Positions 1-64,000 of a stretch of 64,000 nt of DNA are shown here, piece after piece. The stretch is from assembly GCA_943788515.1 (NCBI GenBank), contig CALSQM010000002.1:1-64000 (forward strand), given 5' to 3'. Made by a program: the position numbers and the translations under genes. The notes beneath the pieces are model-generated. The model was not told where the DNA came from, did no database searches, and saw nothing but the letters and a program-made list of their open reading frames with translations. This stretch comes from an uncultured SAR86 cluster bacterium. GTDB lineage: Bacteria; Pseudomonadota; Gammaproteobacteria; Magnimaribacterales; D2472. Numbering within the stretch: the stretch's first letter is position 1; every line of letters starts with the position of its first letter.

Positions 1-185
1 ATACAAATATCTTTTAACATTTGCATAGAATGCTCATTGAGAGTGACTGTTCTTATACCCTTGTCTAGGGCTGAGAAACTGCTAGCTTTTTCGACAATAA
101 CAGTTTTAATATTATTTTTTTCAAGCCTAAGAGAAATATAATTACCTATTATCCCTCCACCAGAAATAACAATTGGAACTTCCAT
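1..185 (-). CDS. UbiH/UbiF-type FAD-dependent monooxygenase, N-terminal part only
   Basis: The first 61 residues are visible; the rest lies beyond the window edge. The protein opens with an FAD-binding Rossmann strand-turn-helix (IVISGGGIIGNYISLRLE, residues 5-22), then a strand ending in an acidic residue (VIVEK), then the RTVTLNEHS stretch typical of ubiquinone-ring hydroxylases. It starts 3 bases downstream of the pepP stop, so the two form one operon; pepP-ubiH is the E. coli order. Family members hydroxylate the ubiquinone ring with O2 and NAD(P)H. With so little sequence, UbiH, UbiI and UbiF cannot be told apart; the position beside pepP favours UbiH. Confidence 0.75.
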   Translation of the reverse strand, partial: MEVPIVISGGGIIGNYISLRLEKNNIKTVIVEKASSFSALDKGIRTVTLNEHSMQMLKDIC

Positions 186-188
186 AGT

Positions 189-1484
189 CTATGCCATCAA
201 TGATTCTATTTCTTGAGGATTAGATGGCACTTTATCTGTTAGATTAATATTGCCTGAATCTGTTACAAGGATGTCGTCCTCTATTCTTATGCCGATGCCT
301 TTCCATTTGTCATCTACATCCATTGCGCTACTGATATATATACCTGGCTCGATTGTAGTAATCATGCCTGGCTTAAATTTCATAAACTCATCACCCTCCA
401 TGTAATCACCAACATCATGAACATCCAGTCCAAGCCAATGGCCCACTTTATGCATATAAAAGTCCTTGAATGCACCATTTTTATGAAGCTGATTAACATC
501 GCCAGATAGAATACCCAACTCTACAAGACCTTCAGTAATTACTTTTTCTGAAACCATTTGAGGCTCCATTATGCTATTACCAGTTTTTACAGCATCGATT
601 GCAGCAAGATTGGCTTTGAGGACAATATTATAAATTTGTAGTTGTTCATCTGAAAATTTTCCACTTACCGGGAAGGTTCTTGTGATATCAGATGCATACA
701 TTTTGTATTCACATCCTGCGTCTACCAAAATTAAATCTGATGCAGCTAGCTCTTTATCATTTTCAATATAATGCAATACACAAGCGCCCTCACCTCCAGC
801 AACTATAGGAGTGTAAGCTGGAAACCTGCCTCCTCTTTTTGCGAACTCATATAAAAATAGCGCCTCTATTTCCTGCTCATTGTCGCCAGGCTTTATAGAT
901 TTCATGACCTCAATATATGATTCAGCTGAAATTTCACAAGCTCTCTTCATAATATCGATTTCATGCTTATCTTTAATAAGTCTTAAATTTCCTACCATCG
1001 AAGAGCCATCAATAATATCAATTGATTTGCTGTGCCTATCTTTAGAATTTGCTGAGCATGTCCAGTCAATTACTTTCTGATCAAAGCCATTTTTCTTTCC
1101 TATTGAATAAAAAACTTTTTCTAGCCCTTGAAGGATTTCGGGTATTAAAGCATCTGATTTATTATTTTCAAAAGCCTGATCAAAAAGAAAATCATTTATT
1201 GCGCCCTCAGGGCCAGCTCGATAGCCATCCCAGATTTCTTTAAGTTTATCTTTTTCAGGGACAAAGATTATTGAATCAATGCTCTGTCCATTATTAACTA
1301 AAACCATTAGAGAAGAGGGCTCACAGAAGCCAGACAGATAGTAGAAGCTACTTTCCTGTCTTAAATTATAAGATGAGTCAGCGTTTCTATATTGCAAATC
1401 TGCACCGGGGACAATTAAGGCTGAATTCTTAGGTAGGTGTTTTATAAGTGAATCTCTTCTGTTTTTAAAAATTATTTTTTCCAT
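189..1484 (-). CDS. pepP: Xaa-Pro aminopeptidase (M24 family)
   Basis: 431 residues, close to the 441 of E. coli PepP. It removes an N-terminal residue that precedes proline, in the cytosol. The N-terminal aminopeptidase-P domain (about 1-160) is followed by a pita-bread M24 domain. The five dinuclear-metal ligands are all identifiable: D255 (LILVDAG), D266 (ASDITRT), H349 (VGHWLGLDVHD), E379 (TTIEPG) and E402 (IRIEDD). The second active-site histidine H356 is also present. It is followed 3 bases later by a UbiH-type gene, and diverges from the zapA cluster across 64 bases. The ATG at 1484 is the only sensible start. Confidence 0.96.
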   Translation of the reverse strand: MEKIIFKNRRDSLIKHLPKNSALIVPGADLQYRNADSSYNLRQESSFYYLSGFCEPSSLMVLVNNGQSIDSIIFVPEKDKLKEIWDGYRAGPEGAINDFLFDQAFENNKSDALIPEILQGLEKVFYSIGKKNGFDQKVIDWTCSANSKDRHSKSIDIIDGSSMVGNLRLIKDKHEIDIMKRACEISAESYIEVMKSIKPGDNEQEIEALFLYEFAKRGGRFPAYTPIVAGGEGACVLHYIENDKELAASDLILVDAGCEYKMYASDITRTFPVSGKFSDEQLQIYNIVLKANLAAIDAVKTGNSIMEPQMVSEKVITEGLVELGILSGDVNQLHKNGAFKDFYMHKVGHWLGLDVHDVGDYMEGDEFMKFKPGMITTIEPGIYISSAMDVDDKWKGIGIRIEDDILVTDSGNINLTDKVPSNPQEIESLMA

Positions 1485-1548
1485 GCTTTATTTTACTCTT
1501 TTATTAAAGAAACTTTCCAATTCATTCTAGTACAATTAAACTTATACA

Positions 1549-1719
1549 ATGTCAGAAGAAAAAAAATCATCATTATTTGAGCTAGAGGATAAGGTAGATC
1601 TTTTAATAAAAAGATTTGATGAACAAAAAGGAATAATAGATTCTTATGTGCAAAGGGAAAGAGACTGGAAAAAAGATAAGCTCATACTAAATAAAGAAAT
1701 AACTAAACTCAAAAAATAA
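1549..1719 (+). CDS. Small coiled-coil protein upstream of zapA (TIGR02449-like)
   Basis: A 56-residue, highly charged protein (starts MSEEKKSSLFELEDKVDLL) with leucine/isoleucine heptads from about residue 9 to 54, so almost wholly coiled coil. Its TAA stop overlaps the ATG of zapA (TAATG at 1717-1721), implying translational coupling. A short coiled-coil protein directly upstream of zapA is a known gammaproteobacterial arrangement (TIGR02449 family), and the helix pattern resembles the division protein ZapB. A role with ZapA at the Z ring is inference from position and shape; no catalytic motif is visible. Confidence 0.72.
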   Translation: MSEEKKSSLFELEDKVDLLIKRFDEQKGIIDSYVQRERDWKKDKLILNKEITKLKK

Positions 1720-1985
1720 TGTCAGAAATGGAAACGCTATCTTTAAGAATTTTTGGCCGAGATCTGACGTTAGCCTGTCCGCCAGAAGAGAAAGACCAAC
1801 TCATTAGAGCTGCAAAATTATTAAATGATGAGCTTGATGGCATCAGTGATAAGAATAATGCTTTGGTGATAGCTGGTCTAACTATGGCTAGTAAGCTTTT
1901 ATCCAAGCCAACCGAGAATACTGACTCTTCTTTAAATAATAAAGATATCGAAAAGCTAATACAAAAAATAGAGTCTGCTCTCTAA
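1719..1985 (+). CDS. zapA: Cell division protein ZapA
   Basis: 88 residues. The N-terminal globular part (SLRIFGRDLTLACPPEEKDQLIRAAKLLNDE) matches the ZapA pattern of a small beta-alpha head followed by a dimerising coiled coil. ZapA binds and cross-links FtsZ filaments at midcell. The coiled-coil tail is shorter than in E. coli (109 residues). Position supports the call: a coiled-coil mini-gene overlaps its start, and 6S RNA and 5-formyltetrahydrofolate cyclo-ligase follow, the conserved zapA-ssrS-fau order of gammaproteobacteria. Confidence 0.9.
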   Translation: MSEMETLSLRIFGRDLTLACPPEEKDQLIRAAKLLNDELDGISDKNNALVIAGLTMASKLLSKPTENTDSSLNNKDIEKLIQKIESAL

Positions 1986-2024
1986 AAATTAACTTTTACT
2001 TAATACCTATATATTTTATAATTA

Positions 2025-2200
2025 ACTGCATTCTGGTTCATACGCTAATGTGTTAATAAATTTGAACCGATACAATTAAATAGGTGATATTCCTCTAGCA
2101 TTGTTGCGCAGTACCTTTACAGGGAAGCCTGATTTGTTATGAAATTCACCACCTGACCCATCGGTTCAGGTATAGCACATGGCGGTGATTTGGTTTGTTA
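2025..2200 (+). ncRNA. ssrS: 6S RNA (SsrS), regulator of sigma70 RNA polymerase
   Basis: The gap between zapA and 5-FCL folds into the 6S shape. Closing-stem arms are CGCTAATGTG (2043-2052) with CACATGGCG (2176-2184), and GAACCGAT (2064-2071) with its exact complement ATCGGTTC (2160-2167). An inner helix GGTGA..TTC/GAAATTCACC (about 2083-2152) flanks the region expected to form the open-complex-like bubble. The 3' part (CGGTTCAGGTATAGCACATGGCGG) resembles the 3' arm of E. coli 6S RNA, and the location between zapA and 5-FCL is the conserved one. Ends are approximate. 6S RNA binds the sigma70 holoenzyme and down-regulates transcription in stationary phase. Confidence 0.85.
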
Positions 2201-2215
2201 GCCTCGGCACAATTT

Positions 2216-2791
2216 ATGGTGAAAAATAAAATACGAAAATCACTCTTTGAGCAGGGGCAGTCTATTTCTGATTCATCTAAGAGCAATATAAGTTTTTTAA
2301 TCCAAGAAAATGTATTAGAAAAAATCAATACTCATGAAATGCAAAACATTGCCTTATATTTTCCTTTTCGAAATGAAGTCAATACAAATTTGTTAATTCA
2401 AGCTTTTACTAAACTTAAAAAGAATATTTATATTCCAAAAGTAATTGATGACGAAATGATGGCTTTTAATTTGCTGGATGAGCAGCCTAACTTCTTTATA
2501 AATCAATTTGGAATCAAAGAGGTTAAAAGTGAAGATTATGTCAACATAAATGAAATTGATTTAATGTTTATTCCTATGGCAGGAGTTGATCTAAATGGAT
2601 ACAGGCTTGGCTATGGCTCTGGATATTTCGATAGAATTATTGGTTCTATAAATGAGGAGGTATCAAGACCTCTACTGGTTGGGTTGTGTTATCAATACCA
2701 GATTTGTAATATGCATTTTGGAGAAAAACATGACCTTAAATATGATTATGTTTTTTCTGAAAACAATCAGATGATTTCCTACCCTTCATAG
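2216..2791 (+). CDS. 5-formyltetrahydrofolate cyclo-ligase
   Basis: 191 residues from the ATG at 2216. An in-frame TTG at 2195 would lie inside 6S RNA and adds only MLASAQF, so the ATG is preferred. The enzyme converts 5-formyl-THF to 5,10-methenyl-THF using ATP. The diagnostic C-terminal block is present: FIPMAGVDLNGYRLGYGSGYFDR, i.e. the G-x-R-LGYG-x-GY-x-DR signature, and the N-terminal KNKIRKSL basic helix is typical. It lies immediately downstream of 6S RNA, as ygfA (fau) does in E. coli, and is probably cotranscribed with it. Confidence 0.94.
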   Translation: MVKNKIRKSLFEQGQSISDSSKSNISFLIQENVLEKINTHEMQNIALYFPFRNEVNTNLLIQAFTKLKKNIYIPKVIDDEMMAFNLLDEQPNFFINQFGIKEVKSEDYVNINEIDLMFIPMAGVDLNGYRLGYGSGYFDRIIGSINEEVSRPLLVGLCYQYQICNMHFGEKHDLKYDYVFSENNQMISYPS

Positions 2792-2817
2792 ATTAAGATA
2801 ATCTAAATTAAATCTAT

Positions 2818-5103
2818 ATGAAAATAACTTTAGCCTCATTATCGCTTTTACTTGCCTCCACGCTGATTTGGTCAAACTCAATTGTTATTGATGGCTCTCT
2901 TGATGAGCCTGAGTGGAATAATGCATTTGAAATTACAGATTTTTACGAAACATCTCCTTTCACTCTTAAGAAAAATGAACTTCTTACAACGGCTTTAATT
3001 TTCTCAAATAAGGATGGTATATATGTTGGATTTAAGAATTTTCAAAGTAATGATTCTATGTTCTCCAGAAAGACGCTTAGAGATCAAATAAATTCACTTA
3101 GCGATAAAAACTCTATAAATATAGACTTTGATGGTGATGGCAACAAAGCTTTCATTCTTGCTATAAATCTTGGGGACTCGCTTTTCGATGCCATAAAAAC
3201 GCAAGCAGGAGACTTTAAGACAGACTGGGATGGAAATTGGATTGCAAAAACACAAAAATTTGACGGGTATTGGATCTCTGAGTTTTTTATTCCTTGGGAT
3301 GTAACGTTAATGAGACAGCCTGATAGCGATATAAGAAAAATTAATTACACCGCATTACGTTATAGTGCCGAAAATCAGTCATGGGTGAGCAGTGCCGGAA
3401 CAATGGCTAGTAGAAATGACTACTTTCAAGAGTTAGATAGCCTAGAAATACAAAACTATACAAAATCTAAGCTAACTTTTTTTCCATATATATCTTCAAA
3501 TAAAAATTCAGTTACAAACCAAGAAAGATCAGATATTGGGGCTGAAATCTTTTATAGCACTGGAAAAGGTCGTCAAATAAATCTAGCTATCAATCCAGAT
3601 TTTGGGCAAGCTGAGAGTGACGATGTGGTTATTAACTTTTCTGCTCAAGAAACTTTTTACTCAGAAAAAAGAGCATTTTTCAATGAAAACCAATCACTGT
3701 TTAATATTAGTAATTATGATAGATACTCGGTTATAAACACGCGGAGGATTGGAGCTGCTCCCAGCTATAATTGCTCAGAAGAAAGTAATGAAGACGGTTG
3801 CGAGGCAGCTAAAAAAAACTATTCTGATATTGATTTTGCATTAAGACTTACTCAAAAAAGTAATAATAATGAATTTGGAGTATTCGTAGCAAGTGAGGCT
3901 GATGAAGCCTTTTCAGCTGGAAGAGACTATTATGCTCTTCGATCCAGAACAAAGCTTGGAAATAAAACGTTGGGCTTCATGGTAACGAATGTTGAGAATG
4001 AAATGACAGGCGAATCATCAACAGTCAATGTTATTGATTACGTCAATATTCGTTCAAAAAAATTAATTACATATTCAGACCTGTTAGCCTCAGAAAAAAA
4101 TGGTAAAAATGGGCTTGGGTATAGGGCTCAGTTTACATATCTTCCAAATAAACTATCTAACATAAGTGGAAGCCTTCTTTATTTTGAAGACGACTTCGAG
4201 TTGAATGACTTTGGTTATCTGCAAAGAAGGGACTGGATTCATGCTGGTATTGGAGGAAATAAAAAAATAAATGAATTTGATAATAGCTCGATATTAAAAC
4301 AAATAGATTATGGAATTGACCTAAATTATGATGCTGACACAACTGGTAATTCAAATCCAATAGGCATAGATCAAAAAAATTCTTTTAGTTTTAAGGACAA
4401 CTCTAAATTTCAATTAGATTTTAATTTTAGATCTTCTGGGAAAAATACAACTATCACAAGAAAAAATGAAGCCTATCCTTTTATCAAATCAAAAAGAAGA
4501 ATAGGTATTACAGCAGACTTTGAGGCAAAGAACTATTCATTCTGGACATATGACTGGAGAGTTAGCTTCTTTAAGGGAGAGAAAGATAATCAGTGGGATT
4601 CGAATGGGTATGGTCGAAAGTTTTACAAGATAGCAGGTTCAATATTTCCAAATGATAACTTAAGAATTAATGCGCAATATAGGATAAGAAAGGAAAATGA
4701 ATGGCTGATATGGCAGGATAATAATAATCTTGCCTCATATGATTCAAGACAAGATACCTTATCTTTTGATCTAAATTGGTTTAGAAATAATAAACATGAG
4801 ATCAGACTTAAGAGTCAATTTGTTGCTTTGAAAGCAAAAAATCCTATTAGTATTTTTTCAGATGCTAATGGATACCTTTATAAAGGAAATAATGTTGTTA
4901 ATGAGTTCAATACTGGCGTAGCTTCGTTCCAAATTAGATATAAATATGAGCTCGCTCCTTTGTCATATCTATTTTTAGTCTATTCTAAAGGTGGGAGAAT
5001 TTACGACGAGGAAGACGATAGATCTCAATCCGAGTTGTTCAAAGAACCATGGGAAAATCCTAGCGATGAGCTTTTTTCAATTAAATTTAGATTAAAGTAT
5101 TAA
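2818..5103 (+). CDS. DUF5916 family protein with CBM9-like N-terminal domain, probable outer membrane
   Basis: 761 residues. A signal peptide (about 1-20) is followed by a carbohydrate-binding-like domain: DGSLDEPEWNNA is the hallmark opening of CBM9/DUF5916 proteins. Roughly residues 220-761 are rich in alternating hydrophobic/aromatic strands and end in an aromatic-terminated strand (IKFRLKY), as outer-membrane beta-barrels do. A pair of cysteines (CSEESNEDGC, about 319-328) may form a periplasmic disulfide. The family is widespread in marine Bacteroidetes and Gammaproteobacteria; no biochemical function is firmly assigned. A role in glycan or peptide acquisition is only a guess. It is convergent with ilvA, 4 bases apart. 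Confidence 0.8.
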   Translation: MKITLASLSLLLASTLIWSNSIVIDGSLDEPEWNNAFEITDFYETSPFTLKKNELLTTALIFSNKDGIYVGFKNFQSNDSMFSRKTLRDQINSLSDKNSINIDFDGDGNKAFILAINLGDSLFDAIKTQAGDFKTDWDGNWIAKTQKFDGYWISEFFIPWDVTLMRQPDSDIRKINYTALRYSAENQSWVSSAGTMASRNDYFQELDSLEIQNYTKSKLTFFPYISSNKNSVTNQERSDIGAEIFYSTGKGRQINLAINPDFGQAESDDVVINFSAQETFYSEKRAFFNENQSLFNISNYDRYSVINTRRIGAAPSYNCSEESNEDGCEAAKKNYSDIDFALRLTQKSNNNEFGVFVASEADEAFSAGRDYYALRSRTKLGNKTLGFMVTNVENEMTGESSTVNVIDYVNIRSKKLITYSDLLASEKNGKNGLGYRAQFTYLPNKLSNISGSLLYFEDDFELNDFGYLQRRDWIHAGIGGNKKINEFDNSSILKQIDYGIDLNYDADTTGNSNPIGIDQKNSFSFKDNSKFQLDFNFRSSGKNTTITRKNEAYPFIKSKRRIGITADFEAKNYSFWTYDWRVSFFKGEKDNQWDSNGYGRKFYKIAGSIFPNDNLRINAQYRIRKENEWLIWQDNNNLASYDSRQDTLSFDLNWFRNNKHEIRLKSQFVALKAKNPISIFSDANGYLYKGNNVVNEFNTGVASFQIRYKYELAPLSYLFLVYSKGGRIYDEEDDRSQSELFKEPWENPSDELFSIKFRLKY

Positions 5104-5107
5104 TCTT

Positions 5108-6649
5108 TTATTTTAAAAAATCTTTGTATGCCTTGTTGGAGGTTTCTTCTGTAAAAATAGTTCCTGACTTATTTAAATGATTTATTAGCTTATCTTTATC
5201 CTTACTCTCGATGCCAATTAATATCTTTCCAAAAGCTGAGCCTAGATTCCTGTAATGAAATAAGGAAATATTCCATTTATTTCCAAATTTCTCTAGAAAA
5301 TTTAACAGCGCACCTGGCTTCTCAGGAAACTCTCCCCTAAATATTCTTTCATTGTTATGAGAGTCTGAGTCACTATTCCTGCCACCAACCATATGTCTTA
5401 GATGATCATTGGATATTTCATTTCGAGTAAAGTCGCTAAATTTGAAGCCTGCTTTTTTTAATTTGGACTTTAAGGTTTCAAATGATTTTTCAGTTTTAGT
5501 TCTAACACCAACTAAAACATATGCATCACTTAAGCTAGATTTCCTGTAGTTAAACTCTGTAACTTGAGAGCTGCCAAACATCCTTGAGAGCTTAAGAAAA
5601 CTTCCAGGTATCTCTGGGATTTTGATACTTAATATTTTTTCTCTATTTTCACCAATCTCTGATCGCTCAACAATAAAATTAAGTCTTTGGAAATTTACAT
5701 TAGCGCCAGAACTTATAGCAATAAGTTTTTTATTTTTAACTTTTCTTGCGTAGGCTTTTAACCCTGCAAGTGCTAATGCCCCAGCAGGTTCTGACAGAAC
5801 TCTTGTATCTTCAAAGATATCTTTTACTGCGGTGCAGACTTCATCAACACTAACTGTAATGACTTCATCTACGCACTCTTTAATAACATCAAAATTATTT
5901 TTTCCAACCCTTGATACCGCCACTCCATCAGCAAAGAGGCCCACTTCTTTTAAAGTAACTCTTTTATTAGCTTTTACTGCCTCAGCAAGACATGCAGAAT
6001 CCTCAACCTCAACACCAACAATTTTTATTTTCTTATTATTCTGTGCTATCCAGGCAGACACACCAGCTAGAATACCTCCTCCTCCCACTGGAACAAAAAC
6101 AACATCAAAATGATTTTGATCTTCAAGAATTTCTTGACCTATAGTCCCTTGGCCAGCAATTGTTAGAGGGTCGTCAAAAGGATGAACAAAAGACAATTTT
6201 TTTTTCTTTGCAATAGACAGTGCCTCTTTTAAAGCTGCATCTACATTGTCCCCATGCTGGAGTATTTTGGCTCCAAATCTTTTTACATCTTTTATTTTTA
6301 TTTCTGGAGTTGTTATTGGCATAACAATTAGGCAATTAATTTTTAGTTTTTTACATGCACTGGCTACTCCTTGAGCATGATTTCCTGCTGATGCAGCAAT
6401 AACTCCCCTCTTCTTTTCAGCATCCGTTAAATTTACAATCTTGTTATACGCTCCTCTGTTTTTAAAAGAAAATATAGGCTGCAGATCCTCTCTTTTTAAG
6501 AAAACTTTATTCCCCAGCTTTGAAGAAATATTTGGAGCAAATGTTATAGGTGATTTTAATGCTACGTCATAAACAGATGCATCAGGAATAAGTTTTAGGT
6601 ACTTCTGGGAATTCTTAAAAGAACCTGTTTTTTTAATTTTTAGTCTCAA
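5108..6649 (-). CDS. ilvA: Threonine ammonia-lyase, biosynthetic
   Basis: 513 residues, equal to the biosynthetic E. coli enzyme. It deaminates threonine to 2-oxobutanoate, the first step to isoleucine. The PLP lysine is K63 (FSFKNRGAYN); SAGNHAQGVA and the phosphate-binding GGGG loop (VPVGGGGILAG) follow. Two C-terminal ACT-like regulatory domains (about 335-415 and 430-510) indicate the isoleucine-inhibited form rather than the short catabolic TdcB type. The gene diverges from rpiA across 38 bases, so promoters must be packed into or overlap the 5' ends. Confidence 0.96.
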   Translation of the reverse strand: MRLKIKKTGSFKNSQKYLKLIPDASVYDVALKSPITFAPNISSKLGNKVFLKREDLQPIFSFKNRGAYNKIVNLTDAEKKRGVIAASAGNHAQGVASACKKLKINCLIVMPITTPEIKIKDVKRFGAKILQHGDNVDAALKEALSIAKKKKLSFVHPFDDPLTIAGQGTIGQEILEDQNHFDVVFVPVGGGGILAGVSAWIAQNNKKIKIVGVEVEDSACLAEAVKANKRVTLKEVGLFADGVAVSRVGKNNFDVIKECVDEVITVSVDEVCTAVKDIFEDTRVLSEPAGALALAGLKAYARKVKNKKLIAISSGANVNFQRLNFIVERSEIGENREKILSIKIPEIPGSFLKLSRMFGSSQVTEFNYRKSSLSDAYVLVGVRTKTEKSFETLKSKLKKAGFKFSDFTRNEISNDHLRHMVGGRNSDSDSHNNERIFRGEFPEKPGALLNFLEKFGNKWNISLFHYRNLGSAFGKILIGIESKDKDKLINHLNKSGTIFTEETSNKAYKDFLK

Positions 6650-6687
6650 AATAATTAACTACCTATATTTTCTTGTATTATAACTCT

Positions 6688-7326
6688 ATGAGTGGCTCAA
6701 AGATAAATGTTGCTAAACAAGCTATAGAATATATTAAAAATAATCTTCATCCAGAGATGATCTTAGGCATTGGAACCGGTTCAACAGTTAATTTTTTTAT
6801 AGAACAACTGAAGGAATATAGGCACAAATTTGCTGGAGCTGTTTCTAGCTCAGATGCTTCATCAATATTATTAAATGAAAATGGGATCGAAGTCTTTAAC
6901 CTTAATGATGTAATTGATATAGCTTATTACATAGATGGTGCAGATGAGGTGTCTCCTGAAAATTGTCTTATTAAAGGTGGTGGTGGCGCACATACTAGAG
7001 AAAAGATAGTAGCTTCTGCTTCTAACGAGTTTATATGTATAGTTGATCAGTCAAAGATGGTTAATCTCTTGGGAGCTTTTCCACTGCCTATAGAGGTGAT
7101 ACCTGAAAGTAGGAGCCTTGTTGCAAGAAAAATAATCTCGATGGGTGGAATACCGACATATAGAACTGGATTTATAACAGACCAAGGTAATCATATTTTA
7201 GATATCTCTAATATGGATATTTCAAACCCCGCTGCACTGGAAGCTTTGATTAATAATATTCCTGGAGTGGTAGATAATGGAATATTTGCAGCAAACAAAC
7301 CTAAAACTGTATTAGTTTCTAAGTAA
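6688..7326 (+). CDS. rpiA: Ribose-5-phosphate isomerase A
   Basis: 212 residues from the ATG at 6688; an upstream TTG at 6673 would add only five residues and lacks support. RpiA interconverts ribose 5-phosphate and ribulose 5-phosphate. All signature loops are seen: GIGTGSTVNFFI, the DGADE catalytic acid segment, KGGGGAHTREKIVA and VDQSKMV. In E. coli rpiA is also near ilvA-type and small-RNA genes; here it is divergent from ilvA and convergent with the glutathione peroxidase gene, 5 bases away. Confidence 0.96.
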   Translation: MSGSKINVAKQAIEYIKNNLHPEMILGIGTGSTVNFFIEQLKEYRHKFAGAVSSSDASSILLNENGIEVFNLNDVIDIAYYIDGADEVSPENCLIKGGGGAHTREKIVASASNEFICIVDQSKMVNLLGAFPLPIEVIPESRSLVARKIISMGGIPTYRTGFITDQGNHILDISNMDISNPAALEALINNIPGVVDNGIFAANKPKTVLVSK

Positions 7327-7331
7327 TAATT

Positions 7332-7856
7332 TTACAGCAAATCTTCAATAGCTGATATGAGCTCTTTTGAATCAGGCTTTACCTTTGATCCATATGTGGA
7401 TACAACCTTACCCTCTTTTGAGATTAAGTATTTATTAAAGTTCCATGAGGGCGTATAACCTGACTCTGCAATAAGTTTTTTATAAAATGGGTGTGCTTTT
7501 TTTCCTTTGACTTTAGCAGTTGAGAACATAGGAAATTCAACACCGTATTCTGTAGAACAAAATTCTGCAACATCGCTTTCATCAGAGTATTCTTGAAGAA
7601 AATCTCTAGATGGAATTCCAATTACTAGAAAATCATCATCTTTGTAGCTTTCATACAACTTTTGAAGGCCAGCATATTGGTAAGTGTAACCACATCTACT
7701 TGCAACATTCACAACTAGTAAAGCTTTTCCTTCAAACTCGCAAAAGTTTCTTGACTCAGCGGAGTCAAGAACTCTCATGTCAGTGTCCAGAAGATCTGAG
7801 CAAGAAAATGCATTTAGTGTAAAAAACAATAAGCCAAATATATAAAATTTATTCAT
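7332..7856 (-). CDS. Exported glutathione/thioredoxin peroxidase family protein
   Basis: 174 residues. An N-terminal hydrophobic segment (about 1-18, ending AFSCS) looks like a Sec signal, so the enzyme is probably periplasmic or, less likely, a lipoprotein (the lipobox is non-canonical). The peroxidatic residue is cysteine C55 in NVASRCGYT, not selenocysteine. A likely resolving cysteine is C100 (EFCSTEYG), and the active-site Trp is W138 (SWNFNKYLI). The usual FPCNQF block is IPSRDF here, so the conserved catalytic glutamine is absent. It lies downstream of a 28-residue ORF and a hairpin leader on the same strand. Confidence 0.85.
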   Translation of the reverse strand: MNKFYIFGLLFFTLNAFSCSDLLDTDMRVLDSAESRNFCEFEGKALLVVNVASRCGYTYQYAGLQKLYESYKDDDFLVIGIPSRDFLQEYSDESDVAEFCSTEYGVEFPMFSTAKVKGKKAHPFYKKLIAESGYTPSWNFNKYLISKEGKVVSTYGSKVKPDSKELISAIEDLL

Positions 7857-7876
7857 ATAATAATTATATATTAGTA

Positions 7877-7963
7877 TTAAGTTATTGGAGCTATAGCCAT
7901 TACCGATATTACAAAAAAGCTAGCCAAAATGACTGTTTCAAATATTTCCTGATATTTTTTCAT
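7877..7963 (-). CDS. Candidate 28-residue single-pass membrane peptide
   Basis: An ATG at 7963 opens a 28-codon frame ending in TAA at 7877-7879. The product starts MKKYQEIFETVILASFFVIS and continues hydrophobic, giving a short charged N-terminus followed by about 17 non-polar residues: the pattern of a single-TM small protein. AAGG lies 9-12 bases upstream of the ATG as a possible ribosome site. It sits 20 bases upstream of gpx and just downstream of the terminator hairpin at 7982-8008. I do not recognise the family. Evidence for translation is only composition, ribosome site and context. Confidence 0.4.
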   Translation of the reverse strand: MKKYQEIFETVILASFFVISVMAIAPIT

Positions 7964-7981
7964 AAAAAACCTTAAATTTAA

Positions 7982-8008
7982 TAAAAATGGAGGGACTGAG
8001 CCCTCCAT
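7982..8008 (-). terminator. Rho-independent terminator-like hairpin
   Basis: On the minus strand ATGGAGGG (8008-8001) pairs perfectly with CCCTCCAT (7994-7987) around the 6-base loop CTCAGT, and TTTTAT follows. It stands 18 bases in front of a small ORF with no room for another promoter between, so read-through would be needed to express that ORF and gpx from the promoter at 8062-8089. Confidence 0.65.
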
Positions 8009-8055
8009 ATGTTTCAGAGTGTCAGCAAACTAATAGGGGGAGAGGAGTGCTGACT
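7982..8055 (-). ncRNA. Candidate small RNA or attenuator leader with C-rich loop
   Basis: Reading the minus strand from the predicted start near 8055, a perfect 7-bp stem forms (GTCAGCA 8054-8048 with TGCTGAC 8027-8021). It closes a 20-base loop containing CTCCTCTCCCCC. About 12 bases later comes a terminator-like hairpin. The loop segment CTCTCC can pair with the terminator 5' arm GGAGGG (6 bp, one G-U), so an anti-terminator fold is possible. Either this is a roughly 75-nt small RNA with a Shine-Dalgarno-complementary loop, or it is a regulated leader for the 28-residue ORF and gpx. No known riboswitch family was recognised. Confidence 0.5.
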
Positions 8056-8061
8056 CACATT

Positions 8062-8089
8062 ATTATATATATTTATAATTAATTATCAA
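8062..8089 (-). promoter_or_regulatory. Sigma70-type promoter for the hairpin leader
   Basis: On the minus strand TTGATA (8089-8084) and TATAAT (8067-8062) are separated by 16 bases, close to the consensus. Predicted transcription start is about 8055, immediately before the first stem of the leader RNA. Confidence 0.6.
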
Positions 8090-8130
8090 TACTTTTTATA
8101 AAGATATTTTAATATATTTAATAATTGTGA

Positions 8131-8146
8131 TTCCTTGTGCAAGAAA
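8131..8146. promoter_or_regulatory. Palindrome upstream of fadJ-like gene, possible operator
   Basis: TTCCTTGTGCAAGAAA fits the palindrome TTnCTTGnnCAAGnAA, 12 of 16 positions symmetric. It lies 35 bases upstream of the fadJ-like ATG and between that gene and the divergent leader promoter. A dimeric repressor of fatty-acid genes could bind here; the identity of any regulator is unknown. The rest of the 7857-8181 gap holds the leader, the 28-residue ORF and AT-rich promoter sequence. Confidence 0.35.
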
Positions 8147-8181
8147 TCGCATCTAATACTGCTATATATTATGTATAATGC

Positions 8182-10362
8182 ATGTCTAAATTTAAAACGG
8201 AGATAAAATTGAAAGGAACAGTTCATTATGAAGTAAGGGATGGGGTTGCCGTATTAACAGTAGATAATCCTCCAGTAAATCCATTAAGTGATGGTGTTAG
8301 AGCAGGCTTATTTGAAGGCATAGCTAATGCCGAAGCAGACACTAATGTTGTTGGCGTGGTTGTAACCGGTAAAGGAAGAGCTTTTATTGCTGGGGCTGAT
8401 ATTTCTGAATTTGGTGGAGAAGGTGATGGCCACGGTCTTCATACTGTCTTTAAAAATCTTGAATTTTGTTCTAAGCCTGTGGTAGCAGCAATTAACGGCC
8501 TTGCACTAGGAGGTGGTTTAGAGACTGCATTATGTTGTAACTACAGGATAGCCTCTCCAAGCGCATTTGTTGGGCTTCCAGAGGTCCATTTAGGCCTTTT
8601 ACCTGGTGCTGGTGGTACTCAAAGACTCCCTAGACTTACTGGGCCTGCTGAAGCGCTTAAAATAATGCTTTCTGGAGCACATGTGCCTGCCAAAAAGGCT
8701 TTATCTCTTGGGATTATTGACTCAATTTCAGAAAATATTATTGAAGACTCAATAGCCTTTATTAAAGAAAAGGCTGCAAACACTAGCGATCACCCACTTG
8801 TTAGAAATATGAATGACAAAGTAATCGAAGCTAGAGGATCTGAGAACGTTTTAGTAGAGGCGCAGGCTATGGCAGCCAAAACAAGAAAAGGACAATTTGC
8901 ACCTGGTCAGATAATTAAATGTGTTGAAGCGGCTATAAATTGTGATGATTTTGATGAAGGCCTTAAAAAAGAAGCAGAATATTTCATGGAATGTCTTCTT
9001 CACCCGCAACGTGAAGCAATGATTCATATATTCTTTGGCGAAAGAGCTGCATCTAAAATTGCAGATGTCCCAAAAGAAACTCCTGTTATGGATATCAAAA
9101 AAGCAGGAATAATTGGTTCAGGAACAATGGGTGGTGGTATAGCAATGTGTTTTGCAAATGCTGGAATTCCAGTTCATATTATTGATCAAGATGCAGATAA
9201 CTTAAAAAGAGGAATGTCAGTAATCGAAAAGAATTATGACTTTATGGTTGGTAGAGGAAAGCTAACTTCTGAGCAAAAAGATGCTGTATTTGGATTAATT
9301 AGCTCAAGTCTTGATTATAAAGATTTGCATGATTGTGATATTGCAATAGAAGCTGTTTATGAAAACCTCGATCTAAAAATGGATATATTTAAAACCTTAG
9401 ATAAGCATGTTAAGCCAGGAGCTATCCTTGCGAGTAACACATCAGGTTTAGATATAGATGCTATTGCTTCAGTAACTAGTAGGCCTGAATTGGTAGTGGG
9501 TACTCACTTTTTTAGTCCAGCGAACATTATGAGGTTGCTTGAGGTTGTAAGAGGAGAGCAGACTTCCAACGAAACACTTGCCACAATAATGTCTGTGGGT
9601 AAGAAGATTAAAAAGACCGCTGTGGTTTCTTTAAATGCTCCAGGCTTTATAGGAAACAGAATGCTCTTTGGATATACAGCTCAGGCGAATATGCTACTTT
9701 TAGAAGGCGCCCTTCCCCATCAAGTTGATCAGGCTTTAGAGTCATTTGGATTAAATATGGGTCCATTTAGGATGATGGATTTAGTTGGGTTAGACCTTGG
9801 TTGGAGAGCAAGAAAATTAGGTGGTAAAGAATCACCACTTCATGCAAAAATTGGAGATAGTCTTTGTGATAATGATAGGTTTGGTCAAAAAAATGCAAAG
9901 GGCTATTACAATTATAATGAAGGATCCAGAGCTCCAAACCCTGCCCCTGAAAATGAAGAAACATATGAAAAAATATCATCTGAGAATGGGTTCACTAGAA
10001 GAGATATATCCGATGTTGAGATTGTAGAGAGATGTATTTTGGCATTAATTAACGAAGGTGCTGATATTCTTTCTGAGGGAGTTGCACAAAAAGCCGCTGA
10101 TTTAGATGTTGTTTATATTAACGGCTACGGATTTCCAATATGGAGAGGCGGCCCAATGCATCACGCTAATGCAATGGGATTAGATGTTGTGGTTAAAAAA
10201 TTAGAAGAATATGCAGAAAAAACAGGTAGCGATGTATATAAACCTAGTCAGCTGCTAATAAAGCTTGCAAATAATGGCGAAAAGCTTGGTGATGCCCCTG
10301 CCATAGAGGATAGGAAAGAAAAATTGAATTTTGCGATGTCGTCTGTTGCTAATAACTTTTAA
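8182..10362 (+). CDS. Bifunctional enoyl-CoA hydratase / 3-hydroxyacyl-CoA dehydrogenase (FadJ/FadB-like)
   Basis: 726 residues. The N-terminal crotonase domain (about 10-200) has both catalytic glutamates, E114 (GGLETAL) and E134 (GLPEVHLGLLPG), plus the oxyanion-hole segment AFIAGAD. The NAD-binding 3-hydroxyacyl-CoA dehydrogenase domain begins at about 307 with GIIGSGTMGGGIA and contains the catalytic histidine in HFFSPANIM. Two C-terminal dehydrogenase repeats end the protein. It performs steps two and three of fatty-acid beta-oxidation. No thiolase gene is adjacent. Start is uncertain: the ATG at 8182 lacks a ribosome site, while a TTG at 8209 (MKGTVHYEVRDG) has GGAG six bases before it and fits homolog N-termini well. 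Confidence 0.93.
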   Translation: MSKFKTEIKLKGTVHYEVRDGVAVLTVDNPPVNPLSDGVRAGLFEGIANAEADTNVVGVVVTGKGRAFIAGADISEFGGEGDGHGLHTVFKNLEFCSKPVVAAINGLALGGGLETALCCNYRIASPSAFVGLPEVHLGLLPGAGGTQRLPRLTGPAEALKIMLSGAHVPAKKALSLGIIDSISENIIEDSIAFIKEKAANTSDHPLVRNMNDKVIEARGSENVLVEAQAMAAKTRKGQFAPGQIIKCVEAAINCDDFDEGLKKEAEYFMECLLHPQREAMIHIFFGERAASKIADVPKETPVMDIKKAGIIGSGTMGGGIAMCFANAGIPVHIIDQDADNLKRGMSVIEKNYDFMVGRGKLTSEQKDAVFGLISSSLDYKDLHDCDIAIEAVYENLDLKMDIFKTLDKHVKPGAILASNTSGLDIDAIASVTSRPELVVGTHFFSPANIMRLLEVVRGEQTSNETLATIMSVGKKIKKTAVVSLNAPGFIGNRMLFGYTAQANMLLLEGALPHQVDQALESFGLNMGPFRMMDLVGLDLGWRARKLGGKESPLHAKIGDSLCDNDRFGQKNAKGYYNYNEGSRAPNPAPENEETYEKISSENGFTRRDISDVEIVERCILALINEGADILSEGVAQKAADLDVVYINGYGFPIWRGGPMHHANAMGLDVVVKKLEEYAEKTGSDVYKPSQLLIKLANNGEKLGDAPAIEDRKEKLNFAMSSVANNF

Positions 10363-10376
10363 ATTTATAGGGGATA

Positions 10377-10918
10377 TTAGGCTTTAATATAGACTTTTGT
10401 CCCTTTTTTTACATCATTGAACAGCTCTATTACATCAGAGTTGAACATTCTGATGCATCCATGTGATGCTTTTTGTCCAATTAGGCCCTCTTCATGCGTC
10501 CCATGAATATAGATGTACCTTTTGTATGAATCAACGCCCTTCCCTTTATTTTTGCCCTCTTCCTGGCCATCTAACCACATTATTCTGGTTGTAACATAGT
10601 CATTATCTGAGTTGGTTAGCCTCATCGTGGATGATCTCAGCCTGTCTCTTAGTATTTATTCTAGATGTAAAAATGGTATTTTTAATAGCATTGTTTCCTA
10701 TCATCTCTTTGATAACGTGATTTCCTAAAGGTGTTTTAAAGGAGTTTTGAGTACTGCCTTCTCCATATTTAGAGGAGGATATAGGATACGATCTAACAAT
10801 TTCCATATTATCTAATAAAAAAAGTCTTTGTTTTGAAATATCGATCTCAATAGTTAGATTGTTCTCAGCAAAAATGTTGATAAGACATGAATATGACTAA
10901 TATTGCTTTTTTAAACAT
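10377..10918 (-). pseudogene. L,D-transpeptidase (YkuD domain), disrupted by two +1 frameshifts
   Basis: Three reading frames together encode one secreted YkuD protein. Frame one starts at 10918 inside the lnt end and gives a signal peptide (MFKKAILVIFMSYQHF), then stops. Frame two carries the domain start (IEIDISKQRLFLL...SYPISSSKYGEG...TPLGNH) to a TAA at 10603. Frame three carries the catalytic half, with IHGT and SHGCIRM, to 10377. The first shift maps to a run of five Ts (10870-10874): removing one T joins the signal peptide to ENNLTIEID exactly. The second lies between about 10605 and 10656. Intact enzymes cross-link peptidoglycan or attach lipoproteins to it. Either this is decay or the sequence contains indel errors. 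Confidence 0.8.
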
Positions 10919-12366
10919 AATCTTATTATAACTGAAATTAATAATATGAAGAGAGCCAGTACATACGGCAGGTAGTAGCCATATTGACTATAGATTGTTC
11001 TTTTATCAAGCAGCATTATTGAGCCATCAAGGACGTCAGTTACTCCCTTTTCTAATTTATCAACAATTGTTCCATTATTATCTATCAATGCAGAAAAGCC
11101 ATCATTAGTTGCCCTAATCATCCACTTATTATTTTCTATTGTTCTTACTCTGGCAATATCAAGATGTTGATATGGTCCTATGGATTTCCCAAACCATGTA
11201 TCATTGCTGATATTGACCATGAATAATGAACTTATGTTGCTTTTTCTAACAGTATTGCCAAATGCAATATCAAAACATATCAATGGAGCCATCTTTTTTA
11301 GAGATTGGGTATCAAATACCATTGGTTTTTGATTTGATTTACCTTTAAATACATCTGACATTGGCATATCAAAGAATGAAATCAGACCCCTTAAAGAAGA
11401 TATGAAGGGTATATATTCACCAAAAGGAACTAAGTGAACTTTATTATATATTTGCTGTGATTGAAAATTTACCATTGAATTGTATAAATTACCCTCACTT
11501 ATATGCCAAACTCCTCCAATAATCGTTTGATCAGTATTTATATCACTTTCAAACTTTTTAAAGTTAGCACTTTTATATGCATATGGGAGTTCGGCTTCGG
11601 GCAATACTATTAAGCTTGATGCTGGGGATGCTAAATTTATTAATTCTTTTAAATTGGCTTCTATTTCTAATTTATAGTTATTTGTATATTTCAAAAAGGG
11701 GTCAGATGAAGGCTGAACTATGGAGATATTTATCTGCTCGCCAATAGAGGCCCTTTTGTAAAAATTTGGTATAAAAAATAAAAGGCTTATCAAAGATAAA
11801 ATAAATAGATTTTTTTTATTTTTATTCCAGCTCATGGCAAGAAGGGTGGAGCAAAGGTAAATAATTATAGAAGCGCCGGCAACTCCGAATAGAGGATAGA
11901 TATTTTGCGTAAATGTATCTAAGAATACAACGCCTGGAATAAGCCAAGGAACACCATTAAGCAGGTAGTACATACTCAACTCGTTCAACACAAACAAACT
12001 AATAACTAACAGTATGTACTTTAAGCTAGTGTGCCTGAGATCCTGAAAAAAATTTGTTCTGATAACAAGTAATGGTAGCGAAAAAAATAAAGTTAAGATT
12101 AATATTAGTAAAAAAAATATTATTAATGATACAGCTATACTTGTTTCTCCATAGTAGTAAACACTCACTATTAACCAAGACATTCCAAATCCCCAGTGTC
12201 CAATCGACCACATTATTAGCTGTCTAGTAGACGATAATTTAAAGGACAATTCTTTTATTAAATAAGCATATGAAAGAATTATTACAGGCTTAAAAGAAAA
12301 GGGTGCAAATGCAAATATTCCAATGAAGCCAAAAAAAAATGGAGTAAAATATTCCTTTAACTTCAT
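10897..12366 (-). CDS. lnt: Apolipoprotein N-acyltransferase
   Basis: 489 residues. About six or seven membrane segments fill residues 1-205, a nitrilase-like periplasmic domain follows (about 215-455), and a final membrane helix closes the protein (about 463-484). The catalytic triad is readable: Glu in VLPEAELPYAY, Lys in KVHLVPFGEYIP and Cys in PLICFDIAFG; the residue two after Cys is Asp where Glu is usual. Lnt adds the third acyl chain to lipoproteins in the inner membrane. The start overlaps the corC stop (ATGA), and the gene ends the conserved miaB-ybeZ-ybeY-corC-lnt operon. Confidence 0.95.
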   Translation of the reverse strand: MKLKEYFTPFFFGFIGIFAFAPFSFKPVIILSYAYLIKELSFKLSSTRQLIMWSIGHWGFGMSWLIVSVYYYGETSIAVSLIIFFLLILILTLFFSLPLLVIRTNFFQDLRHTSLKYILLVISLFVLNELSMYYLLNGVPWLIPGVVFLDTFTQNIYPLFGVAGASIIIYLCSTLLAMSWNKNKKNLFILSLISLLFFIPNFYKRASIGEQINISIVQPSSDPFLKYTNNYKLEIEANLKELINLASPASSLIVLPEAELPYAYKSANFKKFESDINTDQTIIGGVWHISEGNLYNSMVNFQSQQIYNKVHLVPFGEYIPFISSLRGLISFFDMPMSDVFKGKSNQKPMVFDTQSLKKMAPLICFDIAFGNTVRKSNISSLFMVNISNDTWFGKSIGPYQHLDIARVRTIENNKWMIRATNDGFSALIDNNGTIVDKLEKGVTDVLDGSIMLLDKRTIYSQYGYYLPYVLALFILLISVIIRLCLKKQY

Positions 12367-13220
12367 CGATTTTTAATTATTAAAACTTTAGTGACTTTTC
12401 TACCATCTGCGTGTGTAACTTTTATATCTAAATTTTCTATACTCACCACATCACCAACTTTAGGAAGAACTCCAAGTTCATTAATAACTAAGCCTCCAAG
12501 AGTTTCTGCATCTATGATAAGTGGATCTATTTTTAAATTAAAATATTGAGTAAATTCTTCAATTTCTACTTTTGGATCTGCTGAAAAAGAACCATCTATA
12601 TTTTCTATAATCTCTTCTTCGTCTACATCATGCTCATCTTCTATTTCACCAACAAGTTCTTCTAAGATGTCTTCAATAGTGACAAGTCCACAGATTGTTC
12701 CATATTCATCTATAACAATTGCTAAATGAGACCTATCCTTTTTAAACTCTTCGAGCAAAGAATCAGCTTTTTTAGTTTCAGGGACGATTTTAGACTCTCT
12801 TAACATCTCTAAAAGTTCAAAATTAGATCTTTCTCCAACAAGTTTAGGCAAAATGTCTTTTGCTAGCAAAATTCCACTTACCTCATCCCTGTCTCCACCC
12901 AAAACAGGATATCTTGAATGGCCTGATTCTATAATTCTTTCTATAATTTCATCAGTATTCATATCCAAACTCACAGTTACCATATCAACCCTTGGGACCA
13001 TAATCTCTTTAACTGTGATAGACCCTAATCTTATAGCTTTCGAGGCAATTGATTCGGCTTCCTTGTCAATAATATTTAAATCAGCAGCATCCTTAAGAAA
13101 GTCTGTTACTTCTGAAACTGATTGTGTTTTTATAAAAAATGGATTTTTAAAGAATTTTTTAATTTTAAGAAAAAATCCCGAAGGAGGGTGGTTGTCGTCG
13201 CTGTCTAATTTTTGATTCAT
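12363..13220 (-). CDS. corC: CorC/HlyC-family CBS-domain protein
   Basis: 285 residues with two CBS domains (about 65-190; IMVPRVDMVTV and HLAIVIDEYGTICGLVTIEDILEELVGEIEDEHD) and a C-terminal CorC_HlyC (transporter-associated) domain (about 205-282). No membrane segments are present, as expected for the soluble CorC type. E. coli CorC is linked to magnesium/cobalt efflux, but its mechanism is unclear. It sits between ybeY (1-base spacing) and lnt (4-base overlap), the conserved order. Confidence 0.92.
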   Translation of the reverse strand: MNQKLDSDDNHPPSGFFLKIKKFFKNPFFIKTQSVSEVTDFLKDAADLNIIDKEAESIASKAIRLGSITVKEIMVPRVDMVTVSLDMNTDEIIERIIESGHSRYPVLGGDRDEVSGILLAKDILPKLVGERSNFELLEMLRESKIVPETKKADSLLEEFKKDRSHLAIVIDEYGTICGLVTIEDILEELVGEIEDEHDVDEEEIIENIDGSFSADPKVEIEEFTQYFNLKIDPLIIDAETLGGLVINELGVLPKVGDVVSIENLDIKVTHADGRKVTKVLIIKNR

Positions 13221-13670
13221 TTAGTTATAAGGGTTATTAATATTTAATTGTGCAAGTATATCTATCTCTTTAGATTCCATAATCTTTGCTGAGGCATCAT
13301 CTTCATGATCATATCCTAATATATGATATATCCCATGAACCAACATGTGAATGATATGGTCAGAAAAAGATTTTCCATTTTCTTTGGCTTCACATAATAC
13401 ATAGTCATAGCTTATGGCTATATCACCAATATTTTTAGTTACCTCTTTAGATATATCATTATTTGTAAAGGATAGAACATTGGTGGTTTTATCTTTATTT
13501 CTGAATTCTTTATTGAGTTGCTGCATTTCGCTATCTCCAAGAATCCTAAGGTTTACAATGCCGTTACTAGCACTCTCCTCATTAAGAGTTAAATCAGCCG
13601 CGGCTTTTAAGGTTGTTATTAAATCCTCAGGTATTGGGAACTCATCGTCTATAAATACATCTAGAGTCAT
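13221..13670 (-). CDS. ybeY: Endoribonuclease YbeY
   Basis: 149 residues with the zinc-binding signature HMLVHGIYHILGYDH (H-G-x-x-H-x-x-G-Y-D-H) near residue 110 and the upstream TNVLSF and GDIAIS segments typical of the family. YbeY takes part in 16S rRNA 3'-end maturation and 70S quality control. It lies in the operon directly after ybeZ with a 2-base gap, the order in which the two are found together across bacteria. Confidence 0.95.
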   Translation of the reverse strand: MTLDVFIDDEFPIPEDLITTLKAAADLTLNEESASNGIVNLRILGDSEMQQLNKEFRNKDKTTNVLSFTNNDISKEVTKNIGDIAISYDYVLCEAKENGKSFSDHIIHMLVHGIYHILGYDHEDDASAKIMESKEIDILAQLNINNPYN

Positions 13671-13672
13671 TT

Positions 13673-14656
13673 CTATATATTTTGTTCAAATTTTTTATAA
13701 GCATCAACTATCTTTCTTACCAATGGATGTCTCACAACGTCATGTGATGAAAAATGTGTCATCCCAATGCCATTTGTTTTTTCAAGAACTTGGATCACTT
13801 GCTCTAAACCAGAATTTATATGTTTAGGGAGATCAACCTGAGTTAGGTCGCCATTAATAACGGCATAAGATCCAAAGCCCATTCTTGTGAGAACCATCTT
13901 CATTTGGTCTACAGTCGTATTTTGGCTCTCATCCATAATGATAAATGAGTTGTTTAAAGTTCTGCCCCTTAAGTAGGCCAGAGGCGCAACCTCAATAGCT
14001 TCTTTCTCTATCAATTTTGTTACCCTTTCTATGCCAAGCATTTCATAAAGAGCGTCATAAAGGGGCCTTAAATATGGATCTACCTTTTGAGATAAGTCTC
14101 CAGGAAGAAATCCTAGCTTCTCACCTGCCTCTACTGCCGGTCTTATTAAGATTATTCTCTCAACCTTGTCATTCAAAAATGCATCAACCGCAGCTGCAAC
14201 TGCTAAATAAGTTTTCCCAGTTCCAGCAGGACCAATGCCAAAATTCAGCTCGTATTTATTTATGTTTTTTATATAGTCTTGTTGATTTTTTCCTCTTGGC
14301 CTAATTATTTTTTTTGGAGTTTTTATTTGAATTTCAGATAAATTTGCCTTTTCATTACTCGCCTTTGCTAGGCTAAGGTTTAGATGAGATTGAATGGTGA
14401 GATGAACTGCCTCTTTACTAATTTCAATATTTTTCTTTGTTAGGTTGTACAAATCTAGAATTGCGTCTGAGGCATGCTTTATATCTTTTTCGTTTCCAGT
14501 AACATTGATTTTGTCGCCCTTATGAAAAATTTTAACGGAGAATGTTTTTTCAATTAGCTTAAGGTTTCCATTAAGCTCTCCCACAAATAATGCGATTCTC
14601 TCTGCGCTAGATGGTTCTAATGAAATATTTTTAATGGAGCTTTTTGTTTCTTGCAT
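13673..14656 (-). CDS. ybeZ: PhoH-like ATPase YbeZ
   Basis: 327 residues. The PhoH ATPase core begins with Walker A GPAGTGKTYLA (about residue 142) and includes the PLAYLRGRT and IIMDESQNTT (Walker B) blocks. The N-terminal about 120 residues form a KH-like RNA-binding segment (NVTGNEKDI). YbeZ works with YbeY in rRNA processing. The spacing to miaB is 6 bases upstream, so it is part of the miaB operon. Confidence 0.94.
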   Translation of the reverse strand: MQETKSSIKNISLEPSSAERIALFVGELNGNLKLIEKTFSVKIFHKGDKINVTGNEKDIKHASDAILDLYNLTKKNIEISKEAVHLTIQSHLNLSLAKASNEKANLSEIQIKTPKKIIRPRGKNQQDYIKNINKYELNFGIGPAGTGKTYLAVAAAVDAFLNDKVERIILIRPAVEAGEKLGFLPGDLSQKVDPYLRPLYDALYEMLGIERVTKLIEKEAIEVAPLAYLRGRTLNNSFIIMDESQNTTVDQMKMVLTRMGFGSYAVINGDLTQVDLPKHINSGLEQVIQVLEKTNGIGMTHFSSHDVVRHPLVRKIVDAYKKFEQNI

Positions 14657-14662
14657 TAAAAG

Positions 14663-16003
14663 TTAATTTTGACCTCTTGAGTTATGCAATGATCCTAATA
14701 AAGAAAATGATAGTGCTTCTTCAATGTTTATATCTACTAATTTACCTATAAAACTTATATTTTGGAAGTCAAAATTTACAACGCGATTGCATTCTGTCCT
14801 TGCCTGGAGTTGGTTCGCACTTTTTTTAGAGAGACCTGTAACAAGGCATCTTTGGATTGATCCAACCATTTCATTGCTATGTTCTCTATGGTGTTTGTTA
14901 AGTTTATCTTGTAAGAGTCTTAATCTCTCCTTCTTTTCTTCCAATGGAGTATTGTCTTCTAGTTTTGATGCTGGGGTTCCAGGTCTTTTTGAGTAAATAA
15001 AACTAAATGATGAATCAAACTTAATATTATCAACAAGACTCATGGTATCCATAAAATCTTTGTCAGTTTCTCCAGGGAATCCCACAATAAAATCTGATGA
15101 GACTCTTAAATCAGGTCTATATTTTTTAATACGAGCAACGGATTCTAAAAATACATCAACTGTATAGTTACGCTTCATTTTTTCTAAAATTTTATTTGAC
15201 CCTGATTGCACTGGAAGATGGAGCTGACTTACCAGCTGCGGAACAAATTGATAAACCTCTATAAGATCATCTGTCATATCCAATGGATGAGATGTTGTAT
15301 ATCTTATTCTTTCAACTCCATCTATATGACTAACTATCTCAATTAGATCAGAAAGCCTTAAAATTCTATCCTTGTATGGCATCTTATAGGAATTAACATT
15401 TTGACCTATAAATGTGATTTCAGAAACACCCTGCTCTGCAAGTCTTGCAACCTCATCAAAAATTTGCTCTGGTTTTCTACTAACCTCATCCCCTCTTGTA
15501 TAGGGAACAACACAAAATGAGCAATATTTCGAGCACCCCTCCATTATGGCTACAAAACTTGATGGACCTGATGATGTGGGCTCTGGCAATGAGTCAAACT
15601 TTTCTTCTATAGGAAATGTTATATCTATTGCTTTTATCCCTTTTGCTTTATCAATGTCTAGAAGATCAGAAACTCTATGAAGAGTTTGCGGACCATATAT
15701 AAGGTCTACATAAGGAGCTCTTTTTTGAATATTTATACCTTCTTGGGTTGCAACACAACCTCCAACACCTATTTTTAAATTTGGGTTTTTTTTCTTTAGT
15801 TTGTTTAATCTTCCAAGCTCTGAGTAAACCTTAGCTTCAGCCTTATCTCTTATAGAACATGTGTTAAGGAGAACAATATCCGCTTCGTTAACATCATTTG
15901 TCAGCTCTACGCCTTTTTTTTCTTTTAGAATATCAACTGTCTTGTCAGAGTCATACTCATTCATTTGACATCCATAAGTTTTAATATAAAGTTTCGTTCC
16001 CAT
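14663..16003 (-). CDS. miaB: tRNA-2-methylthio-N6-dimethylallyladenosine synthase MiaB
   Basis: 446 residues. It methylthiolates i6A37 in tRNAs. The auxiliary cluster cysteines are C12 (YGCQMNEYDSD), C49 (NTCSIRDKA) and C83 (GGCVAT). The radical-SAM cluster is C157/C161/C164 in EGCSKYCSFCVVPYTRG. A C-terminal TRAM domain (about 380-440) follows. It is the first gene of the miaB-ybeZ-ybeY-corC-lnt run and diverges from a DUF1820 gene across 13 bases. Confidence 0.97.
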   Translation of the reverse strand: MGTKLYIKTYGCQMNEYDSDKTVDILKEKKGVELTNDVNEADIVLLNTCSIRDKAEAKVYSELGRLNKLKKKNPNLKIGVGGCVATQEGINIQKRAPYVDLIYGPQTLHRVSDLLDIDKAKGIKAIDITFPIEEKFDSLPEPTSSGPSSFVAIMEGCSKYCSFCVVPYTRGDEVSRKPEQIFDEVARLAEQGVSEITFIGQNVNSYKMPYKDRILRLSDLIEIVSHIDGVERIRYTTSHPLDMTDDLIEVYQFVPQLVSQLHLPVQSGSNKILEKMKRNYTVDVFLESVARIKKYRPDLRVSSDFIVGFPGETDKDFMDTMSLVDNIKFDSSFSFIYSKRPGTPASKLEDNTPLEEKKERLRLLQDKLNKHHREHSNEMVGSIQRCLVTGLSKKSANQLQARTECNRVVNFDFQNISFIGKLVDINIEEALSFSLLGSLHNSRGQN

Positions 16004-16016
16004 ATAATTAAGTATT

Positions 16017-16343
16017 ATGAAAATAAATAGCGTTTACAAGATAATTTTTATTCAGCTTGGTGAGATCTACGAGGTTTTTGCAAAACAGATATATCAAAGT
16101 GAGATGTATGGATTCATTGAGGTTGAAGATTATATATTCAAAAAAGATAAACAACTAGTTGTTGACCCAACATCAGAAAAACTTAAAAATGAATTTTCAG
16201 AAGTCCAAAGAAGTTATATACCTATGAATGCGATTATCCGCATTGACGAGGTAAATGAATCTGGAGAATCGAAGATAAAGAAAAATAAAGGCCAAGTAAG
16301 CCCATTTCCTTTAAATATTCAACCAATAAATAGTAAAGACTAG
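16017..16343 (+). CDS. DUF1820 family protein
   Basis: 108 residues, soluble, matching the DUF1820 family length and its conserved core (YKIIFIQLGEIYEVFAKQIYQSEMYGFIEVEDY...VVDPTSEKLKNEF...SYIPMNAIIRIDEV). The family is common in gammaproteobacteria and its function is unknown. The gene diverges from miaB and its 3' end overlaps orn convergently by 4 bases. No catalytic motif stands out. Confidence 0.8.
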   Translation: MKINSVYKIIFIQLGEIYEVFAKQIYQSEMYGFIEVEDYIFKKDKQLVVDPTSEKLKNEFSEVQRSYIPMNAIIRIDEVNESGESKIKKNKGQVSPFPLNIQPINSKD

Positions 16344-16891
16344 CCTTCGGGTAAGAATAGGTGTTTATAGAATTTTAATTCAGCTACTGAATCTTTAATA
16401 TCACCCATTGCCCTATGAGAGCCTTGTTTCTCATAAACTTGGGCCTCATTCATCCATCTTACTGCGGCTTCTTTAAAAGAAGAAACATCTATATGTCTGT
16501 AATTAAAATATGATTCTAGCCTTGGCATATATTTAATTAAAAACCTTCTGTCATGGGACACGGTGTTTCCACACATTGGTGATTTTTTTTGCCCAACGTA
16601 TTTTGAGATAAATTCTAAGGTCTCTATCTCGGCCATTTGTTGAGTGATAACACTCTTTTTAACAGCGTCTATTAGACCAGAAGACCCATGCTGATTTTGA
16701 TTCCACTCATCCATTTTGTCTAAAAGAGCTTTAGGTTGATTGATAATTAAGTTAGGCCCCTCGGCAAGAATATTCAACTGAGAATCGGTGATTAAGGTAG
16801 CTATTTCAATAATTTTTTCTTTCTCAGGATCTAGGCCTGTCATTTCCAAGTCTATCCATATTAGATTATCTTTTGACTGTAAACTTTTCAT
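16340..16891 (-). CDS. orn: Oligoribonuclease
   Basis: 183 residues, the normal length. DEDDh exonuclease: WIDLEMTGLD supplies the first Asp/Glu pair (D14, E16), GNTVSHDRRFL the second Asp, and HRAMGDI the catalytic His and final Asp. Orn degrades 2-5-nt RNAs, including pGpG, to mononucleotides. It diverges from rsgA across 41 bases, the same neighbour pair as in E. coli (orn-rsgA). Confidence 0.97.
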   Translation of the reverse strand: MKSLQSKDNLIWIDLEMTGLDPEKEKIIEIATLITDSQLNILAEGPNLIINQPKALLDKMDEWNQNQHGSSGLIDAVKKSVITQQMAEIETLEFISKYVGQKKSPMCGNTVSHDRRFLIKYMPRLESYFNYRHIDVSSFKEAAVRWMNEAQVYEKQGSHRAMGDIKDSVAELKFYKHLFLPEG

Positions 16892-16932
16892 AACTTTTTA
16901 TATTTGTTCCTTTAGTGTATTTTGTGCTTTAT

Positions 16933-17802
16933 ATGGAAAAACTTCAATCAGGTTTAGTAATAGAATTTTATTCAAATAGCTGTCTTGTTAGAACGGATAG
17001 TGAAGATATCAAATGTTTAGCTATAAAAAATATTGTTGTTGGTGATATTGTCAATCTTGAGTTAATCCAAGATAGCAAAGAAGTCAGAGGTATTATAATT
17101 TCGAAAGAACCAAGGACATCATTTCTTCAAAAAAGAGAGGGCATCAAATCTAAGGCCGTTGCAGCAAATATTTCCCATGTTGGCATATTAGTTACACCTG
17201 AACCAACAACAAGTACAGAGTTTATCGACAAATGGCTGGTAACTGCTATTTCTTCAAATATAACCCCATTTATTATTAATAATAAAACAGATCTTGATCA
17301 AAGCTCTAATTACAAAAATAAGTTACAGGTATATAAAAACCTAGGCATTAAGATAATTAACTTATCAGCAAAAAATAGTATCAACACTGAAGAATTAAAG
17401 GAATATTTGAAAGCTAAGTGCGTAGTTTTTGTGGGTAATTCAGGCGCCGGCAAGTCAACGCTTACCACAAAAATAACTGGCAAGAATATTAAAACCAATA
17501 TGCTTTCAAACAACCAAGGTGTTCATACAACCTCAATATCAACGCTATATGAAATTGATAATCAAACAAAAATAATCGACTCGCCAGGTGTAAGAGATCT
17601 TCCTATCTCAGGGTTATCGAACAATGAGATTATTGAAGGCTTTACTGAAATATATTTATGCTCAAAAAATTGTAAATTTTCAGACTGCAACCATATAGCG
17701 AATGAAGGATGTGAAGTGATAAGTAAACTTTTGGATGGAGAAATTAACGAAAACAGATACAATAATTTCATTAAATTTAGGGATGGTGAAGATAATGGTT
17801 AA
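16933..17802 (+). CDS. rsgA: Ribosome small-subunit GTPase RsgA
   Basis: 289 residues from the ATG at 16933; the in-frame GTG at 16915 would add six residues. The circularly permuted G motifs appear in the expected order: NNKTDLD (G4), GNSGAGKSTLTTKI (G1) and DSPGVRDLP (G3). A C-terminal zinc motif CxxxxCxxxxCxH...C (LCSKNCKFSDCNHIANEGC) follows. RsgA releases during late 30S maturation. An OB fold occupies about 1-70. It overlaps ubiE by 8 bases and probably heads the ubi-tat operon. Confidence 0.95.
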   Translation: MEKLQSGLVIEFYSNSCLVRTDSEDIKCLAIKNIVVGDIVNLELIQDSKEVRGIIISKEPRTSFLQKREGIKSKAVAANISHVGILVTPEPTTSTEFIDKWLVTAISSNITPFIINNKTDLDQSSNYKNKLQVYKNLGIKIINLSAKNSINTEELKEYLKAKCVVFVGNSGAGKSTLTTKITGKNIKTNMLSNNQGVHTTSISTLYEIDNQTKIIDSPGVRDLPISGLSNNEIIEGFTEIYLCSKNCKFSDCNHIANEGCEVISKLLDGEINENRYNNFIKFRDGEDNG

Positions 17803-18535
17803 AAAAACTCATTTTGGATTCAAAGAAGTAGACGAGAAAGATAAGAGCACTTATGTTGGTGGTGTTTTTTCTTCTGTCGCTGAAAATTATGACATTATGA
17901 ATGATGCTATGTCTATAGGATTGCATAGATTGTGGAAAAAAATTCTTGTTGAACTTGCAGGTATTTCACAAAAAGACAGAATACTAGATATAGCCTCAGG
18001 TACTGGCGACATTGCTAAACTTATCTCAAAAGAATATCCAGAGACAGATATCTATATGACGGATATAAATATGGAGATGCTCTCGGAAGGAAGAGATAGA
18101 GCAGTCAATGAAAATTTTGCTTCAAACTGTCATTTTTGCCAATTAAGCGGTGAAATTATTCCATTTGCAGATTCTTCATTTGATACTATTACAATTGGAT
18201 TTGGCTTAAGAAACTTTACAGATAAAAAAGCAGGGCTAAAAGAAATGAAAAGATGTCTCAAAAAAGGCGGGAAATTATTGGTGCTTGAGTTCTCAAAGCC
18301 AACTAACCCTCTGTTTTCTAGAATCTATGACTGGTATTCATTTAATATTCTTCCAAAGCTAGGATCCGTTCTTGCAAATGATTCAGATAGTTATCAATAC
18401 CTTGCAGAATCAATCAGAATGCATCCAGACCAAGAATGTTTAAAAAAAATGATTTTAGAATCTGGTTTCAATGAATGTAAGTTTTATAATCTAATTAATG
18501 GAATAGTCTCGATTCATGTCGCATATGAGAAATAA
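17795..18535 (+). CDS. ubiE: Ubiquinone/menaquinone C-methyltransferase UbiE
   Basis: 246 residues from ATG 17795, which overlaps the rsgA stop by 8 bases; ATG 17783 is a possible alternative. SAM-binding motif I is LDIASGTGDIAKL (about residue 65). The UbiE-specific segments FFSSVAENYDIMND-like (VFSSVAENYDIMNDAMSIGLHRLWK), TIGFGLRNFTD and LVLEFSKP are present. It methylates the quinone ring C-2 (ubiquinone) position. It opens the ubiE-ubiJ-ubiB block, as in E. coli. Confidence 0.96.
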   Translation: MVKKTHFGFKEVDEKDKSTYVGGVFSSVAENYDIMNDAMSIGLHRLWKKILVELAGISQKDRILDIASGTGDIAKLISKEYPETDIYMTDINMEMLSEGRDRAVNENFASNCHFCQLSGEIIPFADSSFDTITIGFGLRNFTDKKAGLKEMKRCLKKGGKLLVLEFSKPTNPLFSRIYDWYSFNILPKLGSVLANDSDSYQYLAESIRMHPDQECLKKMILESGFNECKFYNLINGIVSIHVAYEK

Positions 18536-19028
18536 TTTTAATAAGAGAATTCAGGGATTTATTAGGGATATTGAAGACGCATCTCCTAATATGAAAAATA
18601 CTCTTACAGAAATTTATCCAGTAAGATTTAAACTTAATATCGATGGGTATAAAGATATTTATATCTCTCTTGAGAAAGAAATAAAAACCATGTCATTTAG
18701 CCCTATCGGGGAAATAAATTTTGAGATAGCGTCTTCATTAGCTGAGATCTTTGAATTTTTAATTACAAAAAAGATGAAGAAAAATATGTTTATTGGAGAT
18801 CAGGAAATTGCAATGGTTTTGGCAAATACTCTAAAAAAATCTGATACAGATTTTTTATATCTTATAGATAAATATTTTGGAAACATCCCAGCTGTTGTTG
18901 CTCATCTAGCCTCAAAAGCTATATCACATAAAAAATTTACTGAAAATTCTAAAGAAAAATACATTCACTCCAAATTAAGAAATCTAACAATAAGAATGGA
19001 CAGGCTCGAAGCAATAAATAATTTATGA
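18516..19028 (+). CDS. ubiJ: Ubiquinone biosynthesis accessory factor UbiJ (SCP2 domain)
   Basis: 170 residues. The sequence is weakly conserved, as is usual for UbiJ, but the size, the SCP2-like lipid-binding N-terminal half (KLNIDGYKDIYISLEKEIKTMSF), the helical C-terminus and position between ubiE and ubiB identify it. It overlaps ubiE by 20 bases (or 11 if ATG 18525 is used), and its stop overlaps the ubiB start (ATGA). UbiJ, with UbiK, organises the soluble ubiquinone-biosynthesis complex and binds isoprenoid intermediates. Confidence 0.85.
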   Translation: MSHMRNNFNKRIQGFIRDIEDASPNMKNTLTEIYPVRFKLNIDGYKDIYISLEKEIKTMSFSPIGEINFEIASSLAEIFEFLITKKMKKNMFIGDQEIAMVLANTLKKSDTDFLYLIDKYFGNIPAVVAHLASKAISHKKFTENSKEKYIHSKLRNLTIRMDRLEAINNL

Positions 19029-20509
19029 ATATTTTTATTTTAATATTTGAAGGTGTGAGAATGGCAACTCTTGGGCTAAGCCATGGTATATATAGAAACC
19101 TAACTGGAAAAAAATTAGTTAAGTATTTAGAATCTCTCGGCCCAATATTTATTAAGTTTGGTCAGCTACTATCTACCAGAACAGATATTTTAGATGAAGC
19201 CATGGCGAAGGAGCTCCAAAGCTTAACTGATAATTGCAAGCCATTTGAGGTTAGTACTTTAAGAAAAATTATTGAGAAAGAGCTTGGAGATAGTATAGAA
19301 AATTTATTTGATGAGTTTGATGAAATTCCACTTGCAGCAGCCTCCCTTGCGCAGGTTCACTCCGCAAAGTTAAAAAATGGTAAAGAAATAGTTATTAAAA
19401 CCTTGAGGCCTGATATTGAAAAAAATGTTAAGAGGAATCTAAGGCTTCTAAAAGCTGCTGCAAAATTTTCAACATATGTATACACAGAAAGTGAAAGGTT
19501 GAAGCCGCTTGAGGTTGTTAAAGACTATGAAAGAACAATCCTAAGAGAGCTTGATCTCAAGCTTGAAGCTGCCAATACGAATTTAACTAGAAAAAACTTT
19601 TTTGAAGCCGAGGAGTTATACATACCAGAGGTGTTCTGGGAGATGACTACTTCAAAAGTTATGGTGCTTGAAAGGATAGATGGAATACCTTGTACTGACA
19701 TAGAGCAAATTGAAAAATATGGTATTAATAAAAGGAGACTTGCAGAAAATGGGGTCATGATTTTTTTAAATCAAGTCTTTAGAGATAATTTTTTTCATGC
19801 CGACATGCATCCTGGTAATATATTTGTATCTAAAAAGCACCCTGAAAAACCTGGATACATTGCTATTGATTGTGCAATAACTGGTTCATTATCTAATGAT
19901 GAAAGATACATTCTTGCAAGAATGCTTCAGGCCGTTCTGAAACAAAATTATAAATCCCTTGCTCGGCTCTTTATTGGCTCTGGCTGGGTTAATCCAAATT
20001 CAAATAGCATAGATCTAGAGAATACTCTTCGTGCCTGTTGTGAACCAATTTTTGAAAAGCCATTATCTGAAATAGAATTTGGAAAACTGCTTCTTTATCT
20101 TTTTCAAAGCACTCAACCCTTTGGGTTATCCATTCAACCTTCTTTTGTTCTTCTTCAAAAGACGTTAATTCACATTGAGGGAATGGGAAGGCAAATTTAT
20201 CCTGAATTAGATTTTTGGGGTATTGCAGAGCCCTATTTAGATAATTGGTTTAAAGAACAGTTCAGCCCATTAAAATTAAAAGATTTTATAGAAGAAAATA
20301 AAGAAGATATTCTATTAAAAGGATTAGAAATGCCTACTTTTCTATATGAAGCGCTTGATGAATTAAGAGGGTATGCAAAGAATAGGCACTCTAATGATAA
20401 AAAAATATATCAAATGCAAATTCAGCTTCAAAAAGAGAAATACATCATAAGGTTCCTTGGAGTTGTTATACTAGTTATTGTTGCTTTAATGGTAATGCTT
20501 TCAAAATAA
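19025..20509 (+). CDS. ubiB: Ubiquinone biosynthesis kinase-like protein UbiB
   Basis: 494 residues; E. coli UbiB has 546, so the N-terminus is compact. The ADCK/UbiB-specific KxGQ motif is KFGQLLSTRTDIL (about residue 47), the alanine-rich nucleotide loop is AAASLAQVH, and the kinase-like catalytic segment is FHADMHPGN followed by AIDCAITG (the usual DFG replaced). The C-terminus has a transmembrane segment (about 470-490), a membrane anchor as in the family. UbiB is an ATPase needed for ubiquinone synthesis. It begins inside the ubiJ stop. Confidence 0.95.
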   Translation: MNIFILIFEGVRMATLGLSHGIYRNLTGKKLVKYLESLGPIFIKFGQLLSTRTDILDEAMAKELQSLTDNCKPFEVSTLRKIIEKELGDSIENLFDEFDEIPLAAASLAQVHSAKLKNGKEIVIKTLRPDIEKNVKRNLRLLKAAAKFSTYVYTESERLKPLEVVKDYERTILRELDLKLEAANTNLTRKNFFEAEELYIPEVFWEMTTSKVMVLERIDGIPCTDIEQIEKYGINKRRLAENGVMIFLNQVFRDNFFHADMHPGNIFVSKKHPEKPGYIAIDCAITGSLSNDERYILARMLQAVLKQNYKSLARLFIGSGWVNPNSNSIDLENTLRACCEPIFEKPLSEIEFGKLLLYLFQSTQPFGLSIQPSFVLLQKTLIHIEGMGRQIYPELDFWGIAEPYLDNWFKEQFSPLKLKDFIEENKEDILLKGLEMPTFLYEALDELRGYAKNRHSNDKKIYQMQIQLQKEKYIIRFLGVVILVIVALMVMLSK

Positions 20510-20523
20510 TTTAGGAGAACGAT

Positions 20524-20685
20524 ATGGGGTTTGGATGGACAGAGCTAGTAATTATCCTTCTTATAGTTGGTCTGATTTTTGGTACTAAAAAATTAAAAAA
20601 CATTGGATCGGATCTTGGAGGAGCTGTTAAGGGTTTTAAAGACGGCGTTAAGGAAGATTCAGATAAAGAAAAGGAAGAAGAATAA
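20524..20685 (+). CDS. tatA: Sec-independent translocase subunit TatA
   Basis: 53 residues, short for TatA. It starts [20 protein letters not shown], then [20 protein letters not shown], which is the standard TatA transmembrane helix, hinge and amphipathic helix, ending in a charged KEKEEE tail. An AGGAGA ribosome site stands about 5 bases before the ATG at 20524. TatA oligomers form the translocating element. It follows ubiB by 14 bases and precedes tatB by 3. Confidence 0.95.
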
Positions 20686-20688
20686 AAA

Positions 20689-20937
20689 TTGTTCCAGATT
20701 GGTTTTTTAGAAGTTGTTCTAATACTCATAATGAGTCTCTTTATTGTTGGTCCGGCAAGAATGCCAGCTGCGCTTAAATTTATTTTTAAAACCTATAAAA
20801 CAGTTCAAAAACAAATTATAAATCTAAAAAATGATCTCGAAGATGACATTGGTGCAGAAGAAATTAAGAAGGATGTATTCAATGAAATGCGAATGGAAGA
20901 ACTAAATCTTTTTGATAAATCTGATAAAGATGAATAA
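20689..20937 (+). CDS. tatB: Sec-independent translocase subunit TatB (TTG start)
   Basis: 82 residues, about half the length of E. coli TatB. The TTG at 20689 is preferred because translation from it gives MFQIGFLEVVLILIMSLFIVGP, aligning with the MFDIGFSELLLV opening of TatB, including the transmembrane glutamate and the GP hinge (VGPARMPA). An amphipathic helix and acidic tail follow. TatB with TatC forms the twin-arginine receptor. Its stop overlaps the tatC start by 8 bases. Confidence 0.92.
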   Translation: MFQIGFLEVVLILIMSLFIVGPARMPAALKFIFKTYKTVQKQIINLKNDLEDDIGAEEIKKDVFNEMRMEELNLFDKSDKDE

Positions 20938-21634
20938 AGAATCCATCTCGAGTCACTTTCTTGAGCTTCGTGCAAGACTGATTAGGGTAATTATTTGTCT
21001 TGGTGTTTTGTCTATTGCTGGAATTCCTTTCGCATCAGAAATATATAACTTTATAGCATTTCCATTGCTTGATATATTGCCTGAAGAAAGCTCAATGATT
21101 GCTACAGAAGTAACTTCTCCTTTTATGGCACCAATTAAATTAGTTTTATTTTCTGCGCTATTAGTAACCATGCCATACTTATTTTTTGAAGGGTGGATGT
21201 TTATGTCTCCAGGTCTCTATAAGAATGAAAGATCATTTATTGCCCCCTTGATGTTTTCAACAATAATTTTATTTTATACAGGAACTGCCTTTGCTTATTT
21301 CGTTGTATGTCCAATAATTTTTCAATTTTTTATTACGTCAGCACCAGAGTCTATTCAAGTAATGACCGATATAACTAGCTATCTGGGTTTTATTATTAAG
21401 CTTGTTTTTGCTTTTGGTATTGCTTTTGAGATTCCGGTTGCTACTTTCTTGTTAATTAAATCAGGTATTGTTAAAAAAGATTCGTTAATTAAATCTAGAC
21501 CTTACTTAATAATTCTATTTTTTGTTATAGGTATGTTTTTAACTCCTCCAGATATCTTTTCACAGCTTTTTTTAGCCATACCGATGTGGGTGCTTTTTGA
21601 ATTAGGTTTATTGATATCTCGTGATAAGCCCTAA
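20930..21634 (+). CDS. tatC: Sec-independent translocase subunit TatC
   Basis: 234 residues from ATG 20930. The N-terminal SHFLELRARLIRV segment is the twin-arginine signal-peptide contact of TatC; the F/Y-E-G-W-M-F-M-SPGLYKNER stretch after the second helix is also diagnostic. Six membrane segments are apparent. An in-frame TTG at 20912 is less likely. It completes a tatABC operon fused to the ubi cluster, and its TAA overlaps the next ATG (TAATG). Confidence 0.96.
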   Translation: MNKESISSHFLELRARLIRVIICLGVLSIAGIPFASEIYNFIAFPLLDILPEESSMIATEVTSPFMAPIKLVLFSALLVTMPYLFFEGWMFMSPGLYKNERSFIAPLMFSTIILFYTGTAFAYFVVCPIIFQFFITSAPESIQVMTDITSYLGFIIKLVFAFGIAFEIPVATFLLIKSGIVKKDSLIKSRPYLIILFFVIGMFLTPPDIFSQLFLAIPMWVLFELGLLISRDKP

Positions 21635-22338
21635 TGAACTTTGATCAGCTATCAAAAAAATTTAACAAGAATGGTTATGTTTATATAGAAAATCTTTTTT
21701 CTGAAAGTCTAATGGATGCTTATCATGAAAAAATATTGAATCATTTTGCATCTAACTCTAAACACATACATGATGAATCTTTTTTAGATAAATCAGATAC
21801 TGATGTTATCCCCTGGTTTCCCCAGCTCGATGGCGAGAAGATATTTAGTATTGTTGAAGATGACATCCGCCTCACAAATCTTACTGAAAATATTCTTGGA
21901 AAAGGTTGGAGGTCTCTATATAGCATGGTTATGTTCAGCAGCAGGTCATCTAATGGCCAGGCTTGGCATCAAGATTGCACTTCAGAGGATAAATGCTTTT
22001 TTAATTTGAATAGACTAATTTATACGATGGATATTAATGCTTCAACTGGGGGTGAAATAGTTGTTATAGCGAGCTCCCATAAAAGAGGAATGATACCTCC
22101 TAGCGCATTAGGAAAAAATATTGGTGATGAAATTGTTATAAGCCCAAAAAAAGGCTCTCTGCTTCTTCTGCATGGAAATATATGGCATAAGGTTCTTCCA
22201 ATTAACAATAATATTCGAGCGTCAACCAATTATCGCTGCGTGCCAAAAAATACTCCTGACGACATAACTGACATATGTGTCTATAGAAATATGTTGTACC
22301 GTTTTTCAGATAAGAGAGTTCTAGTTAATCGAGATTGA
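21634..22338 (+). CDS. Phytanoyl-CoA dioxygenase (PhyH) family protein
   Basis: 234 residues. It is a Fe(II)/2-oxoglutarate-dependent double-stranded beta-helix enzyme. The metal facial triad is H112 and D114 (AWHQDCT) with the distal histidine at about H185 (NIWHKV); R195 (NNNIRASTNYR) is placed to bind 2-oxoglutarate. The substrate cannot be told; family members hydroxylate phytanoyl-CoA, ectoine and many other small molecules. Its ATG overlaps the tatC stop by one base, so it is the last gene of the ubi-tat operon, an unusual partnership. It converges on a membrane-protein gene. Confidence 0.85.
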   Translation: MNFDQLSKKFNKNGYVYIENLFSESLMDAYHEKILNHFASNSKHIHDESFLDKSDTDVIPWFPQLDGEKIFSIVEDDIRLTNLTENILGKGWRSLYSMVMFSSRSSNGQAWHQDCTSEDKCFFNLNRLIYTMDINASTGGEIVVIASSHKRGMIPPSALGKNIGDEIVISPKKGSLLLLHGNIWHKVLPINNNIRASTNYRCVPKNTPDDITDICVYRNMLYRFSDKRVLVNRD

Positions 22339-22342
22339 TATT

Positions 22343-22942
22343 CTAAGAAATACTATTATTAATTTTTATGACAGTTTTATAAATTAAGGCCGGCAATAGC
22401 AACCAAGGAAGCTGGGATTGAAGCATAAGTGTTCGATTATTAAATTCAAATAGGACTGGATTGAAGTAAGGTCCCAAAGGGGAGAGAGGCGCCCAAGAAA
22501 GAGGTTTACCTTCGGCGAGCTGATCGTGATAAAGGAACAATTCTACTAGTATATTTTGACTTATACACCAAACCATCAATATGCCAAATGCACTCCAGTT
22601 CCATGAACTAAAAACTCGATAGTCCCTATTGTTCACTCTCCACATTATCCAGAAGCCGCCTAACAAAACTGCACCAGCGTCACCAAGGGAGTTCATAAGC
22701 CAGTTTATGTCACGTGGTAGCCAATTATTAAGTGATTCGGACCGCCTTAAATCAACAGCAACACCATCCACCCATCCATAGGTAAACCAAAGCTCCCATC
22801 CTAATGCACAAGCTAAAAAAGATATTACATAAGTAGGCAGTACCCATTTAGGGAGCCTAGATCTATTTTTAAAATATACTATTGCAGGAACTATTACCGA
22901 AAAATAAACAACACAAATTACTCTAGCTTCTTCAAAAGACAT
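22343..22942 (-). CDS. Unrecognised integral membrane protein
   Basis: 199 residues with about five membrane segments (roughly 7-24, 33-52, 84-102, 117-136 and 174-191). I do not recognise the family. Between segments two and three is a polar loop with charged residues (VDLRRSESLNNWLPRDINW); loops are rich in Trp (ELWF, WIMW, SSWNW, SWAPLSPLGPY). No signature for a transporter, protease or acyltransferase was noticed. It lies alone between the PhyH gene (convergent) and the LOG/fba operon (43 bases upstream), so it may be transcribed with the latter. Confidence 0.6.
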   Translation of the reverse strand: MSFEEARVICVVYFSVIVPAIVYFKNRSRLPKWVLPTYVISFLACALGWELWFTYGWVDGVAVDLRRSESLNNWLPRDINWLMNSLGDAGAVLLGGFWIMWRVNNRDYRVFSSWNWSAFGILMVWCISQNILVELFLYHDQLAEGKPLSWAPLSPLGPYFNPVLFEFNNRTLMLQSQLPWLLLPALIYKTVIKINNSIS

Positions 22943-22985
22943 GCTTCTAGAGTAAACTTTTTATTTATTTTTTAAAAGCAGTGTA

Positions 22986-23573
22986 TTAGAGTCCTAGCCT
23001 ATTAGTCCAATCATCAGCAGCGGGTCTTTTTTCAGAAATAATTCTTTGGATAAGATCTTCACAAGAATCACTGACGATTAATTCGTCAAAGTTAGCATCT
23101 GATATGAAGCCTTCCTCTACTGCTTTTCTCATCCACGCTAATAGATGATCGTAGTAACCATTTGTGTTAAGAATACCAATTGGCTTATTAATGATTCCTA
23201 GTTGATTACTACACATAACTTCAGCAAGTTCATCTAGCGAACCAACCCCTCCTGGGAGAACTATAAATGCATCAGATCTTTGCATAAAAATGTCTTTTCT
23301 CTCTAATAGAGTCTTAGCAACAACGACCTCTTGTATTCTTGGATTGGTTAACTCAAGTTCATATAAAGATTGAAGAGAAATTCCTAAAACCTCGCCCCCC
23401 TTATCTAAAGCTGTATGAGAAACAACCCCCATCAAACCAACATCACCTCCACCAAAGACAACATTCATACCTTTTTCTACTATAACTTCAGCAACTTTCT
23501 TAGCCTCTGAAGCATATATTGGGTTATTACCAAGATGGGCTCCACAGAAGACAGATATGTTTTTTATACTCAT
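22986..23573 (-). CDS. LOG family / TIGR00730 Rossmann-fold protein
   Basis: 195 residues. The LOG signature is intact: VFGGGDVGLMG near residue 40 and the nucleotide-site LPGGVGSLDELAEV (PGGxGxxxE) near 105. Characterised members cleave cytokinin riboside 5'-monophosphates or other nucleoside monophosphates at the N-glycosidic bond, making them phosphoribohydrolases. In a marine bacterium a general nucleotide role is more likely than hormone synthesis. The ATG overlaps the fba TGA (ATGA), so it is translationally coupled to the glycolytic operon. Confidence 0.88.
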   Translation of the reverse strand: MSIKNISVFCGAHLGNNPIYASEAKKVAEVIVEKGMNVVFGGGDVGLMGVVSHTALDKGGEVLGISLQSLYELELTNPRIQEVVVAKTLLERKDIFMQRSDAFIVLPGGVGSLDELAEVMCSNQLGIINKPIGILNTNGYYDHLLAWMRKAVEEGFISDANFDELIVSDSCEDLIQRIISEKRPAADDWTNRLGL

Positions 23574-24586
23574 CAGTCTTCTTCCATTCCATTATCCCAT
23601 TTTCCTAAGGCTGCTAATTTATTCATCTCTGCTCGATGCGAAAGAGCATCTTGAGATATAAAAACATTCTCAGGCTTTCCGCTCCAAGCCTTAAGCGCTG
23701 GGGCCTGAAGTGCTCTGCCGTAAGAGAAGCTAAGCTTCCATGAGAAACCACCAATTTTATTCATAGCATCTAGGTGGGCTGTTGCGTCTATGTCAGACTG
23801 ACCTCCTGAAAGAAAAGTTATACCTACAAGATCAGCAGGAACATTTGCCTTCAAACAATCTAAAGTCTTTTGAGCTACCTCTTCAACTCCTGCCTGAGAG
23901 GTTGCAGCGCTTCCTGATAAAACCATATTTGGCTTAAGTAAAGTTGCTTTTATATTTACATTATTTTTACTTAAATGATTAAACAATGATTTTAATGACC
24001 TTTCGGTTGCCACATAGCAGTCGTCAATAGAATGAGATCCATCCATTAACACTTCAGGTTCTACTATAGGAACCATTCCATTATCTTGAACGAGTTTTGC
24101 ATAGTCTGCTAAGGCTTTCATATTTAAATCTATACACTCATCGGTTGGCATGCCTTCACCTATTTTTATTACCGCTCTCCATTTTGTGAACTTTGCGCCC
24201 ATAGACTCATACTCTTTTAGTCTTTCATCAAGACCGTCTAAACCTGTAGTTAGAGATTCGCCTGATTCACCAATAGATTGCAGTCCTTTATCAACCTTTA
24301 TCCCAGGAAGTGCTCCTTGGCTATTTATAACATCTAGTAATGAGCTACCATCTTTAGCATTTTGTCTAATTGTTTCATCAAAAAGAATGACCCCGCCTAT
24401 GTTATCTTTCATTCCAGATGCTCTAAAAAGCATCTCTCTATAATCTCTTCTGTTGTTTTCGGTTGACTCGACTCCTATTGAATCAAATCTTTTGCCGCAT
24501 GTAGGATTACTTTCATCAGCAGCAAGAATACCCTTGCCTTCTGAAACTATGTAAGAAGCTATTTCTTCTATATTATTTGTTGACAT
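23573..24586 (-). CDS. Fructose-bisphosphate aldolase, class I
   Basis: 337 residues from the ATG at 24586, chosen because AAGGAGA lies just upstream; a longer reading frame exists but would overlap pgk. This is the eukaryotic-like class I aldolase: GILAADES near the N-terminus, the KFTKWRAVIKIG segment with active-site lysines, and the Schiff-base lysine in TLLKPNMVL. It cleaves fructose 1,6-bisphosphate to two triose phosphates without a metal. Many gammaproteobacteria use the class II enzyme at this locus. It is downstream of pgk by 14 bases, in a tkt-pgk-fba operon. Confidence 0.94.
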   Translation of the reverse strand: MSTNNIEEIASYIVSEGKGILAADESNPTCGKRFDSIGVESTENNRRDYREMLFRASGMKDNIGGVILFDETIRQNAKDGSSLLDVINSQGALPGIKVDKGLQSIGESGESLTTGLDGLDERLKEYESMGAKFTKWRAVIKIGEGMPTDECIDLNMKALADYAKLVQDNGMVPIVEPEVLMDGSHSIDDCYVATERSLKSLFNHLSKNNVNIKATLLKPNMVLSGSAATSQAGVEEVAQKTLDCLKANVPADLVGITFLSGGQSDIDATAHLDAMNKIGGFSWKLSFSYGRALQAPALKAWSGKPENVFISQDALSHRAEMNKLAALGKWDNGMEED

Positions 24587-24600
24587 AAAATCTCCTTTAT

Positions 24601-25746
24601 CTATATTTTTGCTTTTAATGCCGCTATAGACGGAAGATCTTTGCCTTCCATAAATTCTAAGAAAGCGCCTCCACCTGTAGAGCAATATGATACATCATCT
24701 TTATCAATGAAATTATTTATCGCTGTTAATGTCTCTCCGCCACCGGCTAATGAGAAGGCACTGGAACTTGCAATAATTTTTGATAAGTCTTTTGTCCCAT
24801 TGGAAAATTTTTTATTTTCAAATACTCCAAGTGGGCCGTTCCATAAAATAGTACTGGAGTTCATTAACACCTTTTTCATATCCTCTGTAACGAATTGATC
24901 TAAGATCATTTCATCCCTACTAACATCGTCGATTAATTTCTCCTGAATGTTCTCTCCTTCAAAACTTAGAGAGGTAATAACTTTTTTAGGCAACATTATT
25001 CTATTATCCTTTAAAAGGGTGCTCGCTATGTCCAGCATGGACTCCTCATAGAGAGATTTTCCCACTTCATAACCAGAGGCTCTTATAAATGTATTAGCTA
25101 TGCCTCCACCCACAATAATATGGCTTGCTTTAAGGTTGATATTCTTTATAAGTTCTAGCTTGGTTGAGACTTTTGAGCCTCCTATTACTGCGGTGTAAGG
25201 GGAGTCAGAATTATTTAATGCCTTAGTAAGGGCATCGATTTCTTTTTCAAGCAATAAACCAGCACAGGCATTTCTAGAATTTAATATAGCTGAATGAGTC
25301 GAAGCTTGTTCTCTGTGAGAAGTTCCAAATGCATCAAAAACATATATATCTCCCAAGGCTGCTAGTGCTTTTCCAAGATCATCGCTATTACCCATCTCAC
25401 CGTCAAAAAATCTTATATTTTCAAGAATCTGTATTGGTGATGAGCCATTAAAAATAGATTTATCATCTAAATGCTTTATTAGATCTACTGTAACTCCAAA
25501 AATTTTTGATAAGGATTCTGTAACTGGTTGTAAAGAAAGATTTTTATCATGGCTTCCTTCTTTCGGCCTTCCTAAGTGGCTAACTAGAAGAACATTGGCA
25601 TTGTTATCTAATGCCATTTGAATTGTTGGTATACAAGCCTCTATTCTAGTTTGATCAACAACAATGCCATTTTTTATAGGCACGTTCATATCTACTCTTA
25701 TAGTAAGATTCTTATTTTTTAGATCTAGATCTAATAGCTTATGCAT
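24601..25746 (-). CDS. pgk: Phosphoglycerate kinase
   Basis: 381 residues from ATG 25746, which overlaps the tkt stop by 8 bases. Signatures: TIRVDMNVPIKNG (substrate loop), HLGRPKEG, the GGSKVSTKLELI nucleotide segment, and the C-terminal GGGETLTAI and STGGGAFLEF loops. It transfers phosphate between 1,3-bisphosphoglycerate and ADP. Usual length is about 387. No gap (GAPDH) gene lies with it, which differs from the common tkt-gap-pgk-fba order. Confidence 0.96.
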   Translation of the reverse strand: MHKLLDLDLKNKNLTIRVDMNVPIKNGIVVDQTRIEACIPTIQMALDNNANVLLVSHLGRPKEGSHDKNLSLQPVTESLSKIFGVTVDLIKHLDDKSIFNGSSPIQILENIRFFDGEMGNSDDLGKALAALGDIYVFDAFGTSHREQASTHSAILNSRNACAGLLLEKEIDALTKALNNSDSPYTAVIGGSKVSTKLELIKNINLKASHIIVGGGIANTFIRASGYEVGKSLYEESMLDIASTLLKDNRIMLPKKVITSLSFEGENIQEKLIDDVSRDEMILDQFVTEDMKKVLMNSSTILWNGPLGVFENKKFSNGTKDLSKIIASSSAFSLAGGGETLTAINNFIDKDDVSYCSTGGGAFLEFMEGKDLPSIAALKAKI

Positions 25747-27727
25747 CGACCAATGATTTCGCCATATCAACTACATTTGATATTGTGAACCCAAAATGTT
25801 CTAACAAGACATTAGCCGGAGCAGATTCTCCAAAACTATCAATTCCTAATACCTTGTCATTTTTATTTAGTAACTTGTACCAAGAATTTGGATGCCCTAG
25901 CTCAACAGCCAAGATAGGAAGGTCTGTTTTTACTATAGAAGATTGATAAGCATCATCGGTATCTAAAAATATGTCTAAACAAGGCATAGAAACAACGTTT
26001 GCATTAATTCCATTCTCTTCAAGTTTACCTGCAGCATCGAGGACTAATTGAACTTCGCTGCCAGAAGCTATGAGAGTTAATTTGGGATCATTATGCTCTT
26101 TTAATAAATAACCTCCTTTGTTTATATTCTCAATATGATCAGGTGTTCTTGATAAAGGTGTTGTGTTTTGTCTGCTAAAAACTAAGCATGTTGGAGTTTT
26201 TGAAGATGAAACTGCATTTTTCCAAGCAACCGCTGTTTCAACCATATCTGCGGGTCTCCAGTTATTTAGATTAGGTGTGGCACGCAACGTTACAAGATGT
26301 TCTATTGGCTGATGAGTTGGGCCATCTTCACCAAGAGCTATTGAGTCATGAGTATAAACAAAAATATTTGGAAGTCCCATTAAGGCAGAAAGCCTAACAG
26401 CATTTCTTGCGTAGTCAGTAAAAACTAAGAATGTTGCTCCATAGGGCTTGATGCCTCCATGCAAAACCATCCCATTCATAATTGCAGACATACCAAACTC
26501 TCTAACACCATAATTAATATGATTACCCGATGGATTCTCATTTGAAAAAGTAGTGCTCGACTTAGAAAAAGTATTATTGGACGGCGTTAAATCTGCAGAG
26601 CCTCCAACTAATTCAGGAAGTTCTTTAACAAAAAAATCTAAAGAGACTTGAGAAGATTTTCTTGTTGCCATTGAAGTGTTATTATCATTACACTCATTTA
26701 AAAATTTATTATATTTTTCTTCGAAATCACTTGGCATGTCAGATGCTATTCTTCTTTCAAGCTCACCATTTTCTTCTGGGTATTTTTCTTTATAAAGAGC
26801 CATCATGCCAGCCCATTCTGAGTTTTTTTCTTGACCAATCTTAGACGCATCCCAAAAATCATAAACTGAATCTGGGACGTGAAAAGGTTCATGTTTCCAT
26901 CCTAAAGCCTCTCTTGTTTTGGCAATCTCTTCATCACCAAGAGGGGCACCATGGGCATCAGAGGTTCCTGATTTGTTTGGGGAACCAAAACCAATAGTGG
27001 TTTTACAGAAAATCATAGTCGGTTTGCCTGTTTCGGCCTTGGCTGAAACAATTGCAGCATTTAATTCATCTAAATTGTGTCCATCCACACTTATAGTTTG
27101 CCAGCCGTAGCTATCAAATCTTTTTACAGTATCGTCTGTAAACCAATTTTCAATCTCTCCATCAATAGATATTCCATTTTGATCATAAAAACAAATTAAT
27201 TTACCAAGATTATGGGTGCTAGCAAAGGAACAGGCTTCATGAGATATACCTTCCATAAGACAGCCATCACCTAAAAATGCATACGTAAAGTGATCTATTA
27301 CCTTGCAGTCATCTTTGTTAAATTGCGCTGATAGAATTTTTTCTGAAATAGACATCCCAACTGCATTAGCTATGCCTTGACCCAATGGACCAGTCGTCGT
27401 TTCAATTCCATAATCTAAATCATATTCTGGATGCCCTGGTGTTTTTGACTTGAATACTCGAAAATCTTTTAAATCATCTATTGATATTTTATATCCTGTT
27501 AAGTGCAACAAACTATACAAAAGCATTGAGCCATGACCATTTGATAAGACAAACCTATCTCTATTAAACCAATGAGGATTTTGAGGGTTATGATTTAAAT
27601 GATTCTTCCAAAGGGCTGTAGCGATCTCTGCCATTCCCATTGGCATTCCCGGATGACCAGAATTTGCTTTTTGGACAGCATCAATTGAAAGAAACCTTAA
27701 GGCATTAGTGGATTCTGAGTTGTTCAT
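25739..27727 (-). CDS. tkt: Transketolase
   Basis: 662 residues, as in E. coli. Thiamine-diphosphate enzyme: SIDAVQKANSGHPGMPMG at the N-terminus, the GDGCLMEGISHEA cofactor motif (about residue 153), and the pyrimidine domain with EDGPTHQPIEHL near 465. It moves two-carbon units between sugar phosphates in the pentose pathway and Calvin-like reactions. It is the first gene of tkt-pgk-fba-LOG and diverges from metK; promoters for both must lie in the 173-base gap (27728-27900), where only a short inverted repeat GTGTA-N5-TACAC (27801-27815) was noticed. Confidence 0.96.
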   Translation of the reverse strand: MNNSESTNALRFLSIDAVQKANSGHPGMPMGMAEIATALWKNHLNHNPQNPHWFNRDRFVLSNGHGSMLLYSLLHLTGYKISIDDLKDFRVFKSKTPGHPEYDLDYGIETTTGPLGQGIANAVGMSISEKILSAQFNKDDCKVIDHFTYAFLGDGCLMEGISHEACSFASTHNLGKLICFYDQNGISIDGEIENWFTDDTVKRFDSYGWQTISVDGHNLDELNAAIVSAKAETGKPTMIFCKTTIGFGSPNKSGTSDAHGAPLGDEEIAKTREALGWKHEPFHVPDSVYDFWDASKIGQEKNSEWAGMMALYKEKYPEENGELERRIASDMPSDFEEKYNKFLNECNDNNTSMATRKSSQVSLDFFVKELPELVGGSADLTPSNNTFSKSSTTFSNENPSGNHINYGVREFGMSAIMNGMVLHGGIKPYGATFLVFTDYARNAVRLSALMGLPNIFVYTHDSIALGEDGPTHQPIEHLVTLRATPNLNNWRPADMVETAVAWKNAVSSSKTPTCLVFSRQNTTPLSRTPDHIENINKGGYLLKEHNDPKLTLIASGSEVQLVLDAAGKLEENGINANVVSMPCLDIFLDTDDAYQSSIVKTDLPILAVELGHPNSWYKLLNKNDKVLGIDSFGESAPANVLLEHFGFTISNVVDMAKSLVDA

Positions 27728-27900
27728 TTATTTATAATGATTAAAAATTAAATAATAGTGTTTAAACTAACAAATTCATAGCTAAAATTTTTAAAAATTA
27801 GTGTAAAATCTACACACTTGTGATTTTTAAATTTTTTGCGCCATTATGCTGCTAAAAAATTCTTTATCTCACTTATTTGAAAATATTTTTGGAGAAACAA

Positions 27901-29055
27901 ATGAGTTATATTTTTACATCAGAGTCGGTATCTGGTGGACATCCTGATAAAGTTTGCGATCAAGTTTCTGATGCTGTTCTTGATGCTTATCTAGCAGAAG
28001 ACCCAAATAGTAGGGTTGCTTGCGAAACAATGATTAAAAACAATATGGTTTTTATAGCTGGAGAGATTACTTCGCTGGCTAGTCCAGATCTTGAGCCAGT
28101 GGTAAGAAAAACAATTAATGATATTGGATACAACTCTGAGGAGTATGGATTCAATGGTGATACATGTGAATTTACCAATCTTGTTTTTGAGCAATCACCT
28201 GATATTTCGCAGGGTGTTACTGAGGGTGAAGGTGAAAATTTAGAGCAGGGCGCTGGAGACCAGGGCTTGATGTTTGGATATGCTTGTAAAGAAACTGATT
28301 CTCTTATGCCATTGCCAATAGATTTGTCTCATAGACTTGTTAAAAAACAAGCTGATGTTATGAAAAGTGGTGAAATAAAATGGTTAAGACCGGATGCTAA
28401 AAGTCAGGTAAGTGTTATTTATTCTGATGATGGCAAAACAATTGAAGGCCTATCAGCTGTTGTTCTTTCTACTCAACATGATGAGGATGTAACTCAAGAA
28501 GAAATTAAAGATGAAGTAATGGAAAAAATAATTAAGCCAGTTGTTCCTGAAGAGTGGCTATTAGATTCAACTAATATCTACATTAATCCAACTGGAAAAT
28601 TTGTTATTGGAGGGCCTGTAGGAGATTGTGGGCTAACAGGAAGAAAAATTATCGTTGATACATATGGTGGCATGGCTAGACATGGTGGTGGCGCTTTCTC
28701 AGGGAAAGACCCTTCTAAAGTTGATAGATCTGCAGCTTATGCCTCAAGATATGTTGCGAAAAATATTGTTGCAGCAGGCCTTGCAGATTACTGTGAGATT
28801 CAAGTTTCCTATGCCATAGGCGTTGCTGAGCCAACATCAATACACGTTGAAACTTTTAACAGTGAAAAAATATCAAAAGAAGCAATTGTAAAAATAGTTG
28901 AAGAAGAATTTGATCTGAGGCCAAAAAGTTTAATTAATATGCTTGACCTAAAAAGGCCAATATACCAACCAACAGCAGCCTATGGTCATTTTGGCAGAAC
29001 TGATATTGACCTTTCATGGGAAAAAACGAATAAAGCTTCAGATATTTCACAGTAG
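27901..29055 (+). CDS. metK: S-adenosylmethionine synthetase
   Basis: 384 residues from ATG 27901, which has GGAGA seven bases upstream; this equals the E. coli length. Signatures: [17 protein letters not shown] (ATP site), [12 protein letters not shown], and [19 protein letters not shown] (phosphate loop). It makes SAM from methionine and ATP. ahcY follows after 26 bases, so synthesis of SAM and recycling of its product S-adenosylhomocysteine are in one operon. No recognisable SAM riboswitch was found in the leader. Confidence 0.97.
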
Positions 29056-29081
29056 AATATTTAATAAATAATAGGAAAAAA

Positions 29082-30477
29082 ATGGATAATGATTATAAAG
29101 TCGCGGATATTAACTTAGCTGAATTTGGAAGAAGAGAGATCTCTCTTGCTGAAAATGAAATGCCAGCCCTTATGGCTCTAAGAGATAAATATAGAGATGA
29201 GCAGCCACTAGCTAATGCTAAAATTATGGGTTGTATTCATATGACTATTCAAACTGCTGTTTTAATGGAAACACTAATAGACCTTGGTGCTGAACTAAGA
29301 TGGTCATCATGTAATATTTTCTCTACTCAAGATCATGCTGCGGCAGCTATGGCTGCTAGAGGCATACCAACTTTTGCTTGGAAGGGTGAAACAGACGAAG
29401 AGTTTGAGTGGTGTATCGAGCAAACTATTTGTAAAGATGGAAAGCCTTGGGATGCCAATATGATCCTTGATGATGGAAGCGATCTTACTGCGATGGTTCA
29501 TGAGAGGTTTCCTGAAATGCTAGAAACTATTCATGGTGTTTCAGAGGAGACTACTACTGGAGTTCACAGACTTAAAGAAATGTTAGAAAAAGGTGAGCTA
29601 AAAATACCTGCTATTAACGTTAATGACTCAGTAACGAAAGCAAAAAATGATAATAAGTATGGTTGCAGACATAGCCTTAATGACGCTCTTAAAAAGAGGG
29701 ACTGATATGCTGCTTATGGGTAAAAGAGGTCTTGTTATTGGTTATGGTGATGTTGGTAAAGGATCAGCAGCCAGTCTTGCTCAAGAAGGAATGATAGTAA
29801 GTGTTGTTGAATCAGATCCTATCTGTGCGATGCAAGCTTGTATGGATGGTTTTGCGGTTGTGTCCTGCTATAAGGATGGTGCTGTTTCAAGAAATGAAGC
29901 GGATATCAATATGGAAGTAATGGGTAACACTGATTTAATTGTAACAACAACAGGTAATGTTAATGTTTGTGACTCTGCAATGTTAGCTACATTAAAAAAT
30001 ACAGCCGTCGTTTGTAATATTGGTCACTTTGATAATGAGATTGATACTGCATTTATGAGAGATAACTACTACTGGGATGAGATTAAGCCTCAAGTTCATA
30101 GAATATTTAGAGATACAAAGCCTGATGGAACCCCAGACCAAACTAGCAAAAACTATCTTATTCTTTTAGCTGAAGGCCGACTAGTTAATCTAGGTAATGC
30201 AACAGGACATCCAAGTAGAATTATGGATGGCTCATTTGCTAACCAGGTTTTAGCGCAAATACATTTGTATAAGCAGGGTTTTGCAAATATTAATGATGAA
30301 GATACGAAAGCAGAGATGATTACTGTTGAAGTTCTTCCGAAAAAACTTGATGAAGAAGTTGCTGCTTTGATGGTTGCTGGTTTTGGAGGAGTCATTACTA
30401 AACTTACTAAAGATCAAGCTGATTACATTAACGTGCCTCAAGAGGGCCCTTTCAAAGAAGAAAGCTACAAATATTAA
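29082..30477 (+). CDS. ahcY: Adenosylhomocysteinase, interrupted by a +1 frameshift
   Basis: The gene is split in two frames. Frame one (29082-29705) covers the N-terminal substrate domain ([53 protein letters not shown]) and runs off at KKRD-stop. Frame two continues from about 29695 to 30477 with the NAD motif [14 protein letters not shown] and the C-terminal PEGR-like [19 protein letters not shown]. Homologs read through as ..[11 protein letters not shown], so a single extra A in the run at 29691-29695 explains the break. Ends are otherwise complete and well conserved, which argues for a sequencing error or slippage rather than decay. The enzyme hydrolyses S-adenosylhomocysteine. Confidence 0.9.
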
Positions 30478-30491
30478 TCTAATACTGTGCA

Positions 30492-30515
30492 ATTATGGGC
30501 GTAATTGCCCATAAT
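30492..30515. repeat. Perfect inverted repeat between ahcY and lptM
   Basis: ATTATGGGC (30492-30500) and GCCCATAAT (30507-30515) form a 9-bp perfect stem with a 6-base loop, 14 bases after the ahcY stop and 7 bases before lptM. There is no adjacent T-run in either direction, so it is not a clear rho-independent terminator; it could stabilise the ahcY mRNA 3' end or act as an operator. Confidence 0.5.
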
Positions 30516-30522
30516 ACGCACT

Positions 30523-30627
30523 ATGACATTTTTCAAAATTATTATAAGCATACTTATGATCATGAGTATAAGTGGGTGCGGCTTAAAAGGACCGCTTATA
30601 GAAATTCAAAAAGCTGAGATTTTTTAG
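30523..30627 (+). CDS. lptM: LptM-like small lipoprotein (LPS translocon maturation chaperone)
   Basis: 34 residues. A type II signal peptide (MTFFKIIISILMIMSISG) leads to the lipobox SISGC and then CGLKGPLIE, the C-G-L-K-G-P-L signature of LptM (formerly YifL/LppL). LptM assists disulfide maturation of LptD in the outer-membrane LPS translocon. The TAG stop overlaps the GTG start of lysA (TAGTG). Placement before lysA-dapF-DUF484-xerC reproduces the Pseudomonas order. The protein is shorter than E. coli LptM. Confidence 0.88.
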   Translation: MTFFKIIISILMIMSISGCGLKGPLIEIQKAEIF

Positions 30628-31865
30628 TGGATGCTTTTAAGTATAAAGAGGATAAATTGCATTGCGAGGATGCTAATTTATCTGAAATAGCTAGTAACTT
30701 TGGAACCCCTGCATACGTCTATTCAAAAAAAGCTCTCACAGAAAATGCTTTAATGTATGTGAATTCATTTACGAATTCAGATAACATGGCCTGTTTTTCT
30801 GTTAAATCATTAAGCAATCTTTCAGTTTTAAAACTATTAAAAGAAGTTGGTTGTGGTTTTGATGTTGTTTCTGGTGGCGAAATGCACAGAGCACTGTCTG
30901 TTGGCGCCGATCCTAAAAGCATTATCTTTTCAGGAGTTGGCAAGTCTTCAGATGAAATTAAACAAGGTATTTTAAACAAGATATTATCCTTTAATGTTGA
31001 GTCTGTTTCTGAGCTATATAGAATTGAAGCTATTGCAAAGAAACTGCAGATGAATGCCTCAGTTTCCATAAGGTTTAATCCTGACATAGATTCAGGAGGT
31101 CATGACTACATTACAACAGGAAGGAAGGGAGATAAATTTGGAATATCTTCAATAGAAGACATTTTAAATCTAAGTACCTACATTTCTAAATCTCTAAATC
31201 TAAATATGGTCGGTTTAGCATGTCATATAGGGTCTCAAATAATTGATCTAGAAAGCTATAAAGAAACAGCACATAAGACCTTTGAGCTTGCTGACCAAAT
31301 CTCCAAACTAGGAGTTGAACTTGATTTTCTAGACTTGGGAGGGGGCCTTGGGGTTTCCTATGATAGTGATATTCATCCTAGTCCAGAAGATTTAATATCT
31401 TGTCTAGAGTTAGAGTTTACTGGCAGAAAAGAAAGGCTGATACTCGAGCCTGGTAGAAGTATTTCTGCCAATGCTGGAGTGCTTTTAACAAAGGTTGAAT
31501 ACATAAAAGACGAGTTTCTAATAGTTGATGCTGCCATGAATGATCTTCTTAGGCCTTCTCTCTATCAAGCTAAGCACGAAATTTGGAATATAGAAAAGAC
31601 TGATCGTGATCAAGTTACTAGAAATATAGTTGGGCCCATATGCGAATCTTCTGATTTTCTTGCTAAGAATATAAAGATAAGTGCTGAAGAAGATGACATA
31701 TTGGCAGTCAGGACTGCTGGAGCTTATGGGTTTGTCATGTCCTCAAATTACAATACACGACCTCGAGCTTGTGAGATTCTTGTAGATGGTAATCAAACTT
31801 CATTAATTCGAAAGAGAGAATCACTTGAAAATATTTTAGAAATGGAACTTAGTCTCAATGATTAA
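30627..31865 (+). CDS. lysA: Diaminopimelate decarboxylase (GTG start)
   Basis: 412 residues, GTG start at 30627 overlapping the lptM stop. Fold III PLP enzyme: PLP lysine in MACFSVKSLSNL (about residue 59), HIGSQI, the glycine-rich LGGGLGVSY loop, EPGRSI, and the dimer-partner cysteine in GPICESSDF. It converts meso-diaminopimelate to lysine, the last step of the pathway whose epimerase, dapF, overlaps its 3' end by 8 bases. Confidence 0.96.
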   Translation: MDAFKYKEDKLHCEDANLSEIASNFGTPAYVYSKKALTENALMYVNSFTNSDNMACFSVKSLSNLSVLKLLKEVGCGFDVVSGGEMHRALSVGADPKSIIFSGVGKSSDEIKQGILNKILSFNVESVSELYRIEAIAKKLQMNASVSIRFNPDIDSGGHDYITTGRKGDKFGISSIEDILNLSTYISKSLNLNMVGLACHIGSQIIDLESYKETAHKTFELADQISKLGVELDFLDLGGGLGVSYDSDIHPSPEDLISCLELEFTGRKERLILEPGRSISANAGVLLTKVEYIKDEFLIVDAAMNDLLRPSLYQAKHEIWNIEKTDRDQVTRNIVGPICESSDFLAKNIKISAEEDDILAVRTAGAYGFVMSSNYNTRPRACEILVDGNQTSLIRKRESLENILEMELSLND

Positions 31866-32640
31866 GTTCTCCAAGATGCATGGGAATGGGAATGATTTTG
31901 TAATGGTAAATTCATTAGAAAAAGAATTTAATCCAAAGAAAACATTGATAAAAAAATTAGGTGACAGAAATCTAGGAATTGGATTTGATCAAATGATTCA
32001 TATTGGAGCTCCTTCAAAAGATAGCAGAGATTTTGCTGTAAAGTTTTATAATGCAGATGGTGGGCAGGCTAATATGTGCCTTAATGGAGTCAGATGTGCC
32101 GCAACATATATTTGGGATAATGAGTTTGCACCAAAAAAAATACTAATATTTCAAACAAAAAAAATAGATATTAAATGCAGGCCTTTAAAAAAAGGTGTTG
32201 AAGTAAGCCTTAAAAGTCCAAAGTACTTTATTTCCCAAGATTTAGAAAAAAAATTATCAAAAGTGATTAAAACTTCTTTTAAATTAATTGATTCAGGAAA
32301 CCTTCACTTATGCTTGCAAAAGAAAAGTATAGATCAAATTGACCTTAATGGTTTGTACAAGAAATTGGAAGCCTTATTAAGACCCCTAGGAATTAATCTA
32401 TCTATATATTCCAAAGACAAGGGCTCATATAACATAAGAACTTATGAGAATGGAGTGGGTGAAACTCTTTCATGTGGATCTGCATCTTTTTCTGTTGCCT
32501 ACCTGTGTCTTATAAATGAAATTAAAAAGATTACAATTAAGTCTTCAGGTGGGAGTATTAAGTTTACAAAGTTAGATGATAGAATCTTGATGTCAGGACC
32601 TACTAAGTTTGTTTATTCTGGGAGTTTTTATGAGCAATAA
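31858..32640 (+). CDS. dapF: Diaminopimelate epimerase
   Basis: 260 residues. Both catalytic cysteines are in place: C-x-N-G in QANMCLNGVRCAA and C-G-S in GETLSCGSAS. The N-terminal HGNGNDFVMV, YNADG and DSGNLH segments match substrate contacts. Two usually conserved positions differ: the residue after the first cysteine is Leu (normally Gly) and the Arg of YERG is Asn. The enzyme converts LL- to meso-diaminopimelate for lysine and peptidoglycan. It overlaps lysA by 8 and DUF484 by 11 bases. Confidence 0.93.
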   Translation: MIKFSKMHGNGNDFVMVNSLEKEFNPKKTLIKKLGDRNLGIGFDQMIHIGAPSKDSRDFAVKFYNADGGQANMCLNGVRCAATYIWDNEFAPKKILIFQTKKIDIKCRPLKKGVEVSLKSPKYFISQDLEKKLSKVIKTSFKLIDSGNLHLCLQKKSIDQIDLNGLYKKLEALLRPLGINLSIYSKDKGSYNIRTYENGVGETLSCGSASFSVAYLCLINEIKKITIKSSGGSIKFTKLDDRILMSGPTKFVYSGSFYEQ

Positions 32641-33265
32641 AATTGATGCTAAGGATGTAGAAATATTTTTGTTAGATAACTTGGATTTTTTTGAATCAAG
32701 AGAATCTCTTGTTAGTGAACTTAAATTTAAGCACTCTTCAAGTTCAGCATCATCTCTTCTAGAAAGACAAATTATTAAACTTAGAGATGAGCAAAAAGAC
32801 TTAATGGATCTGTTGTCATCTTTTGTAAAAGAAGCTTCACTAAATGAAGATCTGTTTAATAAATCAAAAGACCTTACTTTGAGTATTTTAGGCGCATCCT
32901 CTAGAGAAGATATTATAAAAAGAGTTCAAGATAACTTTCATAAGAGCTTTAACCTAGATAAGTGTGTGTTAAGTCTTCATGATAATTCTGAGATAAATAG
33001 CTTGGAACAAAAGACTGGGATGACTTTTCATAAGGGAGCTATTCATTGTGGGTCATATTCTATGGAAAAAATGGAACTTCTTTTTGAAGACCCAAAAGTT
33101 CAATCTATGGCAGTGGCTGTAATTGTTATTGGTAAAAATATTGGGCTGCTTATGCTTGGTAGTTACGATAGAACTAAATATTTAGGCGATGAGGACACTA
33201 CTTTTATTGAATATATAAGAGATATATTGGAAAAAAGATTTGCTTCAGAAAGTATGAATGCCTAA
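32630..33265 (+). CDS. DUF484 family protein
   Basis: 211 residues from ATG 32630, with GGGAG nine bases upstream. The N-terminal coiled coil (about 30-65: [24 protein letters not shown]) leads to a GAF-like domain (about 80-205: GIHCGSYS-type segment [16 protein letters not shown], then [17 protein letters not shown]). DUF484 occurs in almost all gammaproteobacterial dapF-xerC operons; its function is not established. It overlaps dapF by 11 bases and xerC by 8. Confidence 0.9.
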
Positions 33266-34154
33266 GAAATACTTTGTTACCAAAGACCTGGTTAAATATA
33301 TAGATTATATCTTTCAAGTAAAAAATCTTTCATTAAATACAGCAAATTCTTACAAAAGAGACTTATTAAAACTATCAAACTATTTAAACTCTGTGGGTAT
33401 TTCTTCATATAAAGAGATCACTGATGAGACCTGTACTGGGTGGATAGGAAGTTTGTTCTCATCGAATAGTAATCCAAGAAGCATTCAAAGGCATCTATCT
33501 TCTGCAAAAGGTTTCTTTAAGTTTCTTAAAAAGAATTTAGTGATTGAGTCTTCTCCATTTGAGCTTGTGAAGGCGCCAAAAACCCCGCAGCACCTTCCTG
33601 ATGTATTATCTCCTGAAGACGTAGAACAGCTTTTAAGCATAAAGCCAGTTGATGCTCTGGAAATAAGGGATTTAGCTATTGTTGAGCTTATGTACTCGTC
33701 TGGGTTAAGGGTGTCTGAGACCGCCAATATTAATATGAATGATTTTGAAGAAGAGATGTCTTTTTTAAGAGTACTTGGCAAAGGATCTAAAACTAGACTT
33801 GTGCCACTAGGGAGATATGCAGTTAGTGCAATTAAAAACTGGACTAAAGAAAGACAGAAATATTGTGATGAATCAGAAGCGCTATTTATAAATCTAAAGG
33901 GGTCTAGGCTTACTGTAAGGAGCATTCAATTAAGACTTAAAAGAATGGCTATAAAGCAAGGCCTGCCTCCAATTCATCCCCATATGTTAAGACATAGCTT
34001 TGCAACGCATATGCTTGAATCAAGCGGAGACTTAAGAACCATTCAAGAGCTTCTTGGCCATAGCTCTCTTTCTACTACACAAATCTATACTAAATTAGAT
34101 TATCAATACTTGGTAAAAATATATGACAAAGCCCATCCAAGAGCAAAAAAATGA
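33258..34154 (+). CDS. xerC: Tyrosine recombinase XerC
   Basis: 298 residues, same as E. coli. Catalytic set: R151 (SSGLRVSE), K175 (LGKGSKTR), H242 and R245 ([10 protein letters not shown]), H268 (LLGHSSL) and the nucleophile Y277 (QIYTKLD). With XerD it resolves chromosome dimers at dif. It sits in the dapF-DUF484-xerC-HAD operon, overlapping both neighbours, which marks it as the chromosomal housekeeping recombinase and not an integron or phage integrase. Confidence 0.96.
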
Positions 34155-34855
34155 AATATAAACTTATTACATTTGATCTTGATGATACATTTTGGGATAT
34201 AGCGCCTGTAATAATTAAAGCGGAAAGGGATACAAGAAAATGGCTACACAAAGAAGTGGGTGAAATTGAATGGGGCTCAATGAGTGATTTTCTAGGAATA
34301 AGAGAGGAGCTAATAAAGGCCATTCCCTCACTGGAATGGGACATAAGCCTGCTTAGGAAAGAAATCTATAAACAAAAACTTAAAGCTTTGATTCCTGATG
34401 AGTCTGAAAGAGATCACATGATTAATAAGGCCTACTCTATGTTTCTTGAAAAGCGCCATGAAGTAACCTTTTATGAGGGTGTTTATGATGCAATTAAAAG
34501 CCTTGCCTCAAAATATCATCTTGGAATTCTAACCAATGGCAATGCAGATATTTATAAATATGAAATTGGGAAATATTTTGATTTTTCTAAAAATTCTTTC
34601 GATGTAAAAGATAATAAGCCAAATAAACCACATTTTGTGTCTGCTAAAAATGTATATGAAAATATATCTTATAATGAGATTATTCATATTGGTGATCATC
34701 AAGTAAATGATGTTTTTGGTGCTCATGACCTTGGAATTAAGCCTATTTGGTTTAATAATAAAAATGATGAATGGTCACAGTCTTTTGATAAACCTGACGA
34801 GTTTTCTAACTGGAATGACTGTACAAAATTAATAGGGGAAATTGATGCAAGATAA
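34151..34855 (+). CDS. HAD-superfamily phosphatase (YigB-like)
   Basis: 234 residues. HAD motifs: [12 protein letters not shown] (motif I, nucleophile D), [11 protein letters not shown] (motif II), a lysine in the PNKPH segment (motif III) and [17 protein letters not shown] (motif IV). A helical C1 cap lies between motifs I and II. E. coli YigB in the same xerC-adjacent position dephosphorylates the riboflavin intermediate 5-amino-6-(5-phosphoribitylamino)uracil and other phosphates; the substrate here is inferred from synteny. ATGA overlap with xerC. Confidence 0.88.
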
Positions 34856-35081
34856 AGAAATTAGAGATGCTATTGCCAGTATTCTTAAGAAAGAAGTTGG
34901 AGCGTTTAGCAATGTTATCCCTTCAGAGATTATTAACTCTATGGCAAATAATTTATCAAAAGATTTTAATAGCCTTATAGAAAAGAGCGGTTATGTAAAC
35001 AAATCCAAATATAAGGCACTGCAAGAAGTTGCAGATAGGCTAGAAAAGAGAATTGAGTTATTAGAAGAGTCTATAAAGTAA
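34845..35081 (+). CDS. ubiK: Ubiquinone biosynthesis accessory factor UbiK (BMFP domain)
   Basis: 78 residues from ATG 34845 (a TTG three bases earlier is also possible). An amphipathic N-terminal half is followed by the BMFP-type helix: SGYVNKSKYKALQEVADRLEKRIELLEESIK, matching the V-x-x-x-E/K-F/Y...R-x-x-L-x-x-LE pattern of UbiK/YqiC. UbiK trimerises through this coiled coil and partners UbiJ in the ubiquinone metabolon. It overlaps the HAD gene by 11 bases and converges on a cytochrome gene with an 11-base overlap. Confidence 0.85.
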   Translation: MQDKEIRDAIASILKKEVGAFSNVIPSEIINSMANNLSKDFNSLIEKSGYVNKSKYKALQEVADRLEKRIELLEESIK

Positions 35082-35472
35082 TAATATATTCTGAAAGGTC
35101 TTTAATATCTTTGTCTGACAAGGCAGCTGCTTGAGCGTACATTAAAGCACTTTGAGGGCCTCGTTCTTCTTTATTTTTATACTGAACCAAGGCAGCTGAA
35201 ATGTAATCACTTTTTCTGCCTTTAAAAGAAGGGCCAATTCCGCCTTCCCCTTTAGCCCCATGACAGGCAATGCAGCCAGCATATAGTTTTGTTACTTTTG
35301 AGCCTGCATCTGAACCAGAACTTTCAGCCAAAACAGCTCCACAGTCTTGCCCTTCAATACATATGTTTACATTTAAATGAATTCGCTCTATTACTGAATC
35401 ATCATATTTTTTACCATTGAAAAGAAATAATGCACATAGTGACAAAATTAATAAATAACGCTTATTTTTCAT
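35071..35472 (-). CDS. Class I cytochrome c (c5-like), periplasmic
   Basis: 133 residues with an N-terminal signal or anchor (about 1-19) and one heme site CIACH (about residue 67; GCIACHGAKGEGGIGP). The probable axial methionine is in ALMYAQAAALSDKDI, followed by the last helix LSEYI. Two additional cysteines (CIEGQDC, about 38-44) precede the heme domain. It is the third gene of a cyt c4-dsbA-cyt c5 run, an arrangement like that around Pseudomonas engB/polA, and probably shuttles electrons to the cytochrome c oxidase. Confidence 0.88.
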   Translation of the reverse strand: MKNKRYLLILSLCALFLFNGKKYDDSVIERIHLNVNICIEGQDCGAVLAESSGSDAGSKVTKLYAGCIACHGAKGEGGIGPSFKGRKSDYISAALVQYKNKEERGPQSALMYAQAAALSDKDIKDLSEYIITL

Positions 35473-35480
35473 ATTGATTC

Positions 35481-36092
35481 CTACGAGTTTGGTCTTCGAA
35501 GATTTACGACATGATCAACAACTTTAAGCATATCTCCGAATGATCCTTTGGATTCTATTATATATGTGCCATCAACTATTATCATTGGAACGCCAGTAAC
35601 TTTTACCTGCTTTCCATATTTGATGCTTCTATTTACTTTTTGCCTTACGCCAAAAGAGTTCATGTATTGTGTTGTTACTTCTGGGGCAACGCCAAATTTT
35701 TCTAAGAAGCTCTCAATAGCCTTTTGATTTTGAAGAAAATTACCCTCTTTGTGGATAGTTACAAATACAGCTGAATGGGTTGAAGGATCTAATTTTAATG
35801 ATTCTATTGTGTAGTATAGGGCGGCATGGAGTTGATGAATTCCGCCCCATGTAATTGGCATTTTTTCCAGCCTTACACCATCATCAAGTCTTGCTTCCCA
35901 AGCATTGATAGAAGGCTCAAAGTTATAACAATGATTACAGCCATACCAAAATGCTTCGGTGACCTCTACGATACCATCTTGCCTAACTTGGATAGGATTA
36001 TCAATCATTCGATAATCTCTACCTAACTTATATTCTGCGTTTATAGAAACACAGATTAGTGCAATTGCAAAAAATTTAAATATATATTTCAT
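35481..36092 (-). CDS. dsbA: Thiol:disulfide interchange protein DsbA
   Basis: 203 residues with a signal peptide (about 1-19). The active site is C52-N-H-C55 in WYGCNHCYNFEP, and the cis-proline is in VTGVPMIIVDG. An alpha-helical insertion lies between them. DsbA oxidises cysteine pairs in the periplasm; its reoxidant DsbB is encoded at 41946. Located between two cytochrome c genes with gaps of 8 and 2 bases, so cotranscribed with them. Confidence 0.94.
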   Translation of the reverse strand: MKYIFKFFAIALICVSINAEYKLGRDYRMIDNPIQVRQDGIVEVTEAFWYGCNHCYNFEPSINAWEARLDDGVRLEKMPITWGGIHQLHAALYYTIESLKLDPSTHSAVFVTIHKEGNFLQNQKAIESFLEKFGVAPEVTTQYMNSFGVRQKVNRSIKYGKQVKVTGVPMIIVDGTYIIESKGSFGDMLKVVDHVVNLRRPNS

Positions 36093-36094
36093 AA

Positions 36095-36757
36095 TTATTT
36101 GTATAGCCCATGCATGTAATTAGCGAGTGCATCAATGTCATTATCGGTTAAGTTTTGAGCAATGGATTGCATCACAAGAGATTGCTCTCCAGCATTTCTT
36201 TCTTTTGACCTATAAGCTTTAAGTGTAGTTGTTAGATACCCAACTTGTTGACCTGCAACACTTGGGAACCCAGCAAGGTAATTGCCTTGACCATCAACAG
36301 AGTGACATGCCGTACATGCAGGAATGCCCTCTTTCATGTTTCCAAATCTATAAAGACTTGTTCCAAGGCTCAGAAGCTCTTCATCATTTTTTGCCTGCCC
36401 TCTGGAGGTTTCATTTGATTCATAAAAAGCTGCCATATCAAGCAACTCTTCATCTTTTAAAGTATTTAAGTAGGGTATCACTGCCATCATAAGCGCATTA
36501 TTTCTTTCGCCATCTCTAAAGTATTGTAATTGCTCATAAAGATATCTTTGGTTCTGCCCTGCTAGTTTAGGCCAGTCTGAACTAATACTATTACCATCAC
36601 TTCCATGACAAGCAGCGCATGATTCAACTAAGGTTGAGCCATTAGATGCATCTCCAGATATAAAACCATGAGGCATGCTATCCGAAGAAGAGCTTTCTGC
36701 AGCATTTAAAGAAAATACTAAACAGAAAAATGTAAAAAATAACGAAATTGATTTCAT
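36095..36757 (-). CDS. Diheme cytochrome c4
   Basis: 220 residues. A signal peptide (about 1-19) precedes two homologous class I heme domains, with CAACHGSDG at about residue 46 and CTACHSVDG at about 147. Methionine ligands are likely in ALMMAVIPYL and LVMQSIAQNL. Cytochrome c4 donates electrons to terminal oxidases. It diverges from engB across 65 bases, the same neighbour pair as in Pseudomonas, and leads the c4-dsbA-c5 operon. Confidence 0.92.
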   Translation of the reverse strand: MKSISLFFTFFCLVFSLNAAESSSSDSMPHGFISGDASNGSTLVESCAACHGSDGNSISSDWPKLAGQNQRYLYEQLQYFRDGERNNALMMAVIPYLNTLKDEELLDMAAFYESNETSRGQAKNDEELLSLGTSLYRFGNMKEGIPACTACHSVDGQGNYLAGFPSVAGQQVGYLTTTLKAYRSKERNAGEQSLVMQSIAQNLTDNDIDALANYMHGLYK

Positions 36758-36822
36758 ATACTTATTAAGTGTGTATTGTGATGTGTATTATAAACATAGG
36801 TTGGTATGATACAAACTATTAA

Positions 36823-37407
36823 ATGAAAAACCTTTTTAAAGAATCTGAGTTTATGCTTGGAGTAACTAAGTTCAAGAATCTCCCAGAAGACATGGGAGAT
36901 GAAATTCTATTGGCTGGAAGATCAAATGCTGGCAAATCTAGTGCACTCAATGCCCTTACCGAGAATCCAAAACTAGCGAGAATAAGCAAAACGCCAGGTA
37001 GAACTACTGAAATTAATTTCTTTAGAGTTAATGAAAATTTAAAATTTGTTGATCTGCCAGGCTATGGTTTTGCTAAATCGAGCTTTCATAAAAGAAAGGA
37101 TTGGGCTCCTCTGCTCGAGGAGTACTTTGCAAAGAGGCAGGCTTTGAAAGCTGTAGTTATATTTATGGACATAAGGCACCCTTTAAAAGATAGCGATAGA
37201 GATATGATTGAACTCTGTAATAAGTCTTATACTGCTTTTATTCCAGTTCTGACTAAAAGCGATAAGCTATCAAATAATCAAAAACATAAAGCTGTATCAG
37301 CTGTAAATAGACAAATGCAAGGGGTTGAGGCTATTGCCGTCTCATCAAAAGATATCGTAGGATTTGACAAGCTTTCAAGAGCAATACTAGAATTTACTGG
37401 TGCTTAA
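36823..37407 (+). CDS. engB: Ribosome biogenesis GTPase EngB (YihA/YsxC)
   Basis: 194 residues. G1 is GRSNAGKSSALNAL (residue about 30), G2 region GRTTEINFF, G3 DLPGYGFAK, and G4 LTKSDKL. EngB assists assembly of the large ribosomal subunit. Its final codons overlap the GTG start of the next gene by 8 bases. The neighbourhood (cytochrome c4, dsbA, polA) is the usual gammaproteobacterial one. Confidence 0.96.
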   Translation: MKNLFKESEFMLGVTKFKNLPEDMGDEILLAGRSNAGKSSALNALTENPKLARISKTPGRTTEINFFRVNENLKFVDLPGYGFAKSSFHKRKDWAPLLEEYFAKRQALKAVVIFMDIRHPLKDSDRDMIELCNKSYTAFIPVLTKSDKLSNNQKHKAVSAVNRQMQGVEAIAVSSKDIVGFDKLSRAILEFTGA

Positions 37408-37915
37408 ATATCAACAGCAAGACTGTAATCTAACCTTGTCAGAAGGTCTGGAATGTTATTACGACTCCTTTCCCGATTCAAAAGAGATTTTAGAAGATGA
37501 TTTTCAATCAGGAAATCTATTAAGAGACCATGACTGTACTCATATAATTTTTGGCCTCGATATATCAATCGATCAAGAGGCTATATTAGATACCTGGGTT
37601 CTATGGGGCTCATCTTTCAAGTGGAAGTATCTTCTTGGCTATGCAAAACTGCCACAAATAAAGAAAATTCAAAACCATCTAATTGCCGAACTTGGAGTAA
37701 GAGGTTTTTTAAAACTTTATTGGAATGTTTCTGGTATAAAAAGAAAGGTTATCTTTAGAACTTTTACGATGAAAAAAAAGTGGCCTTTCCAAATGCCTGA
37801 TGAATACCTAAATATGAGAATATCTGATCTTAGAAAAACTCATGGTATAAATATTCTTACCTCAGAAGAGTTAAATTACTCTCCAACACAGTGGTCTGGC
37901 GCTATAAATAGTTAG
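37400..37915 (+). CDS. Coq4-like protein with HDxxH-x11-E motif
   Basis: 171 residues from a GTG at 37400 that overlaps engB by 8 bases. I do not recognise the whole protein, but residues 44-60 give H44-D45-x-x-H48 followed after eleven residues by E60 (DHDCTHIIFGLDISIDQE), exactly the zinc/substrate motif of Coq4. Coq4 acts in ubiquinone synthesis, in the C1 oxidative decarboxylation step or as a scaffold. The rest is soluble with several Trp and Lys-rich stretches. A quinone role fits the number of ubi genes nearby but is inference from one motif. The 3' end overlaps the TonB/TPR gene convergently by 14 bases. Confidence 0.6.
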   Translation: MLKYQQQDCNLTLSEGLECYYDSFPDSKEILEDDFQSGNLLRDHDCTHIIFGLDISIDQEAILDTWVLWGSSFKWKYLLGYAKLPQIKKIQNHLIAELGVRGFLKLYWNVSGIKRKVIFRTFTMKKKWPFQMPDEYLNMRISDLRKTHGINILTSEELNYSPTQWSGAINS

Positions 37916-39155
37916 CAATTTGATTTATTACATTATCAATATATCGAACTTGCTCATCTGACACTGCATATTTACGCGCGATACCCAAGTGGTATATTCC
38001 CTTCCGCGTATCACCTGTATTAACATATGACGTCCCAAGATATAGGCTGGTCATAGCCAGATTTCTTCTAAACTTTGGCTTTTCCTTTATGTAGTAGGAT
38101 ATGTTTGTATCCAAATCTATTATTTTTTCAAACTGTTCTGCAAAATAAAGTGAGTCTACTAATATTATAAGGCTGCTTAACAAAACCTCTTCAGGATAGC
38201 GATATTTTTCACCATCGAGTGACTCGATAAATGTAAAAAGTGATTCTGAGGCCTTTAAATATTCCTCATTAAAATAATGTGCTCTTGCTTTTTCAAAATA
38301 AAAAATATCATCGTACTCTAAATAAATTTGTGCAGTAGAAGCTGCCTGATCGAAATCTTTGTCAATAATACTATTTCTGACATTATCATAAGCCTTATCT
38401 ACCTCGTCTTTCATTTTGGAGAGCTTTGGGTTCAGACTAAATGTAAACTTATGTTTTACACCCTTGGTATAGATAGGCTTATTCTTAAACTTGGAAGGCT
38501 TGTATTTGAACTTCAGCAATGCGGTAAGAGCTTCTCTGTTAAAAAAAGAACAAGGCTGAAACTCTGTGAATGGGCTTGATACATTACCACACCATCCTTC
38601 TGAAACTTTTTCATTTACTATCTTGCCTTTTTCAGTGATATCAAATTCGATTACAGCATAACCTGTCTCTCCAAACTCAAGCATGTTTTTTGGGTACCTA
38701 GGTGTTCTGTTCCTTGTTTTTTCAAATTTTGTATACTTCTCTAATAAATCAATAGCTTGTATATTTTTTATATCTCTTAAAATAAATGCTGAATCTTGGA
38801 TAGCATCTGAAATCTCACAACTTGTATTAATTTGACTGTCTTCTATAAGACTTTCTTTCTGAACGCAAGCCTTAAATTTTATCAATTCTTCATTATAAAT
38901 ATTTATAAAATATTTTTTTGTAGTTTCGTTCAATGGATTTTGCGAAACCTCAATTCCTTTATATTTTTTTAGATAAGCAGCCTCTAGGTTTCTGCTATCA
39001 TTTGGATGGTAATAAGTAGATGGTCTATTTGGGCTATTAAAAGCCGGAGCATCACTTCCTGGGTCTGGGTCACCAAGGTAAGCATCTTGCCCAAATAAAA
39101 TATTAGGGTATATAAAAAAAATAAAAAATAATGATATTTTGTTAATGAGCTTCAT
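37902..39155 (-). CDS. Secreted protein with TonB C-terminal-like domain and TPR-like repeats
   Basis: 417 residues. Signal peptide at about 1-22 (ends NILFGQ). A TonB-type domain spans roughly 150-250: TPRYPKNMLEFGETGYAVIEFDITEKGKIVN, then FNREALTALLKFKYKPSKFKNKPIYTKGV, the standard YP..A...G.V.v.f.v...G.v pattern. The last 165 residues are helical repeats resembling TPRs (KARAHYFNEEYLKASESLFTF and GTSYVNTGDTRKGIYHLGIA). Unlike true TonB, it has no obvious N-terminal anchor with a Pro-rich linker. Function unknown; a periplasmic scaffold is plausible. Its start overlaps the polA stop by 14 bases. Confidence 0.75.
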   Translation of the reverse strand: MKLINKISLFFIFFIYPNILFGQDAYLGDPDPGSDAPAFNSPNRPSTYYHPNDSRNLEAAYLKKYKGIEVSQNPLNETTKKYFINIYNEELIKFKACVQKESLIEDSQINTSCEISDAIQDSAFILRDIKNIQAIDLLEKYTKFEKTRNRTPRYPKNMLEFGETGYAVIEFDITEKGKIVNEKVSEGWCGNVSSPFTEFQPCSFFNREALTALLKFKYKPSKFKNKPIYTKGVKHKFTFSLNPKLSKMKDEVDKAYDNVRNSIIDKDFDQAASTAQIYLEYDDIFYFEKARAHYFNEEYLKASESLFTFIESLDGEKYRYPEEVLLSSLIILVDSLYFAEQFEKIIDLDTNISYYIKEKPKFRRNLAMTSLYLGTSYVNTGDTRKGIYHLGIARKYAVSDEQVRYIDNVINQIANYL

Positions 39156-41865
39156 TCCAGTTCTCTCCGATTGCAGCTTCTGCTATTAAGGGTATATCTA
39201 ACTTAACAGCATCTTCCATCATCTCCTTCATTACTTGTAATACTTCCTCAGAACTTTTCTTTGATGTCTCAAATATAAGTTCGTCATGAACCTGCATAAT
39301 CATTTTTACTTGCGGCATTTCTTTGTTTAAAAATTTATTAATGTCTATCATTGCTTTTTTTATAATATCAGCAGCTGACCCTTGAAGAGGTGCGTTAATT
39401 GCAGCTCTCTCTGCTGCCTGTCTTCTTAATCCATTTGCAGCATTTATCTCATTTAAATAAAGCCTTCTTCCCATGATTGTTTCAACATACATATCTTCTT
39501 TGGCCTTAGCTTTTATATTTTCCATATATTCTTTAACGCCGGTATATCTTTCGAAATATGTATCTAAATATTTCTGAGCTTCAGCCCGTGGTATATCTAG
39601 TTGTCTTGTTAAACCAAATGCGGACATTCCATACATCAACCCAAAGTTAATAGCTTTTGCACTTCTTCTTTGGTCTTGAGTAACCCTATTAAGGTTAACG
39701 CCAAAAACCTCTGCTGCAGTTGCAGAATGAATATCTAAATTATTATTAAAAGCATGAGTTAAATTTTTATCTTTAGACAAATGAGCCATTATTCTTAGCT
39801 CTATCTGAGAGTAATCTGCTGATATTAATACATTGCCTTTTTCAGGAACAAATGCCTCTCTAATTCTTCTGCCCTCTGATGTTTTAATCGGTATGTTTTG
39901 GAGGTTTGGCTCTGTAGAAGAAAGCCTCCCAGTTGAAGTAACTGCTTGTTGATAGGATGTGTGTATTCTTCCAGTTGTGGAGTTTTCAATTCTAATAAGG
40001 CTGTCTGTATAAGTTGATTTTAGTTTTGCTAGGGTCCTATATTGAAGAATAATTTTTGGTATCTCATATTCCTCTGCAAGTCTTTGAAGGGTTTCCTCAT
40101 TTGTCGATGGCTGCCCCTTTGGAGTCTTTTTTAGGATAGGTAGCTTTAGTTTTTCATATAGCACTACAAGCAACTGTTTTGGCGAATCTAGATTAAATTC
40201 TTCTCCTGCAATTTTAAAAGCTTGGTTTGAAAGATCTTCAATTTTTTTTGATAACTCTTTTGAATGATTTGCTAATTTCATTTTATCAACCTTGGCGCCA
40301 TTCATCTCAACATTCGAAAGAACATGAACCAATGGATACTCAATTTCTTGTAACAGCTTTATCTGAGTCGGTTTATCTTTGAGCAGCTTGTCTAGTTTAT
40401 TAAATAATCTCAATGTTACGTCAGCATCTTCAGCTGCATAGTTTGACGCTATCTCAACCTCAACTGCTGAAAAATTAATTTGCTTTGAGGCTGTTCCTGT
40501 TATGTCTTTATACTTAACTGTTGAGTAATTTAGATAAAACTCAGCCAGTTTGTCCATCCCATGTCTAGTTGCTGTACTATTTAAAACATAGGACATAAGC
40601 ATTGTATCTGCAAAAAAATTATCTAAATCAATTCCATGCCTTGATAATATAGGTATATCAAATTTAAGGTTTTGACCCACAGCCTTATGTTTATTTTTTT
40701 CAATAGCAGCGCCAATAATCTCAACAACCTCTTCTAATCCCAATTGACTTGGGCAACCATCATATTTGTGGCCAATAGGGATATAACAGCCAGCACCTTC
40801 TTCGACCGCAAGTGATACTCCAACTAGATTGGCTGATACCGTATCAAGTGAGTCTGTTTCGGTATCAATAGCAAAAACTTTACAAGCATCCAATTTCTTG
40901 GCCCATTTCTTTAGGTCATCCCTTTTAAACAAGGCCTCATAATCACTACTAATTGTTTCCTTATCTATTAAGGGCTCCTGATCATTTACATTTTTATCTT
41001 CATTGTTAATTTTCTTTTTTATGGCAGCTTTTCTAGGCGTTTTAAATTCTAGCTCGTTAAATAAATCATCAAGTTTTTCCTGGTTTGTATTTAAGTCAAG
41101 AAGACTATCAAAAGTAACATCTAGTTCAACATCATGCTTTAGAGAGACTAATTCAACATTCCTATCTAAATCATCCAAAGAATTTCTTAAATTCTCACCA
41201 ACAACTCCTTTTATTCCATCAGCATTCGACTTGATTGTGCTGAGATCTCCAAATTCATTAAGCCATTTTGCAGCAGTTTTTTGACCCACTTTAGGGACAC
41301 CAGGAATATTGTCTGAGGCGTCTCCCGTTAAAGCCAGCATATCTCTTATTTGATTAGGCTTAACCCCAAATTTTTCAAACACCTTTGCTTCATCAAAGAT
41401 TTGATGGGTCATTGTATTCATCATTGTTGAAATTGGATCCTCAACCAATTGCATTAAATCTTTATCTAGTGAAGATATCACTGCTTTAAAGTTATTCTCT
41501 TTTGCTTTTTTTACAAGTGTTGCAATCACATCGTCAGCTTCAACTCCCTCTATTTCAATTAAGGGAAATCCTATTGCCTTAACAATTTCTTTTAATGGCT
41601 TTAGTTGTTCTCTTAGGTCATCAGGCATTGGAGGCCTATTAGCCTTGTAATCTTTATATACATCATTTCTGAATGTCTTACCTTTGGCATCGAACACAAC
41701 AATAATCGGAGACCCTTCACTGTCTTTTTTAAGAGTCATGAGCATATTAGTAACGCCTTTAATTGCTCCTGTCGGCTGCCCTGAAGATGAAGTGAGCGGC
41801 GGCATTGCATGATAAGCTCGGTATAAGTAAGAAGAGCCATCAATAATAAAAATTCTGTCTTTCAT
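39142..41865 (-). CDS. polA: DNA polymerase I
   Basis: 907 residues (E. coli 928). Three domains are visible. The 5' nuclease occupies about 1-285 (IEGVEADDVIATL, SSLDKDLMQLV). The 3'-5' exonuclease is at about 320-510, with an intact DxE pair in FAIDTETDSLDT, so proofreading is probably kept. The polymerase occupies the rest, with motif A SADYSQIELRIMAHLS, motif B RRSAKAINFGLMYGMS and motif C MQVHDELIFE. It acts in Okazaki maturation and repair. It diverges from dsbB and overlaps the downstream TonB-like gene. Confidence 0.97.
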   Translation of the reverse strand: MKDRIFIIDGSSYLYRAYHAMPPLTSSSGQPTGAIKGVTNMLMTLKKDSEGSPIIVVFDAKGKTFRNDVYKDYKANRPPMPDDLREQLKPLKEIVKAIGFPLIEIEGVEADDVIATLVKKAKENNFKAVISSLDKDLMQLVEDPISTMMNTMTHQIFDEAKVFEKFGVKPNQIRDMLALTGDASDNIPGVPKVGQKTAAKWLNEFGDLSTIKSNADGIKGVVGENLRNSLDDLDRNVELVSLKHDVELDVTFDSLLDLNTNQEKLDDLFNELEFKTPRKAAIKKKINNEDKNVNDQEPLIDKETISSDYEALFKRDDLKKWAKKLDACKVFAIDTETDSLDTVSANLVGVSLAVEEGAGCYIPIGHKYDGCPSQLGLEEVVEIIGAAIEKNKHKAVGQNLKFDIPILSRHGIDLDNFFADTMLMSYVLNSTATRHGMDKLAEFYLNYSTVKYKDITGTASKQINFSAVEVEIASNYAAEDADVTLRLFNKLDKLLKDKPTQIKLLQEIEYPLVHVLSNVEMNGAKVDKMKLANHSKELSKKIEDLSNQAFKIAGEEFNLDSPKQLLVVLYEKLKLPILKKTPKGQPSTNEETLQRLAEEYEIPKIILQYRTLAKLKSTYTDSLIRIENSTTGRIHTSYQQAVTSTGRLSSTEPNLQNIPIKTSEGRRIREAFVPEKGNVLISADYSQIELRIMAHLSKDKNLTHAFNNNLDIHSATAAEVFGVNLNRVTQDQRRSAKAINFGLMYGMSAFGLTRQLDIPRAEAQKYLDTYFERYTGVKEYMENIKAKAKEDMYVETIMGRRLYLNEINAANGLRRQAAERAAINAPLQGSAADIIKKAMIDINKFLNKEMPQVKMIMQVHDELIFETSKKSSEEVLQVMKEMMEDAVKLDIPLIAEAAIGENWNEAH

Positions 41866-41945
41866 ATTAAATTGTGTTTACCTAGATGTATTATGCACAA
41901 GTTTTTTCTATACTATTTGATAACAAAATTAAGAAAAAATTATTT

Positions 41946-42452
41946 ATGCAACTTTTAAAATTTATTAAAACAGTTTATCAAAACTATTTCGAATTAGCCT
42001 GCTTTATAAGTTCGTCATTAATTATTTTATTGGCTATCTTGATGGATCACTACCTTGGATTAGAGGCTTGTCCAATGTGCATAATGTCGAGATATGCTTT
42101 TGGGCTAGTTGCCTTTTGGTCTTTACTTGGATTCTTGTTTAAAAAAATTAATATTTTGACAAAGGTATTTACTTTAATTTCTGCAATTGGTGGCGTGGCC
42201 ATAACAGCTAAACAGGTCTATCTTCAAAATCTTAGTCCAGAGGAAGTAGCAAATTTAGCTGCAGGATGTGGAATGCCGCTATCAACACAGATTGAGTATT
42301 TTGGATTCTTTGGCGGTATTGCGAATGCCTACAAAGGCGGCCCAACATGTGCTGAAGAAAACTGGAGATTTATACTTAACTTTGCAGAATGGGGCTTAGT
42401 ATTCTTTATGCTTTATTCAATATTTACCCTCAAAAAGCTCATTAACAGATAA
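41946..42452 (+). CDS. dsbB: Disulfide bond formation protein B
   Basis: 168 residues from the ATG at 41946. An upstream in-frame ATG at 41886 would add 20 residues that do not fit the family, which begins just before the first helix. Four membrane helices are apparent. The quinone-linked cysteine pair is C-P-M-C in LEACPMCIMSRYAFG, and the second periplasmic pair is the Cys of AAGCGMPL and of GGPTCAEENW. DsbB reoxidises DsbA and passes electrons to ubiquinone. Confidence 0.93.
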   Translation: MQLLKFIKTVYQNYFELACFISSSLIILLAILMDHYLGLEACPMCIMSRYAFGLVAFWSLLGFLFKKINILTKVFTLISAIGGVAITAKQVYLQNLSPEEVANLAAGCGMPLSTQIEYFGFFGGIANAYKGGPTCAEENWRFILNFAEWGLVFFMLYSIFTLKKLINR

Positions 42453-42557
42453 AATATTGATTCTATGTAATAAAACTACAAAATATATCTACTTTAAACC
42501 CCTTAGATACAACAAATATAAAATTAATTGACTAATTAATAACCTTATACTTTAATC

Positions 42558-42608
42558 CACTACAAGTAGTGTAAATATTTAACACTTTTATAAGTGAGGC
42601 TATATAAT
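42558..42608 (+). promoter_or_regulatory. pckA promoter with two CACT-N6-AGTG inverted repeats
   Basis: A sigma70-type promoter is seen at TTAACA (42579-42584), an 18-base spacer, and TATAAT (42603-42608). Two 14-bp inverted repeats share the form CACT-N6-AGTG. One is CACTACAAGTAGTG (42558-42571), just upstream of the -35; the other is CACTTTTATAAGTG (42583-42596), inside the spacer. Their centres are 25 bases apart. This is the layout of a repressor or dual operator. The regulator is unknown. Confidence 0.55.
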
Positions 42609-42641
42609 TTTACTCCCCTATTAGATATAGTGAATATTAAT

Positions 42642-44183
42642 ATGAAAAATGCAGATAACGTGAATGAATTAAGACTCTCCACCGAAGAGTTAATATTACA
42701 AGCGGTTGAAAATAATGAAGGTGTCATTGCTAGCAATGGTGCCTTTTCTGCAACAACAGGTGAAAGAACTGGCAGAAGTCCTAATGATAGATTTATAGTC
42801 CAAGAATCAACAACATCTGACCTCATTGACTGGGGTACCATTAATAGACCTTTTGATGAAAATAAATTTGAAAAACTTTGGAACAAAGTTGAATCATATA
42901 TATTTGAAAAAAATAGATATGTATCTGAAGTTCATGTTGGTTCACATGATGATCATTATTTACCAGTAAAAGTTACTACTGAAACAGCATGGCATGGCCT
43001 ATTTGCTAGACTCATATTTGTTGTTCCTCAGGACTATAACCCTTCCAACAAACAAGAATGGCAGATCTTAAGTGCAGCAAATTATGAATGTGTACCAGAA
43101 GAAGATGGGACTAATTCTGAAGGATGTGTAATTATTAATTTTGCTAAAAGAAAGGTTCTGCTTGCTGGAATGAAGTATGCGGGAGAGATGAAAAAATCAA
43201 TGTTCTCTGCTCAAAACTTTTTGCTCCCAGAAAAAGATGTGCTTCCCATGCACTGCTCTGCCAATGTTAACGCTAATAATAAAGTTACTCTGTTCTTTGG
43301 GCTTTCAGGTACAGGAAAAACAACTCTTTCAGCGGATCCAACATGCTCCTTGATTGGAGATGATGAACACGGCTGGGGAGAAGGCTCTGTCTTCAATTTT
43401 GAAGGCGGATGTTATGCAAAAACTATAGATCTATCAGAAGAAAATGAGCCTGTGATTTTTAATGCTATTAAGCATGGCAGTGTTATTGAGAATGTCTTTC
43501 TAGATAATGAGGGAAATCCTGATTATTACAACACTTCTTTATCTGAGAATGGACGGTGTTGTTATCCTAGATCTCATATAGATAATGCCATCCCCTCTAA
43601 CTCTGCGGGTGAGGCTGAAACAGTTATATTCCTTACATGTGATTTAACTGGGCTAATCCCTCCAGTATCTATTCTTTCAAAAGAAGCTGCTGCATACCAT
43701 TTCTTAAGTGGCTACACAGCGAAGGTTGGGTCAACTGAAATGGGCTCTAGTTCATCTATTGAATCCACCTTTTCTACTTGCTTTGGCGCACCGTTCTTCC
43801 CTAGGCCTGCAGGAGAATATGCCGACTTGCTTATGAAAAGAGTTGAATCCTTTGGATCAAAAGTGTATCTAGTTAATACTGGCTGGACTGGAGGACCTTT
43901 TGGAAAAGGCTCAAGGTTCACAATCCCTACAACTAGAAGAGTTGTTAACGCTATTCAAAATGGCGAATTAAATGGTGTTTCTACTCAGTTCATACCAGGC
44001 TTAAATCTAGAAGTTCCAGTTGCGGTTGATGGTGTTGATTCAAGGCTGCTTAACCCAATAAAGACTTGGGACGATAAGGAAGAATATAAAGAATATCTTC
44101 AAGAGCTTGTTAAAAAATTCCAGGATAACTTTGAAAAATTTAAAGTAAATTCAGAAATTGTATCTGCAGGTCCTAAGCTTTAA
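42642..44183 (+). CDS. pckA: Phosphoenolpyruvate carboxykinase (ATP)
   Basis: 513 residues from ATG 42642 (E. coli 540). The ATP-type kinase P-loop [11 protein letters not shown] is at about residue 225, followed by the metal site [40 protein letters not shown] near the N-terminus and the [10 protein letters not shown] and [12 protein letters not shown] blocks also match. The enzyme makes PEP from oxaloacetate for gluconeogenesis. The promoter at 42579-42608 carries paired operator-like repeats, suggesting carbon-source control. gshA follows after 9 bases. Confidence 0.96.
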
Positions 44184-44192
44184 GATACCCAT

Positions 44193-45683
44193 GTGGAACT
44201 CTCTAAAAAAATACAAGAATTAAAAGACAATGGTTTTTTTGAAAACCTAGGTATTGAGAGGGGCATTGAAAAAGAGTCCCTTAGAGTATCTAGTAACGGC
44301 AGTATCTCAGAAAGAAGTCATCCAAGCTCTCTAGGTTCTTCATATACAAACTCTTCTATAACAACAGATTTTGCTGAAGCTTTGGTAGAAATAGTTACAC
44401 CAGTTTTCAATAATATTGACGAGCTATATGATCATCTTTTTGCTCTTCATGTATTTATTAATAACAATATTAATGAAGAGTTTTTATGGCCTTTTTCAAT
44501 TCCTCCAAGGATAGATGATGAATCGAAAATTAACATAGCAACATATTCAAATAATAATGAAGGCCAGCTAAAACATGTATACCGTAAAGGCCTTGCTGCC
44601 AGATATGGAAAAACCATGCAATGTGTTTCAGGCATCCATTTCAATTTTTCTTTGTCTGAGAACTCAATGATAGATCTTATAGGCTCCAGCTCTCAAGAAG
44701 ATATAAATTCCACATATTTAAATTTAATAAGAAACTTTAAAAGAATGTTTTGGTTTGTTTTGTCGGAATTTGGAGAATCTGCTGTTGTTGATAAATCATT
44801 TGTAAAGGGAAGAAACAATGATCTTGATGAGTTAAACGATACAGATCTATTTAAAAAAAATGCAACGTCATTAAGAATGAGTGGGATTGGCTATAGGAGC
44901 CCAGCTCAAGAAAATCTTAACATTCACTATAATGACCTAGATAGTTTCCTTGAAGAAGTGAGAAATGGAATAATTAATCCTTACGCAGAGTTTAGTGCGC
45001 TAGGCTTAAAAGATGATGACGGTTCATATAAGCAAATATCTGATGGAATTCTTCAGATTGAAAATGAGTTATATGACTGTATTAGGCCTAAAAGAGCTGC
45101 CCATGGAAATGAAAGGCCATATGATGTTCTAAAAGAGCACGGTATAAAATATGTTGAAGTTAGGGGTATAGATTTATCTCCTTATGAAATAACTGGTATT
45201 TCAAAAAATCAAATTCGAATTCTTGATCTAGTGCTGCTTTATTGTTTACTTGAAGAAAGCCCTGAGATAGATGACCTAGAGCTCGAGTCTATTAATAAAA
45301 ATGATCAGGCTGTTATAAATAATGGGAGAGATCTTAATACAAAAATTATCTTCAAAGAAAATAAGACTACCTTGAATGATGCAAGAAATAATATTCTGAT
45401 GGACCTTCAGATGATTGCCGAGCAAATGAAAGACAAAAGGTATGAGGTTGCTTTAAAAAACCTAAAGATAAAAACAAATACATTTGATAGATCTAAGTCA
45501 TTCCATGAGACAGGCATAGAGATTGCAAAAAACAATCATTCAAAAATGATCAATATGCCAGAGATAGATACAGCAATATTTAAGCAACAAGCTAAGGATT
45601 CTTTGAAAAAATTTGATATTATCCATAATAATACAATTGATGAGATCAATGATTTTTTAGCTTCTTACAATAGAAATTTATAA
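44193..45683 (+). CDS. gshA: Glutamate-cysteine ligase (GTG start)
   Basis: 496 residues from GTG 44193; the nearby ATG at 44191 is in another frame. It is the proteobacterial GshA type: RGIEKESLRVSSNG, then GSSYTNSSITTDFAEALVEIVTP (glutamate site), QCVSGIHFNFSLS, and YVEVRGIDLSPYE. It makes gamma-glutamylcysteine, the first step to glutathione, consistent with the peroxidase gene at 7332. It lies 9 bases after pckA, probably read from the same transcript. Confidence 0.95.
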   Translation: MELSKKIQELKDNGFFENLGIERGIEKESLRVSSNGSISERSHPSSLGSSYTNSSITTDFAEALVEIVTPVFNNIDELYDHLFALHVFINNNINEEFLWPFSIPPRIDDESKINIATYSNNNEGQLKHVYRKGLAARYGKTMQCVSGIHFNFSLSENSMIDLIGSSSQEDINSTYLNLIRNFKRMFWFVLSEFGESAVVDKSFVKGRNNDLDELNDTDLFKKNATSLRMSGIGYRSPAQENLNIHYNDLDSFLEEVRNGIINPYAEFSALGLKDDDGSYKQISDGILQIENELYDCIRPKRAAHGNERPYDVLKEHGIKYVEVRGIDLSPYEITGISKNQIRILDLVLLYCLLEESPEIDDLELESINKNDQAVINNGRDLNTKIIFKENKTTLNDARNNILMDLQMIAEQMKDKRYEVALKNLKIKTNTFDRSKSFHETGIEIAKNNHSKMINMPEIDTAIFKQQAKDSLKKFDIIHNNTIDEINDFLASYNRNL

Positions 45684-45695
45684 ATAGGGGAAAAT

Positions 45696-46700
45696 ATGAA
45701 AGCTTTGCAATGTGTAGAATTGGGTGGTCCAGATAAACTTCAAATCAATGAGGTTTCAGATCCTGAAATAACAGCAGAACATGTCATTATAGATGTGAAG
45801 TCTGCTAGTGTTAATTTTCCAGATGTTTTAATGATTCAAGGCCTTTATCAGTTCCAGCCACCTCTTCCTTTTACACCAGGTGGTGAGTCAGCTGGAGTTG
45901 TCTCTGAGGTTGGGGAAGGAGTGACTGACTATAAAGTTGGTGATAAAGTTTTTGCAGCAACAGGTGTTGGCGGAATATCTGAAAAAATATTGGCACATCA
46001 ATCTATGTTAAGAGCAATCCCGAAAGAAATGGATTATGAAATAGCTGCAGCGCTATCCGTTACCTATGGGACATCAATTTACGCTTTAAAACAAAGAGCC
46101 AATATTCAACCAGGAGAAACTCTTCTGGTACTTGGAGCATCTGGCGGGGTCGGCCTTGCAACAGTTCAATTGGGTAAAGCGATGGGTGCAAAAATCATAG
46201 CAGCAGCTTCTACACAAGAGAAAGTAGACGTATGTATTGCCAATGGCGCCGATGAAGGCTTTGTGTACCCCTCAGGCAACCTAGATAGAGATCAACAGAA
46301 AGAACTTTCTAATAAAGTTAAAGAACTCACAGGTGGAATGGGCCCTAATGTTATCTATGACCCTGTTGGAGGGAGTTATGCCGAACCTTGTCTAAGATCT
46401 ATTGCCTGGGAAGGAAGGTATCTTGTAATTGGTTTTGCTGCTGGTGCTGACCAAATACCAAAAATGCCTCTCAACTTAACTTTGTTAAAAGGTTGTCAAA
46501 TTGTAGGTGTGTTTTGGGGTGCTTGGGCTGGGATGTTTCCTGCTGAAAATCAGAAAAATTTTGAAGAACTATTTACTATGTACGCTGATGGCAAAATCAA
46601 TCCAGAGGCCTCTGATAAATTCACACTAGATACAGCCGCAGATGCTATTGCTCATCTTGCTGACAGAAAAGCAAAAGGAAAGGTAGTAATTAATTTCTAG
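45696..46700 (+). CDS. Zinc-less MDR oxidoreductase (NADPH:quinone reductase family)
   Basis: 334 residues. Medium-chain dehydrogenase fold: the GroES-like N-terminal domain has SVNFPDVLMIQGLYQFQPPLPFTPGGESAGVV, and the cofactor-binding LGASGGVGLATVQLGKAMGAKIIA loop is near residue 148. No catalytic-zinc cysteine/histidine set is visible, consistent with the quinone-oxidoreductase branch. Substrate is not deducible; related bacterial enzymes reduce quinones or enoyl-CoA/enone compounds. A GGGG ribosome site precedes the ATG; the gene follows gshA by 12 bases and overlaps the sco stop convergently. Confidence 0.88.
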   Translation: MKALQCVELGGPDKLQINEVSDPEITAEHVIIDVKSASVNFPDVLMIQGLYQFQPPLPFTPGGESAGVVSEVGEGVTDYKVGDKVFAATGVGGISEKILAHQSMLRAIPKEMDYEIAAALSVTYGTSIYALKQRANIQPGETLLVLGASGGVGLATVQLGKAMGAKIIAAASTQEKVDVCIANGADEGFVYPSGNLDRDQQKELSNKVKELTGGMGPNVIYDPVGGSYAEPCLRSIAWEGRYLVIGFAAGADQIPKMPLNLTLLKGCQIVGVFWGAWAGMFPAENQKNFEELFTMYADGKINPEASDKFTLDTAADAIAHLADRKAKGKVVINF

Positions 46701-47344
46701 TCTTGGGTAACAGACTGGTAGGTTAAAGATAATCTAGAGGTGTTAAAGGGTGGTCTGAAAAGACCCACATATTCTCCTTTAGGGTTAAGTAAAATAATAC
46801 TATTTACATGATTATCTAAATGCGAGTGATCCATACCATGATCATGATTCATGCTGGGCATAACATTATTTACAGATAATTGAGTTGCCAAGCTTAAAAG
46901 CATTGGCCTCTCATTGCTAACGCCAATAAAATCATCATCGAAGCCTTTTGCATATTTATCGATATCTTCAGGGGTATCTCGCTCTGGGTCTATGGTAACT
47001 AAAACCCATTGCTTATTTTCTAGATTATAATTTTTATCTCTTAGTACTTTGACTAATTTTGATAGCTCATACATTGTGGTTGGGCATTCATCAGGACATC
47101 TTGAAAAACCAAAATACATTACGGTCCATTTACCCATAAGATCTTCTTTAGAAAAGGATTCATTATTAGATGAAAAGAATTCAAAGTCTGAAATTTGTTT
47201 TGGTTTTTCAAATAAAAATAATCCATTAACCAGCAACTCGTTGGTGCTAAGAATTCGAGGAGTTGTGAGCTTATTTATAAATAACCCCATAACGGTTGTA
47301 ACAAAAATAGCTATTAATAGAAGATTTTTATTTACTGATTTCAT
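46697..47344 (-). CDS. SCO1/SenC family copper chaperone
   Basis: 215 residues. An N-terminal membrane anchor (about 8-25) precedes a thioredoxin-like domain with the copper-binding C-P-D-E-C-P (FSRCPDECPTTMYEL). The third ligand histidine is in the His-rich stretch MNHDHGMDHSHLDNHV (about 168-183), which is richer in histidine than usual. SCO proteins deliver copper or reduce the CuA site of cytochrome c oxidase subunit II, encoded in the same locus. Its start overlaps the ctaB stop (ATGA). Confidence 0.92.
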   Translation of the reverse strand: MKSVNKNLLLIAIFVTTVMGLFINKLTTPRILSTNELLVNGLFLFEKPKQISDFEFFSSNNESFSKEDLMGKWTVMYFGFSRCPDECPTTMYELSKLVKVLRDKNYNLENKQWVLVTIDPERDTPEDIDKYAKGFDDDFIGVSNERPMLLSLATQLSVNNVMPSMNHDHGMDHSHLDNHVNSIILLNPKGEYVGLFRPPFNTSRLSLTYQSVTQD

Positions 47345-48204
47345 TGAATTAAATAGTGATCAAGAAGCAAGGCTACGAAAATTAAAAAGATATAGTAAAT
47401 CGAAAAGTTGAATGTTTTCATAGCAATAGCATCATTATCACTAAAATATAATTTTATAGAATAATATAAAAATATTGAGCTCAAGATAACTGCAGATACT
47501 AAATATATTCCGCCTGACATTAAAACTATGTAAGGAAGAATGCTTACTATAAATAATATGATTGTGTAGAGAACTATTTGGAGCTTAGTAAACGCAACTC
47601 CATGAGTAACAGGAAGCATTGGGATGGACTCTTTTGCATACTCATCTTTTCTATAAATTGCTAAAGCCCAAAAATGTGGGGGAGTCCAAACAAAAATAAT
47701 TAAAACCAATAAAAGAGCATGTGGGTCAATTGTGTTGCTTATTGATGCCCACCCCAATAAAGGGGGGGCAGCCCCTGCAAGCCCTCCGATGACGATATTT
47801 TGTGGTGTTGCACGCTTTAAATATACAGTATAAATGAATGCGTACCCTATTAAGGAAGCCAGCGTAAGAATCATAGTAAGAGTATTAATAAATACGTATA
47901 AAATTACAGCTCCAAATATGCCAATTACTAAAGCAAAGCAAGATGCATGAAATGCACTGAGCTCTCCTTGAGGCAAGGGTCTTTGATCTGTTCTTGTCAT
48001 TGCAGCGTCAGCTTTTCTATCAATGACTTGATTTATGGCGGCAGCAGAACCAGAACACAAAGCAATACCGAAAAGTGCAATTAATATTGTTGAAATTGAG
48101 CTAACAGTATCTTCTGCAAGCAACATCCCAACAAGAGCACAAATTAACATCATGTAAACAACATTAGGTTTACATAGAAGGTAGTAACTTTTAATTAAGT
48201 TCAT
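47341..48204 (-). CDS. ctaB: Protoheme IX farnesyltransferase (heme O synthase)
   Basis: 287 residues from ATG 48204, which overlaps the ctaA stop (ATGA). UbiA-superfamily: the first aspartate-rich motif is NQVIDRKADAAMTRTDQRPLP (about 62-82), the second region is WTPPHFWALAIYRKDEY. Nine membrane segments are expected and the hydrophobic pattern agrees. It adds a farnesyl chain to heme b, feeding ctaA and the aa3 oxidase. Confidence 0.95.
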   Translation of the reverse strand: MNLIKSYYLLCKPNVVYMMLICALVGMLLAEDTVSSISTILIALFGIALCSGSAAAINQVIDRKADAAMTRTDQRPLPQGELSAFHASCFALVIGIFGAVILYVFINTLTMILTLASLIGYAFIYTVYLKRATPQNIVIGGLAGAAPPLLGWASISNTIDPHALLLVLIIFVWTPPHFWALAIYRKDEYAKESIPMLPVTHGVAFTKLQIVLYTIILFIVSILPYIVLMSGGIYLVSAVILSSIFLYYSIKLYFSDNDAIAMKTFNFSIYYIFLIFVALLLDHYLIQ

Positions 48205-49175
48205 TTTTTCCAAGCAAGATAATTAATAGTAAATATAGTTAATAAAAGGGTTGCTGCAATTAGATTATGCGCGATAGCAACATACAAAGGCAGAACATAT
48301 ACAACATTTATTATCCCAAGGCTTATTTGAGTAATAAGTAATATTCCTAAAGTTGATGCAAGGGGCGCTGCATTTGAAAACCACAACTTTGACATTAAGA
48401 TAAGGAAAACTAGAGTAACAAGTATTGCAGAAACTCTATGAGAATAATGAACCGCAACTCTTGAGGGATTATCAAGCAATCCATACAGATAATTAGGGCC
48501 AACCTCCTGATTTAAATTAAACCCATTCTTAAAATCCATTTCTGGTAAGTAACTGCCTTGGCATGTTGGAAAATCAGCACATGCCAATGATGCATAGTTC
48601 GTACTTGTCCATACTCCTAAAAAAATCTGAATAATTAAAACAAAGAAAGCCAGACCTGCAATAAATTTAAGATCAGGAATTTTCATTTTATTTAATAGCT
48701 CAAAATTGCTCGCCATAAGAAATATAAAGAAGAACAGAGTAAGCGTAGTAAAGCCACCAAAAAGATGGCCAGTCACTATGATTGGCAGTAACTTTAGGCT
48801 AACTGTTAAATATCCGAAAAGTCCTTGGCAGCAGATAAATATTAAAAGCCCGACAGTCCAATATCTAATTTTCTTGTTTTCTTTTTGTTTAAAAGACAGA
48901 TAAGTCAATATAATTGCAAAGAACCCAAGGGTTGCAGCAAAATATCTGTGAACAACCTCAGGAATAGCTTTATTAATATCATAGGGATACATTGGAAACC
49001 TAGTTTCTGCAACTGCAATTTCCGCTTCATTTGTAGGAAAAACAATAAAGCCATAGCAACCTGGCCAGTCCGGGCAGCCTAAGCCAGCATCAACAAGCCT
49101 AGTCCATGCGCCAAGAGCTATTACAACAAAAGCTAGGCAGATTCCAAAAAAAGATAAGTTTTTTATATTATTCAT
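48201..49175 (-). CDS. ctaA: Heme A synthase (CtaA/COX15)
   Basis: 324 residues, eight membrane segments. The family signature is TRLVDAGLGCPDWPGCYG near residue 27, with paired cysteines on the outer face, then HRYFAATLGF and HYSHRVSA histidines for heme b/o. It oxidises heme O to heme A. A second cysteine pair (ACADFPTCQG) mirrors the first, as expected for the tandem-repeat architecture. It begins 1 base into the stop of the 182-residue gene. Confidence 0.95.
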   Translation of the reverse strand: MNNIKNLSFFGICLAFVVIALGAWTRLVDAGLGCPDWPGCYGFIVFPTNEAEIAVAETRFPMYPYDINKAIPEVVHRYFAATLGFFAIILTYLSFKQKENKKIRYWTVGLLIFICCQGLFGYLTVSLKLLPIIVTGHLFGGFTTLTLFFFIFLMASNFELLNKMKIPDLKFIAGLAFFVLIIQIFLGVWTSTNYASLACADFPTCQGSYLPEMDFKNGFNLNQEVGPNYLYGLLDNPSRVAVHYSHRVSAILVTLVFLILMSKLWFSNAAPLASTLGILLITQISLGIINVVYVLPLYVAIAHNLIAATLLLTIFTINYLAWKK

Positions 49176-49723
49176 TAAATTAGCACCTTTAAGTCTTTTA
49201 ATATTTTTTTAGGGTCTGTATCTGTATCAAAGTACATTACAGCTCTTCCATATGGGTCAATGATAAATATCGGGTTCGCTTCTGTAATATTAAGATCCGA
49301 ATTTTTTTGAAGGACATTTAATAAAACGCCATTTTTATCATTAACTAACTCTGTTCTTGGGTATTCATTAATCAAATCATTTACCCCATCAATGATTAAC
49401 TCATTGCTATAAAAAGCTACTCTCTTTACTTTATATATATCTCTATTAAGAGCTACATTTAGCTGACGCATAAGATATAAGGAATTAGATGATTTTTCAG
49501 GGTCTGTTATGTAAACAGCCATTACCCACTTGCCATCCTCAAACTCAATCAGTTTTTCATTATCATTTTGATTGAACTGCTCGAAGTTAAAGTACGATTT
49601 AAAGAAAACCCCATTATTACGTGTTCCTTCAGGTGAATAGCCATAAGTAAAAAATAAGGTTGAGAATGTAACTACTAAAATTGGCGTTAGTAAAATTATT
49701 GCTAAAAATATTTTATTCTTCAT
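49175..49723 (-). CDS. Cytochrome oxidase locus thioredoxin-like membrane-anchored protein
   Basis: 182 residues. One N-terminal membrane helix (about 5-26) and a periplasmic domain with a thioredoxin-like strand pattern ending in NPIFIIDPYGRAVMYFDTDT, which resembles the C-terminal end of SCO proteins. No CxxxC copper motif is present. An equivalent gene lies between SURF1 and ctaA in Pseudomonas, so it is probably an assembly factor; its precise job is unknown. Its start overlaps the SURF1 stop by 11 bases. Confidence 0.72.
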   Translation of the reverse strand: MKNKIFLAIILLTPILVVTFSTLFFTYGYSPEGTRNNGVFFKSYFNFEQFNQNDNEKLIEFEDGKWVMAVYITDPEKSSNSLYLMRQLNVALNRDIYKVKRVAFYSNELIIDGVNDLINEYPRTELVNDKNGVLLNVLQKNSDLNITEANPIFIIDPYGRAVMYFDTDTDPKKILKDLKVLI

Positions 49724-50414
49724 TTTTCTTAAATCCTATCCATAAATACATTAAACAAATTGCAAACCACATTGTGAACCATTGAGCAGAATATCCATAA
49801 TGCTTGATCGGCATCATAGTTGATGGTGTGATTCTTACATACTCTAAGCTATTCCTTAATGTTGGATCAGCTACCAGCACAAAGGGTAAAAATTTTTGGT
49901 TATACTCTTTTAAGAGAACTGTTACATTTTTCGTTTGTGATACTTTTGGCCATGTATCAGTAACTAGTTCGTCAGAAAGAACAAATCCAAGCTCAGGATC
50001 TTCCAAAATGCCTTTGACACTGGCTGCTATATTTTCAATATCTATATTAGGCAGATCTTTTCTAAATTCTTTTTGTGCTATCCAGCCCCTATCTACGAGT
50101 ATGTATCTATCAGAACTCTTTATCTTTAATGGTGTAAGAACTTTGTATCCTGCAATGCCGCTATTGATAACGTTATCAATCAGTATTTGTTCTGCTCCGT
50201 CCCATTCGCCATCAACAAGGACTCTGTCCCATTTAATAGATGTGTCTGAGATATAAGATGCATCTTCTTTTAGGTTGCTATTAAATTGTGCAATTATTTT
50301 ACTTTTCGCTTGACCTCTCTCTATTTGCCATAAGCCTAGAATAAAAAAAGTGCATGCAAAAAATACAAAAAAAACTGTTACTTTTTTTCCTGGTTTAAAA
50401 TTTCTTTTTTTCAT
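49713..50414 (-). CDS. SURF1 family cytochrome oxidase assembly protein
   Basis: 233 residues with membrane helices at both ends (about 10-28 and 210-228) around a periplasmic domain, the SURF1 topology. Typical sequence: LGLWQIERGQAKSKII, VDGEWDG, YKVLTPLKI, ILVDRGWIA, and the final HYGYSAQWFTMWFAICLMYLWIGFK. SURF1 helps insert heme a into subunit I. Located between the subunit III gene and ctaA. Confidence 0.92.
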   Translation of the reverse strand: MKKRNFKPGKKVTVFFVFFACTFFILGLWQIERGQAKSKIIAQFNSNLKEDASYISDTSIKWDRVLVDGEWDGAEQILIDNVINSGIAGYKVLTPLKIKSSDRYILVDRGWIAQKEFRKDLPNIDIENIAASVKGILEDPELGFVLSDELVTDTWPKVSQTKNVTVLLKEYNQKFLPFVLVADPTLRNSLEYVRITPSTMMPIKHYGYSAQWFTMWFAICLMYLWIGFKKNEE

Positions 50415-50449
50415 ATCTATAAAATGTTAACTGTTCTAAAATAATTTTT

Positions 50450-50674
50450 ATGATTAAAACTCTAATTTATATCGACGTATTTTTAATATTTTTATCTCTT
50501 GGCAGTGGGCTCTATTTCTTAATAGTCGATCAGGGCAAGGTTGAAAGCAAGAGAACTGCACACAGTCTCGGATTCAGAGTTGCCCTGGCTGCTATATTAA
50601 TAATCTTAGTTACCATCGGCCTAATAACTGGCGAACTAGGAAATAATTTGCCTTGGGAGGATGTTCCTAACTAA
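50450..50674 (+). CDS. Twin transmembrane protein (DUF2909)
   Basis: 74 residues with two membrane helices (about 4-26 and 45-66) joined by a short basic loop (DQGKVESKRTAHSLGFR). The family (DUF2909, TwinTM) is found between cytochrome oxidase subunit III and SURF1 genes in gammaproteobacteria. It is the only plus-strand gene within an 8-kb minus-strand oxidase cluster. Function unknown. It diverges from SURF1 and overlaps the coxC 3' end by 4 bases. Confidence 0.82.
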   Translation: MIKTLIYIDVFLIFLSLGSGLYFLIVDQGKVESKRTAHSLGFRVALAAILIILVTIGLITGELGNNLPWEDVPN

Positions 50675-51588
50675 AGTATATAAACAAATAAGAACAACAT
50701 TACCCATACAACATCAACAAAATGCCAATACCAAGAGGCAGCCTCAAATCCAAAGTGATCGTGATCTTCAAAATGTCCAGCAAATAGGGATCTAGCCAAC
50801 ATTATCCCAAGCATTAATCCTCCCATCATTACATGAAAGCCATGGAAGCCGGTTAACATAAAAAAGGTTGAGCCATAAATACCTGAATTCAATGTTAAGC
50901 CATAATGAGTATATGCTTCATAATATTCTTTCGCTTGCAAGTAAACAAAAATTACAGCAAGTATTACAGTAACCCCTAGCCAAACATTAAATTGTTTTCT
51001 ATTACCGTTTTTTAAACCAACATGAGCATGATGAACGGTTAAGCTTGAGCTTAATAAGACGATTGTATTCCAAAGCGGAAGCCACTTAAGAGCTTTATCA
51101 AAGCCAGGCCAAGCCATGCTTGTAAAACCAGTATCTTTATATGCGGCCCCTTTATCTGGTGTCTCTATTAATGGCCAAGCTGACTCGAAGCCATTCCATA
51201 AATCTAGAGCAGCAACACCGACCCCTTTTTCACCAACCCCACCAAGCCAAGGCACTGCGAAATTTCTTACGTAAAAAAGAGCACCAAAAAATGCAGCAAA
51301 AAACATAACTTCGGAAAATATAAACCAAGCCATTCCATAAACATAAGATGTTTTTAGCTGATTACTGTCTAAACCAGCCAAGTGCTCTTTAACAACTTGT
51401 CTAAACCAGAAAAATAATGTCGTGAATAAAGAAAGAAAGCCGGCATAAAGAATATATACAGAATTGTTATCAGCATCTCCTAAATTATTAATAGTACTTG
51501 AGGCGCCCATAACTAAAAGAAATAAAGATACTGCCATAAAGATTGGAAATCTACTTTGGTCAGGTACATAGTAATTTTGTGTGCTCAT
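50671..51588 (-). CDS. ctaE: Cytochrome c oxidase subunit III
   Basis: 305 residues, seven membrane segments. Signature stretches include WFIFSEVMFFAAFFGALFY, SSLTVHHAHVGL, GLTLNSGIYGSTFFMLTGFHGFHVMMGG and the C-terminal ASWYWHFVDVVWVMLFLFVYIL. A loop of about 55 residues (IETPDKGAAYKDTG...) lies between helices, typical of gammaproteobacterial subunit III. It stabilises subunit I. Follows ctaG by 6 bases. Confidence 0.96.
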   Translation of the reverse strand: MSTQNYYVPDQSRFPIFMAVSLFLLVMGASSTINNLGDADNNSVYILYAGFLSLFTTLFFWFRQVVKEHLAGLDSNQLKTSYVYGMAWFIFSEVMFFAAFFGALFYVRNFAVPWLGGVGEKGVGVAALDLWNGFESAWPLIETPDKGAAYKDTGFTSMAWPGFDKALKWLPLWNTIVLLSSSLTVHHAHVGLKNGNRKQFNVWLGVTVILAVIFVYLQAKEYYEAYTHYGLTLNSGIYGSTFFMLTGFHGFHVMMGGLMLGIMLARSLFAGHFEDHDHFGFEAASWYWHFVDVVWVMLFLFVYIL

Positions 51589-51594
51589 ATTATT

Positions 51595-52155
51595 CTAGTG
51601 CTCCATATTCATTTCGTGACCAGCCATTGGCTCGTCATTGTAGTCTGTAATGTCAAAAATAGTGTATGACATGATTATATTTTTAATGTTCTTAGGTAGT
51701 TCATTTGAAACAAGTAATTTTACTGGCAGAAGAGCCTCTTCTCCTGGCATTAATTCTTGCTGCTCAAAACAAAAGCATTCTAACTTTTTAAGATGAGCAG
51801 CTGCATTGGAGGGGGCAACGCTTGGAACAGCCTGAGCAACCATCTTTTTGTTGGTAGTGTTTTTAACGTAGAAGGTTGCAGTATAGTATTCGCCAGTAGA
51901 AATTTTCATTACTTTTTCAGATGGCTCAAAAACCCAAGGCATATTTTCATTATTTGTTGAAATAAATTGAATTGCCAAGGGCCTGCCGTCATCTGTTAGT
52001 AGCTCATCCTCATAATCTGATTGGAATACTTTTCCATTAATACCAGTCACTTCACAAAAAACATCATACAAAGGCACTAATGCAAAGCCAAAGGCAAACA
52101 TAAGAGGAACTGCAATGAGCAATTTTCTTAATGTTTTCTTTGCATCCGGATTCAT
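51595..52155 (-). CDS. ctaG: Cytochrome c oxidase assembly protein CtaG (Cox11)
   Basis: 186 residues from ATG 52155, which overlaps the coxA TGA (ATGA). N-terminal membrane anchor (about 13-32) followed by an immunoglobulin-like copper-binding domain; the copper ligands are in the C-F-C-F motif (KLECFCFEQQELMPGEE). It delivers copper to the CuB site of subunit I. Its position between subunits I and III is conserved. Confidence 0.94.
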   Translation of the reverse strand: MNPDAKKTLRKLLIAVPLMFAFGFALVPLYDVFCEVTGINGKVFQSDYEDELLTDDGRPLAIQFISTNNENMPWVFEPSEKVMKISTGEYYTATFYVKNTTNKKMVAQAVPSVAPSNAAAHLKKLECFCFEQQELMPGEEALLPVKLLVSNELPKNIKNIIMSYTIFDITDYNDEPMAGHEMNMEH

Positions 52156-53738
52156 CAATCTATCTTAGGTGGAGTAGTGAATGTGTGATATGGCGCTGGT
52201 GATGCAACTGTCCATTCAAGACCTGTTGCTCCTTCCCAAACCTGATCAGTAGCTTTCTTTCCGCCCATAACTGTTTTAACAACTATAAATAAGAATAGCA
52301 GCTGAGACACTCCAAATAAAAATGCTCCAACTGTAGATACCATATTCCAATCTGCGAATTGAAGTGCATAGTCTGGATATCTTCTTGGCATTCCTGCTAA
52401 TCCAATAAAATGTTGAGGGAAAAATGTAACGTTAACACCTATAAATGAGAGCCAAAAATGTAGTTTTCCTAGCCTTTCGTCATACATGTTTCCACACCAT
52501 TTAGGTATCCAATAGTAAACAGCAGCCATTATTGAAAAAATAGCTCCTGGTACAAGAACATAGTGGAAATGGGCTACAACAAAATATGTATCATGATATT
52601 GGAAGTCAGCTGGAGTAATGGCTAACATTAATCCTGAAAATCCACCAAATGTGAAAAGAACAACAAATGCGCAAGCAAACAACATTGGGGTTTCAAATGT
52701 GATTGAGCCTCTGAACATTGTTGCTATCCAATTAAATACTTTTACTCCAGTTGGAACTGCTATCAGCATAGTTGCCCACATAAAGAAAAGCTCTGCCGCT
52801 AAAGGAAGGCCAACTGTAAACATATGATGAGCCCAAACTACGAATGATAAAATAGCAATAGATAGCATTGCCCAAACCATAGACGAGTAACCAAATAACT
52901 GTTTTCTTGAAAAAGTTTCAATGATATGGGACACGATCCCAAAAGCTGGCAAAATCATTATATAAACTTCTGGGTGACCAAAGAACCAAAATATATGCTG
53001 GAATAAAACTGGATCACCGCCACCAGCTGCATTAAAGAAACTAGTACCAAAATGAATATCCATCAACATCATTGTTACTGCCCCTGCTAGAACTGGCATT
53101 ACTGCTATAAGCAAATATGCTGTAATTAACCAAGACCATACAAATAGAGGCATTTTCATTAGGCCAACACCGGGCGCTCTCATATTCATGATTGTTACTA
53201 CAACATTAATAGCACCCATTATTGATGATGCTCCCATGATGTGAACCGAGAATATAAAGAAAGTTACACTTGGAGGTGCATAAGTTGTTGATAGAGGCGC
53301 GTAGAAGGTCCAGCCAAAGTTAGGCGCTCCGCCTTCCATGAATAGAGATGACAATAAGATAAAAAATGCAAAAGGAAGAATCCAGAAACTTAGATTATTC
53401 ATTCTAGGCAAAGCCATATCAGGTGCACCAATCATCATTGGAACAAGCCAATTAGCCAAACCAACGAATGCTGGCATTACGCCCCCAAATATCATTATTA
53501 ATCCATGAAGAGTAATCATTTGATTATAAAACTCAGGCTCTACTATTTGCATACCTGGTTGAAATAGCTCGGCCCTAATAACCATGGCCATTGCTCCACC
53601 AATTAGGAACATTGCAAAACTAAACCATAAATATAAAGTACCTATGTCTTTATGGTTGGTTGTATATAACCATCTAGTTAGACCTTTAGCAGGCCCGTGA
53701 TGGTGATCGTCATGATGGTTTTCTATAACTGCGCTCAT
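52155..53738 (-). CDS. ctaD: Cytochrome c oxidase subunit I
   Basis: 527 residues, twelve membrane helices. The heme-copper centre is plain: HGLIMIFGG (low-spin heme a ligand), FGHPEVYIMILPAFG (CuB His and the cross-linked Tyr), WAHHMFTVG (two CuB His), and HDTYFVVAHFHYVL (heme a3 and heme a ligands). K- and D-channel-type residues indicate an A-family aa3 oxidase, as expected with heme A synthesis encoded nearby. The N-terminus is His-rich (NHHDDHHHGP). It follows ctaC by 18 bases. Confidence 0.97.
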   Translation of the reverse strand: MSAVIENHHDDHHHGPAKGLTRWLYTTNHKDIGTLYLWFSFAMFLIGGAMAMVIRAELFQPGMQIVEPEFYNQMITLHGLIMIFGGVMPAFVGLANWLVPMMIGAPDMALPRMNNLSFWILPFAFFILLSSLFMEGGAPNFGWTFYAPLSTTYAPPSVTFFIFSVHIMGASSIMGAINVVVTIMNMRAPGVGLMKMPLFVWSWLITAYLLIAVMPVLAGAVTMMLMDIHFGTSFFNAAGGGDPVLFQHIFWFFGHPEVYIMILPAFGIVSHIIETFSRKQLFGYSSMVWAMLSIAILSFVVWAHHMFTVGLPLAAELFFMWATMLIAVPTGVKVFNWIATMFRGSITFETPMLFACAFVVLFTFGGFSGLMLAITPADFQYHDTYFVVAHFHYVLVPGAIFSIMAAVYYWIPKWCGNMYDERLGKLHFWLSFIGVNVTFFPQHFIGLAGMPRRYPDYALQFADWNMVSTVGAFLFGVSQLLFLFIVVKTVMGGKKATDQVWEGATGLEWTVASPAPYHTFTTPPKID

Positions 53739-53756
53739 AATCTTCTATCCTCTTCT

Positions 53757-54902
53757 TTAAATTTTTGGTTGTTTGTAATCAACAATATCTTTAGGAATAA
53801 CAATTTCTCCATCCCCATTTTCGGCATTGCCCCAGGCTTGTCTTGTATATGTGATCACAGCTGCTAGCTCAACCTCAGAAAGATAACTGAATGAATTCAT
53901 AGCGGCGCCTTGAACGCCTTCCATTAATATTTCTATATGTTTTTCTTTATCATTTAAAGCTATGTCGCTGCCAGCAAGCCCTGGAAAAATTCCTTGAATA
54001 CCTTCTCCATTTGTCTGATGGCATGCAACACAATTTAGTGCATATACATCTTCACCCCTATCTACTAGCTCTTGTGTTGTCCATTCTTTGGTAGTTAGTT
54101 CGGCTAACTTCATAGCCATGTCTTTCTTTTCAGATACCCATTGATCATATTCATTTTGCTCAACTGCTTTAACTACAATCGGCATAAATCCATGATTTTT
54201 GCCACAGAGTTCTGTACATTTACCTCTATATATTCCTGGGACATCAACTTTAGTCCATGCTGTATTTACAAAACCAGGTATTGCGTCTTGTTTAATTGCA
54301 AAATCAGGCATCCACCAAGAATGAATAACATCATTCGCAGTGATTAAGAATCGTACTTTTTTTCCAACTGGAATTAAAACCATCTCATCAACTTCTTGGA
54401 GATAGTTCTCTCCTTTAGGAACAAGGTTATAAATTTCATCTGCGTCTGTTGAGAGATTTGCAAAGAAGCTTATATCATCTTCAAGATAGTTATATTGCCA
54501 CTTCCATTGGTATCCAGTGACTTGGATATTTACATCTCCTGCTTCGTCGTCATAAATTTTTACAAGTGTTTTGGATGCAGGAATTGCCATTGCGATCAAA
54601 ATTAAGAAAGGGATTATTGTCCATGCAATTTCTATTTTTGTATTTTCATGGAATGTGGCAGCAACTGGATTTTTCTTCTTCGTATGAGCGTACATTGAGT
54701 AAAACATAACTGCGAAAACAACTACGCCTATAGCTACACAGATCCAAAAAATTAGCATATGCAACTCAAAGACTTCATTACTTATATCTGTAATACCTCT
54801 GGTCATATTCAAAGCAAACCAGTCAGCTTTAATTGGATTGGCTATTAGCATTAACGCTGCAATAGACAAATATTGAAATTTTCCAAAATATTTAAGTAAC
54901 AT
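53757..54902 (-). CDS. ctaC: Cytochrome c oxidase subunit II with C-terminal cytochrome c domain
   Basis: 381 residues. Signal peptide (about 1-26), two membrane helices, then the cupredoxin domain with the CuA site (CTELCGKNHGFMPIVV, plus HSWWMPDF upstream). A fused class I cytochrome c domain occupies about 285-381, with heme site C-V-A-C-H (LNCVACHQTNGEG) and axial Met near MNSFSYLS: a caa3-type subunit II, longer than plain aa3 versions. A strong promoter is visible at 54954-54982, so it heads the oxidase operon. Confidence 0.96.
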   Translation of the reverse strand: MLLKYFGKFQYLSIAALMLIANPIKADWFALNMTRGITDISNEVFELHMLIFWICVAIGVVVFAVMFYSMYAHTKKKNPVAATFHENTKIEIAWTIIPFLILIAMAIPASKTLVKIYDDEAGDVNIQVTGYQWKWQYNYLEDDISFFANLSTDADEIYNLVPKGENYLQEVDEMVLIPVGKKVRFLITANDVIHSWWMPDFAIKQDAIPGFVNTAWTKVDVPGIYRGKCTELCGKNHGFMPIVVKAVEQNEYDQWVSEKKDMAMKLAELTTKEWTTQELVDRGEDVYALNCVACHQTNGEGIQGIFPGLAGSDIALNDKEKHIEILMEGVQGAAMNSFSYLSEVELAAVITYTRQAWGNAENGDGEIVIPKDIVDYKQPKI

Positions 54903-54953
54903 TTATATGTATCCTGTGAAAGTGTGTATTAAAATAAAATTCCCTTATAACGT

Positions 54954-54982
54954 ATTATAAGCTATTTATATAATTAAAACAA
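54954..54982 (-). promoter_or_regulatory. Sigma70-type promoter for the cytochrome oxidase operon
   Basis: On the minus strand TTGTTT (54982-54977), a 17-base spacer and a perfect TATAAT (54959-54954) lie 51 bases before the ctaC ATG. The leader of about 45 bases carries no obvious hairpin. Confidence 0.6.
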
Positions 54983-55034
54983 AGATTGCCCTATAAAATT
55001 TGGTGCCTATGATATCTTTTTGCTGCCTATTTTA

Positions 55035-55235
55035 CTAGCTTTTAGGGTCTCTAAAATCTTCAATATTTATAACATTAATAGCCTGATTATTAGGAGATTT
55101 TGCAATAGGCCTTTTCTCTGTAAAGTCACACTTAGCACAATAAATTAAATCGTCTTTTGCATTAATAGCTATTGTGTCCTGAGCCTTACAAGAGGGACAA
55201 ACTGCACCGGCAATAAATTGAACAAACTTACTCAT
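55035..55235 (-). CDS. YheV-family putative zinc ribbon protein
   Basis: 66 residues. Two CxxC pairs, CPSC (about 13-16) and CAKC (about 33-36), form a zinc ribbon (AVCPSCKAQDTIAINAKDDLIYCAKCDFTEKRP). Length and layout match the gammaproteobacterial YheV/TIGR02443 family, whose role is unknown. It overlaps the aroE stop by 8 bases, and ends the purE-tsaC-hemF-aroE-yheV run. Confidence 0.85.
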   Translation of the reverse strand: MSKFVQFIAGAVCPSCKAQDTIAINAKDDLIYCAKCDFTEKRPIAKSPNNQAINVINIEDFRDPKS

Positions 55236-56046
55236 TTTTTAAACCCTTCAGATCATTTATCACCCGTGATGTTGAGGGTAATACAGTGAACCAGGATTTA
55301 AACGAGTGTGCGGCTTGATTAACTAGCATGCCGGTTCCATCAAAAACATTAGAAGAATGATTGTTTGCCCACTCGCAAAAGGGTGTCTGATCTAGAGAAT
55401 AATTTAAATCATAAAAAAACACTTTTTTGGAAAAATTTAAATCTTCAGGCTCAAGAAAATTGCCAGTAAGACCTGCAGAACTTCCATTAATAACAACATC
55501 AATCGGAGCCTCTGGATTCATATTTAAGTCTATTGATCCAAATTTTGAATACTTGTCTTTCAACAAAATAGCTTTTTCAATTGTTCTATTTTGTATGCAA
55601 ATTGAAGAGGGTTTTTCAAAAATTATTCTGTATAGAATGCTCTCAATGGCTGCCCCAGCACCTATTAAGAGCACATTCTTATTTTTAAGATTAATTTTTT
55701 TTTCTTGAAGGTCTTCTATGAATCCAATGCCATCAGTTGAATCAAGAAATAATTTATTGTTGATTTGTGAGATTGTGTTTACCGCATCTATTTGTTTTGA
55801 TTCATCAGAAATGCTGCCCTCAATCTCAGCAGCAGACTTTTTAAAAGGCAACGTTACATTAAGACCTTTTGCTAGCGAGTCAGCAAAGAATTCATTAATA
55901 AAGCTATGGAAACCATCCTCATCAACCTTATATGCCTGATAGTCAAGGTTAATGTTTTCCTGGCTTGCAAATCTTGAATGAATAAATGGCGATAGCGAAT
56001 GCTCGATAGGATTTCCTATAACACCTAGTTTAAATTTTTTAGACAT
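55228..56046 (-). CDS. aroE: Shikimate dehydrogenase
   Basis: 272 residues. Shikimate-binding GNPIEHSLSPFIHSRF at the N-terminus, the catalytic lysine in NVTLPFKKSA and partner aspartate in STDGIGFI, and the NADP loop LLIGAGAAIESILY. It reduces 3-dehydroshikimate. The NADP loop is GAGAAIES, a slight departure from the common GAGGAxR/K. It overlaps hemF by 8 bases and is part of the tsaC/hemF/aroE cluster seen in gammaproteobacteria. Confidence 0.94.
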   Translation of the reverse strand: MSKKFKLGVIGNPIEHSLSPFIHSRFASQENINLDYQAYKVDEDGFHSFINEFFADSLAKGLNVTLPFKKSAAEIEGSISDESKQIDAVNTISQINNKLFLDSTDGIGFIEDLQEKKINLKNKNVLLIGAGAAIESILYRIIFEKPSSICIQNRTIEKAILLKDKYSKFGSIDLNMNPEAPIDVVINGSSAGLTGNFLEPEDLNFSKKVFFYDLNYSLDQTPFCEWANNHSSNVFDGTGMLVNQAAHSFKSWFTVLPSTSRVINDLKGLKNE

Positions 56047-56944
56047 TCCAGTCTCTGTTTATATGCTTAAGAAGTTGTCTTTCCATCTTTAAATATGCGG
56101 AATCTTTTTTATAAGACCATTTAACATCTTTAGGAAGAGAGGCTAAGATTGATTGAATTCTTCCATTAGACTGGAGTCCAAAAGCAGTACCTCTATCATT
56201 CACTAGATTGAACTCTGCATATCTACCTCTTCTAAGAAGCTGAAACTCTTTATGCTCTTTTGTAAATTTTGTTTTTTTTCTAGTATTTGCTATATCTAAA
56301 TAAGAGCATAAATACTGATCAGCAATATCAGACAACATGTCTGTGGTCTTGTTTATATTCATTTTGGTAAAATTATCAAAAAATATGCCTCCGACTCCCC
56401 TTCTTTCATTGCGATGGGGGATATTGAAGTATTCATTGCAGTTTTTTGAGAAATTTTTATAAAAGTTTCTGTTATAGCGATCTAAAACTGATCTTGCACC
56501 ATCATGCCACTTGATATTGTCAGCTTTAAAAGAAAAGAAGGGTGTTAAATCATAGCCACCTCCAGCCCACCATTCTTTTATATTTTTATTTTTATCTAGT
56601 ATACAAAAAAGCCTAATATTTAAATGGCTGGTAGGAATAAATGGGTTTTTAGGATGGGTGATAACCGATAATCCCATTGCTTTGTATCCGCTTTTTGATG
56701 ACTTAATTACAGAGTTCCCAAGAGCTGCTTTTGGTAATTTTTTTCCTTCTATTGAAGAGAAATTAACAGCACAATTATCAAAAAAGCTGCCAGACTCAAT
56801 CACAAATGTTTGACCCCCTCCACCCTCAGGTCTTTTCCATTTATCAAGTGTTATTTTTGCATTATTAGATGACTCGATATTGGTAAAATTTTCTATTACT
56901 TTTTTTTGGGATTTAATAAATATTTGTTCTAAATCTTTTATCAT
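56039..56944 (-). CDS. hemF: Coproporphyrinogen III oxidase, oxygen-dependent
   Basis: 301 residues (E. coli 299). Diagnostic blocks: RPEGGGGQTFVIE, HLNIRLFCIL, WWAGGGYDLTPFF, HRNERRGVGGIFFDNF and YAEFNLVNDRGTAFGLQSNGR, with the catalytic Asp in NDRGT. It makes protoporphyrinogen IX with O2, consistent with the aerobic respiratory gene set. It follows tsaC with a 1-base gap. Confidence 0.96.
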   Translation of the reverse strand: MIKDLEQIFIKSQKKVIENFTNIESSNNAKITLDKWKRPEGGGGQTFVIESGSFFDNCAVNFSSIEGKKLPKAALGNSVIKSSKSGYKAMGLSVITHPKNPFIPTSHLNIRLFCILDKNKNIKEWWAGGGYDLTPFFSFKADNIKWHDGARSVLDRYNRNFYKNFSKNCNEYFNIPHRNERRGVGGIFFDNFTKMNINKTTDMLSDIADQYLCSYLDIANTRKKTKFTKEHKEFQLLRRGRYAEFNLVNDRGTAFGLQSNGRIQSILASLPKDVKWSYKKDSAYLKMERQLLKHINRDWNV

Positions 56945-56945
56945 T

Positions 56946-57506
56946 TTATTTACGAATTATTTTTCTTGAAGCTAGGTCTATTATAGTCGAAGGTTTTTTG
57001 TTTGTTCCCAAAGATTCATTATAGTAGGCGACATCAATATCATCAAAAGTGTTTATTATTTCTATAGGGTCATTAATAGGCTCTTCACCCGATATGTTTG
57101 CAGAGGTTGAAATCAATAGGCCATTAAATCTTTTAAACAATGACTCTAATGGTAAGTGATTACTTACTCTTATAGCTATCTTTCCTGTTTGATTTTTAAG
57201 ATGTGATGGTAGCTCATTGTTGAATTCAATCAACAATGTTACTGGCCCCGGCCAAGATTTTTTTAGAAAAGATATATCATCATCTGTTAATTTAATGATA
57301 TATTTTTTAATAGCGTCATAACATGACGCAAGTAAAATAAAGCTCTTTTGGCTATCTCTTTTTTTTAAAAAATGTAGTTTTTTGAAAGCCTTTTCATCAA
57401 AAGCATCACAACCTAAACCCCATAGCCCTTCTGTAGGATGGATAAGAATTTTTCCATTATTTAACCAATCTATAGATTCGAAAACATCCAAAGATTTTGT
57501 AGACAA
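56946..57506 (-). CDS. tsaC: Threonylcarbamoyl-AMP synthase TsaC
   Basis: 186 residues, the short YrdC/TsaC form without the Sua5 extension. Key segments: LIHPTEGLWGLGCDAFDEKA, the K-R-x-x-x-K motif (LKKRDSQKSFILL), WPGPVTLLIEF and LLISTSANISGEEP. It makes the precursor of t6A37 in ANN-decoding tRNAs. It lies directly after purE, with adjacent stop and start. Confidence 0.94.
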   Translation of the reverse strand: MSTKSLDVFESIDWLNNGKILIHPTEGLWGLGCDAFDEKAFKKLHFLKKRDSQKSFILLASCYDAIKKYIIKLTDDDISFLKKSWPGPVTLLIEFNNELPSHLKNQTGKIAIRVSNHLPLESLFKRFNGLLISTSANISGEEPINDPIEIINTFDDIDVAYYNESLGTNKKPSTIIDLASRKIIRK

Positions 57507-58004
57507 TTATGAGTTAAGAGCTTTGTCTTTTTTAAGAACATCGTCTCTCATGTTGTTCTTATAATCTGTAAGTTGTGCTGATAAGTTTTCATCTGCGGTT
57601 GCTAAGATTTGTACTGCGAGAATAGCGCTGTTCTTGGCCCCGCTTTTTCCAACAGCAACTGTTGCAACCGGAACCCCAGGAGGCATCATCGCAGTTGACA
57701 GCAATGAATCTATTCCACCCATTCCACCTGATTCTATAGGGATACCAATTACAGGCCTTGTTGTATGTGCAGCAACAGCTCCAGCTAAATGAGCAGCCAT
57801 ACCTGCAGCTGCTATAAATACCTTGCATCCATTATTTTCGGAAGTTTTAATTAAATCCATAACTTCATGGGGTGTTCTATGTGCTGAAAGGACATTTTTT
57901 GTATATTTGACGCCAAATGAGTCTAATATTGGAAAAATTAACTCAACTACTGGTAAATCAGAGTCTGAGCCCATTAAAATTGCTACTTGTGTTTGATCTG
58001 TCAT
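57507..58004 (-). CDS. purE: 5-(carboxyamino)imidazole ribonucleotide mutase
   Basis: 165 residues. Class I PurE: AILMGSDSDLPV (phosphate loop), SAHRTPHEV (catalytic His), AAAGMAAHLAGAVAAHT and GIPIESGGMGGIDSLLS. It rearranges N5-CAIR to CAIR in purine synthesis. The usual partner purK is not adjacent; tsaC follows instead. It diverges from def across 53 bases. Confidence 0.96.
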   Translation of the reverse strand: MTDQTQVAILMGSDSDLPVVELIFPILDSFGVKYTKNVLSAHRTPHEVMDLIKTSENNGCKVFIAAAGMAAHLAGAVAAHTTRPVIGIPIESGGMGGIDSLLSTAMMPPGVPVATVAVGKSGAKNSAILAVQILATADENLSAQLTDYKNNMRDDVLKKDKALNS

Positions 58005-58057
58005 ATTTTGCTATAAGTGGATTATAATTAATGAATTATAATGATAAATAATAATAT

Positions 58058-58555
58058 ATGGCAACAAATAGACTAAAAATTTTAAAGTTCCCTGATCCTA
58101 GACTTAGAACTGTTGCAAAGAAAGTAACTAAATTCGACAAAAGTCTAGAAAATTTAGCCTATGACATGCTTGATATTATGTATAAAGACAATGGTATTGG
58201 CCTGGCGGCGACCCAAGTAGACCACCATATTCGCCTAATAGTTATGGATCTTAGTGATGAACGAAATGAACCTATGTATTTTGTTAATCCAGAATACAAA
58301 ATACTTGATAACCATTCATTATTTTCTTTCGAAGAGGGTTGCTTGTCAGTTCCAGGCTTTAATGAGGTTATTTCTAGGCCTGATAAAATAGATCTAACAT
58401 GGCAAGATCTTCAAGGAAATACCCACAATGATAGCCCCGACGGGCTTTTGACTGTATGTATTCAACATGAAATGGATCATTTAGAAGGAAAGCTTATGGT
58501 TGACTATATTAGCCCAATTAAAAGGGATAGGATTAGAAAAAAGCTTTCTAAGTAG
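58058..58555 (+). CDS. def: Peptide deformylase
   Basis: 165 residues. The three PDF motifs are intact: GIGLAATQVD, EEGCLSVPG (metal Cys) and QHEMDHLEGKL (two metal His and catalytic Glu). It removes the formyl group from nascent chains in the cytosol. fmt follows after 44 bases, the normal def-fmt pair. Confidence 0.97.
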   Translation: MATNRLKILKFPDPRLRTVAKKVTKFDKSLENLAYDMLDIMYKDNGIGLAATQVDHHIRLIVMDLSDERNEPMYFVNPEYKILDNHSLFSFEEGCLSVPGFNEVISRPDKIDLTWQDLQGNTHNDSPDGLLTVCIQHEMDHLEGKLMVDYISPIKRDRIRKKLSK

Positions 58556-58599
58556 ATAGCAAAATTTTAAATGATTTTAAAAGAAATTAAACGATTTTA

Positions 58600-59520
58600 A
58601 TGAATATACTATATGCAGGAACACCTGAACCATCAGCTAGGATATTGCAGCATCTTGTATCAAATAATAAATATAATGTTGTAGGAGTCCTTACACAACC
58701 TGACAAACCACAAAAGAGAGGTAAAAAAATTGCCAGCTCACCTGTTTCAGTTATAGCTAAAACCCATAAAGTGCATATTTTTAAACCATCGGATTTAAAT
58801 GAAATAGCATTCGTAGATAAGATATCCTCTTTAAAGATAGATCTAGTCATAGTTGCGGCTTATGGAAAAATTCTTCCGAAATGGTTACTTGATATATCAA
58901 GCATAATGCCTATTAATATTCATTACTCATTGTTGCCAAAGTATAGAGGCGCCTCTCCAATACAGAGCTCTATTTTATGTGGTGATAAAAACACTGGTGT
59001 AACATTCATGAAAATGTCTCAAGGATTAGATGAGGGAGATGTTATTCAAAAACATGCTATTGGAATTCAAAAAAATCATAACAAGATTTCTTTAGAAAAT
59101 GACTTATGCTCTTTGGCGATTAATAATATTGATAATGTTATTGATGGCCTGAAAACTAATAATATTTATCCTGTTGCGCAAAAAAACGATCTAGCAACAT
59201 ATTGTTCTAAAATTAAAAAGGAAGATTCTCTCATTGAATTTAATAGCTTTTCAAAAGATATTTTAAATAAATATAGGGCCTATTATGAGTGGCCTGGCAC
59301 AGCTTTTTTTTACAAAGACATAAGAATTAAAATTGATGAAATGTATATATCAGACATTGATTCTTCCATTGAACCTGGAAAGATAATAAAATTTGATGCT
59401 ACTGGTTTATATATAAAAACACTAGATAAAGCAATAGTGATTACTTACTTACAGTTTCCTAGCAAAAAAATTATATCTTCTTCTGATGCTTTTAATGCTT
59501 ATAGAGATTTCTTTGTTTAA
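58600..59520 (+). CDS. fmt: Methionyl-tRNA formyltransferase
   Basis: 306 residues. N-terminal ILYAGTPEPSARIL, PDKPQKRGKK, and the catalytic segment NIHYSLLPKYRGASPIQ with His, then the MKMSQGLDEGDVI block. The C-terminal OB-like tRNA-binding domain (about 205-300) is present. It formylates initiator Met-tRNA. In E. coli rsmB separates fmt from trkA; here trkA comes next. Confidence 0.95.
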   Translation: MNILYAGTPEPSARILQHLVSNNKYNVVGVLTQPDKPQKRGKKIASSPVSVIAKTHKVHIFKPSDLNEIAFVDKISSLKIDLVIVAAYGKILPKWLLDISSIMPINIHYSLLPKYRGASPIQSSILCGDKNTGVTFMKMSQGLDEGDVIQKHAIGIQKNHNKISLENDLCSLAINNIDNVIDGLKTNNIYPVAQKNDLATYCSKIKKEDSLIEFNSFSKDILNKYRAYYEWPGTAFFYKDIRIKIDEMYISDIDSSIEPGKIIKFDATGLYIKTLDKAIVITYLQFPSKKIISSSDAFNAYRDFFV

Positions 59521-59576
59521 AATTTATTTATGCAGAAACCTTTTAATTATTGAAAAAGAGGCGTAATTTACTCATT

Positions 59577-60932
59577 ATGAAAATTGTAATTCTAGGGGCT
59601 GGCCGAATTGGCGGAAGTCTTGCAAGAAATTTATCTAACAGCGACTATCAAGTTTCGATAGTCGATCAAAATAAAATTAGGCTTTCTGATCTAGAGGATA
59701 AACTAGATATTATGTCGGTCGAAGGCAATGCCTCTTCCTTGCTAACTTTAAAAAAATCTGGCCTTGATGAGGACACTATTGTAATTGCTGTAACCTCAAA
59801 TGATGAAGCAAATATAATTGCTTGTCAGATAGCCAAGAATGCTTTCAATGTAAAAAAGACCATCTGCAGATTTAAAGACGATTCATATATTGATCAATTA
59901 AATATATTTGGCGAGGGTATTATTGATATACCAATTAGCCCTGAAAATGAGGTTACATCCCATCTAATTGAGTTAATTAAACATCCTGGCGCGGAACAAA
60001 TAGAAGAGTTTGCTGAAGGTAAGGTTAAACTCGTTTCAGTTAAGGCTAAAAAGAAAGGAAAGCTCGTTGGCAGGGAGCTTAGGCATATAAAAGATGATAT
60101 TCCGGAGGTTGATGCTTATATTCCATCTATTTACAGAAAAGGTAAGCCATTTGTTCCTTCTGGCGACACTGTTATAAAAGAGAATGACGAAGTATATTTT
60201 TTATCCTCTGAGTCTAATATTGGCCCAATAGTTGATGAGTTTAGGGTTCATGAGGACTCATATTCACGCATTATGATTGTTGGGGGAGGTAAGATAGGCT
60301 TTTCATTGGCAAAAGATCTAGAAAAGACCTATAAGGTCAAGTTGATAGATTCAAATAGTGAAAGATGTAGCTCTTTATCTAAAGACCTTGAAAAAACAAT
60401 AGTTTTATGTGGCTCTGCAACAGATGAAAATTTACTAAAAAGTGAAAATATTGCTAATATTGATCTTTTTTGTGCATTAACAAATGATGATGAGACAAAT
60501 GTCATGTCTTCACTCCTTGCGAAGAAAATGGGCGCAAAAAAAACCATGATTATATTAAATAATCCATCTTACCTCGGTTTGGTTCCTGGTTTCATTGATA
60601 TCTATATTGCCCCATACAGACTAACTGTATCTTCTGTTCTTCAAGATCTAAGGGATAGTGATGTTGCACAAGAGGTTATTTTAAAAACTGACTTGGGTGC
60701 AGAGGCTATAGAAGGAATAGTCCATACAAATGAATACACATCTTCATTATTTGGAAAGCCGATAAAGGAAATTCCACTTCCAGAAGGCTGCTCTATTGGC
60801 ACTGTTATTAGGCATGGTGATGTCATAATGCCAAATTCTAATGTGGATCTTGCACTAAATGACCATTTAATTATATTTTTATCTGATAAGAACATGATGA
60901 GTGAAGTAGAGGCATTATTTAAGCCATCCTAA
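59577..60932 (+). CDS. trkA: Trk potassium uptake regulator TrkA
   Basis: 451 residues from ATG 59577; an upstream in-frame TTG (59550) adds nine unlikely residues. Two RCK units: the first Rossmann loop ILGAGRIGGSLA with acidic D of SIVDQ, then TrkA_C; the second IVGGGKIGFSLAKDLE with KLIDS, then another TrkA_C. TrkA binds NAD(H)/ATP and gates the TrkH channel. Its stop overlaps the trkH ATG (TAATG). Confidence 0.95.
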   Translation: MKIVILGAGRIGGSLARNLSNSDYQVSIVDQNKIRLSDLEDKLDIMSVEGNASSLLTLKKSGLDEDTIVIAVTSNDEANIIACQIAKNAFNVKKTICRFKDDSYIDQLNIFGEGIIDIPISPENEVTSHLIELIKHPGAEQIEEFAEGKVKLVSVKAKKKGKLVGRELRHIKDDIPEVDAYIPSIYRKGKPFVPSGDTVIKENDEVYFLSSESNIGPIVDEFRVHEDSYSRIMIVGGGKIGFSLAKDLEKTYKVKLIDSNSERCSSLSKDLEKTIVLCGSATDENLLKSENIANIDLFCALTNDDETNVMSSLLAKKMGAKKTMIILNNPSYLGLVPGFIDIYIAPYRLTVSSVLQDLRDSDVAQEVILKTDLGAEAIEGIVHTNEYTSSLFGKPIKEIPLPEGCSIGTVIRHGDVIMPNSNVDLALNDHLIIFLSDKNMMSEVEALFKPS

Positions 60933-62365
60933 TGAACCTTAAATCTATAATAAATTTATTTAGCATCTTGGTGATGTTTTTTAGTTTTTCTTTTGTATTT
61001 CCAATGCTTATATCTTGGATTTATATGGACAAAAGTCTGAATATTTTTATAACTACATTTCTAATTGTATTCACGTTTGGACTATCTGGATGGTATTTTA
61101 CCAAGGGGTCTATTAAAGACCTAAGCCAAAGTGATGGTTTTATAATAATTACTTTCTTTTGGATAATTTTATCTATTGCAGGCTCGATACCCTTCTATTT
61201 AAGCGGAATGTCCCTTATTGACGCTTTCTTTGAATCCATGTCAGGCATAACCACTACTGGGGCTACTGTTTTGTCTGGGCTTGATGATTTACCTCAATCT
61301 TTATTGTTTTACAGACAGCTTCTTCAGTGGATGGGAGGGATGGGTCTTATTGTTTTAGCTATAGCTGTTATGCCTTTACTTGGAATTGGCGGGGGGCAAC
61401 TATATAAGGCAGAAATACCAGGAGCCATGAATGACCAAAAACTTACTCCTAGAATAAAAGAAACTGCACAAGCCTTGTGGGCAATATATTTAGTGCTTAC
61501 TCTGGCGTGTGCTTTTTTGTATTTTATTGGAGGAATGTCAGGTTTTGACGCTATCTCTCATAGTCTAAGCACTGTTTCTATTGGTGGATTTTCGACTCAT
61601 GATCTTAGTATTGGTTATTTTGATAGCAATGTTATTGAGCTTATATGTATAGTCTTTATGCTGCTTTCAGCGCTTAGTTTTACTTTACATTACTTTGCTT
61701 TTTATATGAAAAAGCCTTTGAAGTATTTTTATGACGCAGAATTTCGATTTTTTATCTCAATAATTTTCTTTATTTTTGTGATTACAGTATTAATCAACCT
61801 GTTTTCACCAAATAGTAATGCTGATATAAGTGATCTCTTATTTCAATCTATCTCAATTATTACAACAACAGGCTTCTCTGTTGGTGATACTTCGGGATGG
61901 GCCCCTTCAATTGGTTTTCTTTTATTAATAGGTGCTTTTATTGGGGCTTGCTCGGGCTCTGTTGGTGGCGGTGTTAAATCATGGAGAGTCTTAATTATGA
62001 TTAATTATGCATATATAACACTAAAAAAAATGGTTCACCCAAATGCAGTAATTTCATTAAAAATTGGAAGCAAAAGCGTAGATGATTCTGTTGCATCTTC
62101 CGTATGGGGGTTTTTTTCTATTTATGTTATTTCTTTTATTGTTTTGTTTCTTGGCCTGTTAATAACTGGGTTAGATTTTGAGTCTGCTTTTTCTGCTATT
62201 GGGGCTTGTCTAAATAATCTCGGACCGGGTCTTGGCGAGGTCTCTATAAACTATCAATCTGTAACACCTGTAGGAAAGATAATATTATCTTTTGCAATGA
62301 TCTTAGGTAGACTTGAAATATTCACATTGCTTGTATTATTAACCCCGGCTTTTTGGAATAAATAG
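60932..62365 (+). CDS. trkH: Trk potassium channel subunit TrkH
   Basis: 477 residues with about ten to twelve membrane segments in four M1-P-M2 repeats. Pore-loop glycines are in SGITTTGATVL, LSTVSIGGFSTH, ITTTGFSVGD and CLNNLGPGLG. WMGGMGLIVLAIAVMPLLGIGGGQLYKAE is a TrkH signature. It forms the K+ pathway with TrkA, encoded immediately upstream. It converges on the acyltransferase gene with one base between. Confidence 0.96.
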   Translation: MNLKSIINLFSILVMFFSFSFVFPMLISWIYMDKSLNIFITTFLIVFTFGLSGWYFTKGSIKDLSQSDGFIIITFFWIILSIAGSIPFYLSGMSLIDAFFESMSGITTTGATVLSGLDDLPQSLLFYRQLLQWMGGMGLIVLAIAVMPLLGIGGGQLYKAEIPGAMNDQKLTPRIKETAQALWAIYLVLTLACAFLYFIGGMSGFDAISHSLSTVSIGGFSTHDLSIGYFDSNVIELICIVFMLLSALSFTLHYFAFYMKKPLKYFYDAEFRFFISIIFFIFVITVLINLFSPNSNADISDLLFQSISIITTTGFSVGDTSGWAPSIGFLLLIGAFIGACSGSVGGGVKSWRVLIMINYAYITLKKMVHPNAVISLKIGSKSVDDSVASSVWGFFSIYVISFIVLFLGLLITGLDFESAFSAIGACLNNLGPGLGEVSINYQSVTPVGKIILSFAMILGRLEIFTLLVLLTPAFWNK

Positions 62366-62366
62366 C

Positions 62367-63230
62367 TTAGGGTTTTAGGTATGGGTCAATATTTTTTGGT
62401 TGAGATTTTTTAAATCTTTTATATTCCCATGAGTAATCTTTAGGATTAATATTTATAAGATTTTCGATACTATTGTTCATAGAAAGTATGCGCTTACTAT
62501 CGCTATATATATTTTCATTACAAGGTTTTATACTTACAAATAGGTTTTTATTATTGTCTGAGTTCATGCTGCAATATATCACAGGCTTTCCTGTTTTATA
62601 GGCAAGTGATGATGCTAAAGTTGTGGTGTATGCATCTCTATTGAAAAACCTAACGTACTCACCCATGCCTGCTTGTGGAACTTGATCAGCAGCAAGACAA
62701 ATTACATTATTTGATAGAAGAGACTTATAAATTTTTCTTACTCCACTAACGCTTGTTTCGTAGGTTTCATTATTATTTTTTTCTCTTTCACTCCTAACAA
62801 AACTATCTAAGATTTTGTTTTTTATTTTTTTATAAAGACTGGTCGTTTTTGATTTTGAGTTAATCCATTTAAGCAACATATCAACACTTCGATTGTGAAT
62901 TGCTATAATAATTAGCCCATTATTGTTTTTAGCATTTTGCGATAACAGATAATTATTTTCTATTTTAAAAATATTCTTTCCAGAAATATGAATAGGCCTT
63001 GACCAAGAAAGCATTGACTCATATCCACTAACAATTGTTTCAATTACGCTTTCTTTGGCTAATTTAATTTGCTTTTTATTAGAAAGGTTTGGGTAGCATA
63101 GATTGATATTAATGAGCGTTATTCTGTAAAGTTCTGTTCGCTTATGAAATCCCATGTAAATATACAAATTAACAGAATGCCTTACATAGGCTATTGGCAA
63201 TATTGTTAAAACAAAAAATAAAGCTTTCAT
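62367..63230 (-). CDS. LpxL/HtrB-family lipid A acyltransferase-like protein
   Basis: 287 residues. N-terminal membrane anchor (about 1-18), then the acyltransferase core. The H-x4-D/E catalytic motif appears as HNRSVDML (about residue 113) in place of the usual HFGNWE. The LAADQVPQAGMGEYVRFFNRDAYTTT block equals the conserved AxDQ....g..v.FfG..a.t. region. It would add a secondary acyl chain to lipid A or a related lipid. The divergent catalytic motif and short length make the exact acceptor uncertain. Confidence 0.82.
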   Translation of the reverse strand: MKALFFVLTILPIAYVRHSVNLYIYMGFHKRTELYRITLININLCYPNLSNKKQIKLAKESVIETIVSGYESMLSWSRPIHISGKNIFKIENNYLLSQNAKNNNGLIIIAIHNRSVDMLLKWINSKSKTTSLYKKIKNKILDSFVRSEREKNNNETYETSVSGVRKIYKSLLSNNVICLAADQVPQAGMGEYVRFFNRDAYTTTLASSLAYKTGKPVIYCSMNSDNNKNLFVSIKPCNENIYSDSKRILSMNNSIENLININPKDYSWEYKRFKKSQPKNIDPYLKP

Positions 63231-63327
63231 AGTGCTTGCATGTACTCTGATTGATATATAATCTTTTTAGGATTAAAGACAATATAGGTTCATTTAATAT
63301 AAATTACAATATTATAAAAAGGAACAT

Positions 63328-63360
63328 ATGTTGTTTTATAAACAAGGGAGGTTAAATTGA
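63328..63360 (+). CDS. Possible ten-codon upstream ORF coupled to glyS
   Basis: ATG at 63328, preceded by AAGGA at a good distance, opens a frame encoding [10 protein letters not shown] and ends in TGA at 63358-63360. That TGA overlaps the TTG start of the GlyRS gene (TTGA). It includes the GlyRS ribosome site. It may couple or regulate translation initiation; translation itself is unproven. Confidence 0.3.
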
Positions 63361-64000
63361 CTGCTAAAACTATGGATGATCTGGTATCTTTGTGTAAAAG
63401 AAGAGGTTTTATTTTCCAATCAGGTGAGATTTATGGTGGCATGCAGGGCATGTATGACTTTGGCCCGCTTGGTGTTGAGCTTAAGAACAACCTTAAACAA
63501 GCATGGTGGAGCTCAATGATCTATGAAAATGATAATATTGAAGGCTTGGATGCTGCAATTTTATCAAATCCTACAGTTTTAAGATATTCAGGCCATGAAG
63601 ATACATTTTCTGACCCAATGGTTGATTGTAAATCTTGTAAATCAAGGTGGAGAAGTGATTTACTTCAAAATAATAAGTGCCCCGGCTGTGGATCTTCAGA
63701 TCTAACTGAGCCTAGACCATTTAACTTAATGTTTAAAACAAATATAGGCCCAATTGATGATGGGGAAACATTCGGATATTTAAGGCCTGAAACAGCTCAG
63801 TCAATTTTTACAAATTTTAAAAATGTTGTTGACTCTTCTTCAAAATCTTTACCATTTGGAATAGCCCAAATTGGAAAAGCCTTTAGAAATGAAATTACCC
63901 CTAGAAACTTCATCTTTAGAGTTAGAGAATTTGAACAAATGGAGCTTGAGTTCTTTGTTGTGCCAGGAACTGATGAGGAATGGCATAAGAAGTGGGTTGA
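63357..64000 (+). CDS. glyS: Glycyl-tRNA synthetase, single-chain alpha2 type, N-terminal part
   Basis: 214 residues are visible before the window ends. The TTG at 63357 is chosen because GGGAGG lies 5 bases before it, whereas the in-frame ATG at 63372 is too far from any ribosome site. Sequence [34 protein letters not shown] is the hallmark of the eukaryote/archaea-like class II GlyRS. A zinc ribbon CKSC...CPGC (about 94-121) and motif 2 region [23 protein letters not shown] follow. E. coli-type gammaproteobacteria use the unrelated alpha2beta2 GlyQ/GlyS enzyme, so this gene class is unusual here. Confidence 0.95.

Follow-up and report, generated by a model that had tools for sequence, protein, structure and literature searches.

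The locus raises the question of what a short protein with the metal-site signature of Coq4 is doing in a marine bacterium, and whether it may take the place of an enzyme of ubiquinone synthesis that the organism appears to lack. The window, by which we mean the whole stretch of 64,000 nucleotides that was analysed, is contig C2 of a SAR86 genome of 1.12 Mb, estimated to be 79% complete. A sequence-only reading had pointed to the motif and had proposed a replacement or additional quinone-ring enzyme. The analysis reported here places the protein in the Coq4 superfamily, as a short variant that may be the C1 decarboxylase otherwise missing. A Coq4 relative of this kind, short, bacterial and conserved in an abundant ocean group, would be a directly testable candidate, and would also offer a minimal core for studying the mechanism of Coq4.

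The gene, its conservation and its neighbours

The gene lies at 37400..37915 on the + strand, starts with GTG and encodes 171 amino acids. Its start shares 8 bases with the preceding ORF (36823..37407, + strand), which we take to be engB on the strength of its earlier naming and of its P-loop. The motif reported by the sequence-only reading, HDxxH(x)11E, was recovered exactly: H44, D45, H48 and E60 (37529..37579, + strand) are where they had been placed, with 11 residues separating H48 from E60, and form a putative metal site. Among the 113 stop-to-stop frames of at least 80 amino acids in the window, this ORF alone contains the motif, and shuffled frames gave 4 matches in 33,900, that is about 0.013 per window. 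A C-terminal block, K126-x-W128 ... LR145-x4-I150 (37775..37849, + strand), aligns with the 'LDxxRxxLGI' block at the C-terminus of Coq4.

Homologues are present in 100 of the 151 genomes of the order, host included, according to a search with the single sequence, and a search with a profile of 37 sequences returned the same count. In the profile search, the holders make up 35 of the 40 good-quality genomes of the order and belong to 15 of the 22 genera sampled, the other 7 genera being without any holder. The gene is absent, by profile too, from 51 genomes; the 20 of these that were listed include the single-contig genome G005 (95% complete), eight genomes of genus g14 and three of g7. Family f4 retains it in 14 genomes of just 0.8-1.2 Mb. 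A search of 274 genomes of the class gave five holders, three SAR86 genomes and two further ones outside the order, G198 and G336, which belong to one genus. No relative was found in the viral contigs scanned, nor in a phage collection searched with the Acaryochloris protein discussed below. Genus g15 (family f3) accounts for 16 genomes among the matches, and in 8 of them two copies lie close together, for example at L055:4663-5733 (G007) and at L059:4632-7214 (G090), the latter with three other ORFs between the copies.

Conservation of the motif among orthologues had been set beforehand as one of two checks on which the sequence-only reading could fail, the other being the predicted fold, and the motif turned out to be invariant. 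All 60 distinct full-length homologues, from the loci retrieved at that stage and leaving out one end-cut fragment, keep HDxxH-x11/12-E, with a spacing of 11 residues in 58 and of 12 in 2. In the alignment of 37 sequences, H44, D45, H48, G52, E60, W128 and R145 are invariant. When the 37 are joined by two cyanobacterial relatives, the motif residues are found in 39 of 39 short proteins, as well as in 17 of 17 ordinary Coq4 proteins, and in the C-terminal block W128 is kept by 38 and R145 by all 39 of the short ones. Codon changes at positions 1, 2 and 3 number 11, 6 and 31 relative to homologue L002, and 41, 26 and 87 relative to L010. This excess at third positions is the pattern expected for a protein under selection.

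The neighbourhood of the gene is not constant. An engB-type orthologue of the upstream ORF adjoins it at four of the five other loci compared in family f1, and neighbours differ between lineages: an acyl-CoA dehydrogenase in g15 of family f3 (at both loci scanned, L055 and L063), an SDR in g19, an epimerase in g20 of family f2, and Pta with an aldehyde dehydrogenase in G336. In g17 of family f2, a neighbour (L052:5069-5500) matches the F420H2-dependent quinone reductase family with an E-value of 3e-7. Of 20 neighbours scanned, 18 could be given a Pfam family, and the families named include epimerase/3-beta-HSD and aldo-keto reductase, none of them constant. At the loci compared, no neighbour of the Coq4-like gene was identified as a ubi gene. 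As the neighbourhood varies between lineages, operon context was ruled out as a clue to function.

Relationship to Coq4

Searched directly, the window protein has no match in Pfam at E 10, to Coq4 (PF05019) or to any other family, none in NCBIfam, and none in the PDB at E 10; a PDB search with a profile of the homologue alignment was equally negative. Its relatives come nearer. Scanned singly, 17 of the 37 touch Pfam Coq4 at E 10, the best with E 0.001, which is below cut-off, and Coq4 is the family touched most frequently, every other one being touched by at most two of the 37. One relative has its best Pfam match to Lycopene_cyc (E 0.00015), which is stronger than every Coq4 match of the 37. 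A scan of the 60-genome set described in the next section with PF05019 gave a match at E 10 in nine genomes, eight of them at the gene, and none over cut-off.

A bridge is provided by cyanobacteria. A tblastn search of a plasmid collection with the window protein retrieved a 'Coq4 family protein' of Acaryochloris marina (E 4e-12, 91% of the query), which reaches 26.9 bits against Pfam Coq4, for a cut-off of 22.9, over residues 38-98 of its 151. A search with the G336 protein retrieves the same record, and a second short relative lies on a Nostoc plasmid. An HMM built from the 37 sequences finds the two proteins from cyanobacteria, one with E 1e-34 and the other with E 2.7e-21; with the same HMM, a transposase frame (E 0.001) ranks above the best ordinary Coq4 (E 0.0029).

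Profile-profile comparison became clearer with depth. With 39 short proteins, both cyanobacterial relatives included, against 17 ordinary Coq4 proteins, hhalign gave a score of 42.7 over 100 columns (E 6.9e-6, probability 84.5%), and none of 400 column shuffles reached this score, the best attaining 23.1. The alignment (columns 39-155) begins at the motif and extends as far as the 'LRxxxGI' block near the C-terminus. An earlier comparison with 13 Coq4 sequences had been borderline (P 0.0083, probability 4.8%); in shallow comparisons, the trimmed alignment scored 24.26 and was exceeded by one of 300 shuffles (24.67), and the full alignment scored 24.97 and was exceeded by none of 300. At the level of structure, an AlphaFold2 model from 15 close sequences was poor (mean pLDDT 48.6), and a fold search with it returned four PDB matches that include 6E12, a Coq4 homologue (TM 0.34, E 8.5); we treat this fold match as a hint only.

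Could the likeness of the motif be convergent, in a protein unrelated to Coq4? The lack of a direct Pfam or PDB match for the window protein, the rank of the transposase frame over ordinary Coq4 proteins, the Lycopene_cyc match and the poor structure model all speak for it. However, the bridging Acaryochloris protein exceeds the Coq4 cut-off, and the deeper profile comparison lies far beyond its shuffles and extends to the C-terminal block, so that we consider convergence very improbable. The relationship proposed by the sequence-only reading is thus upheld by two lines of comparison, the bridging protein and the profile-profile match. Judged from sequence, the connection with Coq4 holds but is a remote one, and the window protein is very probably a divergent, short Coq4 relative with an intact metal motif. 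In the alignment, the subfamily has 43 residues ahead of the motif, some 80-100 fewer than ordinary Coq4, and lacks what precedes the 'LGxxY' stretch of the latter. We do not file it as a full member of Coq4, because two defining features of that family that were examined, the protein's own Pfam score and the N-terminal part, are missing from it.

Ubiquinone genes in the window and in related genomes

The window had been said to carry several ubi genes, and this was found to be true in part. Profiles name ubiE (17735..18535, + strand; NCBIfam TIGR01934, 254 bits for a cut-off of 158) and ubiB, of the ABC1 kinase-like family (19025..20509, + strand; Pfam PF03109, E 2e-72). The ORF called ubiJ has no Pfam match, and the UbiH-type gene is a fragment of a Ubi-OHase (UbiH/COQ6-type) gene at the contig end (6..173, - strand), matching positions 2-60 of TIGR01988 with E 7.9e-7. 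A further piece of Ubi-OHase in the host genome (G000 C11:9-962) covers positions 70-387 of the same model. The left edge of the window is probably an assembly break inside a Ubi-OHase gene that is split over two contigs.

Whether enzymes of the pathway are missing, as the sequence-only reading had suggested checking, was judged from order-wide counts, the host genome being only 79% complete. The answer was affirmative for two of them. A search for UbiD across the order came up empty in all 151 genomes. UbiX was sought in a set of 60 genomes, made up of 58 SAR86 genomes (39 with the Coq4-like gene and 19 without it) plus G198 and G336, and none had a match over cut-off, which leaves 0 of 58 for SAR86. 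Weak UbiX matches below cut-off occur in 34 of the 60, mostly in frames of about 400 amino acids; from their length, we presume that they are CoaBC-like. COQ7 is over cut-off in all 60. Ubi-OHase is over cut-off in 50, with one copy in each of 48 SAR86 genomes and two copies in each of G198 and G336; the remaining 10, all SAR86, have matches that are weaker or split.

In the sample of the class, UbiD is found in 169 of the 274 genomes, and 105 have no UbiD match at E 0.001. Taking the class sample to be the same as in the search for holders, the 169 include neither G198 nor G336, and none of the five holders is among the UbiD matches. As these five represent only two lineages, this is no independent proof of a link with UbiD. 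G198, for which no UbiX match reaches the cut-off and no UbiD match is listed, is a clean case of a missing decarboxylase. This genome (genus f52 g70) has two Ubi-OHase genes in tandem (L137:1100-3479), and Coq7 and the Coq4-like gene as well.

The gap extends to genomes without the gene. All 51 lack UbiD, and the 19 of them tested have no over-cut-off UbiX and have kept Coq7. For these 19, a PF05019 scan ruled out that an ordinary Coq4 stands in place of the gene. Since UbiD and over-cut-off UbiX are missing there too while Coq7 is kept, another enzyme must act on C1 in these genomes.

Possible roles and comparison with known systems

In the available part of PMC7615680, animal COQ4 is described as a Zn-dependent C1 decarboxylase, after which COQ6 hydroxylates C1, and mutants of the HD-xx-H-(x)11-E motif gave no product; another study, cited in the part of PMC11495197 at hand, assigns to human COQ4 a single-step oxidative decarboxylation. 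The SAR86 set, in which UbiD/UbiX are missing and a single COQ6-type enzyme and Coq7 accompany a relative of Coq4, resembles the mitochondrial one, where COQ4 is the decarboxylase. From these analogies we infer metal binding, a substrate, a reaction and participation in ubiquinone synthesis. H44, D45, H48 and E60 would coordinate a divalent metal, presumably Zn2+ as in animal COQ4. The protein would decarboxylate C1 of polyprenyl-4-hydroxybenzoate, replacing UbiD/UbiX; hydroxylation at C5 and C1 would fall to the single Ubi-OHase, as it does to COQ6, and hydroxylation at C6 to Coq7. We tentatively regard the decarboxylation of C1 in ubiquinone synthesis as the likeliest single role for the protein. 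More doubtful is the complete scheme, a mitochondrion-like route in SAR86 in which a minimal Coq4 core of some 150-170 amino acids acts as Zn-dependent C1 decarboxylase beside one COQ6-type hydroxylase and Coq7. If it is true, the N-terminal part of Coq4 would be dispensable for catalysis.

A role in ubiquinone synthesis is supported by the relationship to Coq4, by the UbiD/UbiX gap, by the presence of Coq7 in every genome tested and by the retention of the gene even in the small genomes of family f4. The presence of two copies in some genomes counts against it, and so does the location of the nearest named relatives on cyanobacterial plasmids. Cyanobacteria are not known to make ubiquinone. 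The replacement of a quinone-ring enzyme, as first proposed, is made plausible by the gap, and plausible only, since the gap is also seen in genomes without the gene, a rival monooxygenase for C1 exists, and no adjoining ubi gene was recognised.

Two other scenarios are considered, and both would have C1 handled by another enzyme. The protein may be a metal protein of the Coq4 superfamily whose substrate is some other lipid or prenyl compound rather than a ubiquinone precursor. This is possible to nearly the same degree, and we rank it close behind C1 decarboxylation. The absence of the gene from a third of the order (51 of 151), with Coq7 kept in the 19 such genomes tested, would be accounted for, as would the relatives in cyanobacteria. 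The available text of PMC9774615 reports a structure of the Coq4 homologue Alr8543 with oleic acid, and the neighbours listed above, from acyl-CoA dehydrogenase and SDR to epimerase/3-beta-HSD, aldo-keto reductase and aldehyde dehydrogenase, can be counted in favour of this reading. These neighbours are not conserved, however, and therefore support no particular pathway; one of them belongs by its match to a quinone reductase family (L052:5069-5500), and possession of the gene by 35 of 40 good-quality genomes fits a core function.

Alternatively, a flavin monooxygenase of the salicylate hydroxylase type could act on C1 in the manner of UbiN, and the Coq4-like protein would do no more than assist or organise the ubiquinone complex. 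UbiN resembles salicylate hydroxylase, carries out decarboxylative hydroxylation in Rhodobacter and allows E. coli ubiD-H double mutants to make UQ8 again, as stated in the accessible portion of PMC10626278. Each of the 21 SAR86 genomes read, 15 with the gene and 6 without it, has a monooxygenase of the salicylate/3-hydroxybenzoate hydroxylase group; the 21 were chosen because the Ubi-OHase search had given a match there. However, the scores of the 20 intact copies (72.7-145.8 bits) are well short of the cut-off of the salicylate monooxygenase model (446 bits), and the copies differ in their best NCBIfam model, so that they may not all belong to one orthologous group; relative to the G005 copy, the other 20 copies have 27-49% identity. 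In the host genome, the copy (L145, G000 C10:34500-37500) can be read only as a frame of 227 amino acids, broken by error or in fact, and the monooxygenases read from G198 and G336, where the search was non-exhaustive, belong to other groups. We consider this scenario unlikely. Monooxygenases of about 500 amino acids occur in G005, which lacks the gene (L128:764-2275), and in G006, which has it (L130:879-2450), and both are just at the cut-off of the 3-(3-hydroxyphenyl)propionate hydroxylase subfamily model.

C1 decarboxylation by the Coq4-like protein, the reading that we prefer, can be set against the systems already named. A literature search at the level of listings turned up no paper about Coq4 in SAR86 and none about a shortened form of Coq4; the available part of PMC5069965 makes no mention of Coq4 or SAR86, and in the text of PMC11707229 covered by a term search SAR86, Coq4, UbiD and UbiX are all absent. 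UbiD/UbiX would catalyse the same step as that proposed for the window protein, but are unrelated to it and depend on prenyl-FMN. UbiZ of Acinetobacter is a decarboxylase candidate (PMC4746308, in the part available). UbiN of Rhodobacter capsulatus makes UbiD dispensable at C1 under air, again according to the accessible portion of PMC10626278; it is a flavin monooxygenase unrelated to the window protein, and SAR86 has a separate protein of that broad group.

Within the Coq4 superfamily, the only solved relatives found from ordinary Coq4 queries are Alr8543 of Nostoc (PDB 6E12) and PDB 3MSQ; at E 10, the window protein matches neither of them in sequence. Coq4/COQ4 (PF05019) and the window protein have in common HDxxH-x11-E, a glycine four residues past the second histidine and the C-terminal arginine block. 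They differ in that the window protein has 43 residues before the motif, whereas Coq4/COQ4 has roughly 120-145, in the distance from the glutamate to the C-terminal arginine (85 residues, against 66 in the ordinary Coq4 L070), and in that the window protein has no over-cut-off Pfam match. The Acaryochloris marina protein, WP_012166799.1, encoded on plasmid pREC3, has 28% identity with the window protein, and only the former exceeds the Pfam Coq4 cut-off. Its alignment begins at the first residue and covers 91% of the window protein, and it is like the latter in length class (151 amino acids), in the motif and in the C-terminal block.
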